Virus record (IMG/VR): IMGVR_UViG_3300027801_000038
Span: 1-49,469 of that record
Origin: a virus
DNA: 49,469 nucleotides
Strand: one strand, 5' to 3'
The notes beneath the pieces were generated by a model. That model ran no database searches and was not told the DNA's origin. It worked only from the letters and a program-made list of their open reading frames with translations. This document shows, piece by piece, positions 1 through 49,469 of this stretch. The stretch's first letter is position 1, and every line of letters starts with the position of its first letter. Position numbers and translations under genes: made by a program.

Positions 1-1
1 C

Positions 2-466
2 GAAGATTTATTAATGTGGACTCCACCTGAGTGGAACGAGTATGATGCATTTATTAATTGTGCTCATTTAGACTTTCAGCAATGCAATCTACTAATGTTG
101 GCCTACGAAGCATACAAAGAAGATGAGACTAAAACAATAATCAACATCTCATCTCGTGCAAGTCAGCCTAACATATCTAAGGGATACCTCTATGCGGCTC
201 AGAAAGCCGCTCTACTGCATTTAAATAACAACCTAGTGTACAACTCAGACAAGAGATGTCGTATCACTACGATGAACCTAGGACTCTTAAATCACACTGA
301 CCTTCCTAGTATCTCACACAATGAGGTTGCAAGTTGGATATACAGTCACCTCACTACATCTAAACATGTAGACATACCTGAGATCACCCTTCAGAATAGG
401 GCAAACTACATGACCATTCAACGTGATAAAGAAACACTTAGAGAACTAGAGAGATATACTAAATAA
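2..466 (+). CDS. Short-chain dehydrogenase/reductase-like protein, 5' end missing
   Basis: The frame is open to the left window edge, so the N-terminal cofactor-binding part lies outside the window. Counting from the first in-window ATG at 14, residues 44-50 read NISSRAS. They are followed by Tyr60-x-x-x-Lys64 in YAAQK. This Ser...YxxxK arrangement is the active-site signature of the SDR family (NAD(P)-dependent oxidoreductases or epimerases). The C-terminal third (ITTMNLGLLN) fits the segment after the active-site helix. The stop lies just before the next small gene. The substrate cannot be told. Family assignment is by motif only and the missing Rossmann Gly motif could not be checked. Confidence 0.6.
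   Translation, partial: EDLLMWTPPEWNEYDAFINCAHLDFQQCNLLMLAYEAYKEDETKTIINISSRASQPNISKGYLYAAQKAALLHLNNNLVYNSDKRCRITTMNLGLLNHTDLPSISHNEVASWIYSHLTTSKHVDIPEITLQNRANYMTIQRDKETLRELERYTK
458..465 (+). promoter_or_regulatory. Possible late promoter variant (ACTAAATA)
   Basis: ACTAAATA lies at the end of the SDR gene. It is placed exactly as the TATAAATA late promoters are at 21144, 41103 and 44922: five bases separate it from an ATG, so the predicted +1 is the A at 471. It overlaps TATACT at 455-460. It is a variant of the consensus, so the call is weak. Confidence 0.35.
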
Positions 467-470
467 TATT

Positions 471-719
471 ATGACTACAGAATATAACGACTTTGGTTTT
501 ACCGCTATGGATGCAGATGAACTTGCGTCCATTGATTCTAAGATTATCGAGAAGACTACTACTGCAACGGAAGTAATCAACAAACTCGATGATTTCGTAA
601 GACCCCTACTTGAGAATCTTGCAAAGGATTCAGACAAGGACTATATCTATTGGCCCAATCGAGTAGAGATCATAAACAAGAAATTAAAAGAATTAGACGA
701 AATTCAAAAAACCCTCTAG
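471..719 (+). CDS. Small acidic phage protein of unknown function
   Basis: 82 residues, starting DFGFTAMDADEL after a short Thr/Glu stretch. It is acidic and mostly predicted helical, with no Cys cluster and no membrane segment. It starts 4 bases after the SDR stop and has no clear Shine-Dalgarno sequence. The upstream ACTAAATA box may give a leaderless message. Short proteins of this style recur in T4-like marine phages. That statement comes from general familiarity and was not searched. No function is assigned. Confidence 0.65.
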   Translation: MTTEYNDFGFTAMDADELASIDSKIIEKTTTATEVINKLDDFVRPLLENLAKDSDKDYIYWPNRVEIINKKLKELDEIQKTL

Positions 720-745
720 ACAGAGAGTTGGGTTTATGTTATACT
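717..745 (+). promoter_or_regulatory. Sigma70-type promoter, extended -10
   Basis: A TAGACA -35-like box at 717-722, a 17-base spacer and TATACT at 740-745 preceded by TG (TGT-TATACT). It is the only evident promoter for the 405-residue gene at 885 and lies about 140 bases upstream of it. The -10 continues into ACTAAATA (743-750), so a late-type overlap is also possible. Confidence 0.6.
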
Positions 746-751
746 AAATAC

Positions 752-884
752 ATATGATGATTAAAGGGGATTAGCTCCTTTAGCTTCAAAGCAGACAAAC
801 CTATTTCGAAAGATACCATGGTGAGTCGATACAAAGAACGACTTAATTGTCAATGTTCCGAGTATTTAAAAAGAGGAAAAACCC
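752..884 (+). promoter_or_regulatory. Structured 5' leader of the 405-residue gene
   Basis: The roughly 130-base leader between the promoter at 740 and the ATG at 885 contains two hairpins. One pairs 763-769 (AAAGGGG) with 775-781 (CTCCTTT) around a 5-base loop, with one G-U pair. The second pairs AGTCG with CGACT around a 10-base loop near 824-843. A six-codon upstream ORF (MMIKGD) starts at 754. The Shine-Dalgarno AGAGGAAA sits just before 885. Regulation by this leader is inference. Confidence 0.35.
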
Positions 885-2102
885 ATGAGAGCAACAATCA
901 ACGCTTTTAAAACAGTCGTACCGTTTCAACAACCGACATTCAATAACAACCCACACTATCAACTAGACTTAACAATGAGTCTCGCGGAGAGTGGCTATCC
1001 AATTTATAAGACCAAAGAGTTCCTTCTTAAGGTACTAGCTGGTGCAATAAAAACAGGACAAGTTAATAAAGATTATGATATCTTAAGTAAACTTCGTGCA
1101 AGAAAGTTTAATTTAATGAAAATGATCTCTGCAGCAGCCGAGAAGGATTTACAAACCAAAGGTTATTCTTCAGGTAACCAAGATGTAAAAATATTGCAAG
1201 AGGTTCTCGGAGAAGGTGGTACATTTTTATATAGTTCACCATGTCCTATGGTGGTAACTAATCCAACATCCTCAAAAGATGTGTTAGCAATTGGTGACAA
1301 TAGATTTGCAGCCAAAGGAAAACTTGGATGGAAGTATGATATCACTGATGTTATAGAATTGGATTTAACAAACACAGAAGATTTTGCAATCTATAAGATG
1401 ATTTCGTCTAACAGTAACAACCATCCACATCAAACTTCAATGAAAACTAAAGAAGTGACTGCATTGGTCTATGAGATGGTTTGTAGGGATACTCAATTAA
1501 TTGATATGTTCAATCCAAAGAAAAATACATTTGATAAAAACAAATGTTTTGATTTCATTAAATCATACAAAGAACCTATTACCTCAACTTCACTAAAAAC
1601 AGTTCTAAAAAATGTACAAATAAAATTGAGTGAAGGAAGTCAGATTCGAGGAATGTTTAAAACCATGACATCTGATGGAGAGACTTTAAAACAAGCAACT
1701 GCTCTAGGTACAGACAAGAGAGACGATATCATAACTGTAGAAAAGGGTATGATTGATAGGTATCTATATGACAACATCGTTAAATTAGCTGGGACTTTTA
1801 ATAAACTATATGTCATTATGAAAGTAAACACTTCCGATTTTAGTATATCAGTAGATAAGTTAAATCAGAGCAGACGTGATGCCGCACATTCTCTAAAAAT
1901 AATCTCGTCAGCTGCAAGTGCAATAGCTGGATTTAAAAAAGTGGGAATCAAACAAGCATACATAGACAATGTAGTAATCTTAGGTTACTGGTCACAACAC
2001 TCATCAGAGTCAGCAGAACTTCTTCAAAGAGTGGATGTTAATGGTACGATTACAAGTGTGAGTCTTGATGAAGCATTGAACCTACCATCAATGGTTGTTT
2101 AA
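885..2102 (+). CDS. Conserved-looking phage protein of unknown function, monocistronic
   Basis: 405 residues, soluble, with no signal peptide and no motif I recognise. The protein has a mixed alpha/beta look and ends LDEALNLPSMVV. It has a good AGAGGAAA Shine-Dalgarno. It stands alone between its own promoter (717-745) with a long hairpin-bearing leader and a rho-independent terminator (2123-2148). Neighbouring small genes are instead packed in overlapping strings. This isolation suggests separately controlled, possibly strong early expression, for example of a host-takeover protein. The role is inference only. Confidence 0.8.
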   Translation: MRATINAFKTVVPFQQPTFNNNPHYQLDLTMSLAESGYPIYKTKEFLLKVLAGAIKTGQVNKDYDILSKLRARKFNLMKMISAAAEKDLQTKGYSSGNQDVKILQEVLGEGGTFLYSSPCPMVVTNPTSSKDVLAIGDNRFAAKGKLGWKYDITDVIELDLTNTEDFAIYKMISSNSNNHPHQTSMKTKEVTALVYEMVCRDTQLIDMFNPKKNTFDKNKCFDFIKSYKEPITSTSLKTVLKNVQIKLSEGSQIRGMFKTMTSDGETLKQATALGTDKRDDIITVEKGMIDRYLYDNIVKLAGTFNKLYVIMKVNTSDFSISVDKLNQSRRDAAHSLKIISSAASAIAGFKKVGIKQAYIDNVVILGYWSQHSSESAELLQRVDVNGTITSVSLDEALNLPSMVV

Positions 2103-2122
2103 TTCAAAATAAAGTTTAAAAA

Positions 2123-2148
2123 GGGGTTTACAATGACCCCTTTTTTTT
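2123..2148 (+). terminator. Rho-independent terminator after the 405-residue gene
   Basis: GGGGT (2123-2127) pairs with ACCCC (2136-2140) around an 8-base loop and is followed by eight T (2141-2148). The stem is short but GC-rich with a perfect U-tract. It overlaps the next promoter. Confidence 0.7.
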
Positions 2149-2156
2149 CGTATAAT
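2127..2156 (+). promoter_or_regulatory. Sigma70-type promoter embedded in a terminator
   Basis: TTTACA at 2127-2132, an 18-base spacer and TATAAT at 2151-2156. The -35 lies in the loop of the preceding terminator hairpin and the spacer contains the C4T8 tract. It drives the string of small genes from 2193. The layout (TTxACAATG, then C-rich, then T-rich, then -10) matches the promoters at 2707 and 3177. Confidence 0.65.
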
Positions 2157-2192
2157 GGTATCTACTATGAAACAATACAATAAGGAAAAAAT

Positions 2193-2465
2193 ATGAATAA
2201 AGCAGGAGAATATTACGCAGAAGACCCAAAGGTCATGCAAGTCGTAAAGTTAGGTCAGGAACTAATAGCAAAAGCAGAAGATGGAACACTATTCAATGGT
2301 AATGACGATGAGTCATATAAACTATGGAATGCAGCCGTCACAGCAGGAAATCGAATGACTACATTCGGTATGGTTTGGAGCAACTTCAAATCAATGTCAC
2401 AGTTAACTAAGATCGAAGCATCAGCAGTGTTACAATATTTAGATATTAAGAGAAAGGATAAATGA
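2193..2465 (+). CDS. Small phage protein of unknown function
   Basis: 90 residues with an AAGGAAAAA ribosome-binding site. The sequence looks all-helical (VVKLGQELIAKAEDG, then a C-terminal basic tail). There is no Cys motif and no membrane segment. First gene after the promoter at 2127-2156. Its stop overlaps the ATG of the next small gene (ATGA at 2462-2465), indicating translational coupling. Function unknown. Confidence 0.7.
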   Translation: MNKAGEYYAEDPKVMQVVKLGQELIAKAEDGTLFNGNDDESYKLWNAAVTAGNRMTTFGMVWSNFKSMSQLTKIEASAVLQYLDIKRKDK

Positions 2466-2635
2466 GGCTGATATTAGAAAACTATGGAGATGCAAGAATA
2501 TTCTCAGAACGGCCCTATGGTTACAAGCGATATATCGTGGAATACAAGGATGGACGAACTGTAATGTACAGTAGTCTTTGGTATTCTCTAGAGAAAGTTA
2601 AAAAATTTGTGGAGAAAGACTTAAATGGAACCTGA
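2462..2635 (+). CDS. 57-residue phage protein of unknown function
   Basis: A short frame starting in the ATGA overlap with the preceding gene. It begins MRLILENYGDARIF, continues with an aromatic, basic middle (YGYKRYIVEYKDG) and ends in a charged helix (LEKVKKFVEKDLNGT). The overlap at both ends with neighbouring frames and the sensible amino-acid make-up support it being real. No family recognised. Confidence 0.6.
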   Translation: MRLILENYGDARIFSERPYGYKRYIVEYKDGRTVMYSSLWYSLEKVKKFVEKDLNGT

Positions 2636-2702
2636 AGACCATAGACCACTACTCTTATTAGGGTTAGCTTTAGTCATAATTTATGTAGTTATTTACCTCT
2701 AA
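2625..2702 (+). CDS. 25-residue single-span membrane peptide
   Basis: Starts inside the last codons of the preceding frame. It encodes a short charged N-terminus (MEPEDHRP) followed by about 17 hydrophobic residues (LLLLGLALVIIYVVIYL). This is a minimal single transmembrane helix, probably with the N-terminus in the cytoplasm. It ends 4 bases before the promoter at 2707. Such micro-membrane proteins are easily missed. The frame is short, so confidence is moderate. Confidence 0.45.
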   Translation: MEPEDHRPLLLLGLALVIIYVVIYL

Positions 2703-2706
2703 ACAC

Positions 2707-2736
2707 TTGACAATGCCCTCACTTTTTTGTTATACT
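2707..2736 (+). promoter_or_regulatory. Sigma70-type early promoter, extended -10
   Basis: TTGACA (2707-2712), an 18-base spacer, TATACT (2731-2736) with TG before it. The predicted start site is near 2743. It is nearly the same in design and spacer content as the promoter at 3177-3206. Confidence 0.85.
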
Positions 2737-2769
2737 ATGTATATAATGAAAAATCAAGAGGAAACAAAT

Positions 2770-3174
2770 ATGAAATTATCAGAACTAGTTGAAGAAGTCA
2801 ACTCAGAACAGAACCTATTAGAAAAAGTCCAACTATTATGTGATGGACTAACAGCACAGATACATGCCGCGTATAAACATACTGCGAATAACTACTACGG
2901 CTATACAGTCGGTAAAAAATACATCAAGGTCATCTCTTATGGAAATCAGACTTCTGTTTGGGGTTTTATCAACATCAATGAATTCACTAAAGTCAGGAAA
3001 ATGGAAAGAGTGAATGGTATTGTCAACAAAGAAATTACTTTCAAAGAAGGTGATGTGTTAATGTCAGCAGGTTGGAACACTCCAGCACTGAATATGGCAA
3101 GAGGAAACCTTTTAACCACCGCAGGATATCCTGTTCATCAAGGTAACCAACACGGCCCTAGTTACCTAATATAA
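2770..3174 (+). CDS. Phage protein of unknown function
   Basis: 134 residues from the ATG at 2770, which follows an AAGAGGAAA Shine-Dalgarno. The upstream in-frame ATG at 2749 is too close to the predicted start site and TTG 2707 lies inside the promoter, so both were rejected as starts. A helical N-terminus (residues 1-35) is followed by a Tyr/Gly-rich beta-looking part (NNYYGYTVGKKYIKVIS, SVWGFININEF) and a Gly-rich tail. No catalytic motif recognised. A single gene between two near-identical promoters. Confidence 0.75.
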   Translation: MKLSELVEEVNSEQNLLEKVQLLCDGLTAQIHAAYKHTANNYYGYTVGKKYIKVISYGNQTSVWGFININEFTKVRKMERVNGIVNKEITFKEGDVLMSAGWNTPALNMARGNLLTTAGYPVHQGNQHGPSYLI

Positions 3175-3176
3175 AC

Positions 3177-3206
3177 TTGACAATGGGTGTCACTTTTTGG
3201 TATACT
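3177..3206 (+). promoter_or_regulatory. Sigma70-type early promoter, extended -10
   Basis: TTGACA (3177-3182), an 18-base spacer, TATACT (3201-3206) preceded by TGG. It shares TTGACAATG, TCACTTTTT and the TATACTA block with the promoter 470 bases upstream. Confidence 0.85.
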
Positions 3207-3239
3207 AGTAGAGTAGAGAAATAAAGAGATAAACAAATT

Positions 3240-3467
3240 ATGATAACATTACAAAGACAATCCATGTTAACAGGTAACACTAGTTCAATGGAATTAAACA
3301 CAACACAAGAGAAGATCGATATCTTCTTTGACGAATCTCAGAGACAAACAAGACCCTTTATTCAAGACTTGTTCTCAGAGTTGACTCAAGATGAACGAGA
3401 GTTTATTCAAACAGGAGCAACTCCGAAAGAGTGGTCAGATTTAGAGCAAACAGTGAGAGCAATATGA
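3240..3467 (+). CDS. Small phage protein of unknown function
   Basis: 75 residues, Gln/Glu-rich and helical (TQEKIDIFFDESQRQTRPFI). The ribosome-binding site is modest (AAAGAGAT). Its stop overlaps the next start (ATGA at 3464-3467), so the pair is probably translated as a unit from the promoter at 3177. Confidence 0.65.
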   Translation: MITLQRQSMLTGNTSSMELNTTQEKIDIFFDESQRQTRPFIQDLFSELTQDEREFIQTGATPKEWSDLEQTVRAI

Positions 3468-3808
3468 ATATAGAAAATGCAAATAAAGAAATAAATAAAT
3501 TAGAAGACAAGTCTTGGGACTTGGAGTTATTGATATCACAAGTGAACGATAAGACTAAGGAAATCAAATACAATGATGTTCCTAGTGATATCTATCTTTC
3601 GATTATGACTCTCGCAGAAGAGGGTGGTATTGACGAATCAGAACTTGAGTACAAGATTGACGAAGTCAGAAAAAAGGTCAATGCACTTGAGTCTGCAATT
3701 TACGATTTAGTCGAACCCTTTGACGATAAGAAAAGAGAGATCGATAATGCAAAAGATGAAATCGAGTGTGACATCTCAGATTACGAATACGAGAAGAAGC
3801 ATTGTTAA
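3464..3808 (+). CDS. Coiled-coil phage protein of unknown function
   Basis: 114 residues from the ATG at 3464, chosen because it sits in the ATGA overlap with the upstream gene. The longer GTG-started frame would run back through that gene. Highly charged heptad-like sequence throughout (ANKEINKLEDKSWDLELL; EVRKKVNALESAIYDLVEPF), very acidic, ending in Cys. Probably an elongated helical protein. No family recognised. Confidence 0.65.
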   Translation: MNIENANKEINKLEDKSWDLELLISQVNDKTKEIKYNDVPSDIYLSIMTLAEEGGIDESELEYKIDEVRKKVNALESAIYDLVEPFDDKKREIDNAKDEIECDISDYEYEKKHC

Positions 3809-3838
3809 ATACAACTGGAATAGTTAGAGGATAGAGTT

Positions 3839-4207
3839 ATGAGTCATATACCAAGTAGCAAAGTTTTTGTCTTAGGTGGGGTACAGAAAACCTACCACTT
3901 CTCAAATGGATACGGTGCAAGTGTAGTGTGTCATAATGGTTCTTATGGGGGCCCTTACATTCAGAATTCAGATAAAAACTTATGGGAACTTGCAGTACTA
4001 GATGGGGATGATATCACATATCACACACCTATAACACAAGATGTTGTTGGTCACCAATCTGAATCTGAAGTTGAAATTTTACTCAAAGAGATATCAGAGT
4101 TAACACGAGAAATAGTTGAGAAAGAAGAACAGGAATATCAGTTCGCAGCTCAACACGCAGAACAAGATTACATTGATGAATATGGAGAAGACGATGTCAA
4201 CCGATGA
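3839..4207 (+). CDS. Phage protein of unknown function with a helical tail
   Basis: 122 residues with a good Shine-Dalgarno (TTAGAGGAT). The first 60 residues look like a compact beta domain (VFVLGGVQKTYHF, GYGASVVCHNGSYGGPYI). The second half is an acidic helix (residues 74-115, EISELTREIVEKEEQ). The end overlaps the next gene by 14 bases. Function unknown. Confidence 0.7.
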   Translation: MSHIPSSKVFVLGGVQKTYHFSNGYGASVVCHNGSYGGPYIQNSDKNLWELAVLDGDDITYHTPITQDVVGHQSESEVEILLKEISELTREIVEKEEQEYQFAAQHAEQDYIDEYGEDDVNR

Positions 4208-4385
4208 TAAAAAAGTAGAAGCATTTAAAAAACAGCAGGTTGATGATGCAATTAACCGATTGCTTTATGGAACAGCCAATGCACAAGACATGGCACCTGA
4301 AGTTTCAGACGTTCCTAATAGTAATTGTCTATGTGGACACTTTAATTGTCCTGATGAATATGCACATACAACGAGTGGGTATTAA
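4194..4385 (+). CDS. Small Cys-containing phage protein
   Basis: 63 residues from the ATG at 4194 (GGAGA just upstream). The longer frame from 4116 would overlap the preceding gene heavily, so it was rejected. The N-terminal half is helical and the C-terminal half contains CLCGHFNC followed by a nearby His (DEYAHTT), which could bind a metal. Its stop is immediately followed by the hydrolase gene start at 4387. Confidence 0.6.
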   Translation: MSTDDKKVEAFKKQQVDDAINRLLYGTANAQDMAPEVSDVPNSNCLCGHFNCPDEYAHTTSGY

Positions 4386-4386
4386 T

Positions 4387-4902
4387 ATGTATTGCTTTAA
4401 CAACATGCAGAAGTACAAATACCTAAGTCTTTTTATACTGGGTTTTGGTTTTGGATTTTTCACAGGGAATGCTCAAGCATCTGATGAAAACGGTGATGCA
4501 TTTTGTCTTGCACAAAACATCTATTTTGAAAGTGGTAATCAACCTCTTGCAGGGAAGATCGCAGTTGCACAGGTAGTGCAAAACAGGATGAATGACTTTC
4601 AGTTTCCTGATACAATATGTGATGTAGTGTATCAATCCTACACTAGGGTTAACTGGAAAGGTAACGTAGTTCCACAACGTGGAAGGTGTCAGTTTAGTTG
4701 GTATTGTGACGGCAAGTCAGATGAACCAGTTGACTCAGTTACTTGGATTGAATCCATGGGAATTGCACGAAGGGTTCTAGCTGGTGAATGGGGTGACATC
4801 ACAGAAGGTGGCCTTTACTATCACGCAGATTACATCTATCCTTACTGGGCATCCTCTTTAAATGAAACCGTAATTATTAACAACCACATATTTTACAAAT
4901 GA
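4387..4902 (+). CDS. Secreted SleB-type cell-wall hydrolase (Hydrolase_2 family)
   Basis: 171 residues. Residues 1-31 form a Sec-type signal peptide: basic KYKY, a hydrophobic core LSLFILGFGFGFF, and AQA before a likely cut at Ser32. The mature part matches the SleB/CwlJ-like hydrolase fold. AQNIYFESGNQP carries the probable catalytic Glu48, GKIAVAQVVQNR is the following conserved helix, and GRCQFSWYCDG is the family core. Cys40, 78, 101 and 107 could form disulfides after export. The family cuts peptidoglycan glycan strands, so the likely role is host lysis. A signal peptide would let it reach the periplasm without a large-hole holin. Start 4387 was chosen because it gives the complete signal peptide; ATG 4405 is an alternative. 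Confidence 0.85.
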   Translation: MYCFNNMQKYKYLSLFILGFGFGFFTGNAQASDENGDAFCLAQNIYFESGNQPLAGKIAVAQVVQNRMNDFQFPDTICDVVYQSYTRVNWKGNVVPQRGRCQFSWYCDGKSDEPVDSVTWIESMGIARRVLAGEWGDITEGGLYYHADYIYPYWASSLNETVIINNHIFYK

Positions 4903-5198
4903 AACAATTAGATTTATTAGACTCACTTAAACCACCAAGGGGTGGCATAGACAAACAAGAATTTGCACTGATATTAGATGCCGAAGGTAACTTCAAACAG
5001 TATGCACATGGAACCTATGAAGAGATTGAGTATTATTGTGAACAGAATAACTGTTGGGTAGATAAGTATCTTAATTATGTTGCACCACATGTAGTGAGGC
5101 AAGGATTTGATTATATCGGTAGTGGGCCAGGCCATTATGAACTACAAAGAGGATTTAATTACGATACTTCCGAAAAGGTAGTTGACGATAGCTTCTAA
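4899..5198 (+). CDS. Phage protein of unknown function
   Basis: 99 residues, starting in the ATGA overlap with the hydrolase stop, so translationally coupled to it. Tyr-rich (EEIEYYCEQNNCWVDKYLNY) and acidic at the C-terminus, with no membrane segment. Coupling suggests co-expression with the lysis enzyme. A role in lysis is not shown. The end carries the -35 of the promoter at 5182. Confidence 0.65.
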   Translation: MKQLDLLDSLKPPRGGIDKQEFALILDAEGNFKQYAHGTYEEIEYYCEQNNCWVDKYLNYVAPHVVRQGFDYIGSGPGHYELQRGFNYDTSEKVVDDSF

Positions 5199-5210
5199 GT
5201 ATGTTATACT
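5182..5210 (+). promoter_or_regulatory. Sigma70-type promoter, extended -10
   Basis: TTGACG (5182-5187), a 17-base spacer, TATACT (5205-5210) with TG before it. It lies over the 3' end of the preceding gene and is 25 bases upstream of the ATG at 5235. It probably opens the replication and late-transcription block. Confidence 0.7.
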
Positions 5211-5234
5211 TGATGTAACAAAAGGAAACAACCC

Positions 5235-5543
5235 ATGCCAATTTATGAATTTGAGAATCTAGAGACTAATGAATGTTTTGAACTTCTCTTATCCTTTTCA
5301 GGAAAAGATGAATACCTGAAAGACAACCCCAATATTGCACAACGACATTTTAAAGCACCTAATATTGTAGGTGGTCATGGTGATCGTGTAAAGGTAGATG
5401 ATGGGTTTAAAGCAGTTCTATCAAAAGTTGGTGAAGCATATCCCGGCTCAAATTTAGATAAACAAGTAAACAAACAAACAGCCAAGTCCATAAAGACACG
5501 AGGTATTGTCGAAAAACATATGGACATACAGGGTAAAAAGTAG
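5235..5543 (+). CDS. FmdB-like small phage protein lacking the zinc ribbon
   Basis: 102 residues with an AAAAGGAAA ribosome-binding site. It begins MPIYEFENLETNECFELLLS, the layout of the FmdB-type N-terminal domain. The usual CxxC pairs of that domain are absent and only one Cys remains. The remainder (HFKAPNIVGGHGD, VDDGFKAVLSKVGEAYPGS) resembles a protein common in T4-like marine phages, as far as I recall. Role unknown, sometimes called a putative regulator by similarity. First gene after the promoter at 5182. Confidence 0.65.
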   Translation: MPIYEFENLETNECFELLLSFSGKDEYLKDNPNIAQRHFKAPNIVGGHGDRVKVDDGFKAVLSKVGEAYPGSNLDKQVNKQTAKSIKTRGIVEKHMDIQGKK

Positions 5544-5555
5544 TAAAATATAACT

Positions 5556-6218
5556 ATGGAAAATTTAATAGCATTAGGTGATTTAGAATCACTACCAATG
5601 AATCGAATATCAGAGAACGGTAAGAGATTTTATCTTACACCTGAAGGTCAGAAATATCCAAGTGTCACAACTGTCACTGGATTACTTTCAGGAGATCATA
5701 TCAAGTTGTGGAGAGAACGAGTCGGTGAAGAAGAAGCCAACCGTATCTCAAATGCAGCTACAAAACGAGGGACAAGAATGCACTCGTTGTTTGAACAGTA
5801 TCTTCGTGCAGAAGAAGATGTTACATTTGATAACATTATGGAATCATCTATGTTCGAAGCTGTCCAACCTATGTTGGATGAGATTATTCCAATTGCATTG
5901 GAAGCACCATTACACTCTAATTATTTACAGATGGCAGGACAAGTAGATTGTGTTGGTATCTTTGATAACCAGTTATGTGTAATAGATTTTAAAACCTCAT
6001 CCAAGTACAAGGAAGAGTACATGGCAGAACCGTGGTTTCATCAGATGACTGCATATGCAATTATGGTAGAAGAACTTACAGGTGAAGAGGTAGCAGAAAT
6101 TATAGCTATCGTTGGAGTCGATGGTGGTGGGTGTCAGGTGTTTACAGCCGACCCAAGAGAGTATGTGGACAAACTCACTGAGTTGAGAAACAGATATAGA
6201 ATTTTATATGGAGTATAA
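5556..6218 (+). CDS. RecB/MGME1-type PD-(D/E)XK nuclease
   Basis: 220 residues. The nuclease core is readable: His76 and Glu80 in RGTRMHSLFEQYL, Asp131 in AGQVDCVG, Asp144-x-Lys146 in VIDFKTS, and Gln163-x-x-x-Tyr167 in QMTAYA. This order (H, D, DxK, QxxxY) is that of RecB/Cas4/MGME1-like single-strand-end exonucleases. The N-terminal 50 residues (YPSVTTVTGLLSG) also fit the MGME1-like subgroup in T4-like marine phages. It lies just upstream of gp33, gp59 and gp32, consistent with a role in recombination, DNA end processing or host DNA breakdown. Confidence 0.8.
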   Translation: MENLIALGDLESLPMNRISENGKRFYLTPEGQKYPSVTTVTGLLSGDHIKLWRERVGEEEANRISNAATKRGTRMHSLFEQYLRAEEDVTFDNIMESSMFEAVQPMLDEIIPIALEAPLHSNYLQMAGQVDCVGIFDNQLCVIDFKTSSKYKEEYMAEPWFHQMTAYAIMVEELTGEEVAEIIAIVGVDGGGCQVFTADPREYVDKLTELRNRYRILYGV

Positions 6219-6220
6219 AG

Positions 6221-6454
6221 ATGATAAGTAAAAAAGAATTCACAGAGCAGGTCGAACAGATTCTTCTCAGATCAAACACAGACGTAATGGACGCAATCAT
6301 TACAGTGTGTGATAAGAATAATATGGAACCTGAATCTGCAAAGAGATTTATATCACAACCCCTGAAGGAGAAACTTGAAGCAGAAGCACAAGGTCTCAAT
6401 ATGGTTAATCGTGGTAAGTCAGGTCGTGGTAGTATAGTTGGTTTTTTCGAATAG
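6221..6454 (+). CDS. 33: gp33-like late transcription coactivator
   Basis: 77 residues against 112 in T4. The central part (DVMDAIITVCDKNNMEPESA, then KRFISQPLKEKLEAEA) follows the pattern of T4 gp33. That pattern is a helix, a glutamate/proline turn, a conserved KFI/RFI and an amphipathic helix. In T4, gp33 bridges RNA polymerase to the sliding clamp so that gp55 can use TATAAATA late promoters. The C-terminal SIVGFFE is a hydrophobic-acidic tail that would fit a clamp-binding motif. Synteny supports the call, since T4 also has 33-59-32 in this order. The N-terminus of T4 gp33 is missing here. Confidence 0.7.
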   Translation: MISKKEFTEQVEQILLRSNTDVMDAIITVCDKNNMEPESAKRFISQPLKEKLEAEAQGLNMVNRGKSGRGSIVGFFE

Positions 6455-6463
6455 GAGTTAATA

Positions 6464-6742
6464 ATGAAAAAAGGTGATATCGTAACAGTGGTTACAATTA
6501 GTGGAGAGTACGTTGGAAAACTAGTCTCACTTGAAGACGCAACAGTAGAGTTGAAAGACCCTAAAATGATTTTATCAAATCCAACTGATGGTAGTATGGG
6601 ATTTGCAAAAGGACTAGCTGCAACAGGAATGGAAAATCCTACATCAGCAGTATTCCAACAAGTAGTATTTGTAGTTCCTACAAATGAGAAAGTAGCAGAG
6701 GCCCACTTAACTGCAACAAGTGGATTGGTGTTAGCGAAGTAG
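6464..6742 (+). CDS. Small conserved phage protein, possible Sm-like beta barrel
   Basis: 92 residues with an AGGAGT ribosome-binding site. It begins KKGDIVTVVTISGEYVGKLV followed by ATVELKDPKMIL, a strand-turn-strand pattern like an Sm/Hfq-type small barrel. SMGFAKGLAATGMENPTSAV forms a Gly-rich insert. Proteins of this design recur between gp33 and gp59 in marine T4-like phages from memory, but their function is not established to my knowledge. The Sm-fold suggestion is inference. Confidence 0.6.
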   Translation: MKKGDIVTVVTISGEYVGKLVSLEDATVELKDPKMILSNPTDGSMGFAKGLAATGMENPTSAVFQQVVFVVPTNEKVAEAHLTATSGLVLAK

Positions 6743-7336
6743 ATGACGAGTCGTGATGGTTACGATGCATACACATTATACCTTGGTATAAAATTGCACT
6801 TCCATTCTGAGAGTTACGATTTCGTTAAGTATAACGGAAAGGTTAAATCAGACATCAACTCATTTTTAAAAAGAAAGGACAAATACCATTTCGGTAAGTT
6901 GTTCAAAACTTATAAACAAGACCTACAAGATTTTTATATAGCAAACCTATCCTTTAAAGATTATTGGGCAGGTGACTTGTTGGATAAAGAATGTGACAAA
7001 CGGTACAAGGAATGGAAGAACCGTAATCAGAAACTTGGTTACATGTTTGAAACCGAAGTGTCCGATCTGTTGGGGAAGTTTAAAATTGAGACACAACTTA
7101 AGGTTGTCAATGGTCAACATCCTCGTCTACTCAAAGCATACATGAGTAAACAGATAAGTCTAGAAACTATTTGTATCATGGATGAGATAATAGGTTTCAC
7201 TAAAGATTGGGACACACTTATATCTGAACAGATAGTGTATCCTGATTTACGAATAAAGATAAACAAGTACAAGTCATTCCTTACATATGACCAATCCAAA
7301 TACAAGACTAAACTTATAGAATTATGTACGAAGTAA
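6743..7336 (+). CDS. 59: gp59-like replicative helicase loader
   Basis: 197 residues against 217 in T4. The start directly abuts the preceding stop. Aligned features with T4 gp59 include YDAYTLYLGIKLHF near the N-terminus, YDFVKYNGKV, KRKDKYHFGKLFKTYK and YIANLSFKDYWAGDL. The C-terminal half has the same all-helical ISLETICIMDEIIGF segment. gp59 loads the gp41 helicase on gp32-coated forked DNA. The 33-59-32 neighbourhood supports the assignment. The last 13 bases overlap the next gene. Confidence 0.85.
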   Translation: MTSRDGYDAYTLYLGIKLHFHSESYDFVKYNGKVKSDINSFLKRKDKYHFGKLFKTYKQDLQDFYIANLSFKDYWAGDLLDKECDKRYKEWKNRNQKLGYMFETEVSDLLGKFKIETQLKVVNGQHPRLLKAYMSKQISLETICIMDEIIGFTKDWDTLISEQIVYPDLRIKINKYKSFLTYDQSKYKTKLIELCTK

Positions 7337-8046
7337 CAATTGTAGGAAACGGCCCAAGTCGATTGGGTTGTGATCTTAGTAATATAACCCATGAAGTGTG
7401 GGGGTGTAATGCAATCTTCCGTGACACTAAAGATTGTGATATAGTGTTTGCAGTTGACATGCCAATGCAGAAAGAGATAGTCGAGTCGGGTTACTATAGA
7501 GGTAACCTAGTTGCATTCGCAGATATAGAACCATTGGATATTATGATGATGGAGTTGATGAAGCCCGGCTTTGAATATACACATAGTGTCAATGTTAGTG
7601 TCAAAGATGATGATACTCATTTTATTATTCAGGGAAATGCAACCGAAACAGATTTTTTGGGTCTTGTAAATCCCCATCTCATTGTTACATATAACGATAC
7701 AATGTTAAGAAATTTATTGACTGGAATGTCTGCATTAGGATTTGCAATGTTACAGGGATATGAAAGAATCAACCTAATCGGGTTTGATGGTTTGGAACAC
7801 TTAGGTGAACCAGCAAATATTTATGAAGGTAGTATTAACTATCCGACTAAATACACAACAGAGGATTCTGTACTTAGTGTACAGAGGTCTCAGTTCATAG
7901 CACTACTAGAATGGTACTATGGAAAAGGTTCAATATACTGGCAAAACCCTCTAGACAAAGAGGACGAAATCAAGTATAATGAACTATCTTATTATGAAAT
8001 AAGTGAAGAATGGATTTTAGGTCAAGGCTTGAAATCTTTAATATGA
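7324..8046 (+). CDS. GNGPS-motif Rossmann-like protein, possible glycosyltransferase relative
   Basis: 240 residues. It opens YEVTIVGNGPSRLG, with VGNGPS at residues 7-12. This strand-plus-glycine turn is seen in nucleotide-binding proteins of the DUF115/MptE-like and sialyltransferase-like groups. DIVFAVDMPM and INLIGFDGLEH look like further strands of the same sheet. It starts inside the end of gp59 (13-base overlap) and separates gp59 from gp32, which are adjacent in T4. It is therefore probably co-expressed with replication genes. The substrate is unknown; sugar-nucleotide transfer is only a suggestion. Confidence 0.6.
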   Translation: MYEVTIVGNGPSRLGCDLSNITHEVWGCNAIFRDTKDCDIVFAVDMPMQKEIVESGYYRGNLVAFADIEPLDIMMMELMKPGFEYTHSVNVSVKDDDTHFIIQGNATETDFLGLVNPHLIVTYNDTMLRNLLTGMSALGFAMLQGYERINLIGFDGLEHLGEPANIYEGSINYPTKYTTEDSVLSVQRSQFIALLEWYYGKGSIYWQNPLDKEDEIKYNELSYYEISEEWILGQGLKSLI

Positions 8047-8086
8047 TAAAATTGTTAATAAAATTGTAATACAATAGGAGAATACA

Positions 8087-8986
8087 ATGTCAAGTAGTTT
8101 AGATAAACTAAGAGCAGCAATGGAAACTGCTTCCCCATCTGATGGTGGAAAACAAAAATCCTTTAATGACGAAAGAGTGTGGAAACCTGAACTGGATAAA
8201 ACTGGTAATGGATATGCAGTAGTTCGTTTTTTACCAACCCCCGATGGAGAAGAGATGCCTTGGGTATCTTATTTCGATCATGGCTTTCAAGGGCCAGGTG
8301 GATGGTATATTGAGAAGTCTTTAACGACTCTTAATAAAAAAGACCCTGTAAGTGAATATAACACTTCGTTATGGAACACTGGAATTGAAGCAAACAAAGA
8401 GATTGCAAGGAAACAAAAACGCAGACTGCATTATGTTTCTAATGTCTATGTTGTTTCTGATCCTAAGAATCCTGATAACGAAGGTAAAGTGTTCATGTAT
8501 AGGTTCGGAAAGAAAATCTTCGAACAGTTAAAAGAAGCAATCTCACCAGCATTTGAAGATGAGAAAGCAATCAATCCTTTTGACTTAAGAGATGAAGGTG
8601 CAAACTTCAAAATCAAAATTAGAAAAGTTGATGGTTATTGGAACTACGACAAATCTGAGTTTGATGCAACAGCACCTTTGTTTGATGATGAGGCAAAACT
8701 AAACTCAGTGTTTAGTCAAGTGCATTCATTGTCAGGTGTAATTGCCCCAAGTGAATTCAAGTCTTATGAAGAACTCAAAGAGAAGCTTCAACGAGTACTT
8801 GGAACTGTTGGGTCAACATCTACTGCTGAATCAGTTGCAGAAGACATGGACGAAGTTCCGTGGGCTAATGTGAATACTGAGACAGTAGCAGTTGAACCAG
8901 TAATTGAAAGTGTATCCCCTTCGGCTGGAACTAGTTCCGATGAAGTAGATGCAATGGATTACTTTAAGAAGTTAGCTCAAGACTAA
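8087..8986 (+). CDS. 32: gp32 single-stranded DNA-binding protein
   Basis: 299 residues, near T4's 301, with a strong AATAGGAGAA ribosome-binding site. The N-terminal LDKLRAAME is the basic cooperativity segment and the core contains MPWVSYFDHGF and GGWYIEKSLTTLNKKDPVSE. KVFMYRFGKKIFEQL and NPFDLRDEGANFKIKI are typical of gp32. The C-terminus is acidic, ending DEVDAMDYFKKLAQD, the part that docks replication proteins. The Cys/His zinc ribbon of T4 gp32 is absent: no Cys occurs in the segment around residues 60-110, as in other marine T4-like gp32. It coats ssDNA during replication and recombination. Confidence 0.95.
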   Translation: MSSSLDKLRAAMETASPSDGGKQKSFNDERVWKPELDKTGNGYAVVRFLPTPDGEEMPWVSYFDHGFQGPGGWYIEKSLTTLNKKDPVSEYNTSLWNTGIEANKEIARKQKRRLHYVSNVYVVSDPKNPDNEGKVFMYRFGKKIFEQLKEAISPAFEDEKAINPFDLRDEGANFKIKIRKVDGYWNYDKSEFDATAPLFDDEAKLNSVFSQVHSLSGVIAPSEFKSYEELKEKLQRVLGTVGSTSTAESVAEDMDEVPWANVNTETVAVEPVIESVSPSAGTSSDEVDAMDYFKKLAQD

Positions 8987-8997
8987 CTTCGATTGGG

Positions 8998-9041
8998 GTG
9001 CATAGGTTTTAATTATGAATATTTGTGATAAGTCTATGCAT
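8998..9041 (+). other. Stem-loop after gene 32 around a small start codon
   Basis: TGCATAG at 8999-9005 pairs perfectly with CTATGCA at 9034-9040, with an added G-U closing pair and a 28-base loop. The loop contains the ATG at 9015 of the next small ORF. It might limit transcription read-through or translation of that ORF. The large loop makes a chance match possible. Confidence 0.3.
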
Positions 9042-9182
9042 TCACTGAGACCGTGGATTAAGGGGGTACTCAGTAAGGGTAAGGTTGACAGCATTAAAGC
9101 GGGTCAATCGGTGTGGAGCGGGTATGCTGTAAGGCGTGGGGCGACTACACACTTTTTTAATATAGATAGAATAGGACTTTAA
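9015..9182 (+). CDS. 55-residue basic protein before the bS21 gene
   Basis: The open frame fills the whole gap between gp32 and the bS21 gene and ends one base before the bS21 ATG. The protein is basic and hydrophobic-aromatic (HSLRPWIKGVLSKGKVDSIK; VWSGYAVRRGATTHFF), with sensible composition over its full length. No Shine-Dalgarno is visible and the start lies in a stem-loop. Base composition is richer in G than its neighbours. It is possibly a real small protein coupled to bS21, or alternatively a structured leader RNA for bS21. Confidence 0.45.
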   Translation: MNICDKSMHSLRPWIKGVLSKGKVDSIKAGQSVWSGYAVRRGATTHFFNIDRIGL

Positions 9183-9425
9183 ATGCCACAAGTAACACCG
9201 AAATACAATCCTAAGACGAGACAGTCAGAATCGTTTGATGGATTATTACGGCGTTTTAAAAAGGCATGTGACAATGCAGGGATTATTCAAGAAGTCCGTG
9301 ACAGGGAATATTACGAGAAACCTAATCAGGTTAAACATAAGAAACTTCAGCAACAAAAGAGACGTAAGAAACTTGAAGCAATTAAGAAATCTAAAGAGAG
9401 TGGTCGTTCTCGACATCCTTGGTGA
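9183..9425 (+). CDS. rpsU: Phage-encoded small-subunit ribosomal protein bS21
   Basis: 80 residues. [28 protein letters not shown] and [12 protein letters not shown] follow the bS21 signature of E. coli S21 closely: an FDxxLRRFKxxCxxAGxxxExRxxxxYEKP pattern, then a basic helix. bS21 sits near the anti-Shine-Dalgarno end of 16S rRNA and helps choose messages. Phage copies are known in marine phages, including pelagiphages. Here it could replace the host S21 and favour phage messages, for example those lacking a Shine-Dalgarno or leader. The N-terminal extension [15 protein letters not shown] is longer than in E. coli. Confidence 0.9.
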
Positions 9426-9431
9426 TAGATC

Positions 9432-9638
9432 ATGAATCCCATCAATGGCAAGGGGTCTAAGAGAAGACCCGAATCAGGTAATTCCTACGGTGATAATTGG
9501 GAGTTAATCTATGGAAAGACAAATCCAGTTAAAAAGAATATGGATAAATTTCATAAACCTTCAACCCATCCTGATAAAACTAAGTATAACCGAAAGGTAA
9601 CTAAAGCAGATATCCTTAAAGGGCCTGACTTTAGCTAA
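9432..9638 (+). CDS. Small basic phage protein of unknown function
   Basis: 68 residues. It begins MNPINGKGSKRRPESGNSYG, followed by DNWELIYGK. The opening NGKGSKRRP and the short aromatic stretch after it resemble a small protein common in many phages. The rest is Lys/Pro-rich and probably disordered. It is the last plus-strand gene before the strand switch. It converges with the tape-measure gene with a single base between the stops and no visible terminator. Confidence 0.65.
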   Translation: MNPINGKGSKRRPESGNSYGDNWELIYGKTNPVKKNMDKFHKPSTHPDKTKYNRKVTKADILKGPDFS

Positions 9639-9639
9639 C

Positions 9640-11613
9640 TTAATTTGCGTATTGCAATGTATGGTCTTGGTCAGTGGTAACTTGGTGGCCAATAACTGTT
9701 TGACCCCCAGTCACAATTGAAGAATTATCAGCAATTGATGAGGTATTAATGTTGTTCATATTCAATTCTTTTCTTTCTCTTGCATCTTCGGTAGCGTTTG
9801 CTAAATCATCTCCACCACTAACAGTTTCTTTCACTGCTTTCCAACCTTTGCTTAAGTTAGTTTCAACTTCAATGGAATTGTCCATTAGCGCTTGGTCAAT
9901 AACTGCTTGAGAGTTCTCACCCCCTACAACGGCTTCCCCTAAGTCAGTAGCCATGTCATCACCTGCTTTACCACCTAGAAGACCACCTACAATTGCACCA
10001 CCAACTCCACCAAGGAAACCACCTATTGCAGTTCCTATGCCGGGCCCGAAGAAAGAACCAATAAATGCACCAGCTTTAGCACCAGCGGCTCCACCTGCGA
10101 GGGCCCCTGCGAACGCACCAGTAGCTTTACCAGTTGAACCCACTAAATTAGCTTCATGAGCAGTTTCGAGTTTTTCAAATTCATCATCAGACATGTCTCT
10201 CATCTCACCATCGGCACCTTTAATTTTGAGTGTTCCTGCTTCTCTTTGTTTCTTAAGTGCTTCAAACTTAGACATTTGTTCATCTACGTCAACGGCACCT
10301 TCTACAACTGCACCGATGATCGGTAACTTTTTAACTATAGCACCTAAACCTTTTTTAAGACCACTCCACATTCCACCTGATTTAGCAACTTCTTTAACAA
10401 CATCATCACCGGCTTTTAAACCTTGTCCTTGTCCTTTAAATCGTTTGTCGGGTGTGCCATCTGCTTTTAATTTGACACCTTTAGGCACTTTGTCCATCTT
10501 CGGTTTTGGTGGGAAGAGTTTAGAAAATCTATTTTGTAACCCTTTCCAACCTTTAGCAACCATGTCAGCGCCTGACTGAATAACTTTACCAGCACCCTCA
10601 ATAGCCTTCTTTACTGCGGTAGCTGCACCAGTAAATGCGCCTGCCTCAAACGCAGCCAAAATCAGACCAATTGCGGCCCCAATTGCTATAATGGGTAATA
10701 AAATACCAGCAGATATCAAGAGCAATGAAGTAGTGATACCCAACAATAAGAAGCCAAGTCTTTTCGATATCTTCTCTAGTGTTCCAGTATTATCCTCTTG
10801 TTGATCTATGCCATCCTGCTGACCTTCCAATCGTTCCTCATCCATTTCTAAACTTTTATTCATGAAACCACCCAACTTTTTAATTGGGGTAGCAAGAAAA
10901 CCAACCACATCCTTAGCTGCTGACCATTGTTTTGTAATTGCATCTAGGGGCGCAGCGATATCAACGAGACCACCAGTCATGGTTTTTATACCAGCAGTGA
11001 ATTTATCAAACCCATCACTGTTGTTGGCCTCTTCCATCTGTTTGAGTTTCTCATCGTTTATTTCTTTGGCAGCTAACTGATATTTTTCTGATTCCTTTTC
11101 TTCAATCTCAATTCTTTTATCTACACTAGATAGAATTTGTTCTTCTGTTTTTTTTCTTTTATCTTGTAACTCTTCAATAGATTTCATCTGATTATTAAGA
11201 GCTGCCCCCTGAAGCTTCGCACTCACTTCAATTTTATCAGCAATTTTTTTATCGAGCTCACCAAGTTTATTAGTCGATTTAAGTGCAGTTTCAAGTCTGT
11301 CTGTTCTTTCTTGTTCCAAGGTCTCTCGTATTTTGAGGGAGTCCTTAACAGCTTGATTAACTTTTATGAACTCAGAGTCGTTTTTAAATTTCTCTTGAAC
11401 TTTTAGAGATTTACGAGCAGCTAGTGCAGACGCGAATGTATCAGAAGAGTTGTTAGCGATGTCAGCTGCAGCTTTAGCCACATCAACATTGATATCTTTT
11501 AAGTTATTAATAACACCTTTAAATGCAGAAGGAAGCTTGGCACTAACCTTGGTTAATTCCTTAGTGTTCTTTAATATCTCTTTATTTTGATCTGCTACTG
11601 AGTCCTTGGCCAT
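9640..11613 (-). CDS. 29: Tail tape-measure protein candidate
   Basis: 657 residues, against 590 for T4 gp29. Residues 1-225 are charged coiled coil (KVSAKLPSAFKGVINNLKDI, EELQDKRKKTEEQILSS). A long hydrophobic segment near residues 285-330 follows (LGFLLLGITTSLLLISAGIL). A second Gly/Ala-rich membrane-like segment lies near 500-560 (AFAGALAGGAAGAKAGAF). Coiled coil plus hydrophobic, Gly-rich stretches is the usual make-up of tape measures. It comes after the gp26/gp51-like chaperone pair, the classical chaperone-then-tape-measure order. The gp29 name is by role and position; no clear sequence match was recognised. Confidence 0.6.
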   Translation of the reverse strand: MAKDSVADQNKEILKNTKELTKVSAKLPSAFKGVINNLKDINVDVAKAAADIANNSSDTFASALAARKSLKVQEKFKNDSEFIKVNQAVKDSLKIRETLEQERTDRLETALKSTNKLGELDKKIADKIEVSAKLQGAALNNQMKSIEELQDKRKKTEEQILSSVDKRIEIEEKESEKYQLAAKEINDEKLKQMEEANNSDGFDKFTAGIKTMTGGLVDIAAPLDAITKQWSAAKDVVGFLATPIKKLGGFMNKSLEMDEERLEGQQDGIDQQEDNTGTLEKISKRLGFLLLGITTSLLLISAGILLPIIAIGAAIGLILAAFEAGAFTGAATAVKKAIEGAGKVIQSGADMVAKGWKGLQNRFSKLFPPKPKMDKVPKGVKLKADGTPDKRFKGQGQGLKAGDDVVKEVAKSGGMWSGLKKGLGAIVKKLPIIGAVVEGAVDVDEQMSKFEALKKQREAGTLKIKGADGEMRDMSDDEFEKLETAHEANLVGSTGKATGAFAGALAGGAAGAKAGAFIGSFFGPGIGTAIGGFLGGVGGAIVGGLLGGKAGDDMATDLGEAVVGGENSQAVIDQALMDNSIEVETNLSKGWKAVKETVSGGDDLANATEDARERKELNMNNINTSSIADNSSIVTGGQTVIGHQVTTDQDHTLQYAN

Positions 11614-11625
11614 TTATTTTTCTCT

Positions 11626-12009
11626 TTATTTTCCGAATGCTTTTCCAGCTTCTGATATACCGAATGCACCTAGTGTAACTACAACAAATGATGTGTAGAT
11701 AGTTTCAGATACTTTCAAGTCCATATCAAATGCTAATGCTGTAACTAAATCTGTTATTCCAAACACGACCATCAATGCAAATGAAGTGAATCCTATGATT
11801 GCTTTTTCATTAACATCGTTATCATCTAAGAACAACATTCCAAATGTTCTCTTAGGTGGTTCAAGTTGATTTCGTGCTTTAACAGCATCTTCCTTCATCT
11901 CCTTGATTCGATCTTCTTGGTCATCGAGTTTTTCGATAAGTGCCATGTACTTATCTAAATCTATTTCAACTTCATTGCCACCCGATTTCTTATCGTCATC
12001 GTCGCTCAT
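11626..12009 (-). CDS. Two-helix membrane protein in the tail operon
   Basis: 127 residues with a strong AGAGGAAT ribosome-binding site. An acidic N-terminus (DDDDKK) is followed by a coiled-coil stretch (ALIEKLDDQEDRIKEMKEDA). Two hydrophobic helices come near residues 70-92 (AIIGFTSFALMVVFGITDLV) and 104-122 (IYTSFVVVTLGAFGISEAG). The size and two helices would fit a holin. A membrane-associated structural partner of the tape measure is equally possible given the position between chaperone and tape measure. No family recognised. Confidence 0.65.
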   Translation of the reverse strand: MSDDDDKKSGGNEVEIDLDKYMALIEKLDDQEDRIKEMKEDAVKARNQLEPPKRTFGMLFLDDNDVNEKAIIGFTSFALMVVFGITDLVTALAFDMDLKVSETIYTSFVVVTLGAFGISEAGKAFGK

Positions 12010-12086
12010 TTTTATTCCTCTATATTAAAAATTAAAAAATCACTTCACCGACACATAATTAATCCATTACTATCATTTGATCGTAC

Positions 12087-12275
12087 CTACTGGTTACGAG
12101 CTTGTGTTTGTCTATCCTTTTCTTCCTCTAGCCAATTCAGCAACAGAGAAATGTATATCTCTCTTTCCCATGGTATCATACTTTCTAGTTCTGTTAAACT
12201 GTACTTATGATGTTGCATCAATTGAAAGTTAGTTTTATAATAGTTTACTAAACTTTCATGAGAAAGAGATATTAA
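12087..12275 (-). CDS. 51: gp51-like tail chaperone extension reached by -1 frameshift
   Basis: Reading in the -1 frame from the T8 run at the end of gp26 gives 62 sense codons. They begin LISLSHESLVNYYKTNFQLM, continue QHHKYSLTELESMIPWEREI, and end at TAG 12087. The peptide is highly protein-like from its first residue, including the 19 codons before the first ATG (12218). That is expected if it is translated as a fusion to gp26, and not if it starts at ATG 12218. Tail chaperone C-terminal extensions made by frameshift (lambda gpG/gpGT type) have this position and style. The fusion would be 296 residues. Whether a 43-residue product from 12218 is also made is unknown. Confidence 0.65.
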   Translation of the reverse strand, partial: LISLSHESLVNYYKTNFQLMQHHKYSLTELESMIPWEREIYISLLLNWLEEEKDRQTQARNQ

Positions 12276-12976
12276 AAAAAATCTGATAGACCTCTAAGTG
12301 TTGAGGTATTTTTAGTACCACAAACATTACAGTCAAATTCCACCACCTCTTCAATGGTAGGAATTTGTTCGAAGAAGTCATTCAACTTCTCCATCTGATC
12401 TATTGTTAAACTCTCAATGAATTCAACAAGTTCTGCATCCTGAATTTCATCAGCTGTATATACAGTTTCTTCATCATATATACTTTCAATTCCGTATTTT
12501 AACAACTCAACAATTCTATCACTTGTCTCTTTCGAGTCAACCATTGCTAATTGTTTGGTTGATGGATAACGAAGAGTGACACCTAGTGTATCGGATAGTG
12601 CAATTGTTGGGTCAACAACTTGGTCAGAGAATTTAACTTTAACTTCTGATAAATCAACTTCAACTTCTCCTGAACCTACACATCCTGTTTTATTACAGTA
12701 CAATGCTACCTTAGTTGTTTCTCCTATCGACTTTGCTCTAATTTGTAAAAACAAATATTCCAAGTCAAAGATAGGTAGTTTATCCGAATCAACCTTTCCA
12801 TCTGTAACAGCTGTAACTAAACTTTTAACTGCACCAAGAGTTTCCATGTTGTCTTGACTTTCTTTTGCAAGTAGCAAGTACTTTTGTTCTTTCACTAGAA
12901 AAGGTCGAAACTCAACTTCCCTTCCCCCGCTTAATTGACACTTAAACTTAGGTGCCTTTTGGATTGGTAATCCCAT
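12272..12976 (-). CDS. 26: gp26-like baseplate hub assembly/tail chaperone protein
   Basis: 234 residues (T4: 208), with ribosome-binding site GGAGTAA. The N-terminus (GLPIQKAPKFKCQLSGGREV, FRPFLVKEQKYLLLAKES) and the C-terminus (FDCNVCGTKNTSTLRGLSDF) are typical of the T4 gp26 baseplate family. Cys94/Cys99 and Cys216/Cys219 could make one zinc site. The gene ends on a T8 run that can shift ribosomes into a gp51-like frame. In T4, gp26 and gp51 act in assembly of the baseplate hub. The following tape-measure candidate agrees with a tail chaperone role. Confidence 0.8.
   Translation of the reverse strand: MGLPIQKAPKFKCQLSGGREVEFRPFLVKEQKYLLLAKESQDNMETLGAVKSLVTAVTDGKVDSDKLPIFDLEYLFLQIRAKSIGETTKVALYCNKTGCVGSGEVEVDLSEVKVKFSDQVVDPTIALSDTLGVTLRYPSTKQLAMVDSKETSDRIVELLKYGIESIYDEETVYTADEIQDAELVEFIESLTIDQMEKLNDFFEQIPTIEEVVEFDCNVCGTKNTSTLRGLSDFF
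12274..12281 (-). other. Slippery T8 run for -1 frameshift at the end of gp26
   Basis: On the minus strand the gp26 frame ends GAT TTT TTT TAA. The heptamer T TTT TTT (12281-12275) allows both tRNAs to re-pair after a -1 slip. The slip bypasses the stop and enters the gp51-like frame at TTA. No strong downstream pseudoknot is obvious by eye. Confidence 0.6.
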
Positions 12977-12995
12977 AATTTACTCCATATTGTAA

Positions 12996-13790
12996 TTAAC
13001 CACCACCACCGAATAAATTATTAATCTGTGTGGTTCTCGTATCTAGATTTGATAAAGTCTTGTTAAATTTTCCACCTTTACCAAATCGGTCTAATATTTT
13101 TCCACCCTCTAATAGTGAATCTAATATTACTCGTCCTTTATTTAGTGCAGACCGTTCAGGTGCAGCCACATATTCTGACTCCCAATTCCTAAACGCAATC
13201 GTACATGTAAATTTCATTATTTCGTCACTAGTTCCCCGATTCAACTCTTGAGGTTCAAACTTAATAGGGTATGCTTCATATAGATTAACCTTTAAGGCCT
13301 TCTTCCCATCCAGTCTATGTTGAATGATCTCAACTTTGCCAATGTAATCATCGTACCATGACATACTTGGATTAAGTACACTACCAGTTTCATCATTTGT
13401 AGTACCTATAACATTTCCCTCTACATCTTTTTTCATAGTGGATGGTGCAGAACTGAATACTATTTGTTGCCATGCTTCAATGATTAATCTATCTGCAAAG
13501 TGTTGGTCACATATAAAGGTAAAATCCATTGAACCACCTGAACCATCTATTGTACCAGTTGGCATTTGTCTTACTTGACCATACTCAGAAAATGATTTAA
13601 CTTCAAGTTCTCTGCCTGGCAATTGACATGATTCTAATCTTACACCCATTAATTTTGATTCGGTCAACACATCATTGGAAAAACTGTTTGGTAGAAAGAA
13701 GTTTGCATCGAAACGGTTCGGCCTTGCACCCGAATCAAAATTATATTTTAGTTCGTCTATACTGGTGCCTTTTCTTGTAAAAATTGACAT
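12996..13790 (-). CDS. 54: gp54-like baseplate tail-tube initiator
   Basis: 264 residues (T4 gp54: 320). It has the tail-tube fold pattern: RPNRFDANFFLPNSF, ESCQLPGRELEVKSF, a turn and then DFTFICDQHFADRLIIEAW with WQQ. The strand KFTCTIAFRNWES comes near the end. Tube-type proteins in baseplates are gp54 (initiator) and gp48 (cap). gp48 is recognised separately at 14847, so this is best called gp54; gp19-type tube protein is the alternative. The C-terminal 50 residues are a Gly/Lys-rich tail. The start overlaps the preceding stop (TAATG), so it is coupled to the gene at 13790-14356. Confidence 0.65.
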   Translation of the reverse strand: MSIFTRKGTSIDELKYNFDSGARPNRFDANFFLPNSFSNDVLTESKLMGVRLESCQLPGRELEVKSFSEYGQVRQMPTGTIDGSGGSMDFTFICDQHFADRLIIEAWQQIVFSSAPSTMKKDVEGNVIGTTNDETGSVLNPSMSWYDDYIGKVEIIQHRLDGKKALKVNLYEAYPIKFEPQELNRGTSDEIMKFTCTIAFRNWESEYVAAPERSALNKGRVILDSLLEGGKILDRFGKGGKFNKTLSNLDTRTTQINNLFGGGG

Positions 13791-14356
13791 TAAAATTGTT
13801 TCCTAGATTCGGCATACACCGTGTTTGCATTAGTTCCTTTAAAATTTGAGGTTGGTAACATTGCAGCTACATCCCAATAATCTAAAGATATTTTCATTGG
13901 TTTTCTTATGATATGACTGTAGAGATATTTCTTAATACAGGGTTTTGCAAAACTTAATCTACTTACCTTCTGTATGTAATGATATTCTGCAAACACACCC
14001 TCATCCTTATTCTTTATCTTATATAATTCTTCTAACAACAAAGTTCTATGTCTTGGAGCAATGTAGTGTAAGTTCAACCCATAGAAACTATCTATAGGAC
14101 TAATGTCAAATGGAATTACTAGTGGAAATCTATCCCAGTATGGTAATTTCTTTTTTGTTTTTGCATCATAGAACATCATGTACATGTTACCTTCTATGAG
14201 TTGAGAGGTCTTAGTACCCTCTTGATATAGGCTATCCCTTATCATGGGTTTATAGATATTTCTAATTTGTGTTCTAAACCATTCTAAAGATTCTTGAGAA
14301 TGCACCCTGATTTCAGCGGGTTTTAGTTTTGTTAGGTTTTCGAATAAATCTGCCAT
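13790..14356 (-). CDS. Conserved virion-associated protein of unknown function
   Basis: 188 residues. The core DAKTKKKLPYWDRFPLVIPF followed by YGLNLHYIAPRHRTLL recurs in structural modules of marine T4-like phages, as I recall. No established role comes to mind. The C-terminal part (KYLYSHIIRKPMKISLDYWD) is basic and aromatic. It lies between gp4 and gp54 with its own late promoter. That promoter puts the predicted transcription start on the first base of the ATG at 14356. T4 has gp2 and gp53 near gp4, but the sequence does not look like either, and a better gp53 is at 15965. Confidence 0.7.
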   Translation of the reverse strand: MADLFENLTKLKPAEIRVHSQESLEWFRTQIRNIYKPMIRDSLYQEGTKTSQLIEGNMYMMFYDAKTKKKLPYWDRFPLVIPFDISPIDSFYGLNLHYIAPRHRTLLLEELYKIKNKDEGVFAEYHYIQKVSRLSFAKPCIKKYLYSHIIRKPMKISLDYWDVAAMLPTSNFKGTNANTVYAESRKQF

Positions 14357-14361
14357 ACTAC

Positions 14362-14369
14362 TATTTATA
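14362..14369 (-). promoter_or_regulatory. Late promoter TATAAATA, leaderless layout
   Basis: Minus-strand TATAAATA (14369 down to 14362), then GTAGT, then ATG at 14356. With T4-type spacing the +1 base is the A of the ATG. It lies just after the gp4 stop and no Shine-Dalgarno is present between. Confidence 0.8.
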
Positions 14370-14370
14370 C

Positions 14371-14802
14371 TCAGGTGAGGTGATCTTCCGTCAATATCCT
14401 GAAAACAAATTTACGATTTTTACAATATTCTTCTGCAGCCTTGAACTTTGCTTGGTTAACAGCATAAGTTGCTACCTCATTTAGGTATCTCTTGGTTTTT
14501 CTTTGGGGTGTTTTGGGGGGTTTACATTGTCTTTTAGGTTTTACTTCAATGATTTCATGGACTGATTTACCCATAGTGTCTACTTTCTTGATATAGAAGT
14601 CAGGAAAGTAACGATGTGTTCGGTTATCTATGGGAGATATGTACGGTATTACGACTTCTTCACTGTTCCATTCAACAATACTGGGGTTCTTATCACAATA
14701 TAACATGAATCTTCTCTCCCACAGAGATCGATAGAAGACCTTTGTGGGGTCTCCTTTGTATTTTTTATAATTCTTTGGTGTAAACCTACCTTTATAAGAC
14801 AT
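14371..14802 (-). CDS. 4: gp4 head completion protein
   Basis: 143 residues, close to T4 gp4 (about 150). The opening SYKGRFTPKNYKKYKGDPTK, then YRSLWERRFMLYCDKNPSIV and HRYFPDFYIK, match the gp4/gp50 family strongly. The WERRFM...D...E segment has the look of the nuclease-like fold of the family, with FPDFYI and EVKPKRQ as the PD...ExK-like residues. It acts at the neck of the filled head before tail joining. First gene of the minus-strand operon, with a late promoter at 14842-14835. Confidence 0.9.
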   Translation of the reverse strand: MSYKGRFTPKNYKKYKGDPTKVFYRSLWERRFMLYCDKNPSIVEWNSEEVVIPYISPIDNRTHRYFPDFYIKKVDTMGKSVHEIIEVKPKRQCKPPKTPQRKTKRYLNEVATYAVNQAKFKAAEEYCKNRKFVFRILTEDHLT

Positions 14803-14807
14803 AAATA
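14800..14807 (+). promoter_or_regulatory. Late promoter CATAAATA for gp48
   Basis: CATAAATA at 14800-14807 on the plus strand, with predicted +1 at 14813, 34 bases before the gp48 ATG. It overlaps the start of gp4 on the other strand. A variant of the late consensus at its first base only. Confidence 0.5.
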
Positions 14808-14834
14808 ATAAAAACTCTAATAACTTCTTTCAGG

Positions 14835-14842
14835 TATTTATA
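14835..14842 (-). promoter_or_regulatory. Late promoter TATAAATA for the minus-strand tail operon
   Basis: Minus-strand TATAAATA (14842 down to 14835), predicted +1 at 14829, leader of 26 bases before the gp4 ATG at 14802. It faces the plus-strand CATAAATA so that the two predicted transcripts overlap at their 5' ends. Confidence 0.75.
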
Positions 14843-14846
14843 ATCC

Positions 14847-15962
14847 ATGGGAACAATCAGTAAAATTCTAGGTAAGATCAACAAGGCAAAGTCTGCAATC
14901 AATTCGTTGAAAGGCATCGGTGCTAAACTTGAAAGTCTCAACTACACAAGTCAAGTTGACAAACTTGGAGAACAAGCAGAATATGCACAACAGATTCTAA
15001 AAGATCGTAGAGCTTCCTTGGCGGCATCCATGGATTCTGCAAACAAAAGAAGGGACTTAGCAAAAGCCAGTCCTAAATCAGTGCAAGAAGAGTTGATATA
15101 TCCAGTTAATGATTTATTACCTAACTATATTGTTTTTACTACTAGACCTAGAAAAAAAAGAGTTGGTGTAAATAATCTTTTAGCTGACTCATCTACTGAG
15201 ATTATGTTATATGTTCCCGATGGAATTACCAGTGATTCAACAGTATCATTCCAGTCACAGGGTGTTAGTAAAAGGGGCAAAAATATAATGCGTGCCATTG
15301 ATGGAATGCAGTCAGCCACTACTATAGGACAGAAGTTTGATAAAGGAAAGGATGTTGTGCTGGGGGTGGTGGAAGATCAGCTGGTTACCATGGGTAATGC
15401 CCTAACAGATAATGTGAGTAATATCAGAGCTGGTAGAGCAGTCAACCCTATGAAAGAACAAATGTTAGATGGAGTCGATTTTAGAAGTTTTGATTTTGAT
15501 TATGAGTTCTGGCCAAAGAACGAAATGGAAGCAATTATGGTCAATAAAATTATATGGACATTTAGAACTGCAATGTTACCTGATACTTTTGGTGCTACAA
15601 CTGATGGTGAGATTGAAAACTACTATAACTACCCTAACATATTTGATGTAGAATTTGAAGGAGAGTTAGCAGGAAAAATAGATGGGTTCTTACCTATGGT
15701 TTGTACTGGATGTTCAGTTGACCATTTTAATGGTAATAAAGTTTCCACATTTGCAAATGGTCAACCAGTATCTACATCAATGAAATTAAGTTTCTCAGAA
15801 ATTAAAGTTCTTTCTCAAGAATCATATCAACAGATTTCTCCATTAGGGAACAAAAATATCGGTTCGGACAGAACTAGTCTAATCAACGAAACTCAGACAG
15901 AAACGGATATTACAAGGTCGGCCGGTATAAAACCCCCCACGCAAACAGGAACAGGTGGATAA
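14847..15962 (+). CDS. 48: gp48-like baseplate tail-tube cap
   Basis: 371 residues (T4: 364). The N-terminal 75 residues are helical. The conserved C-terminal half includes RSFDFDYEFWPKNEMEAIMV, IIWTFRTAMLPDTFG, YNYPNIFDVEFEG and SMKLSFSEIKVLSQESY, characteristic of the gp48 family. gp48 closes the baseplate hub and contacts the tube and tape measure. The last 35 residues are a Thr/Pro-rich tail. The Shine-Dalgarno is weak (CAGG, 12 bases upstream). Expressed from the divergent promoter region at 14800-14842. Confidence 0.8.
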   Translation: MGTISKILGKINKAKSAINSLKGIGAKLESLNYTSQVDKLGEQAEYAQQILKDRRASLAASMDSANKRRDLAKASPKSVQEELIYPVNDLLPNYIVFTTRPRKKRVGVNNLLADSSTEIMLYVPDGITSDSTVSFQSQGVSKRGKNIMRAIDGMQSATTIGQKFDKGKDVVLGVVEDQLVTMGNALTDNVSNIRAGRAVNPMKEQMLDGVDFRSFDFDYEFWPKNEMEAIMVNKIIWTFRTAMLPDTFGATTDGEIENYYNYPNIFDVEFEGELAGKIDGFLPMVCTGCSVDHFNGNKVSTFANGQPVSTSMKLSFSEIKVLSQESYQQISPLGNKNIGSDRTSLINETQTETDITRSAGIKPPTQTGTGG

Positions 15963-15964
15963 CC

Positions 15965-16684
15965 ATGGCAAACGAATTATTTAAAAACTTCCCACAATTA
16001 CAGTACACTCTTAACACTGGTAAGATTGTTACTATTAAGGATTTCTTCCGTAAAGTACAGGTTGAAAAGTCTGCGCAAGATAGTCTAATTGATTATGAAA
16101 AATATGAAATATTAGATGGAGAACGACCCGATGTAGTTGCAGCTAAACTTTATGGTAATGGTGATTTACATTGGACTATTTTTCTAGTCAATGAGTTTAC
16201 AAACTATTATGATTGGCATATGGATTTTCAAACCTTTCAAACATATATAACTGCAAAATTTCCTGGCCAAAGTCTAACTGCCTTAAACACCACTGATATA
16301 GTTTCGTCCTCAAGTAAGTTTTTAATTGGTGAGGAATGTACATCTAACCTAGGAAATACTGGAAGTGTAACACAAGTAGAACCAACATATAGTAGAATCA
16401 GTATAGAAGGTGCAGATACCTTTGCAGCTGGAGAGACGGTTACAGGTAGTAGAAGTGGTAAATCATTTGTAATACAATCTGTTACTGAACATAGAGACTC
16501 AGCTCATCATTATAAAGATGCAGACGGTAACCGAAGGAATAACGGTGGTACTGGGTGGACTGCAGTATCTAACTTCATCGAAGAGTCAGAAGACAATGAA
16601 AGGAAAAGGAATATTAAAATTATTAGACCCAATAAAATCAAAACTGTTGTAGCAGAATTTGAACGACTGATGGCAAATGAGTAA
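15965..16684 (+). CDS. 53: gp53-like baseplate wedge subunit with an inserted beta module
   Basis: 239 residues (T4: 196). The gp53 core is clear: ERPDVVAAKLYGNGDLHWTI, FLVNEFTNYYDWHMD near residues 50-90, and a basic C-terminal RKRNIKIIRP...VAEFERLM. Between them residues about 110-170 form an extra beta segment with FAAGETVTGSRSGKSF, a motif also seen in the gp7-like and 2229-residue proteins. gp53 joins the six wedges around the hub. It starts 2 bases after gp48 and its end overlaps the next gene by 8 bases. Confidence 0.85.
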   Translation: MANELFKNFPQLQYTLNTGKIVTIKDFFRKVQVEKSAQDSLIDYEKYEILDGERPDVVAAKLYGNGDLHWTIFLVNEFTNYYDWHMDFQTFQTYITAKFPGQSLTALNTTDIVSSSSKFLIGEECTSNLGNTGSVTQVEPTYSRISIEGADTFAAGETVTGSRSGKSFVIQSVTEHRDSAHHYKDADGNRRNNGGTGWTAVSNFIEESEDNERKRNIKIIRPNKIKTVVAEFERLMANE

Positions 16685-18152
16685 TTATAAAGCAGGTGAA
16701 TTTCAAACTGAAGCAATCCACATAGTCAATCAAGAGGGTGATACCTTAGACATTAGTGGAAGTGTTGCAAACTTTCGTCTGTATGAAAGTATTCATAAAA
16801 AGTTTGTTACAGGAGATGTTTCGATAATTGACGGTTTGAACCTATTAAAGAACTTTAGGTTTACTGGTCAGGAATTCATCCGTATATCAATTCGTCAAAA
16901 AGAAGGTGCTGGAGATGACGGAGCTAATGAGTTTGCTATTAATAAGGACTCCATTAATAAGACATTTAGAATCTTCAAGGCTACATCTGTAGAACGAATT
17001 AAAGATGCAGTACAAACATACCAACTCAAAATTTGTGATCCTTCCTTGTTTTCTGCAAGACGAACACGACTTAGTAAAGTCCTCACAGGTTCTTACAGTG
17101 ATATGTTAGGTGAAGTGATGTTAAATCATTGTCATGTTAAAAAAGAAGAGATTGATAATTGGGAAGCTAGTGTTCCACCTAACCAACAGTTTATTGTACC
17201 TAACTGGAACATCTCTAAGTTTATTGATTATGTCTGTATGAATGCAAACATCGGGCCAACAGCATCATACAGGAATGGGATGTTTTTCTACCAAACACTA
17301 AATGGTGGATTTAGATTTAGATCAGTTGACACGATGTTTGGGGAAGAGTTCCCAATATCTTTTTCATACTTACCATTGTCATCAGAAAGTACAGAAAATA
17401 TTCATATCAATGCACCTGGCGGATTAAACTCTCAGATTCAAGGAATTACTCGCCCTCAAATGTTTGATTCACTTAAGGGAACAATGGGTGGTGCATATGC
17501 TTCAAGTGCAAAGGTGTACGATCCAATTAGAAAACTCGAAGAAGATATCAACTACGATATGGAAGAAACCTTTGCACGAAGTAAATTGCATGTCTCAGGA
17601 TATCCTATGACAAGAACAAGTAAGATGTTGCAGAATAACCAAGAAAGAATGTTATCTACTAACAATATGCAAGATAAAAATGTGAGTCCTACAGTTAATG
17701 AAATAGGTGTTGATCTTCCCCCAAACAAATCAAACACAGCTGTAGTTGTTTATGATTACACTACTAACCACGATTTTGATGATAGTAAAGACATCTCAAC
17801 CAATTCACCTTTTAGTGGAACTACCTTTAAGACCAATGGACTTCTAGAGAGACGAGCATTACTTGAAATATTTCAACAACATAGAATTACAGTAACCATA
17901 CCATTAAGAACAGATTTATCAGTAGGCACTGTCATAGATTTAAATATACCTGAACCTGAACTATATGATGACTCTAGTTCCCCGAAGGATAAAATTAATG
18001 ACCATAGATATCTAATTATTAATTTATGTGTTAATGCAAACCCAATTCAAAGATCGGGTACTTTAGATTTGGAGTGTGTTAAAGAAAGTTATGCGAAAGA
18101 TATATCAAAGGCAACTCCACTAGCTGATGCAAGTCGTGGGGAAGAAGTATAA
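16677..18152 (+). CDS. 27: gp27-like baseplate hub protein
   Basis: 491 residues (T4 gp27: 391). It opens with a beta-rich part (DTLDISGSVANFRLYESIHK, FVTGDVSIIDGLNLL). A FIRISIRQ strand follows, then the helix-strand block SDMLGEVMLNHCHVKKEEI. RSGTLDLECVKESYAKD is a typical last strand of hub proteins. Position directly before the gp5-like spike gene and after gp53 supports gp27, since gp27 trimers hold the gp5 spike. The name rests on position and general fold, not on a strong match. The start overlaps the gp53 end. Confidence 0.6.
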   Translation: MSNYKAGEFQTEAIHIVNQEGDTLDISGSVANFRLYESIHKKFVTGDVSIIDGLNLLKNFRFTGQEFIRISIRQKEGAGDDGANEFAINKDSINKTFRIFKATSVERIKDAVQTYQLKICDPSLFSARRTRLSKVLTGSYSDMLGEVMLNHCHVKKEEIDNWEASVPPNQQFIVPNWNISKFIDYVCMNANIGPTASYRNGMFFYQTLNGGFRFRSVDTMFGEEFPISFSYLPLSSESTENIHINAPGGLNSQIQGITRPQMFDSLKGTMGGAYASSAKVYDPIRKLEEDINYDMEETFARSKLHVSGYPMTRTSKMLQNNQERMLSTNNMQDKNVSPTVNEIGVDLPPNKSNTAVVVYDYTTNHDFDDSKDISTNSPFSGTTFKTNGLLERRALLEIFQQHRITVTIPLRTDLSVGTVIDLNIPEPELYDDSSSPKDKINDHRYLIINLCVNANPIQRSGTLDLECVKESYAKDISKATPLADASRGEEV

Positions 18153-18153
18153 C

Positions 18154-19215
18154 ATGAAAACATATTACGGAATAGTTGAAGATAGACAAGACCCACTTAA
18201 GATAGGTAGGGTTCGTGTTCGTGTGCATGGTATTCATACTGATAAGAAAGATGAAATTGCAACACCCGACCTTCCATGGGCCCAAGTGATTCTTCCTACT
18301 ACCTCTGCAGGGTTGTCAGGATTTGGAACACAACACGGACTTGTGGAAGGGTCTACGGTGTTGTTATTTTTCAGAGATGGTGATCTATGTCAACAACCAG
18401 TTATTATGGGTTCAGCTGCAGGAATACCTCAAGCTGGTTATAGGGAGACTGCAACGGATGAAATGTTGACTCGTCAAGTAGATCGAGGATTTAATGATCC
18501 TAGACAACTTACAGTAGCAGATTACAATGACACCCCCGATGGCCCGAACCCCGATCATTTTCCACAAAGGGGACATGGTCTAACTTCTTCACTGAAAGAA
18601 GCACCTAAAATTTATGAATCTAGAGGTATTAGTTACATAGGGAAGGGGTCTTCAATTGAAGAACCTACACTTACCGAAAAACAGTTACCCTACTATCCTC
18701 TATACACGGATAAGTCAGATTTATCTGCACTCGCTGATACTACGGATGAAACAGGTCTTCATGCAGGAAGAGATATACCTAAAGACCTTCTTCCTAGTAA
18801 AAAGGAAATAAAATCTCCTGCTAAACCAGTCTACCCATACAACAAAGTTATACAGTCAGAGTCAGGTCATGTTATAGAGATGGATGATACACTAGGTGCT
18901 GAACGACTTGCAATAGAACATAGGTCAGGAACTTTTCAGGAGATTCATCCTGATGGCTCTATGGTGACTAGAGTTGTAAATGATAACTATACTATTATTT
19001 GTAGGAACGAAGAAGTACTCATTGGTGGAAAGGTTAACATTAAAGTTCTAGGTGATGCGAAGGTTGAGGTCATCGGTGGACTTGAACTTAAATCTTTTAG
19101 TGATGCTAAGATTGATATTGTGGGTAAACTCGACATTGAAGCTGGTGGAAATATAACCTTAAAATCTGGCAAAGGTGTAATAGTAAAAGCACCTAAATTT
19201 AGACCGAACTCTTAA
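18154..19215 (+). CDS. 5: gp5-like baseplate spike without lysozyme domain
   Basis: 353 residues from the ATG at 18154 (GGGGAAG Shine-Dalgarno; an upstream TTG start lies inside the gp27-like gene). Residues 3-90 are the OB-fold domain (YYGIVEDRQDPLKIGRVRVR, PWAQVILPT, STVLLFFRDGD, PVIMGSAAG). The middle is a linker. The C-terminal 110 residues are a repeating beta-prism/helix stretch (VIEMDDTLGAERLAIEHRSG, IGGKVNIKVLGDAKVEVIGG). T4 gp5 carries a lysozyme domain (total 575 residues) that is missing here. The spike punctures the outer membrane. Confidence 0.85.
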   Translation: MKTYYGIVEDRQDPLKIGRVRVRVHGIHTDKKDEIATPDLPWAQVILPTTSAGLSGFGTQHGLVEGSTVLLFFRDGDLCQQPVIMGSAAGIPQAGYRETATDEMLTRQVDRGFNDPRQLTVADYNDTPDGPNPDHFPQRGHGLTSSLKEAPKIYESRGISYIGKGSSIEEPTLTEKQLPYYPLYTDKSDLSALADTTDETGLHAGRDIPKDLLPSKKEIKSPAKPVYPYNKVIQSESGHVIEMDDTLGAERLAIEHRSGTFQEIHPDGSMVTRVVNDNYTIICRNEEVLIGGKVNIKVLGDAKVEVIGGLELKSFSDAKIDIVGKLDIEAGGNITLKSGKGVIVKAPKFRPNS

Positions 19216-19217
19216 TT

Positions 19218-21119
19218 ATGACTGAGACAAGTGAAGTTAAACCTTTAGAAGAAACCATATCAGATTCGTTCCCATGTCCTGAAGGGGACATATTTGACCT
19301 ACCAACAAAAGAAGAAATTGTAAACGCATTTAATGAAATAGCTGCGTTGCCTGGCAAGATGGTTGGAAAAGTCCAAGAGATGAAGGCTGAGAAGGAAAAG
19401 GAAATTGCAGCTTTATATAAGTCTTTAGAGGATGCAGATACAGAAGAAGCTAGAGCTGCGATAAACAAACAGATTGCAGAGAAAGAAAATTACATCAAGA
19501 CTCAAATCGAGGGTGTGATACAGAAAGAGATTGATGACGTTGTAGAAACTGTTGAAGAATTTGTTGATGTACTAAGTGACATCTTATCCCCATATTGGGA
19601 TAAAGAAGGTTTAAATCGTGACTGGCAAAAAGAGGCAAGAGATGCCTTTGAACAATTACTTCAAGAGTTCCATCTTTATATACCAGTAAAAATTGCTGAA
19701 TTATTGTCTAAGTTAGTTCCTATTAGTTTTGCAATTAATGTTTTGGGTATTCAGATTGATGTGTTAAAACTAGTCAGCAGTCCTTCTTATCAAAAAGAAT
19801 TGCAAGACCAAATTTCGGGTATCAATTTTGATTTACAAATAGTAGAGAAGTTTAAAGAACTTCAAAAGATTAATGATAAAATAACAAAACTGGTGGAAGA
19901 GTTAGCAGACCCCGACATTAGTATGGAAGACCATATAAAGAAATCGGAAGAATTGTTTGCACTAGAGGAAGAAAAGAAAACAATTCTTGGGGCGATTGAT
20001 ATAATCTACGATTTAAAAGATGGGTTTATTGATAAGTTTTGGCAACTTGTTCCTGAAGAGTTTAGACAATTTGATGGTGAATTCGGAGTAGTAGACAACA
20101 AAGCAAAAGCAAAGATAATTTGGAAATGGATTAAAAAGGAAATTAAAGAGTGGTTGCAGAATTGGTATCTTAAAGCAATCCAAAAGTTACTAAGTCTCTT
20201 TGAGACGATTTGGAACTTGTTAGGTTTACCCGAATTACCCATCCAAATATTAATAGACATTATCAATTTTGATGTAAAGGCATTTATAACAAGTGCAATC
20301 AAAGCCATGAAAGATGCATGGAAAAAGTTGAAAGAAAGTTTACAGACAGACCTACAAAAAATAGAAGGTAAGATTGCAAAGGTTAAAGAACAATTAGCAG
20401 ACCCCGACATTAGTATGGAAGACCATATAAGATTATCAACAGAGTTAGATACACTAGAAAAAGAATACAAAAAGAAACAGGAAGAGATACTTTCAGCTAA
20501 AGATGCATTTGTAAAACTGATTAAAGATACTATACTAGACCTTCAAATCTTTGGTTTTAGTATAGGAAAAATTTTAGGTGCTTCAATAAAATCAACTACT
20601 GAATCAATTGAAGAAGAAATTTCTGAAATGTTATTCGCACTGGAAGAATTTAAAATAAATTTCCATAAGAAGATACTGTTTGAATGGGTAACGCTAGTTA
20701 AGAAGTTTTTCTCAGCAATAGGATTGGGTGCAATTTTTGATTTCTTAACGATCACCTTATGTGACTTCTTAAAATTAATCGGTATGCCCATGGGAATTAA
20801 TTTACAGTTACCAGCGATAGCAGGTGTTATAAGTGTGGTCACAAAAGAAACTGTTCATAAACCTCACCCACAAAAAGACTATGGTAGTGACGATGGAGTT
20901 GCATTTACTAAAGTGAAGGTAGAAGATGATATAGATAAAACAGAATTCTCAGTCACAACTGGAAGTGGAACAATTCATGCATTTGTTGATGGAGTGGAAG
21001 TTGAAGCAGGAAGTGGAATGTCAGTTTCAGGAAACACAGTGACGTTTGATACTGCACCATTGACTCAGTTGGAATATGATGCTGGAATTACAAAAGATGT
21101 TTCATTAATTAAGATATAG
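19218..21119 (+). CDS. Large coiled-coil structural protein in the baseplate operon
   Basis: 633 residues. Long charged helices (residues about 35-115, 220-275, 370-430) alternate with hydrophobic helical parts (WLQNWYLKAIQKLLSLFETI; WVTLVKKFFSAIGLGAIFDF). The last 90 residues are beta-like (FSVTTGSGTIHAFVDGVEVE). Its position between the gp5 spike and gp25 matches unnamed virion proteins of marine T4-like phages. A tape-measure-like role is an alternative to the minus-strand candidate. It contains two copies of LADPDISMEDHI encoded by identical DNA. Confidence 0.75.
   Translation: MTETSEVKPLEETISDSFPCPEGDIFDLPTKEEIVNAFNEIAALPGKMVGKVQEMKAEKEKEIAALYKSLEDADTEEARAAINKQIAEKENYIKTQIEGVIQKEIDDVVETVEEFVDVLSDILSPYWDKEGLNRDWQKEARDAFEQLLQEFHLYIPVKIAELLSKLVPISFAINVLGIQIDVLKLVSSPSYQKELQDQISGINFDLQIVEKFKELQKINDKITKLVEELADPDISMEDHIKKSEELFALEEEKKTILGAIDIIYDLKDGFIDKFWQLVPEEFRQFDGEFGVVDNKAKAKIIWKWIKKEIKEWLQNWYLKAIQKLLSLFETIWNLLGLPELPIQILIDIINFDVKAFITSAIKAMKDAWKKLKESLQTDLQKIEGKIAKVKEQLADPDISMEDHIRLSTELDTLEKEYKKKQEEILSAKDAFVKLIKDTILDLQIFGFSIGKILGASIKSTTESIEEEISEMLFALEEFKINFHKKILFEWVTLVKKFFSAIGLGAIFDFLTITLCDFLKLIGMPMGINLQLPAIAGVISVVTKETVHKPHPQKDYGSDDGVAFTKVKVEDDIDKTEFSVTTGSGTIHAFVDGVEVEAGSGMSVSGNTVTFDTAPLTQLEYDAGITKDVSLIKI
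19902..20430 (+). repeat. 37-base perfect direct repeat within the coiled-coil gene
   Basis: Bases 19902-19938 and 20394-20430 are identical over 37 bases, 492 bases apart. Both encode LADPDISMEDHI in the same frame. The flanks are similar only at the protein level (helical, Glu/Lys-rich). Confidence 0.85.
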
Positions 21120-21143
21120 AGTTAACTAACCCCTCACTCATGG

Positions 21144-21151
21144 TATAAATA
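21144..21151 (+). promoter_or_regulatory. Late promoter TATAAATA for gp25, leaderless layout
   Basis: TATAAATA at 21144-21151, then GATAT, then ATG at 21157. The predicted +1 is the A of the ATG. No Shine-Dalgarno in the 25 bases before. Confidence 0.85.
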
Positions 21152-21156
21152 GATAT

Positions 21157-21579
21157 ATGGCAATAGATATAACCAACGAAGCAAAAACCGTAGCTACCTC
21201 TAAAGGCACATACAGGGATTTAGATTTACTTTTTCGTGCGCACCCTCAGACTGGAGATGTAGTGGTACGAACCGATGCCGAGGCAGTTAAGAGATCAGTT
21301 AGAAATATCATATTAACCAATCATTATGAACGACCATTTAAGCCAGGCTTTGGTGGTTCTATCAGAGACCTTCTATTTGAGTTGAATACGAGCAGACAGT
21401 TAAAGAAGGTACAGAGAAGACTTAAAGATATGTTGGAAGCATTTGAACCTAGAGTTAAGGATGTAGTGGTGAGTATCTTAACTCAAGATAGTAATGAAGT
21501 TAATTTAAACATACAGTATTCGATTATAAATATAGCACGCAACCAAGCGTTAGACCTCACAGTAACAAGGGCAAGATAA
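21157..21579 (+). CDS. 25: gp25 baseplate wedge subunit (GPW/gp25 family)
   Basis: 140 residues (T4: 132). LLFRAHPQTGDVVVRTDAEA, then VKRSVRNIILTNHYERPFKP, GFGGSIRDLLFELN and RRLKDMLEAFEPRV are the defining blocks of the GPW/gp25 family. The family resembles the core of T4 lysozyme-like folds. gp25 starts sheath polymerisation on the baseplate. Expressed from a TATAAATA promoter apparently without a leader. gp6 begins 1 base after its stop. Confidence 0.95.
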   Translation: MAIDITNEAKTVATSKGTYRDLDLLFRAHPQTGDVVVRTDAEAVKRSVRNIILTNHYERPFKPGFGGSIRDLLFELNTSRQLKKVQRRLKDMLEAFEPRVKDVVVSILTQDSNEVNLNIQYSIINIARNQALDLTVTRAR

Positions 21580-21580
21580 C

Positions 21581-23452
21581 ATGGCAATTAAAAGTTCACA
21601 AATAAACGTAACCGATTTAGATTTTGATGATATAGCAACTAATTTAAAAGGGTTTCTACAAGGACAAACCCAGTTAAAGGATTACGATTTTGAAGGTTCA
21701 ACCATGTCAGTATTGGTTGACCTACTTGCATATGCATCACACATTAGTGCAGTCAATACTAATATCGCAGGAAGTGAATTGTTCTTGGATTCTGCTCAGA
21801 TCAGAAAGAATGTAGTTTCTCGTGCAAAGGACTTGGGATTTATCCCTGCGTCTGAAACAAGTGCAACTGCAATTGTAGATATAGCCATAAAGAATGTTAG
21901 GAATGCAGATGGAACTTACCCGACAGTTAGTGAAATGTCTCTTCTAAGAGGAAGTCAATTTAGAACAATATATGATGGGAACCAATATTTCTTTGTTGTT
22001 CCCAATACAGTAAAACCAATACAAAATGGTGGGACATATAATCTAACAAGTGTTCCATTAGTACAAGGAACATATGCTTCGGATACATTTGTTTTTGACA
22101 ACCAAGTTGGTAATCCAAAATTTGTATTATCCAACGAAAGGGTTGACAGATCAAGATTAGAGATAGCCGTAAACTCAGGTGGGGTTTCAACAACTTATAC
22201 ACTATCTACTGATGTGTCAATGATTAAAACCACTTCAAAGGTTTATTACGCACAAGAGAATGAAGATGGGTTTGTTGAAATTTATTTTGGAGATGGTACA
22301 CTAGGTGCATCTCTAGTAGATGGTGACATTATCGAAGCCACTTATGTTATTGTAGATGATACCCATTGTAATGGAACAAAAACTTTTACACAGATAACAG
22401 CTGTTAATGGTTATACAGATTCAACAGTGACTATAAAACAAGCTGCAGAAGGTGGTATAGAGAAAGAGTCCATTGAATCAATCAAATTTAAAGCAACAAA
22501 GTTCTATACATCTCAGAACAGACTGGTAACACTGAATGACTACAAAGCAAAGGTCAGTGAGTATTACCCGAATGCAGATGCAGTTGCAGTATGGGGTGGA
22601 GAAGATAATGACCCACCACAATACGGAAAAGTGTTTCTTGCAATCAAACCTCTAAACTCAGATTATCTTTCAGACACAGAGAAGAAAAACATTACCTCTA
22701 AGTTAAAAAGTTTGAACATGTTAACAGTAAGGCCTGAGATAATTGATGCAGAGATAATTAAAGTTCTTATATCCTCAACTTTTAAATACAACGAAAGAGG
22801 AACAACTTTATCAAAAGGTGAATTAGAATCATTGGTAACAACAACTATCAATAATTATGATAACCTTAAGTTAACAAACTTTGATTCAATCTTTAGACAC
22901 TCAAATTTAGTTAAAGACATTGATGAGGCTCATGGAGCAATCATGAGTAACACTACTAACATTAGATTGAAAAAGAGTTTACCTGCGAAGACAGGACAAC
23001 TCTTAAGTTACACTATACTCTTTGGAAATGGATTATACAATCCTAACTCAGGGTACAATGCAACTAGTGGTGGTATAACAACCACAACAGGATTTTATGC
23101 ACTTGGTGATGCAACCAATATCCATTACTTCGATGACGATGGTAATGGAAATTTGAGAAGGTATTACCTCTCAGGTGCAACAAGAATATATGTAGATAAG
23201 ACAGCTGGAACAGTTGATTACACTACAGGAAAAATTTCGATTGAAAGCATCAGTTTTACTTCAACAGTAAATGCAGATGCAACAATTGACTTCACAATGA
23301 TACCTCTCAGCAGTGATGTTGTTGCAACGCGAGGAATCTTAGTTGATATCTCGTCTGCTGATATAAAGGTAGCAGGTGAGATAGACACCATCGCAAGTGG
23401 TGAATCGAGTGCTGGTGTAGGGTTTAATTCTACATCGAACTCAACATATTAA
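21581..23452 (+). CDS. 6: gp6-like baseplate wedge subunit
   Basis: 623 residues (T4: 660). The start (SQINVTDLDFDDIATNLKGF, then STMSVLVDLLAYASHISAVN) and SELFLDSAQIRKNVVSRAKD are the gp6/J-like baseplate blocks. FVEIYFGDGTLGASLVDGDI and VTLNDYKAKVSEYYPNADAV are the conserved middle. gp6 forms the ring of the inner baseplate with gp25, gp53 and gp7. The last 130 residues are an extra beta-rich end. It directly follows gp25. Confidence 0.9.
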   Translation: MAIKSSQINVTDLDFDDIATNLKGFLQGQTQLKDYDFEGSTMSVLVDLLAYASHISAVNTNIAGSELFLDSAQIRKNVVSRAKDLGFIPASETSATAIVDIAIKNVRNADGTYPTVSEMSLLRGSQFRTIYDGNQYFFVVPNTVKPIQNGGTYNLTSVPLVQGTYASDTFVFDNQVGNPKFVLSNERVDRSRLEIAVNSGGVSTTYTLSTDVSMIKTTSKVYYAQENEDGFVEIYFGDGTLGASLVDGDIIEATYVIVDDTHCNGTKTFTQITAVNGYTDSTVTIKQAAEGGIEKESIESIKFKATKFYTSQNRLVTLNDYKAKVSEYYPNADAVAVWGGEDNDPPQYGKVFLAIKPLNSDYLSDTEKKNITSKLKSLNMLTVRPEIIDAEIIKVLISSTFKYNERGTTLSKGELESLVTTTINNYDNLKLTNFDSIFRHSNLVKDIDEAHGAIMSNTTNIRLKKSLPAKTGQLLSYTILFGNGLYNPNSGYNATSGGITTTTGFYALGDATNIHYFDDDGNGNLRRYYLSGATRIYVDKTAGTVDYTTGKISIESISFTSTVNADATIDFTMIPLSSDVVATRGILVDISSADIKVAGEIDTIASGESSAGVGFNSTSNSTY

Positions 23453-23467
23453 TTATGTATAAAGTGG

Positions 23468-23494
23468 TGTGAGATGGTAGGTTCCATGCTCACA
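23468..23494 (+). ncRNA. Stable hairpin in the gap after gp6
   Basis: TGTGAG-ATGG (23468-23477) pairs with CCAT-(g)-CTCACA (23484-23494), giving a 10-pair stem with one bulged G and a 6-base loop. It follows a TATAAAGT box at 23458 and precedes an AGGAGAAA ribosome-binding site. It has no U-tract, so it is not a standard terminator. It could protect the 5' end of the next message. Confidence 0.4.
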
Positions 23495-23535
23495 GTAGCA
23501 TCCCATTAACTTGGTTTTTATAGGAGAAAACAACA

Positions 23536-24024
23536 ATGGCAGATAAAAAAATAAGTGCATTAACACAGGTTTCTGATTCAGATATCGGTGCTGATGATTT
23601 ACTACATATCGTAGATAATCCCGGCGGAACGCCCGTCAACAAGAAAATGACTATTGGTCAAATGTTTGAAAATATCCCTACTCACTTAGCAGTAGATGAT
23701 ATTACAACTTTGACTGCAACTGCATCAAACCTTGCCTCATCATTCGCAACCGCGATTAATTTGTCAGGTGCGTCAGGAAACGTAGCATTTACATTAGACA
23801 ATGGAACAGATACAGGACAATTGAAAGTAATTTATGCTTCTCATGAACCTGCCTCTTCTTATGTCGCAAATATTACTGTAACCTCTTGGGGTTCGAGCGG
23901 AACTGGTACAAACCAAATCGTTCTTTCAACTTTAGGTGAATCAGCAGTATTAATTTGGAATGGTTCAAACTGGTTTGTAATTGCAGACTCAGGAATCACT
24001 TCATCAAGAGCAGCCATTACTTAA
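23536..24024 (+). CDS. Small virion structural protein between gp6 and gp7
   Basis: 162 residues with a strong TAGGAGAAA ribosome-binding site. It opens MADKKISALTQVSDSDIGAD, then DDLLHIVDNPGGTPVNKKMT, an N-terminal block common in fibre and decoration proteins of T4-like marine phages. The rest is Thr/Ser-rich beta structure (LIWNGSNWFVIADSGI). Probably a baseplate-attached or short-fibre protein. Exact partner unknown. Confidence 0.7.
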   Translation: MADKKISALTQVSDSDIGADDLLHIVDNPGGTPVNKKMTIGQMFENIPTHLAVDDITTLTATASNLASSFATAINLSGASGNVAFTLDNGTDTGQLKVIYASHEPASSYVANITVTSWGSSGTGTNQIVLSTLGESAVLIWNGSNWFVIADSGITSSRAAIT

Positions 24025-24038
24025 TACGAGTATAATCT

Positions 24039-27000
24039 ATGTCACATGAAAAATATGTCAAGGAAAGACTCTCACACAGACTTCCCTCTTTACTCCCTGA
24101 GTATTTAAGAGAAGAATCTCCTGCGTTTGAGGCCTTTCTAAAAGCATACTTTGAATACCTTGAGGCAGAAGTATTAGTACTTAAATCTCAAAGTGATATA
24201 GATGGTTTCTTATCCGAGGACGGTACTGGTAGTCTACTCCTAGAGAAGGCCACCAGTCACCCCTCACCTGATGAAGATTCATCAAAAATTCGTCAAGAAA
24301 GAAATGCACTAAATCCTATTCAGGATGCAGACCCTTTCAAGCTTGGTGAATACATTGTCGGAAAGACAAGTAAGTCCGTTGCAAAAATCGAGGTAATCAA
24401 CGGTAATACACTTTACCTCAAATCAATTTCAGGTAATGGTTTTGCATCAAATGAAACTGTTACAGGAAGGGTGTCTCAACAAACAGGTATAGTTAGTACA
24501 TTTAAAGAGAATAACATCCTTGCCAACAATCGACTATTAGATTATTCTGATATCGATAACACGACAGAAGACTTCTTAGAGTATTTCCAAAAGGACTTCA
24601 TGCCATCATTAGATTTGGCATCTCTAAAGAACAAACGATTAACAATCAAAAATATCAAAGACCTTTATAAAAAGAAAGGTACAGCCGAGTCAATAGAATT
24701 CTTAATGAGAATTTTGTATGCTCAAGACGCAACAATAAGATATCCAATCAATGAGACAATCCATTTAAGTGAGTCGGGATATACACAGCAAAGAAGACTA
24801 AGAGTAACAATGGATTCAGGAATTCCTGAAGCAAACGATAGAATTACTGCATACGATGGGACTGCCATTATTGCACAAGCTGTCATTGAGAATGTATGGA
24901 TTGATGATGCTGATGCTGGACTGTATGCATTTGAAATAATGAACAACCATATAGGAACCTTTACTAAGGATCAAGCAGTAACAATTTTAGATCGCGATGG
25001 TGTAACGACACTTACTGGAAAAATCAATGGTATTATTTCAGATGTTACAACAGGTTCATCGACTTACTTCGATCATGAAGATAGTGGTGACATACTTTTA
25101 GAATCAGGTCTAGCTGCAGTCTATAGTGGAACTTATGACGGAAGTCAATTAAATACAGAAGCTACTCATGGTGGTGGTGCATTACTAGAAACTAAAACAT
25201 ATCCTTTTGGTTCACTGTACACCATGAACGACAAGATAAACATTGTTGGTGGTAAATCTGATACAGATACTACAGAATGTCTTGCAGTAATTAATGGATT
25301 AATTGAAGGTCAAATTTCAGAAATCTTGATTGAAACCGCAGGTATAAATTATGAAGCAGGTGACATGGTTGTATTTGAAGGTGGAGAAGGTGGCAATGCA
25401 GAAGCAGTCATTGGTTCTACTGGAGATGAGATTCTATTAGAAGGTGGTTCAACATTTGGACACTACGAGATCACCACAATTACAAACCAAACCCAAATAG
25501 GTGGAGCTGGTGTTAAAGATAACAATGGACACTTTATCATCTTCAATGATAATGCACTCGATGTATATCTTGATGGTATTCTTAAAACTCCAACCGTAGA
25601 TTACACTTGGAAAAATGACAGGGTAGTGTTTGGAAGTGCGTGTTCAGCAGGTCAATTAGTAGAACTTTATACTGAGTATAACAGAGTTGTATACGAAGAT
25701 GGAAGTTCCATCGACTATGACGGTTATATGAATGGTGCAACTAGAGTTGCTGATGATGGAAGAATCAGAAGTATCCTCATTAAGGACGGTGGAAAATTTA
25801 AAGAGATTCCTAAAATATATCCCGGCGGATACATTTATTGTGCAGACCCATCATTGTTTGAAAAAGGTGAAGTAGTCACAGGAACAACCTCAGAAGCAAC
25901 TGGAACTATTGTAAGATTAGACAGTGAAAACAAACGACTTCTTATCAAAAGACTCCCAACAGACACAGGAGTGTTTGCAGTTGCAGAATTAATAACAGGT
26001 GGAAGCTCTGAAAATACTGATACTATAGTACAAACAACTGTATCCAGTGGAACAGGTGCAAAACTTTATTGTTATTCAGATACCATTGGTGGTGTTGGAT
26101 CAATAAACATTAGAAACCAAGGTAACAAGTTTGATGCTGACGGACTCGTGTCAGGAACTTCATACTTCCCTATGTTGATTAAGACACCTAGTGCAAACTT
26201 AACAAAAGGTTTAGTTCTTACTGGTACGTTATCGGGAACCACTGCTGAAGTTATCACATACAATAGTGATACACACATTCTAACTTACACAACTAATGCT
26301 GGTGGCTTCTATGATAACGAGAAAGTTACCTATAACATTTCCGATTCCTTCCAAACACTTAAATCCAATACCTTTGATGGTCGTGGTTTATTTGCAGGGG
26401 AAGGTATCATTGAAGAACAGATGGTTGGAGATTATGGAACACTTAATGCAGAGGCATCAAGAGTTCAAGACAGTAAATTCTATCAATCACATTCATATGT
26501 AGTTAAGGTTGGAGAGTCTATTAATAAGTGGAGAGGTATTGTTAAAGACTTACTTCACCCTGCTGGCCATGTATTCTTTGGTGAGGTTGCACTTAAACAA
26601 TCAATCAACACAGTTGTAAGTGAACAGTTCAGATTTATGCCGACTATCATCATTCATGGCGACCCAACACTAGCTGTACCAACACCGTTTTCAAATTCAT
26701 CTAGAAAGATAATGTTCTATACCCTTTCGGATGAGATGAATGATCCATTCACAGTTCTAAAAGAAGCAGGACAACCAGCATACAACACAGACCCTACAAC
26801 TGGTGGTGCTTTATCAGCATTCGCAATGGTAGCGGGAGTACAGACAGGAGAGGGAACAGAATTCTACGACTCTATGATGAGAAGTAGACACATGAACGTC
26901 CACAGAATTAAGTCTGTTGATGTAGCAAGTGTACAAACAGGTACTTATTCACATGACGGTATTCCAACAGTTCTTTCATTAGACTGGAATGATAACGGAT

Positions 27001-27704
27001 GGTTGAATGGTCGAAGTGAAATGTTATACAGGAAAGCACAAGACGGAAAAATTATACAACTGTATAATCCTAACCACGAAAGTCTAATATTAGAGGATGG
27101 TGGTTTAATAGAACAAGAATCCGTTCCAAACTATTTAAGGTTTGATGAAAGAATAGCAGGAGAAGTATACTTTCAGGGAGACTATGGAGAACGTATAGTA
27201 ACAGAAGATGGTTTAGATTTGATTAACACAGAAGATGCAACGGTACTTAATGAAGTACAGCATTTTGTATCAGAAAGATCAATAGAATTAGAGTCTGGCG
27301 GAATATATTTTGAGGACGGAGACAGAATAGCAACTGAATCAGGACAAGCATTCATCCAAGAGGACATGTCCGAAATAGGAATTACTTCGTATGTTCCATT
27401 AGGAAGTACTTTAAGGAGTCTAAATACCATTACTGGTCAAAGAATATTTGATATTTCATATTATCTAAAAGATGAAACAGATAATGATGATATTGCATTA
27501 GAAGACGGTATACCTAATGGTGCATCGGGATACAGTAGTGCAGGTAGTTCATTCTTAATGAGTGAATTATCAAAGGCAGAGGGATTAAGGATTCAAGATT
27601 TAACATCGTATTACCCCAACTTCTTTATACCCGAATATGAGAATCAAGAAAGAAAACGAACAAATATTACATACAGTGCATACATTAAGTCTGCAACTGC
27701 ATAA
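24039..27704 (+). CDS. 7: gp7-like baseplate wedge protein
   Basis: 1221 residues (T4 gp7: 1032). The N-terminal block LPEYLREESPAFEAFLKAYF, EYLE...LLDYSDIDNTTEDFLEYF and NIKDLYKKKGTAESIEFLMR is typical of the large wedge protein of marine T4-like phages. The rest is a chain of beta modules, several with GE-V-TG-x-S motifs (near residues 105, 605 and 725). There are many LEDGG/ESGG/TEDG turns (e.g. LILEDGGLIEQES). It links the inner ring (gp6, gp53, gp25) to gp8 and the periphery. The gp7 name is by position and size. Confidence 0.7.
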   Translation: MSHEKYVKERLSHRLPSLLPEYLREESPAFEAFLKAYFEYLEAEVLVLKSQSDIDGFLSEDGTGSLLLEKATSHPSPDEDSSKIRQERNALNPIQDADPFKLGEYIVGKTSKSVAKIEVINGNTLYLKSISGNGFASNETVTGRVSQQTGIVSTFKENNILANNRLLDYSDIDNTTEDFLEYFQKDFMPSLDLASLKNKRLTIKNIKDLYKKKGTAESIEFLMRILYAQDATIRYPINETIHLSESGYTQQRRLRVTMDSGIPEANDRITAYDGTAIIAQAVIENVWIDDADAGLYAFEIMNNHIGTFTKDQAVTILDRDGVTTLTGKINGIISDVTTGSSTYFDHEDSGDILLESGLAAVYSGTYDGSQLNTEATHGGGALLETKTYPFGSLYTMNDKINIVGGKSDTDTTECLAVINGLIEGQISEILIETAGINYEAGDMVVFEGGEGGNAEAVIGSTGDEILLEGGSTFGHYEITTITNQTQIGGAGVKDNNGHFIIFNDNALDVYLDGILKTPTVDYTWKNDRVVFGSACSAGQLVELYTEYNRVVYEDGSSIDYDGYMNGATRVADDGRIRSILIKDGGKFKEIPKIYPGGYIYCADPSLFEKGEVVTGTTSEATGTIVRLDSENKRLLIKRLPTDTGVFAVAELITGGSSENTDTIVQTTVSSGTGAKLYCYSDTIGGVGSINIRNQGNKFDADGLVSGTSYFPMLIKTPSANLTKGLVLTGTLSGTTAEVITYNSDTHILTYTTNAGGFYDNEKVTYNISDSFQTLKSNTFDGRGLFAGEGIIEEQMVGDYGTLNAEASRVQDSKFYQSHSYVVKVGESINKWRGIVKDLLHPAGHVFFGEVALKQSINTVVSEQFRFMPTIIIHGDPTLAVPTPFSNSSRKIMFYTLSDEMNDPFTVLKEAGQPAYNTDPTTGGALSAFAMVAGVQTGEGTEFYDSMMRSRHMNVHRIKSVDVASVQTGTYSHDGIPTVLSLDWNDNGWLNGRSEMLYRKAQDGKIIQLYNPNHESLILEDGGLIEQESVPNYLRFDERIAGEVYFQGDYGERIVTEDGLDLINTEDATVLNEVQHFVSERSIELESGGIYFEDGDRIATESGQAFIQEDMSEIGITSYVPLGSTLRSLNTITGQRIFDISYYLKDETDNDDIALEDGIPNGASGYSSAGSSFLMSELSKAEGLRIQDLTSYYPNFFIPEYENQERKRTNITYSAYIKSATA

Positions 27705-27719
27705 ATAGTATTATAAATA
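27700..27719 (+). promoter_or_regulatory. Tandem late promoters before gp8
   Basis: CATAAATA at 27700-27707 and TATAAATA at 27712-27719. The second gives +1 near 27725, leaving a short leader with GGAGA before the ATG at 27738. The block GTATTAT between them is the same as in the leaderless promoters at 41103 and 44922. Confidence 0.75.
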
Positions 27720-27737
27720 TCTAGGAGATAGAAACAA

Positions 27738-29204
27738 ATGGCAGCAATAATCACAGAAAAGTTTAGAGTGCATAACGCTAGACAATTCAAAGAAGACTTT
27801 GGAGAAAGTGCTTCTTCAACATACATATTCATAGGTCGATCAAATTCGTGGCCTATAGATACATCCCCCCCAACACCAGTAAACGGAACTTCAGAGGAAG
27901 TTGATGCGTTTTCTGATATGATTGCACTTAAGAAAGTAGCAACTGCTGATGTGTCTCATGGATTAACAAGATACGACTGGACTACAGGAGTTACATACGA
28001 TGAGTACGCACACGATTACTCAGCAAGTAATACTTCTCCTTCAGGTGCAACAAGTTTGTTTGCATCAAAGTTCTATGTTATGACAGACGAGTATCATGTT
28101 TACAAATGTCTCAGAACTGGAAAAGATTCAAATGGTGCTAATGTTGCTTCAACAGTTAAACCAACAGGAACTTCCGCAACGACATTAGTATCAACCTCAG
28201 ATACAGGTGCAACTCGTTATGGTTACGTTTGGAAATATATGTATACTGTTACTGCCTCAGATACTATTAAATTCGTAACTAACGATTTCATCCCAGTTAA
28301 AACATTGGGAGCTCAAACAGAAATCAATGGAGACCTAGGTGCTTACGGTTCAGCTGGAACAGATGACGGTTCATCTCAGTATGATGTCGAAGTAGCAGCA
28401 GTAGATGGTGGAGTTCACCATGGAGTAGTTACTGCTGGTGGTTCAGGTTACACCAATGGTGATGGTTCATATGAATCAGTTCCTATCGTAGGAGACGGTT
28501 CAAATGGAGTATGTACAGTCCATATCGCTGGTGGTGCAGTAACACATATTACTGTAACAAATCCCGGCACTGGGTACAAACGAGCTCAAGTTCTTATTGC
28601 AACAACCACATCGGGTCTTTCGGGAATCGGTTCAGGAACAGGTGCAGTAGTCAATTGTATTATTTCACCATCATACGGCCATGGTGCTGATATGGTTTCA
28701 GAATTAGGTGGAAACTACATCATCGTTAACTCTAGATTAGAGTTTGCTGAAGGTTCAGGTGACTTCCCAACTGATAATGACTTCCGTAGAATTGGACTGA
28801 TCCAAGACCCATTCACAGTTGGCACTACTGCAGTTGCAACAGCAGCTTCAATGGCAGCTTATAGTCAAATGACCTTATCATCAGTAACAGGAATTGCAGT
28901 AGACAGTATTATTGCAAATGCAAGTGCAGATGGTTCAGGTGTAGCAGTATCAAGAGTTATTTCAATAACAGGAACAGTAGTTTCACATATCCCAATAGCA
29001 AATAGTGCTGGTGGTTTTGCTAACTTCGCAGCATCGGCTGCGGTTTATGTTGGTTCTTCTCAGAAAGCAACAGTGTCATCCGTGAACGGTGCATTCCCTG
29101 AAGTACAGAGATACTCAGGTCAGGTAATGTACATTGAGAATCGTGGTGCTGTTACAAGAGCGGCAGACCAAATCGAAGATATTAAATTAATTATTGAAAT
29201 GTAA
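27738..29204 (+). CDS. 8: gp8-like baseplate wedge subunit
   Basis: 488 residues (T4: 334). The start AAIITEKFRVHNARQFKEDF, then STYIFIGRSNSWP, matches gp8 of marine T4-like phages. YGYVWKYMYTVTASDTIKFV with the following DFIPVKTL is the conserved core. Inserted Gly-rich beta parts (GGVHHGVVTAGGSGYTNGDG) account for the extra length. gp8 dimers connect gp7 and gp10 in the wedge. Good Shine-Dalgarno (CTAGGAGAT) and tandem late promoters. Confidence 0.85.
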   Translation: MAAIITEKFRVHNARQFKEDFGESASSTYIFIGRSNSWPIDTSPPTPVNGTSEEVDAFSDMIALKKVATADVSHGLTRYDWTTGVTYDEYAHDYSASNTSPSGATSLFASKFYVMTDEYHVYKCLRTGKDSNGANVASTVKPTGTSATTLVSTSDTGATRYGYVWKYMYTVTASDTIKFVTNDFIPVKTLGAQTEINGDLGAYGSAGTDDGSSQYDVEVAAVDGGVHHGVVTAGGSGYTNGDGSYESVPIVGDGSNGVCTVHIAGGAVTHITVTNPGTGYKRAQVLIATTTSGLSGIGSGTGAVVNCIISPSYGHGADMVSELGGNYIIVNSRLEFAEGSGDFPTDNDFRRIGLIQDPFTVGTTAVATAASMAAYSQMTLSSVTGIAVDSIIANASADGSGVAVSRVISITGTVVSHIPIANSAGGFANFAASAAVYVGSSQKATVSSVNGAFPEVQRYSGQVMYIENRGAVTRAADQIEDIKLIIEM

Positions 29205-29208
29205 TATC

Positions 29209-29229
29209 GGGAATTCAATTTCCCCTTTT
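29209..29229 (+). terminator. Weak hairpin-T terminator after gp8
   Basis: GGGAA (29209-29213) pairs with TTCCC (29220-29224) around a 6-base loop, followed by C and four T. The stem is short, so termination would be partial. The next gene begins 30 bases later. Confidence 0.4.
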
Positions 29230-29258
29230 ACATAAATTAAAAACTAGAGTTAAGGAAT

Positions 29259-32200
29259 ATGACAGAAAAAACTGATCTAAATGTATCGCCCTATTATGAC
29301 GATTTTTCGGAAGACAAAAACTTTCAGAAGGTATTGTTTCGTGCAGGACGGGCGTTGCAGTCTCGTGAATTAACTCAATCACAATCTATTCTACAAAACC
29401 AAGTCGAAAGATTTGGTAACCATATCTTCAAAGAAGGTTCTATCGTTGAAGGAGCTCAGACTGGATTAGATTTAGAACTATACTATGTTAAAGTAAAATC
29501 TGCTAACCCTAATGCATCAGGTGATGCAAATGCGGCAGACTACAGAACTGCGTCAGTTGGAAAATATTATATTGGTAAGAGTACAGGAGTAGTTGGTAAA
29601 GTCATATCTACTTCAGCAGAAACAACTGATGACAAACTTACCCTGTTTGTAAAATATGCAAGACAGGGAACAGATACAGGTAACTCATTTACCTTCGCTG
29701 CAAACGAAGAACTACAACAAGTAACACTTAATGCAGCTGGATCAACAACCATTGTTTCTTCAGACTTAAATGAATACACAGTTAACACTAAAACTGATGC
29801 AGATAACCCTAATGGTCTTGCTTCGATAGCAAACATTTCAAAAGGTATTGTATATGTTAGAGGTTTCTTTGTTAAAGTTCCTGCTCAAGAACTTATTCTT
29901 GAAAAATATTCAGGAGCTCCTTCATACAGAATTGGTCTGACTATCACGGAATCAATTGTTAGTTCGACAGGAGACACTTCACTATTAGATAACTCTCAAG
30001 GTACTTCAAACGAAAACTCGACTGGAGCAGATCGTTTAAAATTCTCATTAGTATTAAGTAAGTATGCACTTACTACCACTGATGATACCGACTTTGTTGA
30101 GTTAGCAAGAGTTAATAAAGGTCTTACTGAACTTACTATTAACCGTCCAATATACGGAACTATAGAAAACACAATGGCTCGAAGAACATTCGATGCAAAT
30201 GGTGACTTCGTATTAAACCAATACACATCTAGTTTAAGAGAACACTTAGACGATACAACTAATAGAGGATTCTACACTTCCGCAAATGGTGGTGATGAAG
30301 CAAAAGTTGTAATGCAAGTGTCGCCGGGCAAGGCCTATGTTAAAGGGTACGAGATTAATAAGATTGCAACATCAACAATTGGTCTTAAAAAAGCAAGAAC
30401 AACTACCTCATTAGATAACGCAAATACACCTATTCGTATAGGAAACAGTATTAGAGTTAAAAATACACACTCATTACCTGAATTTGGAAACGAAAGTGGT
30501 AGTGAGGCAATGGCACCATTTAAAGAGTGTGAATTATGGGATACTGCCATATCAACCGCTGGTGTTGTGCCAACTGGGTCAGCAAATCAAATCGGTTTTG
30601 CTAGAGTTAGAAATATCGATTTATACAGTGGAACAGATACAAGTAATGTTTACACAGATATATCCATATGGAATCTATATCTGTTCGACATTAAAATGTT
30701 TACCAAAATTACTGGGCCAACCTCGGCAGCTTCTTTTCAAGCAGGAGATAAGGTTGTAGGTTCTAGTTCAGGTGCAACAGGTATTGTTGCAAATACAGTT
30801 GCTTCAGGACAAGCATCTATATTGGTTCACGATGTTGTTGGTACATTTACAGTGGACGATGCTCTATCAACAGTAGGTTCAACAGCAGCTGTAATAGTAG
30901 ATGTCACTGCAGTAAGAACATACAACGCAGATAGATCAAGGTCTATTACACAAACTCCTTTGGAAAGTGGTAGAGAAATATTTACTGCAGATATCTATGC
31001 AGATCAGAACACTACACTAACTGGAACAGTCACAATCGCTGGGACTGCAATGACAGGTTTTGGAACTAAATTTGTTGCACAACTTACAGTTGGTGATATC
31101 ATTCTTGATGGTGGTGGTGTAGAGAGGATCGTTCAATCGATTACCGATGGTACAAATGCAGTAATCGCTAGTGGAACATCGATGGTAAATGCAAATTGTG
31201 TAAGACGAAGAGTGCAATTATACAACCAAGATCAAACAGCTGCAATCGCATCATGGCCTAGAGACTGGGTTGCAACACACACTGGTGAATCTGTTCAAGT
31301 AAGAAGACAAAAAGTTGTTACCGTAGCATCGGAAGCAGTATCATTAGACACTGGTTCAAATGCAACCTTTGGTGCAATTAATACCGATAACTTCAGTATT
31401 GCAGTTGTAGAAAAAGGAAGTGGTGGTGCAGCTAAAGCACAAGGTGATTTACTTAACATAGAAGACTATGCCGATTCAAACGATATCACCTCTTCAGGTT
31501 CGGGGCAAACGATCGCAATATCAGGATTTCATGCAGATGATAACGGTGCGAGACTAAAGATTACATATACATTAACTATTACAGACCCAGTTAATAGAGA
31601 CAAAACATTAAGACAATCTAGAGTATTACAAGTAAGTGGAAACAGAGCAGCTGCTTCTCCTTATGTTGGGTTCTATGGAACGGCCTTTGGTGATAAAGAT
31701 ATTACACTAGGTGTTGCAGATGTATTCAAAATCCGTGGAGTTTATGAAGGAACTGGTGGAACTACACCATTACCACCCTCTGCAACATTTACAGTATCAA
31801 GTGGAACCTTTCAAAACTACGAGAAAGTTATAGGTCAAACTTCAGGTGCTCATGCAATAATCATCTCAACAGGTGGTACAACATACTTCTATTACATCTC
31901 AGGAACATTAGTAAATACTGAGAATGTGGTTGGACAGACTTCAACTGCAGTTGCACAATTAAGTAATGTATCAGCAGGTAGTTCTAATATTACTTCAAGA
32001 TACTTCTTTGACAATGGTCAGAGAGATGGTTTCTATGATCTTGCAAAACTTCAATTAAAAACTGGAGCTCCAGCACCCTCTAATGCAATTGCAGTAGTAT
32101 TTGATTATTTCACACCATCAGGTGGTGGAGACTTCTTTGATGTAAATTCATATTCAGGTATCCCTTACAGAGATATACCCACCTATTCCCCAACAAAAGT

Positions 32201-35200
32201 TGACTTGGGTGGATTAGAACCTGATGGAACATTTGAACTTTCAGATTGTATCGACTTTAGATCAGTTGTAGGACAGATTTTAGGAACATCAACATTCGGA
32301 ACTAATAATTCACAAACTGTTGCTTCACCAATTGATCTGAGTAATAGTACAAGTGGAGCAGTTTTTGCACCCTTTGGATACACATCAGGTAGAGATTTTA
32401 GATCAGTAAGAACTGGTGTATCATCTACAGGTGCTAATCCTATAGACACCCCAGTAACAGGTTCAAGTTTTGTGGGTGACATTTCATTCTATGTTGGTCG
32501 ATACGATAAAATATTCTTACATAAGTCAGGTAACTTCCAAGTATCAGAAGGAACACCCGCATTATCACCAACTAAACCAAAAGCAGTTGACGATTCAATA
32601 GAGTTGTTTGAAGTTTATATACCACCTTATACGTTAAATCTAAAGAACATTAGAGTTAGATCACAAGACCATCGTAGATTTACGATGAAAGATATCTCTA
32701 GGATTAATAATCGTGTTACTAACCTAGAACGAATTACATCTCTATCTTTATTAGAGAGAGATACCCAATCAAAACAAATTTTAGACGGAGACGGATTTGA
32801 TAGATTCAAATCAGGTTTCTTAGTAGATAACTTTAGGGGACACAGAGTTGGAGATGTAAACCATCCTGATTATGAGTGTGCTATTGATACAAAAGCAGGT
32901 GCAATGAGACCACAATCTTATTCACAATTTTGGGACATATCTTTAAACACTGGTAGTTCTTCTAGTTATAAAAAGACTGGTGATCTACTAACATTACCAT
33001 ACACAACAAAAACCTATGCAGCTGTTGATAAAGCATCTCGTACAATTAATGTAAACCCATACAGTGTATTCTCATTCATGGGAACACTTAAGTTAACGCC
33101 GGGCTCTGATGTTTGGAAAGACACTTTCCACCTTCCTGATGTTAGAATCAGTAGAGAAGGAAACTTTGATGCAATTACATCTTCAGTAGCGAACTCATTA
33201 GGAACTGTTTGGAACGAATGGCAAACAACATGGGTCGGAGAACCTACAGTTGTATCCGAAGAGATACAATCAACTTCCAATGGTTCATGGGCAGGTGACC
33301 CAGCACAAGGGGGAACATGGATTGCAGGGGAAGAAGTAACTAGAGAGGTTACCGAAACCGTTGAAACACAAACAAGAACAGGTGTTACAACAAGTGTCGT
33401 AGAAGACTTTGTTGAAACTAGAGCTGATAGAATGGTAAGTGTAACACTTATACCTTTCATTCGTGCAAAAACAATTGAAGTTGACGGACAGAACTTAAAA
33501 CCTAATTCAAACCATTATTTCTATTTCGATAATATCGATGTAAACAAATATGTAAGACCTTACAGTACAGATTATTCACAAGATAGTGGTACAACAGTTA
33601 CTTCAGGTCTTAAAACAGATGGCAATGGAAGACTAAGAGGATACTTCGAGTTACCCAACACATCTACACAAAGATTCCCAACAGGAATGAGAGAGTTAAG
33701 AGCAACTTCAAGTTTCTATAATTTACCAAATCCCTCATCGGCCGCTGGTGAAATATATCAAGCACAGGGATTACTACAATCTTCTCAAACTGAAATTACA
33801 TCTACAAGAAATGGTAGAGTTGTTTATGAAAGTCTTTCGGGTGAGAGACAAATTACCTCGACAGGTGAGAGTTGGAACACCGACCCAGTTGACGAGACAG
33901 CACCTGAGTGGATTGATCCAATTCCAGTTGACCAAACACCACCAGTAGTTATCACTGACCCTGCTGATCCAGTAATTCTGACACCACCTGATCCACCAGT
34001 GGTGTCTCCAGTGATACCCATACCTGAGCAAGATATGTGGCTCCCTATCCGCTTTGAGAGAGAAATCAGAGGTTGGAGAGACCCTCTTGCACAATCATTT
34101 ATGGTTGATTCAGTCGGTGGGATGTTTGCAACATCAGTTGAAGTATACTTTGAAACTAAAGATACAAGTATGCCTGTATCTGTAGAAATCAGAACAATGA
34201 ATAATGGTTATCCTGCGAACATAGTGATGCCATTTTCAGAGGTCACTAAACTTCCTGCGGATGTCAACATTTCAGCAGATGGTTCAAGTGCTACTGTATT
34301 TACATTCGACTCACCAGTCTTTTTAGACCACGAAGTGGAATATTGTTTTGTAGTTTCTTCAAACTCAAATGAGTACAATGCCTTTATCTCAAGAATGGGA
34401 GAGAAAGACCTTGCAACTGGACAAACAATTTCAGAACAACCATATGCTGGTTCATTGTTTATGTCTCAGAATAACTCTACATGGACTGCAGAACAAACAG
34501 ATGACTTGAAGTTTGCATTAAAGGTAGCAGAATTTGATACAACTAAGACGGCAACACTCAAATTTGATAACGCGGCAATCCCTACACAAGTATTGCAGAG
34601 TAATCCAATACAAACATTCAGTGGTGCGAACTATGTGAAAGTTTACAGTTACACTCATGGTATGTACCACACTTCAGGTAACACTACTATTGCAAATGTA
34701 GTTGGAGATAAAACAGGTGCAGTATTAACTATCGGTGCTATAGGAAGTGTATCGTCAACACCCTCAAACGGAACTTATACCAATGTAGCTACCACAACTA
34801 GTGGAACAGGAACAGGGTGTAAAGTAGATATCGTGGTTGCGGGTGGGACAGTGACATCAACCCTTGTTAGTACAGCAGGTACAGGGTACGCTGCGGTCGA
34901 TTCATTAACAGTTACAAACTTTGATGGTGGAACTGCAGACGGAACAATTGCAATTGATACTATTGGTGACACTTTAGGTGGAATACCGATTGGTGCGATT
35001 AACGCAAGCTTTGGAGCAATTTCCAATATTGGAATTGACTCTTTCTGCGTCACACCTGATCTTTCTGCATACGACTTTGTTTCAGGTTATGATGCAGATG
35101 ACTCTACAGTTGGTGGCGGTCTCCGTACTGAACCACTAAAAGCAAATGGTGTAGTACAGGTGGCAGCGTCAGGAGTAACTTGTACAAGGGATTACTACTT

Positions 35201-35948
35201 TGATACATTACATACACTGATACCTAGTTTAGCACTACAGGGAACTAAGATCGCTGCACATGTAAACACAACAGCAATGAATTCACCTGAAGGTATCATA
35301 AGTGGAACAGTTTACACTAAGAGAGCAACAAACACCTACATTACCTTAAATGATAATGCATGGATGGGTACTCCTTGTATCGTTGCATCACAAGAAAATG
35401 AAACCAACGAAATGGCAGGAACTAAATCATTCACTGCAACACTACAACTGCAATCCAACAACAAACGTATATCACCAGTTATTGATATTGCTACAATTGG
35501 TTGTCTTGGTGTTGCAAACAGAATTAATAATATCGATGTTGTTGGGGATGTTCCAACTGGTACAACTTATATTCCATCAACAGCTCCCGATGGTGACAGT
35601 AATGTGATGACTTACATAACAAGAAAGGTAAATCTAAAAACTCCAGCTGCAGCAATTAGAGTAACAGCAGATTTCTTTAGACCACCGACAACTGATCTTA
35701 AAGTGTTATACAAGGTTCTAGAAAACGATAATGCAACACCATTTGACGAGCTTCCATGGACATACTTTAATACCACAGGAGCTCCTGATACAACAACAGA
35801 AGCAGATGCAAGAAATTATAAAGAGTACGAATTCTCTGTTAATGATCTTCCTGAGTTTAGTGCATTTTCAATCAAAATTGTAGGACAAGGAACAAGTACT
35901 TCAATCGTTCCACAAGTATCTGCATTAAGATGTTTAGCACTAGCATAA
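29259..35948 (+). CDS. Giant DUF4815-type baseplate/virion protein
   Basis: 2229 residues. The N-terminal block (NVSPYYDDFSEDKNFQKVLF, then RAGRALQSRELTQSQSILQN) is the DUF4815 start found in large virion proteins of marine T4-like phages. The body is beta-rich with GE-type modules near residues 490 and 850. A Pro/Asp-rich linker lies near residues 1543-1590 (DPVDETAPEWIDPIPVDQTP). Then comes a region with WRDPLAQSFMVD and SVEVYFETKDTSMPVSVEIR. Following gp8, it is in the position of T4 gp9-gp10 and may form the baseplate edge to which fibres attach. Ribosome-binding site TTAAGGAAT. Confidence 0.75.
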   Translation: MTEKTDLNVSPYYDDFSEDKNFQKVLFRAGRALQSRELTQSQSILQNQVERFGNHIFKEGSIVEGAQTGLDLELYYVKVKSANPNASGDANAADYRTASVGKYYIGKSTGVVGKVISTSAETTDDKLTLFVKYARQGTDTGNSFTFAANEELQQVTLNAAGSTTIVSSDLNEYTVNTKTDADNPNGLASIANISKGIVYVRGFFVKVPAQELILEKYSGAPSYRIGLTITESIVSSTGDTSLLDNSQGTSNENSTGADRLKFSLVLSKYALTTTDDTDFVELARVNKGLTELTINRPIYGTIENTMARRTFDANGDFVLNQYTSSLREHLDDTTNRGFYTSANGGDEAKVVMQVSPGKAYVKGYEINKIATSTIGLKKARTTTSLDNANTPIRIGNSIRVKNTHSLPEFGNESGSEAMAPFKECELWDTAISTAGVVPTGSANQIGFARVRNIDLYSGTDTSNVYTDISIWNLYLFDIKMFTKITGPTSAASFQAGDKVVGSSSGATGIVANTVASGQASILVHDVVGTFTVDDALSTVGSTAAVIVDVTAVRTYNADRSRSITQTPLESGREIFTADIYADQNTTLTGTVTIAGTAMTGFGTKFVAQLTVGDIILDGGGVERIVQSITDGTNAVIASGTSMVNANCVRRRVQLYNQDQTAAIASWPRDWVATHTGESVQVRRQKVVTVASEAVSLDTGSNATFGAINTDNFSIAVVEKGSGGAAKAQGDLLNIEDYADSNDITSSGSGQTIAISGFHADDNGARLKITYTLTITDPVNRDKTLRQSRVLQVSGNRAAASPYVGFYGTAFGDKDITLGVADVFKIRGVYEGTGGTTPLPPSATFTVSSGTFQNYEKVIGQTSGAHAIIISTGGTTYFYYISGTLVNTENVVGQTSTAVAQLSNVSAGSSNITSRYFFDNGQRDGFYDLAKLQLKTGAPAPSNAIAVVFDYFTPSGGGDFFDVNSYSGIPYRDIPTYSPTKVDLGGLEPDGTFELSDCIDFRSVVGQILGTSTFGTNNSQTVASPIDLSNSTSGAVFAPFGYTSGRDFRSVRTGVSSTGANPIDTPVTGSSFVGDISFYVGRYDKIFLHKSGNFQVSEGTPALSPTKPKAVDDSIELFEVYIPPYTLNLKNIRVRSQDHRRFTMKDISRINNRVTNLERITSLSLLERDTQSKQILDGDGFDRFKSGFLVDNFRGHRVGDVNHPDYECAIDTKAGAMRPQSYSQFWDISLNTGSSSSYKKTGDLLTLPYTTKTYAAVDKASRTINVNPYSVFSFMGTLKLTPGSDVWKDTFHLPDVRISREGNFDAITSSVANSLGTVWNEWQTTWVGEPTVVSEEIQSTSNGSWAGDPAQGGTWIAGEEVTREVTETVETQTRTGVTTSVVEDFVETRADRMVSVTLIPFIRAKTIEVDGQNLKPNSNHYFYFDNIDVNKYVRPYSTDYSQDSGTTVTSGLKTDGNGRLRGYFELPNTSTQRFPTGMRELRATSSFYNLPNPSSAAGEIYQAQGLLQSSQTEITSTRNGRVVYESLSGERQITSTGESWNTDPVDETAPEWIDPIPVDQTPPVVITDPADPVILTPPDPPVVSPVIPIPEQDMWLPIRFEREIRGWRDPLAQSFMVDSVGGMFATSVEVYFETKDTSMPVSVEIRTMNNGYPANIVMPFSEVTKLPADVNISADGSSATVFTFDSPVFLDHEVEYCFVVSSNSNEYNAFISRMGEKDLATGQTISEQPYAGSLFMSQNNSTWTAEQTDDLKFALKVAEFDTTKTATLKFDNAAIPTQVLQSNPIQTFSGANYVKVYSYTHGMYHTSGNTTIANVVGDKTGAVLTIGAIGSVSSTPSNGTYTNVATTTSGTGTGCKVDIVVAGGTVTSTLVSTAGTGYAAVDSLTVTNFDGGTADGTIAIDTIGDTLGGIPIGAINASFGAISNIGIDSFCVTPDLSAYDFVSGYDADDSTVGGGLRTEPLKANGVVQVAASGVTCTRDYYFDTLHTLIPSLALQGTKIAAHVNTTAMNSPEGIISGTVYTKRATNTYITLNDNAWMGTPCIVASQENETNEMAGTKSFTATLQLQSNNKRISPVIDIATIGCLGVANRINNIDVVGDVPTGTTYIPSTAPDGDSNVMTYITRKVNLKTPAAAIRVTADFFRPPTTDLKVLYKVLENDNATPFDELPWTYFNTTGAPDTTTEADARNYKEYEFSVNDLPEFSAFSIKIVGQGTSTSIVPQVSALRCLALA

Positions 35949-35949
35949 G

Positions 35950-36162
35950 ATGAGTGACTATATTAAAGTAGAGGGACACTCCAACCTTTTAAGAGATGGT
36001 GGTTCAACAGCAATAGTTAATAATGATGTGGCGGCATATCGTCTACAGAAGAGGCGAAAGGAAATATTTAAGAACCAAGTTAAAGAGATAAATACATTAA
36101 AAGATGACGTAACAGAGATCAAAGCTTTACTTCACACATTAATAGAGAAAATACATGGCTAA
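35950..36162 (+). CDS. Small coiled-coil protein before the fibre gene
   Basis: 70 residues. DYIKVEGHSNLLRDGGSTAI, then VNNDVAAYRLQKRRKEIFKN and a C-terminal heptad stretch (INTLKDDVTEIKALLHTLIE). Probably a trimeric coiled-coil connector, and a regular neighbour of the large DUF4815 protein in related phages from memory. It begins 1 base after the giant gene and overlaps the next gene by 8 bases. Confidence 0.7.
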   Translation: MSDYIKVEGHSNLLRDGGSTAIVNNDVAAYRLQKRRKEIFKNQVKEINTLKDDVTEIKALLHTLIEKIHG

Positions 36163-38368
36163 GACAGTAGACCAATTCAGCACGATAGAAGACTTCAGAT
36201 TGAAGCACAACGAGCTCGCAATAGATGTGGGTGACAAGTCGGGCCTTAGAACTACTAATTCCACAACAGTTGTAGATGCACTTAATAGTTTAGAAGATAA
36301 ATCATTCTTCTTCCAAGAGTTTATCTATACTGCTTCAGCTGGTCAAACAACATTTACTGGTAACGATGAGTTTGCTAATTCTCTATTGATGAGAAAGAAC
36401 AAGATTCAGGTATACAAAAATGCAGACTTGATACTTGAGGATACGGACTATACTATCACAAGTCTTGATTCTAAAGGAAACTATCTTTCCCTAGCATTGA
36501 CATCAGGTGCGTCTGTAAATGATAAGATTGTCATATACTCTTTCACAGGTTCATACTTGGGTGCAGAGGGTGGAGATGCAAGGCCTGGCCAGTTCACAGA
36601 AACCGCAGCAGAAACAATTTATAATGTTAACACTAATGGTGTTATTCTAAATGGAGATGGTTCTCCGTACCAAACACTTTCGCTTGAAAGTGGATATACT
36701 ATTCAATTAGCTGGTGCAACATACGGTGAAGAAAACTTAACACTTGCGGCAGGTAAAACTTTAGCTGCACCTACTATAACAGACAACACACTTTCTGTCA
36801 ATAGTGGTAACATAACAAGTGGAGTATCGGGTACATTCTCAGGTGCTTTAACTGCAGGGTCATTTACAGACGGTATAATGACTGCGACAGGTGGTGATAT
36901 AACTGGTGTTGACGATATTACAGGAACAGCAGACTCTACATTCACTGCATTTAAATTTATAGACAAAAGTGGTGCAAACTTAACTGGTGGTGTATTAACC
37001 GCAGGTAGTTTAGACATCTCAGGTAATGCAGATGTTGATGGAACGATGGAAGCAGATGCGTACACGGTTGACAATATTCCTCTTAATGAGTACATTTCAG
37101 ATACCGTTGGCGCCATGGTCACTTCTAATAGTGAAGCAGGCATTAGTGTAGATTACCAAGATAGTGATAACACACTAGACTTTAATGTTGCTGACCCAAC
37201 ACTTACCTTTACAGGGGATGTTGCTGGTTCAGGACAAATAGTAAATTTAGGTAACGTATCCATTGGGTTGACAATTCAACCCGACTCTGTTGCACTAGGA
37301 ACTGATACTACTGGTAACTATGTAGCTACTATTGTTGACGCAGGTAACGATCATATTACTGTTGCAAATAGTGGTACAGAAACCGCAGGAATAACCCTAA
37401 ACATTACTGATGATGCTGTTGATTCAGATCAGATAGCACCTAATGCTGTTGCACTAGGTACACAAACTACTGGAGCTTATGCGGCAACAGTTGTTGGTAC
37501 AGCAAACGAAATAACAGTATCGGGAAGTGGTGGAGAAACAGCAGCTATAACGGTAAGTCTACCCGATGATGTTACTATAGGAAACGATTTAACAGTTACA
37601 GGTGACTTGACTGTAAACGGTGATACAACTGCAATTTCGACTACAAATTTAGAAATAACCGATAAGTTAATTGTATTAGGGAAAGGTTCTAGTACTTTAG
37701 CACAGACTGATTCTGCTGGAATCCAGTTAGGTGAAAATGCGTCTGCACCTACAATTACTTGGGATAATGGAAATGTTAGATTATCTATAAACAAAGGACT
37801 CTATTCTTCTGTAGGATTTACAGGAAACGTAACAGGTGATGCAACAGGTAACGCAGGAACAGTCACTAATGGAGTTTATACTACTGGTACTCAAACTATC
37901 GGTGGGGCAAAAACATTTAGTTCTTCCATTGTAGGTGCTTTAACAGGCAATGCAGACACCGCTACTACCCTAGCAACTGCTATAACTATCGCAGGGAACA
38001 GTTTTAATGGTTCAGCAAATATAGCCATCGCTGTAGAAGATTTATCTAATTTTAGTTCAACAGGTGCTTCTACAGGGCAGGCCCTAGTTTGGGATGGTGG
38101 GGCAGGGGAATGGGAACCTACAACACTAGGTTCAACTACCGATTCATATACTGAAGGAACAAACAATAAATACTTTACAGATGACCGAGTCAATGACATA
38201 CTTGTTTTACAAGACGGCCTAAAGAAGGTCTATGTTGATAACCCTGATGGGGGTGCTGATACTCCTATTGATGGACGTGCTACCCTCTCACTAGATTACG
38301 AAACTGTAAGTGTTGCTCCGACAGTAGTTGGTTCTACTGCGACTGGACACTTATGGTTCGTCATATAA
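36155..38368 (+). CDS. Tail fibre-like structural protein
   Basis: 737 residues. An N-terminal block (TVDQFSTIEDFRLKHNELAI, FIYTASAGQTTFTGNDEFAN) probably attaches to the baseplate. The rest is Gly/Thr/Ser-rich beta repeats (DDVTIGNDLTVTGDLTVNGD; GNAGTVTNGVYTTGTQTIGG). Phrases such as DSYTEGTNNKYFTDDRV are found in many T4-like marine fibres. A 63-base block is identical to part of the 870-residue fibre at 46104. Starts inside the end of the preceding gene. No catalytic domain seen. Confidence 0.75.
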   Translation: MAKTVDQFSTIEDFRLKHNELAIDVGDKSGLRTTNSTTVVDALNSLEDKSFFFQEFIYTASAGQTTFTGNDEFANSLLMRKNKIQVYKNADLILEDTDYTITSLDSKGNYLSLALTSGASVNDKIVIYSFTGSYLGAEGGDARPGQFTETAAETIYNVNTNGVILNGDGSPYQTLSLESGYTIQLAGATYGEENLTLAAGKTLAAPTITDNTLSVNSGNITSGVSGTFSGALTAGSFTDGIMTATGGDITGVDDITGTADSTFTAFKFIDKSGANLTGGVLTAGSLDISGNADVDGTMEADAYTVDNIPLNEYISDTVGAMVTSNSEAGISVDYQDSDNTLDFNVADPTLTFTGDVAGSGQIVNLGNVSIGLTIQPDSVALGTDTTGNYVATIVDAGNDHITVANSGTETAGITLNITDDAVDSDQIAPNAVALGTQTTGAYAATVVGTANEITVSGSGGETAAITVSLPDDVTIGNDLTVTGDLTVNGDTTAISTTNLEITDKLIVLGKGSSTLAQTDSAGIQLGENASAPTITWDNGNVRLSINKGLYSSVGFTGNVTGDATGNAGTVTNGVYTTGTQTIGGAKTFSSSIVGALTGNADTATTLATAITIAGNSFNGSANIAIAVEDLSNFSSTGASTGQALVWDGGAGEWEPTTLGSTTDSYTEGTNNKYFTDDRVNDILVLQDGLKKVYVDNPDGGADTPIDGRATLSLDYETVSVAPTVVGSTATGHLWFVI

Positions 38369-38377
38369 GATTATGAT

Positions 38378-40198
38378 ATGTCAGACGAAATTTTTATAAA
38401 CACAGGTACTAGTTTTCAACAACAGTATACTGCGAGACAACCAGCGATAGGAACAGCTCCTACGATAGGAAGTGTTATTGCACAAGCAATTGCAACGACT
38501 CAGACTCCGTTCACCTATCAAAGAAGAAGTCCAGCTAATTATAACGCAACTGGTCAGACTCCGTTCACCTATCAACATAGAACACCGAGTATCTATCAAC
38601 ATCCAACGATTGGTCAACAACCGTTTACCTATGATAATAGACAACCTGCGACATATCCTAGGATTGCACGGCAACCCGCTACTTATGCTAGACAAGGAAG
38701 ACTACCATCTACCTATGATAATAGACAACCTGCGACATATCCTAGGATTGCACAAGTTACTTATCAGCATCCATTTACTTATCAACATAGAACACCGTCT
38801 ACATATGCTAGACAAGGTCAAACACCTTATCCTTATATAGCAAGTGGACAACAGCCGACTGCTAATCAGAATACAGCTTCTGCACAGGCTCCAAGTATTG
38901 CGAATGCACAGACAACTTCACAACAACCTTATGCTTATCAGGCAGTAAGTCAGACACCTTATATTGCACAAGGAAGAACACCAAGTATCTATAATGCAAC
39001 TGGACAAGTGGCATATAACTTTCAGCAGCCAGCACAACAACCGTATCCTTATATTGCTCAAGGAAGACAACCAAGTACCTATCAACATAGGAACCCATTC
39101 ACATATGCTGTGACACAAGCTCAATCAACTTATTCTTTTCAACAACCTGCGATAGGTCAACAACCTTATATCTATAGTGATACAATACAAACTTACTTTA
39201 GTGGATATTCTTATGAAGAGGATGAAGGTGCATTTGCAATAAATAATAGTGGTCATTTCGGTTGTAAATATGTGGGAAATGATATTATACTATATTTCCA
39301 AGGTGACGGTAACCAAGAGAACTCAGGAAGTACTGGGACTTATGGAACTGGGACTGACACAAGTGTCACTTATTTTAGTAGCTACGCAGAAATAGGAAGA
39401 ATTAGGGATGCCGCTTCAGGATACACGGTTAGACGAACTACTGCCTATTGGAGTGGATTTTCTACATATGACGGTGGGGACGGCTCTACTTCATTTAGTG
39501 GCACCATAACAACATCAGCTACATCAGTCACCTCAAGCATGAGAGAGTGTAATTTGAATAAAGTGTGTATTGGTGCCGGTGAAGGAGAAAGTCGTGCTAG
39601 ATTTTCATTAATCTTTGAAAAGTCAGGAGATACAACACATACACTGAACTTGGATATGTTAATTGATGTTAACTTAACGGAAGAAGAATGTCCAGGCTGT
39701 TGTGTCCATGTAAATATGACCGTAGAGACAGCAGATGGAGAAGTTAATGTTAGTACACTATCGGTTGGAGATATGGTTTATGCATATGACTTCTTAGGTG
39801 GTGGTAAGATGTTAACTCCAATAGTCCATAAGGTTCTGATCCCAAGAGATTGTGAGTACCAAGTTAATGACTTGTTACTAACAGAAGATCACCCAATATA
39901 CTTATCAGACGGAATGCGTAGACATAAAATGGATGGGTCAGCAGGTTTGAGTGGTGGAAGACGAGCATCGGTTAATCCTGAACTAACAATGGTAAACTAT
40001 GGACTAGAGGTAGATCAACTTGTAATTGGTGATGTTATGATGAAGGGTGATGGAACAACAGAAGAAGTTACTAGTATAACTGCATATGCAGGCACACATG
40101 ATAACTATGCATTACTAACAAAACAGGGTAACTGGTATGCAAATGGTGTAATGGTAGATAGTGTTGTTAAAGACTTAAACATTGAGGACATTGCATAA
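38378..40198 (+). CDS. Pro/Tyr-repeat fibre protein with C-terminal Hint domain
   Basis: 606 residues. About residues 15-268 are imperfect 8-10 residue repeats rich in Gln, Pro and Tyr (QTPFTYQHRTPSIYQHP; QQPYAYQAVSQTPYIAQ). Residues about 270-438 form a beta domain (GGDGSTSFSGTITTSATSVT). From Cys442 a Hint (Hedgehog/intein) domain follows: CVHVNMTVETADGEVNVSTL, VGDMVYAYDF, the block B motif T502-x-x-H505 in LLLTEDHPIYL, then GNWYANGVMVDS near the end. The usual terminal HN is DS here and only 11 residues follow. The domain could therefore make an N-terminal thioester and cut, as in Hedgehog-type Hint, rather than splice. The stop overlaps the next start (TAATG). Confidence 0.8.
   Translation: MSDEIFINTGTSFQQQYTARQPAIGTAPTIGSVIAQAIATTQTPFTYQRRSPANYNATGQTPFTYQHRTPSIYQHPTIGQQPFTYDNRQPATYPRIARQPATYARQGRLPSTYDNRQPATYPRIAQVTYQHPFTYQHRTPSTYARQGQTPYPYIASGQQPTANQNTASAQAPSIANAQTTSQQPYAYQAVSQTPYIAQGRTPSIYNATGQVAYNFQQPAQQPYPYIAQGRQPSTYQHRNPFTYAVTQAQSTYSFQQPAIGQQPYIYSDTIQTYFSGYSYEEDEGAFAINNSGHFGCKYVGNDIILYFQGDGNQENSGSTGTYGTGTDTSVTYFSSYAEIGRIRDAASGYTVRRTTAYWSGFSTYDGGDGSTSFSGTITTSATSVTSSMRECNLNKVCIGAGEGESRARFSLIFEKSGDTTHTLNLDMLIDVNLTEEECPGCCVHVNMTVETADGEVNVSTLSVGDMVYAYDFLGGGKMLTPIVHKVLIPRDCEYQVNDLLLTEDHPIYLSDGMRRHKMDGSAGLSGGRRASVNPELTMVNYGLEVDQLVIGDVMMKGDGTTEEVTSITAYAGTHDNYALLTKQGNWYANGVMVDSVVKDLNIEDIA
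38414..39180 (+). repeat. Pro/Tyr/Gln repeat array 1
   Basis: DNA coding for the repeat half of the Hint-bearing fibre. It includes a 44-base perfect repeat (38626-38669 and 38710-38753). A 45-base block (38567-38611) is identical to 40468-40512 in the next gene. Confidence 0.85.
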
Positions 40199-41097
40199 TG
40201 CCTACAGGTCAACAACCATATCCTTATACAATTCCAGCAATAGGTCAAACCCCATATGGGTATACTGCTAACGCACAACAACCCATTATTGCAAATGCAC
40301 AGTCTCCATTTACTTATGCGAGACAAGCTCAAGCTGTGGTGCAAGCGATTGCTGTTGGCCGAATACCTTATCCATATATAGCCTCTGCACAGTCTCCATT
40401 TACCTATTCTAATAGACAGCCAGGCACATATCCTAGGATTGCACAGGTTACTTATCAGCATCCGAGTACCTATCAACATAGAACACCGAGTATCTATCAA
40501 CATCCAACGATTACTCAGACACCGTTTACCTATGCTAGACAAGCACAGACTACATACCCTTATCAGGCCTCTGCACAGACTCCAAGTATTGCAAATGGAC
40601 AATCGACTTCACAACAACCTTATGCTTATCAGGCAGCTTCACAGACTCCATATATCGCGAATGCACAACAACCGTATCCTTATATTGCTAATACACAGTC
40701 CCCTTATGCTTATCAAGCAAATTCACAGACTCCATATATTGCGAATGGTCAGACTAATATCAATGTACAGAATACTGCAAGTACACAGACTCCAAGTATT
40801 GCAAACGGACAACAACCTTATCCGTATATAGCCGGTGGACAACAACCTTATATTGCAAATGGACAACAACCAACTATCGTCCAACAGCCTTACATAACAC
40901 AGTATAGTTTTCAACAACCTTATGCTTATCAGGTTACATACACTAATACAAGAACAATCGGGCCACTTGCAAAAGTCAAGGGAGTATTTGTAAATAAGGC
41001 TGGAAGTGTAGAAAAAGTAGACGAAGTATTTACAAATTCTAGTGGATCATTAGAAAAAGTTCATCAATCTGTTCCTTCGGCACAGTATCAAACTTAA
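40198..41097 (+). CDS. Pro/Tyr-repeat fibre protein, second copy, no Hint domain
   Basis: 299 residues. Nearly the whole protein (residues 3-247) is repeats like QQPYPYIANAQ and QTPYIANGQ. It ends with a short tail (VKGVFVNKAGSVEKVDEVFT, then NSSGSLEKVHQ) containing two copies of a V-x-x-VF-x-N/T-x-(A/S)G-S-(V/L)EKV unit. The start overlaps the stop of the Hint-bearing gene, so they are translated together. The shared near-identical DNA shows that the two genes arose by duplication or exchange sequence. Probably an adhesin or fibre part. Confidence 0.75.
   Translation: MPTGQQPYPYTIPAIGQTPYGYTANAQQPIIANAQSPFTYARQAQAVVQAIAVGRIPYPYIASAQSPFTYSNRQPGTYPRIAQVTYQHPSTYQHRTPSIYQHPTITQTPFTYARQAQTTYPYQASAQTPSIANGQSTSQQPYAYQAASQTPYIANAQQPYPYIANTQSPYAYQANSQTPYIANGQTNINVQNTASTQTPSIANGQQPYPYIAGGQQPYIANGQQPTIVQQPYITQYSFQQPYAYQVTYTNTRTIGPLAKVKGVFVNKAGSVEKVDEVFTNSSGSLEKVHQSVPSAQYQT
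40201..40935 (+). repeat. Pro/Tyr/Gln repeat array 2
   Basis: Repeat-coding DNA of the 299-residue protein. Recurrent units such as CAGACTCCAAGTATTGC and CAACAACCTTATGCTTATC are also in arrays 1 and 3. Confidence 0.85.
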
Positions 41098-41102
41098 GGT
41101 GG

Positions 41103-41110
41103 TATAAATA
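41103..41110 (+). promoter_or_regulatory. Late promoter TATAAATA, leaderless layout
   Basis: TATAAATA at 41103-41110, then GTATT, then ATG at 41116. The predicted +1 is the A of the ATG. The block TATAAATAGTATTATG is identical at 44922. An AAGGTGG lies upstream of the promoter box, not in the message. Confidence 0.85.
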
Positions 41111-41115
41111 GTATT

Positions 41116-41448
41116 ATGGCAATCATTGCAAACATATTCATAGATCAAGGTGCGGACTTCAGTATTACTGTAGATGTATCTGATGCAGACGGAAATGTAT
41201 TGAGTCTCACTGGTTATACTGCAGCGGCACAAATAAGAAAAACTTATAGTTCTTCTAGTATATCTAAGACCTTTTCGAATTCAATTAATGCAGCTGCGGG
41301 TCAGGTAACTTTAACTCTAACGGATACACAAACAGCTGCTATTGAAGCAGGACGTTATGTATATGACTTAAACGTAACGAGTGGTGGTGGAACAACTACA
41401 AGAGTAGTGGAAGGTCAGGTAATTGTAACGCCTGGCGTAACGAGGTAA
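41116..41448 (+). CDS. Small beta-sandwich virion protein
   Basis: 110 residues. IANIFIDQGADFSITVDVSD, DGNVLSLTGYTAAAQIRKTY and GRYVYDLNVTSGGGTTTRVV, then EGQVIVTPGV, resemble a short structural protein frequent in fibre modules of marine T4-like phages (BppU-like N-terminal style). Probably binds a fibre to the baseplate or decorates it. Its message appears leaderless. Confidence 0.75.
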   Translation: MAIIANIFIDQGADFSITVDVSDADGNVLSLTGYTAAAQIRKTYSSSSISKTFSNSINAAAGQVTLTLTDTQTAAIEAGRYVYDLNVTSGGGTTTRVVEGQVIVTPGVTR

Positions 41449-41454
41449 TTCAAT

Positions 41455-41694
41455 ATGGCAATTAAAGGAACATTAAGTAGAGTAGCCACAATTGGTGGTA
41501 GCATTGTTGGGGCCGGAGCAATTCGTGCGAAACAAGTAGCTATTGGGACAAGTGGTGACACAAATATTTCAGCAAGATCAATCAATGAACTTGCAGATGT
41601 AAACGTGACGGAGAGCGATGACGGTCTTCTTTCATATGATGCAGCGACAGATAAGTGGGTAACAACTACCACACTTGACGGTGGAACATTCTAG
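41455..41694 (+). CDS. Small structural protein with a DGGTF end
   Basis: 79 residues with a GAGGT ribosome-binding site in the preceding stop region. GTLSRVATIGGSIVGAGAIR, then ELADVNVTESDDGLLSYDAA and a final LDGGTF. The end GGTF/GGTI is shared with the proteins at 41840 and 45871, suggesting a common C-terminal contact or a chaperone-type cap. Function otherwise unknown. Confidence 0.65.
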   Translation: MAIKGTLSRVATIGGSIVGAGAIRAKQVAIGTSGDTNISARSINELADVNVTESDDGLLSYDAATDKWVTTTTLDGGTF

Positions 41695-41839
41695 TTTACT
41701 AAATAACTATATCAAATCAAGGTTGTCAACCAGTGAGACAACGACCCACATTGTGAGTGGACAGTATATATTATGCAATCACGGCCTCGACAGTGACAGG
41801 TCATAATTAAATAAATCAAATTTTATAGGAAATATAAAA
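41695..41839 (+). other. 145-base gap with hairpins and a late-promoter-like box
   Basis: ACTAAATA at 41698-41705 is a late-promoter-like box. It is followed by GTTGTC (41722-41727) pairing with GACAAC (41737-41742), then CCAC (41746-41749) pairing with GTGG (41757-41760). An AGGA ribosome-binding site lies 10 bases before the next ATG. No ORF of useful length. The hairpins may shape the 5' leader of the 582-residue gene. Confidence 0.4.
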
Positions 41840-43588
41840 ATGGCAACAGTAATTCAAATCAAAAGAAGTACAGGTTCCAGTGCTCCTTCTACTACTAATC
41901 TTAGTGAAGGTGAATTGGCATATGTACAAGATAGATCGAATTCAGGTGCTAGTGCAAAACTTTACATTGAATCCGTAGATTCAGATAACTCTACACCCCT
42001 AATCCATGCGATTGGTGGTAAGTATTATACTGATATCTTAGGTGGTTCAAGTGCAACTCCTGCTGACTTATTAGTCGGTAATGGTGCAACTACTGGTGGT
42101 AGTGTTAAGTTTATGGAAGATTCAGACAACGGAACTAATTTCGTTGCATTGAAATCACCCAATACACTAGGTTCATCTTTAACATTCGAACTCCCCTCAG
42201 CTGATGGTTCTGCAAACCAAGTACTTGGTACTAGTGGTGCAGGAGTCTTAAGCTTTATATCAACAACATCCACAGTCGCAGGTGCTTCTGACACAACTTA
42301 TTCAGGCCTTGCAGATGCAGACCTAAGTGTGTATGACACTGCAACTTCTAAGTGGATAAACAAAGCAGTATCAGGTGATGTTACTATGTCCGACCTTGGA
42401 GTATTTACTCTTGGCGCAGACGTAGCAGACGGAACTAATATTGCAGACGATTCTATTAACTCAGAACATTATGTAGATGGTTCGATTGATCTTGCACACA
42501 TGAGTGCAAATTCAGTTGACTCAGATCAGTATGTTGATGGTTCAATAGACACAGCTCACTTTGCAGCAGACGCTGTTGATGCAGCTGCCTTAGCATCCAA
42601 CGCGGTAGTATTTGCTTCCGTAGACGGTGCAGCGGTAGTTAATGCAACTGAAACAGTTGCAGGCAACTCAACATCTGATGTTACATTCCCAACAACTAAA
42701 GCAGTATACGATTATGTTTCTGCAATTGATGTTGATGATGATCTAACAGTAGCAGGTGACAGTGGATCAGGTACAGTTAACTTTGACGCACAATCACTTA
42801 CAATTGCTGGTACAGCAAACGAAGTTGATACAGCAATGTCAGGACAAACTCTAACAGTTGGTCTTCCTTCAAACGTAACAATTGCAAATAACTTGACAGT
42901 TTCAGGTAACTTAATATCAGACGATATTACTACAGCTACTTTGACAACTTCAGGTAACTTGACAGTTACAGGTGACTTAGCAGTCAACGGAACTACTACT
43001 ACAGTAAACTCTACTACAGTCTCTATTGCAGACCCAGTTTTTCAAATTGGTTCAGATGCTTCAGATGACAACTTAGACCGTGGTATTAAGTTTGAATATA
43101 ACGATGGAACTGCGAAAGTTGGTTTCTTCGGTATGGACGACTCAAGTGGTAAGTTCGTAGCTCTTTCTAGTGCAACAGATTCCTCTTCAGTATTCTCAGG
43201 TACAGCTATGGCTGCAACCTTTGGTGCAGTAGAAGCTTCAGGTTTAGCACTTTCAGGTTCAATTACTTCTCTAGACGGTTCAGCTCCAACAGCTGGCCAG
43301 TTAATGATTGGTACTGGTTCTGACTTTGCAGCTGGGACAGTAACAGCTGGTGAAGGTATTGATGTAACTAATGCTTCAGGTAGTATTACTATCGCAGCAG
43401 AAGATGCAACAGTGTCTAACAAAGGTATAGCTTCATTTGCAACTGCAATATTCGATGTTACATCGGGTGCAGTGTCAATTAAAGACTCAACTGCTACAGT
43501 AAAAGGAATAGCTTCATTTGCAGCTGCTAACTTTACAGTAGCATCAGGTGCGGTCTCATTAACAGCAATAGACGGCGGTACGTTCTAA
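41840..43588 (+). CDS. Fibre-like structural protein with an ATVIQIKRS head
   Basis: 582 residues. The N-terminal ATVIQIKRSTGSSAPSTTNL, then SEGELAYVQDRSNSGASAKL, is a head domain shared with the next gene. The body is beta repeats (SVDSDQYVDGSIDTAHFAAD; NNLTVSGNLISDDITTATLT) and IADPVFQIGSDASDDNLDRG. It ends with IDGGTF. Two similar segments near the end start NKGIASFATAIFDVTSGAVS and KGIASFAAANFTVASGAVS. Probably a trimeric fibre shaft. Related phages carry such proteins in the tail fibre module. Confidence 0.75.
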   Translation: MATVIQIKRSTGSSAPSTTNLSEGELAYVQDRSNSGASAKLYIESVDSDNSTPLIHAIGGKYYTDILGGSSATPADLLVGNGATTGGSVKFMEDSDNGTNFVALKSPNTLGSSLTFELPSADGSANQVLGTSGAGVLSFISTTSTVAGASDTTYSGLADADLSVYDTATSKWINKAVSGDVTMSDLGVFTLGADVADGTNIADDSINSEHYVDGSIDLAHMSANSVDSDQYVDGSIDTAHFAADAVDAAALASNAVVFASVDGAAVVNATETVAGNSTSDVTFPTTKAVYDYVSAIDVDDDLTVAGDSGSGTVNFDAQSLTIAGTANEVDTAMSGQTLTVGLPSNVTIANNLTVSGNLISDDITTATLTTSGNLTVTGDLAVNGTTTTVNSTTVSIADPVFQIGSDASDDNLDRGIKFEYNDGTAKVGFFGMDDSSGKFVALSSATDSSSVFSGTAMAATFGAVEASGLALSGSITSLDGSAPTAGQLMIGTGSDFAAGTVTAGEGIDVTNASGSITIAAEDATVSNKGIASFATAIFDVTSGAVSIKDSTATVKGIASFAAANFTVASGAVSLTAIDGGTF

Positions 43589-43603
43589 TTATAGGGGCAT
43601 AAC

Positions 43604-44428
43604 ATGGCAACAGTTATTCAATTCAAAAGGTCTAGCACTCAAAATGCAGTGCCACTCACAGGTGATTTATCACTAGGTGAATTGGCAGTAAATACCTACT
43701 CAGGTAGATTTTACACCGAGAAAAATGACGGTTCAGCTGCCATAGTTGAGGTGGGGTCAAATCCATCTTCACTAACTATCAATGGAGCGGTATCTCTTCC
43801 TACAAGTGATGGAACAAATGGACAATTACTTTCTACAAACGGTTCGGGAACAGTTGGATGGGCAGATGCAGCGTCAAGCTCATTATCAACATTCATCTAT
43901 ACAGTTACGAGTTCAACTCAAACTGTATTCTCAGGATCGGATGACAACAGTGCAACTTTAAGTTACACAGTTGGTTTAGAAGGTGTTTATCTAAACGGTG
44001 TTAAATTAGTAAGTGGTGACGATTATGTTACTACTTCTTCTACCGTAGTTACATTACAGGCGAATGCCGTAGATGGAGATGTCTTACAGGTTGTAGCGCA
44101 AACTTCAGTGTCAAACTTAGTGCAAGGTAATTATACTACCTCTGCATTGACAGCGACAACTGCAGACCAAGTGTTATCTTCGAATGGAGTCGCAAATAAA
44201 GCGATTAAATATGTCGTAATGGCAACCCATTCAAGTGGAACACACGCTGCTGAAGTATTATTAATAAATAACGGTACAAATGCGTATTTCGTTCAATATG
44301 GTGATGCATTCTCTGCTTCCTCATTATTTACATTCAATTCGGATGTGAACAGTGGGAACATGAGATTGTTAGTTACCCCTGCGAATACAAATACAACATT
44401 TACTACCTTTCAAATTAGATTAACATAG
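43604..44428 (+). CDS. Fibre-like protein, paralogue A of a shared C-terminal domain
   Basis: 274 residues. The head ATVIQFKRSSTQNAVPLTGD is homologous to the preceding protein. The middle includes FSGSDDNSATLSYTVGLEGV, then YLNGVKLVSGDDY. The C-terminal 100 residues (KYVVMATHSSGTHAAEVLLI, YFVQYGDAF, MRLLVTPANTNTTF) form a beta domain also at the ends of the 44441 and 44935 proteins. A possible receptor-facing tip domain. Confidence 0.7.
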   Translation: MATVIQFKRSSTQNAVPLTGDLSLGELAVNTYSGRFYTEKNDGSAAIVEVGSNPSSLTINGAVSLPTSDGTNGQLLSTNGSGTVGWADAASSSLSTFIYTVTSSTQTVFSGSDDNSATLSYTVGLEGVYLNGVKLVSGDDYVTTSSTVVTLQANAVDGDVLQVVAQTSVSNLVQGNYTTSALTATTADQVLSSNGVANKAIKYVVMATHSSGTHAAEVLLINNGTNAYFVQYGDAFSASSLFTFNSDVNSGNMRLLVTPANTNTTFTTFQIRLT

Positions 44429-44440
44429 GAGAATTAACAA

Positions 44441-44851
44441 ATGGCTAAGACAAATAGTTTTAAAATAGCAGAGTTAATTCGTGGAATACAGTTTGATATC
44501 GAGAACGATGTCATTACAACTTCCAAACATATTAACTCTAAGAGTAAAAAGGTCGGAAGGCAGACTAAAACATCCGTGTCACAATTTTCTCTCGATACAT
44601 TTGCGAAAGCAGATTATCGTGCAGCAAGATACATCATTGCAATGGCAGAGGGGACTAATTTCCACTCTACAGAAATAATGTTGGTACACGATGGTTCAGT
44701 TGTAACTTTAACCGCGTACGGAACATTGAAAGACGGAACACTTGCATCAATAGATGCAGATATCAGTGGTTCAAATGTTCGTTTATTGGTAACACCTGCG
44801 AGTACAGCATCTACTATCATTAAATTTGATAGGACTCTAGTTGAAGCGTAA
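44441..44851 (+). CDS. Paralogue B of the shared C-terminal fibre domain
   Basis: 136 residues with a TAGGAGAAT ribosome-binding site. The first 45 residues are unlike its neighbours (FKIAELIRGIQFDIENDVIT, basic KSKKVGRQTK). The rest is the shared domain (YRAARYIIAMAEGTNFHSTE, IMLVHDGSVVTLTAYG, VRLLVTPASTASTIIKF). It is followed by a strong terminator. Confidence 0.7.
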   Translation: MAKTNSFKIAELIRGIQFDIENDVITTSKHINSKSKKVGRQTKTSVSQFSLDTFAKADYRAARYIIAMAEGTNFHSTEIMLVHDGSVVTLTAYGTLKDGTLASIDADISGSNVRLLVTPASTASTIIKFDRTLVEA

Positions 44852-44877
44852 ATTATCAGATATATTATAAATCTAAA

Positions 44878-44903
44878 GGGGACTTTCGAGTCCCCTTTTT
44901 TTT
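44878..44903 (+). terminator. Strong rho-independent terminator with TTCG tetraloop
   Basis: GGGGACT (44878-44884), loop TTCG, AGTCCCC (44889-44895), then eight T. The stem is perfect and closed by a very stable UUCG tetraloop. It lies between paralogues B and C and ahead of a late promoter, separating two fibre transcription units. Confidence 0.95.
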
Positions 44904-44921
44904 ACATGAGACTCTTTAGGG

Positions 44922-44929
44922 TATAAATA
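44922..44929 (+). promoter_or_regulatory. Late promoter TATAAATA, leaderless layout
   Basis: TATAAATA at 44922-44929, then GTATT, then ATG at 44935. The predicted +1 is the A of the ATG. It lies 19 bases after the terminator. Confidence 0.85.
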
Positions 44930-44934
44930 GTATT

Positions 44935-45768
44935 ATGGCAACTCAATCAAAATTCTATGCCGATCTAGGCATCAAATCTCTAACTCATACTGAGATTGAT
45001 GGCAATCTTCAAGTTAGTGGAAACCTAACTGTAACTGGCTCACAAACGATTATTGATTCAACAACAAGTTCAGTTGTTGATTCTATGATGGAACTAGCTA
45101 GTGGGAACACTTCTGCAGATTTAATTGACATTGGGTTCTATGGAAACTATAATGATGGTCTGTCAGGTGAAGGTGACGTATCAGAATACACAGGTTTATT
45201 CAGGGACGCAAGTGACTCAACATGGAAGTTATTTGATGGTCTAGAAACAGAACCAACTACAACAGTAGATTTATCGGGTGGAAACTATGCACTTGCAGAT
45301 TTAACGGTTGGTGATCTAACTGCAACTACCTTGACTGCAACCAATGGACTTACAGGTTCATCTATAACTTACCCAACCAGTGATGGAACAAGTGGACAGT
45401 TTATTAAAACGAATGGTAGTGGTGGGTTATCTTTTGATGATGCAGGGGGACTTACAGAGGGAAATCTAACAACTACTGCAACCACACAAACAACTTTAGA
45501 CTCATGGTCAACTTCGACATACAGAAGTTCTAAATACCAAATTCAAGCAAGTGATTCGACTTCGGGTGAATACCACGTTATCGAAATCCAAACAATACAT
45601 AATGGAACTACAGCGTACCATGTTCAATATGGAGAGATGCACACAGGGTCTTCTCCACTTGCAACATTCACTGTAGATATAAATATAGGAACATTAAGGC
45701 TCAGGGTTACTCCAGCCTCTACAAATTCTACTGTATTTAAATTTAAAAAGATCGAACTCGTAGTTTAG
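44935..45768 (+). CDS. Fibre-like protein, paralogue C of the shared C-terminal domain
   Basis: 277 residues. The N-terminal half (SLTHTEIDGNLQVSGNLTVT, IDIGFYGNYNDGLSGEGDVS, YTGLFRDASDSTWKLFDGLE) resembles shaft parts of cyanophage fibres. The C-terminal third is the shared domain (KYQIQASDSTSGEYHVIEIQ, AYHVQYGEMH, LRLRVTPASTNSTVFKF). Expressed from its own apparently leaderless late promoter. Confidence 0.7.
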   Translation: MATQSKFYADLGIKSLTHTEIDGNLQVSGNLTVTGSQTIIDSTTSSVVDSMMELASGNTSADLIDIGFYGNYNDGLSGEGDVSEYTGLFRDASDSTWKLFDGLETEPTTTVDLSGGNYALADLTVGDLTATTLTATNGLTGSSITYPTSDGTSGQFIKTNGSGGLSFDDAGGLTEGNLTTTATTQTTLDSWSTSTYRSSKYQIQASDSTSGEYHVIEIQTIHNGTTAYHVQYGEMHTGSSPLATFTVDINIGTLRLRVTPASTNSTVFKFKKIELVV

Positions 45769-45821
45769 TCAAAATATTTTCAGATTCTTTATAAGAAGTG
45801 GTGTCGGGAACAACTGATATG

Positions 45822-45829
45822 ACTAAATA
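45822..45829 (+). promoter_or_regulatory. Late-promoter-like ACTAAATA before the small fibre gene
   Basis: ACTAAATA at 45822-45829, followed by a leader of about 36 bases and CACAGGATATAATCAA before the ATG at 45871. Same variant box as at 458 and 41698. There is no ORF in the 45769-45870 gap. Confidence 0.35.
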
Positions 45830-45870
45830 ATTACATAACAAATTAATTACCATTCACAGGATATAATCAA

Positions 45871-46104
45871 ATGGCAACTCAAAACAAATTCGTAATCGAA
45901 TATGGTCTTAAAGTGGGAACTTCAGATGTTATCGATAGTGCAGGAAAGTTGGCGGCGGCGGCAATCACTAACCTAGACTCCGATGATCTTTCAGAAGGTT
46001 CTACTAACCTTTATTATGCTAATTCAAAAGTTGGAACATATCTTGCAGATAGTGGTCAAGCAAAAACTATAGCTAATGCGGCTATTGATGGGGGCACAAT
46101 CTAA
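45871..46104 (+). CDS. Small fibre-associated protein with a DGGTI end
   Basis: 77 residues. ATQNKFVIEYGLKVGTSDVI, then LDSDDLSEGSTNLYYANSKV and a final IDGGTI. The EGSTNLYYAN phrase recurs in the following 870-residue fibre (EGSSNLYHTA). Its stop overlaps the next start, so the two are translationally coupled. It may be a separately encoded head piece of the long fibre. Confidence 0.65.
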   Translation: MATQNKFVIEYGLKVGTSDVIDSAGKLAAAAITNLDSDDLSEGSTNLYYANSKVGTYLADSGQAKTIANAAIDGGTI

Positions 46105-48716
46105 TGGCAGGTGAAAAGAATTTTAATGTAAAGAATGGTTTATCCGTTGGTGGTGTAGAAGTAGTTGATTCATCTGCTGATCTAGTCGTAGGTGCATTTG
46201 GAACAGCTGCAAAAGAAGCAATCGATGATCAAGTTAATACCTTACTAACAGCAGGTTCAGGTGTATCATTATCTTATGATGACACTGCTGGAACACTTAC
46301 AATTACAAGAGATGCGGAAACAGGTGACATATCAAGTGTTGTCGCTGGTTCGGGTCTTTCAGGCGGTGGTACTTCAGGTGATGTAACTCTTACTCTTGAT
46401 ACTGGAACAGTATTTTCTGAGGCCGTTGCTGACACAGTCGGCGCAATGGTCACAACTAATACAGAATCAGGTATTACAGTTGCATATGACGATGCTGATA
46501 ACACACTAGACTTTACAGTCGGACTGCTTAACCAAAGTACAACAGGTTCAGCGGCAACTTTAACAACAACTAGAACAATTAATGGTGTTGGGTTTAACGG
46601 TAGTGCAGACATAACCTTTGGAACAGATAGCGTTACAGAAGGAAGTTCTAACCTTTACCATACAGCAGAAAGAGTTGCAGATACAGTAGGCGGCATGGTT
46701 GGTTCAAATAACGAATCAGGCATCACAGTAACTTACGAAGACTCAGATAACACACTTGATTTTGTAGTTGGTACACTTAACCAAAGTACAACAGGTTCAG
46801 CGGCAACTTTAACAACACCTAGAAACATAGGTGGTGTAGCATTTGATGGTTCTGCAAGTATAAATCTGCCAGGCGTTAACGCAACTGGTAACCAAGACAC
46901 AACAGGTACAGCGGCAGATGCAACCGTACTTGAAACAGCAAGAACAATTGGCGGAACATCTTTTGATGGTTCAGCAAACATAGCAGTTGCATTAGCAGCT
47001 GATGCCACTACACTTGCAACACCTAGAACAATTCATGGTGTAGCATTTGATGGTTCTGCTAACATTGACTTATCAGAAACAGTTCAAGATACAGTCGGCG
47101 CAATGTTCACTGCTAATACAGAATCGGGCATTACAGTTGCATATGATGATCTAGATGGAACTGTAGACTTTACAGTCGGCACCCTTAACCAAAATACAAC
47201 TGGTAATGCAGCGACAGTGACCAATGGTGTTTACACTACTGGTGCTCAGACAGTCGCTGGTGTAAAAACATTCTCATCAGCAATCGTATCTGATCTTACA
47301 GGTAATGTCACAGGTAACGTATCAGGAAGTGCTGGAACAACTACAGGAAACGCTGGGTCAGCAACGACACTAGCAACTGCAAGAACAATTCAGGGTGTTT
47401 CATTCGATGGTTCAGCAAACATAACAACAATGACAGCAGGAACAGGTGTTGGAGTTTCAGGAACAGCAGTCTCAATCGGACAAGCAGTCGCAACCACATC
47501 TAAACCTTCATTCGCAGGTGTCACATTAACTGCAAACTCAGAAATCACTGGTAATTTTATTCCATCAGCAGATGACACTTACGCACTAGGTAGTGCATCG
47601 AAACAGTGGTCAGATGTATATGTAGGGCCTGGTTCATTATATGTTAATGGACAACAAGTAGTATCAGATAATTCAGGAACAATTACAATTTCTGCAGACA
47701 TTAACCAAAATGTAACAGTACAAACTTCAGGATCAGGTGATGTAGACCTAGACCCAACTGGTTCAGGTGTGATTGGTCTTAAAGGCCCAGTGCAAATTAC
47801 TGCAGGTTCTAATGTTACATCAACAGATGGTAATGCAATCGCATTTGCTTCTGCAATCGATGTAGATGCAATTGAATCAAGATCAACAGACACTAACTTA
47901 ACACTAAGTGCAAACGGAACAGGTATCGTTACCGTTGCAGATGCATTGACAGTCACAGGAGACCTAATCGTTTCGGGAACAACTACTACAGTTAACTCTG
48001 AAACCATTTCTCTTGCAGACAACATCATTGTTCTTAATTCAAACTTCACTTCAGGAACACCTTCAGAAGATACTGGTTTCTCAGTATTAAGAGGTGGAAG
48101 TGCAACTAAATCATTCGTATGGGATGAATCAGAAGACAAGTGGTCTGTTGGTTCAGAAACATTGACTGCAACTACTTTTGAAGGTGCATTGACAGGTAAT
48201 GTCACTGGTAACGTAACAGGTACAGCAGGTTCAGCTACAGGTAACGCAGGAACAGTCACTAATGGAGTTTATACTACTGGTACTCAAACTATCGGTGGGA
48301 CGAAAACATTCAGTTCTTCCATTCTTGGTAACTTAACTGGTAATGTTACTGGTAACACTTCAGGTAGTTCAGGTTCAACAACTGGTAATGCAGCTACTGC
48401 TACAGCACTTGCAACTGCAAGAACAATTGCTGTTGCTGGAGACGTATCGGGTTCAGGTTCATTTGATGGAACTGGGAACCTCTCAATCACAACAGTAGTT
48501 GCTGATGATTCACACAATCATACTGTTGCAAATGTGGATGGTTTACAAGGATTCCTAGACGCTAAATATGCAAGTGGTTCAAATATCGTAGCTGGAACAT
48601 TGACAACAAGTAATGCTTCGAACGCAGGTGCATATGTAAGAAATGTACATCAATCTACTTCTGCACCTACAAGTGGTGATGGAGCGGTTGGTGATTTATG
48701 GGTATTGTACTCCTAA
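46104..48716 (+). CDS. Large repetitive tail fibre protein
   Basis: 870 residues. The head AGEKNFNVKNGLSVGGVEVV is followed by several repeats of a unit containing DTVGAMV-x-x-N-x-ESGITVAYDD, then TLNQSTTGSAATLTT and GVAFDGSANI. A later part (ADDTYALGSASKQWSDVYVG, DALTVTGDLIVSGTTTTVNS) is typical of phage fibre shafts. The final part includes HNHTVANVDGLQGFLDAKYA. It lacks a recognisable peptidase or chaperone domain. The repeats are nearly the same at DNA level and invite recombination. Probably a long trimeric fibre that binds the host surface. Confidence 0.8.
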   Translation: MAGEKNFNVKNGLSVGGVEVVDSSADLVVGAFGTAAKEAIDDQVNTLLTAGSGVSLSYDDTAGTLTITRDAETGDISSVVAGSGLSGGGTSGDVTLTLDTGTVFSEAVADTVGAMVTTNTESGITVAYDDADNTLDFTVGLLNQSTTGSAATLTTTRTINGVGFNGSADITFGTDSVTEGSSNLYHTAERVADTVGGMVGSNNESGITVTYEDSDNTLDFVVGTLNQSTTGSAATLTTPRNIGGVAFDGSASINLPGVNATGNQDTTGTAADATVLETARTIGGTSFDGSANIAVALAADATTLATPRTIHGVAFDGSANIDLSETVQDTVGAMFTANTESGITVAYDDLDGTVDFTVGTLNQNTTGNAATVTNGVYTTGAQTVAGVKTFSSAIVSDLTGNVTGNVSGSAGTTTGNAGSATTLATARTIQGVSFDGSANITTMTAGTGVGVSGTAVSIGQAVATTSKPSFAGVTLTANSEITGNFIPSADDTYALGSASKQWSDVYVGPGSLYVNGQQVVSDNSGTITISADINQNVTVQTSGSGDVDLDPTGSGVIGLKGPVQITAGSNVTSTDGNAIAFASAIDVDAIESRSTDTNLTLSANGTGIVTVADALTVTGDLIVSGTTTTVNSETISLADNIIVLNSNFTSGTPSEDTGFSVLRGGSATKSFVWDESEDKWSVGSETLTATTFEGALTGNVTGNVTGTAGSATGNAGTVTNGVYTTGTQTIGGTKTFSSSILGNLTGNVTGNTSGSSGSTTGNAATATALATARTIAVAGDVSGSGSFDGTGNLSITTVVADDSHNHTVANVDGLQGFLDAKYASGSNIVAGTLTTSNASNAGAYVRNVHQSTSAPTSGDGAVGDLWVLYS
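48237..48299 (+). repeat. 63-base block identical to the 737-residue fibre gene
   Basis: Identical to 37844-37906, with about 20 more nearly matching bases after it. Both encode TGNAGTVTNGVYTTGTQTIG in frame. A diverged third version lies at about 47205-47270. Confidence 0.9.
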
Positions 48717-48724
48717 TAGTGGAG

Positions 48725-48732
48725 TATAAATA
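48725..48732 (+). promoter_or_regulatory. Late promoter TATAAATA with normal leader
   Basis: TATAAATA at 48725-48732, predicted +1 near 48738, leader of about 38 bases with CTAGGAAT before the ATG at 48776. Confidence 0.8.
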
Positions 48733-48775
48733 CCTTTTGTTAATTAATTCTTTAAAACAAGTCTAGGAATAGAAT

Positions 48776-49469
48776 ATGGCTACAGGTTCACAAAAAGTCA
48801 AAACACCTACAGGGTGGAATGCCACCCAAGGTGGTTGGGTTAAGACTGCTTCAGGAACGTGGACAGCGGCCGAACAAATTTATGTTAAGACACCTACAGG
48901 GTGGAATAATGCATCGGGTCAGACTACAGTACAGCAACCTTATCCTTATATTGCAGCAGCACAGACACCTTATATTGCATCAGCACAACAATCTTATCCT
49001 TATAATGCATCTGCACAGAGTCCAAGTATTGCTAACGCACAACAACCATACCCTTATATTGCCGCGGCACAGACTCCAAGTATTGCAGCAGCACAACAAC
49101 CGTATCCATACATTGCAGTAAGTCAAACACCTTATATTGCAGCTGCACAGCAACCGTATCCGTATATAGCGAATTCACAGACACCTTATATTGCTAGTAG
49201 ACAAAATGCATACCCTTATATTGCAAATACTCAAGCAAATTATGCTTATCAGGCGACAAGTCAGACACCTTATATTGCATCAGCACAACAACCATACCCT
49301 TATATTGCAGCGGCACAGACTCCAAGTATTGCTAGTAGACAGAATGCTTATCCTTATATCGCTGCTGGACAACAACCATACATTGCATCTGCACAACAAC
49401 CGTATCCGTATATAGCAAACTATCAACAACCATATACTTATCAGGCAGCTGCACAGACTCCAAGTATTG
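48776..49469 (+). CDS. Pro/Tyr-repeat fibre protein, third copy, 3' end missing
   Basis: At least 231 residues, still open at the window edge. The N-terminal 50 residues hold two VKTPTGWN modules (KVKTPTGWNATQGGWVKTAS; IYVKTPTGWNNASGQ). From about residue 51 the protein is alternating 10- and 8-residue units, QQPYPYIAxx and QTPYIAxA, up to the end. This array is more regular than those at 38414 and 40201. It may carry a further domain outside the window. It follows a TATAAATA promoter and an AGGAAT ribosome-binding site. Confidence 0.8.
   Translation, partial: MATGSQKVKTPTGWNATQGGWVKTASGTWTAAEQIYVKTPTGWNNASGQTTVQQPYPYIAAAQTPYIASAQQSYPYNASAQSPSIANAQQPYPYIAAAQTPSIAAAQQPYPYIAVSQTPYIAAAQQPYPYIANSQTPYIASRQNAYPYIANTQANYAYQATSQTPYIASAQQPYPYIAAAQTPSIASRQNAYPYIAAGQQPYIASAQQPYPYIANYQQPYTYQAAAQTPSI
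48924..49469 (+). repeat. Pro/Tyr/Gln repeat array 3
   Basis: Alternating 30- and 24-base units coding for QQPYPYIAxx and Q(T/S)P(Y/S)IAxA. Units are similar but carry many synonymous changes. The array runs off the window end. Confidence 0.85.

Follow-up and report, generated by a model that had tools for sequence, protein, structure and literature searches.

The gp26-like gene analysed here, in a virus stretch of 49,469 nt (hereafter the window), very probably makes two tail assembly chaperones, a short one and a long one that is reached by a -1 slip on T_TTT_TTT. Judging from the DNA, we put the probability of this reading at about 0.92. At the sequence level it builds on four features: a heptamer, an open and constrained -1 frame behind it, an internal ATG that lacks an SD sequence, and homology to gp26 and gp51 of T4.

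How would such a gene work? Most ribosomes would stop at the TAA and release the 234-aa short form. A minority would slip back by one base on T_TTT_TTT, both Phe tRNAs re-pairing, and would go on to make a 296-aa long form with an extra domain of 62 residues that is predicted to be mostly helical. Going by gpG and gpGT of phage lambda, the phage would make much of the short form and little of the long one, many short copies coating the tape measure protein and a few long copies bringing in tail tube subunits. Slippage, its rate, its stimulators and the chaperone action are all things that we infer. In lambda, gpG and gpGT are described as binding the tape measure protein, with the T part recruiting the tube subunits (PMC5009743).

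A probable slip site at the end of the gp26-like gene

The following features of the window make up the proposed frameshift gene:

12272..12976, minus strand: gp26-like gene; zero-frame product of 234 aa, the predicted short chaperone (TAC-N)
12275..12281 (read as 12281-12275), minus strand: putative slip heptamer T TTT TTT in zero-frame register, with the TAA stop (12274-12272) directly after it
12087..12275, minus strand: -1 frame extension of 62 codons plus stop (12089-12087); gp51-like, C-terminal part of the predicted long chaperone (TAC-NC)

An earlier note on this DNA had read the 3' end of the gene as GAT TTT TTT TAA on a run of eight T, followed after a -1 slip by a frame open for 62 codons with its first ATG 19 codons in, and the sequence agrees on every point: there are eight T in a row, the -1 reading begins LISLSHESLVNYYKTNFQLMQHHKYS... 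and runs to the stop at 12089-12087, and the first in-frame ATG lies at 12218. The slip product is predicted to have 234 + 62 = 296 aa, and the peptide spanning the slip would be GLSDFFLISLSHESLVNYYK. An SD-like site, ATATGGAGTAAATT, precedes the gp26 ATG.

Profile searches place both parts of the predicted long form. Residues 10-234 of gp26 match PF12322 (T4_baseplate) at 1.5e-54, so that a gp26-type domain is present, and the protein matches phrog_150 at 1.2e-58. The proposal that the extension is gp51-like from its first codons also stood, with a match to phrog_634 ('baseplate hub assembly catalyst', gp51) at 4.7e-28 that starts at residue 2. A further match of the extension, at 4.2e-06, is to the gp26 family itself, where it falls on the C-terminal end of phrog_150. 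A search of NCBIfam gave no useful match.

The structure model of gp26 (mean pLDDT 87.6) had 61 matches at E <= 0.001 in a viral structure library; among the best 50 of these, 33 carried usable names, and 19 of the 33 were baseplate or baseplate hub proteins. Against the PDB, Foldseek returned no match for the model at E <= 0.001, a second comparison gave nothing above Z 3.0, and the best hit by sequence (E 0.058) was to unrelated proteins. At the level of these models, the absence of PDB fold matches neither shows nor excludes a fold common with solved tail chaperones. The extension is modelled as three helices at modest confidence (pLDDT 75.1).

The arrangement is conserved among relatives

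Among annotated phages, the gp26 query retrieved 1068 records at E <= 1e-5 and a 63-residue extension query 559 records at E <= 0.01. From viral contigs, 103 loci were fetched with gp26 queries (23 + 80), the T run playing no part in their selection, and the extension lies in the -1 frame in 102 of them; the single miss (L060) has T6, and its contig ends within 22 nt of the gp26 stop. Together with 80 contigs fetched via the extension itself and with annotated phages, the set came to 201 loci. Both parts are adjacent on one strand in 195, and in all 195 the extension is in the -1 frame. Five of the 201 have no same-strand pair, namely two T4-type loci (L024 and L202), the cut contig L060, and two loci missed by the extension profile (L110 and L116); EC-F2 (L201) was left out of the 195, and of the non-redundant count below, its two hits being two separate genes.

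Some contigs among the 201 were fetched twice (L029 and L119, for instance), and 161 non-redundant loci with adjacent parts are free of such duplicates. The earlier note had suggested comparing the T run among relatives: T TTT TT[C/T/A] is kept in zero-frame register in 158 of these 161, the exceptions being Det7, Bue1 and Cygsa01. The seventh base is C in 78, T in 65 and A in 15 of the 158, and five further annotated phages (Marzo, X1, ACP17, PX29, Sf-CH8) all read T TTT TTC. Six fixed slip bases and a free seventh are, in these alignments, the pattern that tandem tRNA slippage predicts.

The same counts bear on the possibility that it is not the ribosome but RNA polymerase that slips at the T run, giving a mixed mRNA population. 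The window does have eight T in a row, and polymerase slippage is described in bacteria on runs of 9 A or T (PMC5009743). However, the seventh base is C or A in 93 of the 158 relatives, which leaves them a run of just six T (in one of the 158 loci, a TTT codon precedes the heptamer), and what is conserved is a zero-frame X_XXY_YYZ register with a free last base, for which a polymerase has no need. We consider polymerase slippage highly improbable. The chance that the frameshift reflects a sequencing error or a decayed gene, with the extension as its remnant, is negligible: homopolymers are error-prone, and one pair of phages (IME-SM1 and Marzo) does differ in the T run, but the -1 arrangement is common to 195 loci, 161 of them non-redundant, and the extension shows a purifying codon pattern.

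Codon constraint at the slip site and in the extension

Codon, substitution and fold counts were made on 158 loci, with L111, L115, L118 and L201 dropped. These loci are related by descent, so that raw counts overstate their independence and no probability is attached to the codon counts. All 158 loci use TTT for the first slip Phe, compared with 1124 of the 1591 Phe codons at other positions of these genes. The preceding codon, which encodes Asp, Ser, Asn and a few others, likewise has T as its last base in every one of the 158; at other sites, the same residues have it in 1478 of 2256 codons. Of the 275 other Phe-Phe or Phe-Leu(TTR) pairs in these genes, only 22 have the sequence T TTT TT. 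A constraint on the protein may keep a Phe-Phe (or Phe-Leu) ending, but not its codon choice; by these counts, the pairing of heptamer and -1 extension is more than chance.

The part of the extension before the first ATG (12218 in the window), which the earlier note had singled out for alignment, proved conserved and codon-constrained in the -1 frame. Between the slip and the first ATG, substitutions at -1 codon positions 1, 2 and 3 number 534, 401 and 1291 (218 pairs, not independent), and after the first ATG the figures run in the same direction (1048, 243 and 2596). The extension ORF is open through the slip site in 158 of 158 loci. Going by its substitutions, the extension upstream of the first internal ATG evolves as -1-frame coding sequence.

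Could gp51 nevertheless be a protein of its own, never fused to gp26, whose translation begins at ATG 12218 or by reinitiation once ribosomes have stopped at the end of gp26? This is how the depositors of phage genomes have treated it: a separate ORF over the extension is listed in 11 of 14 heptamer-type records and none is listed in the other 3, and a joined gp26-extension coding sequence appears in none of the 22 phage record tables, in the stretch of each that was opened. In two heptamer-free phages, Cygsa01 and K368, a TAATG overlap would also suit a separate start. Against a separate gp51 stand the conservation and -1-frame codon bias of the part before the ATG and the absence of an SD sequence at the internal ATG. 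An SD-like site at <= -4 kcal/mol precedes 0 of 87 first ATGs at codon 18/19 and about 1% of 70 first ATGs at other codons, compared with 68% of 151 gp26 starts and 12% of 2197 arbitrary positions. The first ATG, moreover, falls anywhere from codon 1 to codon 43 and is absent altogether in one of the 158 loci, and in T4 gp51 the same tail is joined to a gp26-like domain. A homologue whose second protein begins at an internal ATG with its own ribosome-binding site and an unconserved upstream part, which the earlier note had held up as the opposing case, was looked for in the heptamer-bearing set and not found there. A separate gp51 is thus very unlikely, and with the fused long form as the preferred reading, gp51 is probably misannotated in the heptamer-type records, both in the 11 of 14 that give it as a separate ORF and in the 3 of 14 that give nothing.

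As to individual records, those of Mosig (L107) and Sf-CH8 (L222) place the gp51 start well inside the conserved extension, and that of ACG-2014e (L026) lists no gp51.

Heptamer-free and odd cases

The 22 gp26-bearing phage records divide into 14 with heptamer and -1 extension, 1 with an altered T run (IME-SM1), 4 that are heptamer-free (Det7, Bue1, Cygsa01, K368) and 3 with two genes (T4, 44RR, EC-F2). A -1 extension without the heptamer is kept in Det7, Bue1, Cygsa01 and K368 and in 15 Det7-like contigs (L203-L217), so other routes than the heptamer exist in the wider family.

In the Ackermannviridae-type loci (L115, L118 and L203-L217), gp26 ends ATT TTC ATT TAA, with no T6 heptamer, and the -1 extension (LIFEIDL...) is conserved ahead of any ATG or GTG. 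One idea is that a single Phe-tRNA slip on T TTC leads into the -1 frame there. Cygsa01 (L111) and K368 (L116) have their TAATG stop/start overlap before the extension, and termination-reinitiation is therefore possible in these two in place of a slip; a K368-based scan of viral contigs found no relative.

IME-SM1 (L110) was considered as a +1 version of the arrangement and rejected: Marzo (L218), identical to it over the 232 gp26 residues compared, has an ordinary heptamer and a -1 extension. The T run of IME-SM1, which differs from that of Marzo and gives gp26 a different C-terminal end, is probably a sequencing error or a variant.

Short and long forms in T4 and other two-gene phages

What corresponds to the two products in T4? 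T4 gp26 (208 aa) and gp51 (249 aa) both match PF12322, and gp51 aligns over residues 3-248 with phrog_150 (2.6e-84) and over residues 147-246 with phrog_634 (1.2e-23). In hhalign, our gp26 alignment matches the N-terminal part of T4 gp51 (E 2.8e-8, probability 95.2) and our extension alignment its residues 200-249 (E 2.6e-5, probability 74.6). On this homology, one protein exists in T4 in two forms, gp26 being the short form and gp51 a long form encoded in one frame; the end of T4 gp26 corresponds to the slip position, and gp51 carries the extension. Whereas the window phage has one gene and a putative slip, T4 has two divergently transcribed genes, with gp51 in one frame, and the 3' end of its gp26, GAG TTC TTT GAG TTA CTA TAA, contains no heptamer. 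EC-F2 (Pseudotevenvirus, L201:2501-3794) carries two tandem ORFs on the same strand, a long gp51-like one and a short gp26-like one, an arrangement that, beside the divergent pair of T4, represents another two-gene solution.

A tree of 28 gp26-type domains, unrooted and with several long branches among the T4-type sequences, separates the six T4-type proteins, short and long, from the slip-type and heptamer-free domains (97/95); the T4-type long forms group at 100/99. Three phages whose records assign them to the Straboviridae, PX29, ZPAH1 and Vibrio 6E35.1a, have the slip site, and loss of the slip via duplication in the T4 branch is therefore the simpler reading; we infer that this branch lost the slip by gene duplication. 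According to a 2016 review, long-tailed phages have a slip in their tail genes and T4 is the exception (PMC5009743). The slip site is now found in T4-like relatives, the three Straboviridae-classed phages among them, and T4 gp26 and gp51 are homologues of the two products, encoded by separate genes.

Homology to T4 gp26 and gp51 fits a tail assembly chaperone pair. Both T4 proteins are listed as hub assembly chaperones, and gp51 is required for assembly and absent from the particle (PMC3004832), which would fit the proposed model; studies cited in the same paper place T4 gp26 in the hub, which fits it less well.

Relation to known frameshift systems

The 2022 article of Vladimirov, Gautam and Davidson (Virology 566:9-15) concerns, as its title has it, a mechanism by which T4-like phages manage without frameshifting; to judge from the papers that cite it, what is meant is the two-gene branch. 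In the words of these citing papers, T4-like phages are known to have poly-T tracts as -1 slip signals in their TAC-N genes (PMC12846349, citing Vladimirov, Gautam and Davidson 2022), and some T4-like phages have one short gene and one fused long gene in place of frameshifting (PMC10885494, citing Vladimirov et al. 2022). By this description, the T4-like TAC-N genes resemble ours in having either the poly-T slip signal or the short and fused long genes. Since both papers credit Vladimirov et al. 2022, this kind of slip-type gene is probably already in print, as is the comparison with T4. The earlier note had pointed to a lambda-type chaperone-frameshift-tape-measure layout in a T4-like phage; its sequence predictions held, and, as far as the citing papers describe it, the layout is not new there.

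Lambda gpG/gpGT has the decoding and layout proposed here, with a short protein, a slip-extended long protein and the tape measure gene next to them. The difference lies in the sequence, gpG having no detectable homology to the gp26 family (hhalign probability 0.2). By analogy, the gp26 slip gene would work like G/GT, but it is no member of the lambda G/GT sequence family. Pakpunavirus phage Adele likewise has a conserved -1 slip, with a GTTTTT motif near the TAC-N end (PMC12846349); it belongs to another phage family and is set beside the gp26 gene by description.

Candidate stimulators of the slip

Two elements flanking the heptamer of the window are candidates:

12291..12295, minus strand: SD-like AGAGG, candidate stimulator 9 nt before the heptamer, proposed from a family-level excess over synonymous nulls
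12223..12258, minus strand: weak candidate stem-loop, beginning 16 nt downstream of the heptamer, with arms at 12258-12247 and 12233-12223

Upstream, SD-like pairing is strongest for 7-mers whose last base lies 9 nt before the heptamer, and it exceeds there the pairing of synonymous versions of the sequence (t -8.8, n=158 loci; t -4.3, n=53 representatives). The 53 representatives were chosen among the 158 heptamer-bearing loci, and therefore say nothing about the frequency of the heptamer. Per locus the effect is modest: pairing lies below the locus's own null mean in 119 of 158 loci and 37 of 53 representatives, and on average 37% of synonymous versions are as strong. In the window alone the excess is not significant, 29.5% of synonymous nulls being as strong. 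A Glu-Gly type dipeptide alone does not explain the excess (129 sites vs 216 controls, Mann-Whitney p 2e-12, on related sequences).

Downstream, the fold was tested in every second locus (79 of 158) and, starting 6 nt after the heptamer, is better than in shuffled sequences (mean z -1.22, compared with -0.09, -0.22 and 0.00 at three control places). In a P-SSM2-like clade, a 12-pair hairpin begins 5 nt after the heptamer, with one pair seen as AU, UA and GC; its 97.9% of cells paired in 16 rows is a biased figure, because the rows were picked by eye for a common hairpin sequence. The hairpin of the window is weak and lies farther from the slip site than usual. Its fold z is -2.44 (60 nt), and those of two relatives, L004 (-0.59) and L032 (-1.11), are not significant. 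Among 15 relatives chosen for their closeness to the window, 80.6% of the cells of this stem are paired, against 29-47% when it is slid, and one pair changes from AU to GC in 5 rows. RNAalifold, run on the window clade, did not choose the stem at 12223-12258 and gave only a 4-pair hairpin. From these patterns, the slip may be stimulated by the SD-like element some 9 nt before the heptamer and, in one clade, by the hairpin after it. The parts of the literature that were searched gave no description of an SD-like element for the gp26 slip gene, which does not by itself establish that it is new.

The -1 cassette of E. coli dnaX combines a heptamer with an SD-like element upstream and a stem-loop downstream. 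The gp26 gene resembles it in the heptamer and, at the level of the family or of a clade, in its candidate SD-like element and stem-loop, and differs in being an unrelated gene with a T run in place of the A run of dnaX. The slip in dnaX yields a shorter product (PMC5009743). It is conceivable, though we would sooner bet against it, that a three-part cassette on the dnaX plan (T_TTT_TTN, preceded at 8-10 nt by an SD-like element and followed in some clades, after 5 nt, by a hairpin) goes back to the common ancestor of the Kyanoviridae and part of the Straboviridae, that duplication replaced the slip in the T4 branch, and that the Ackermannviridae branch took another route to the -1 frame, with neither heptamer nor usual start codon.

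Neighbouring genes

Two ORFs of the window bear on the proposed layout:

11626..12009, minus strand: 127-aa ORF that separates the chaperone gene from the large ORF
9640..11613, minus strand: 657-aa ORF, tape-measure candidate by position, with a weak profile match

The claim that a tape-measure candidate follows one gene later is right as to the order of genes, the 127-aa ORF coming next and the 657-aa ORF after it; the identity of the latter is suggested by its position and by a weak match to phrog_23574 (tape measure, 6.5e-05), which is not its best hit. It has no BLASTP similarity to two positional counterparts. The 127-aa ORF has no family match above noise and, by eye, contains hydrophobic stretches.

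Elsewhere in the neighbourhood, the gene at 13790-14356 matches the DNA end protector family phrog_429 (2.1e-44) and the gene at 14371-14802 the head closure family phrog_218 (1.1e-59). By these matches, both neighbours fit a T4-like morphogenesis block.
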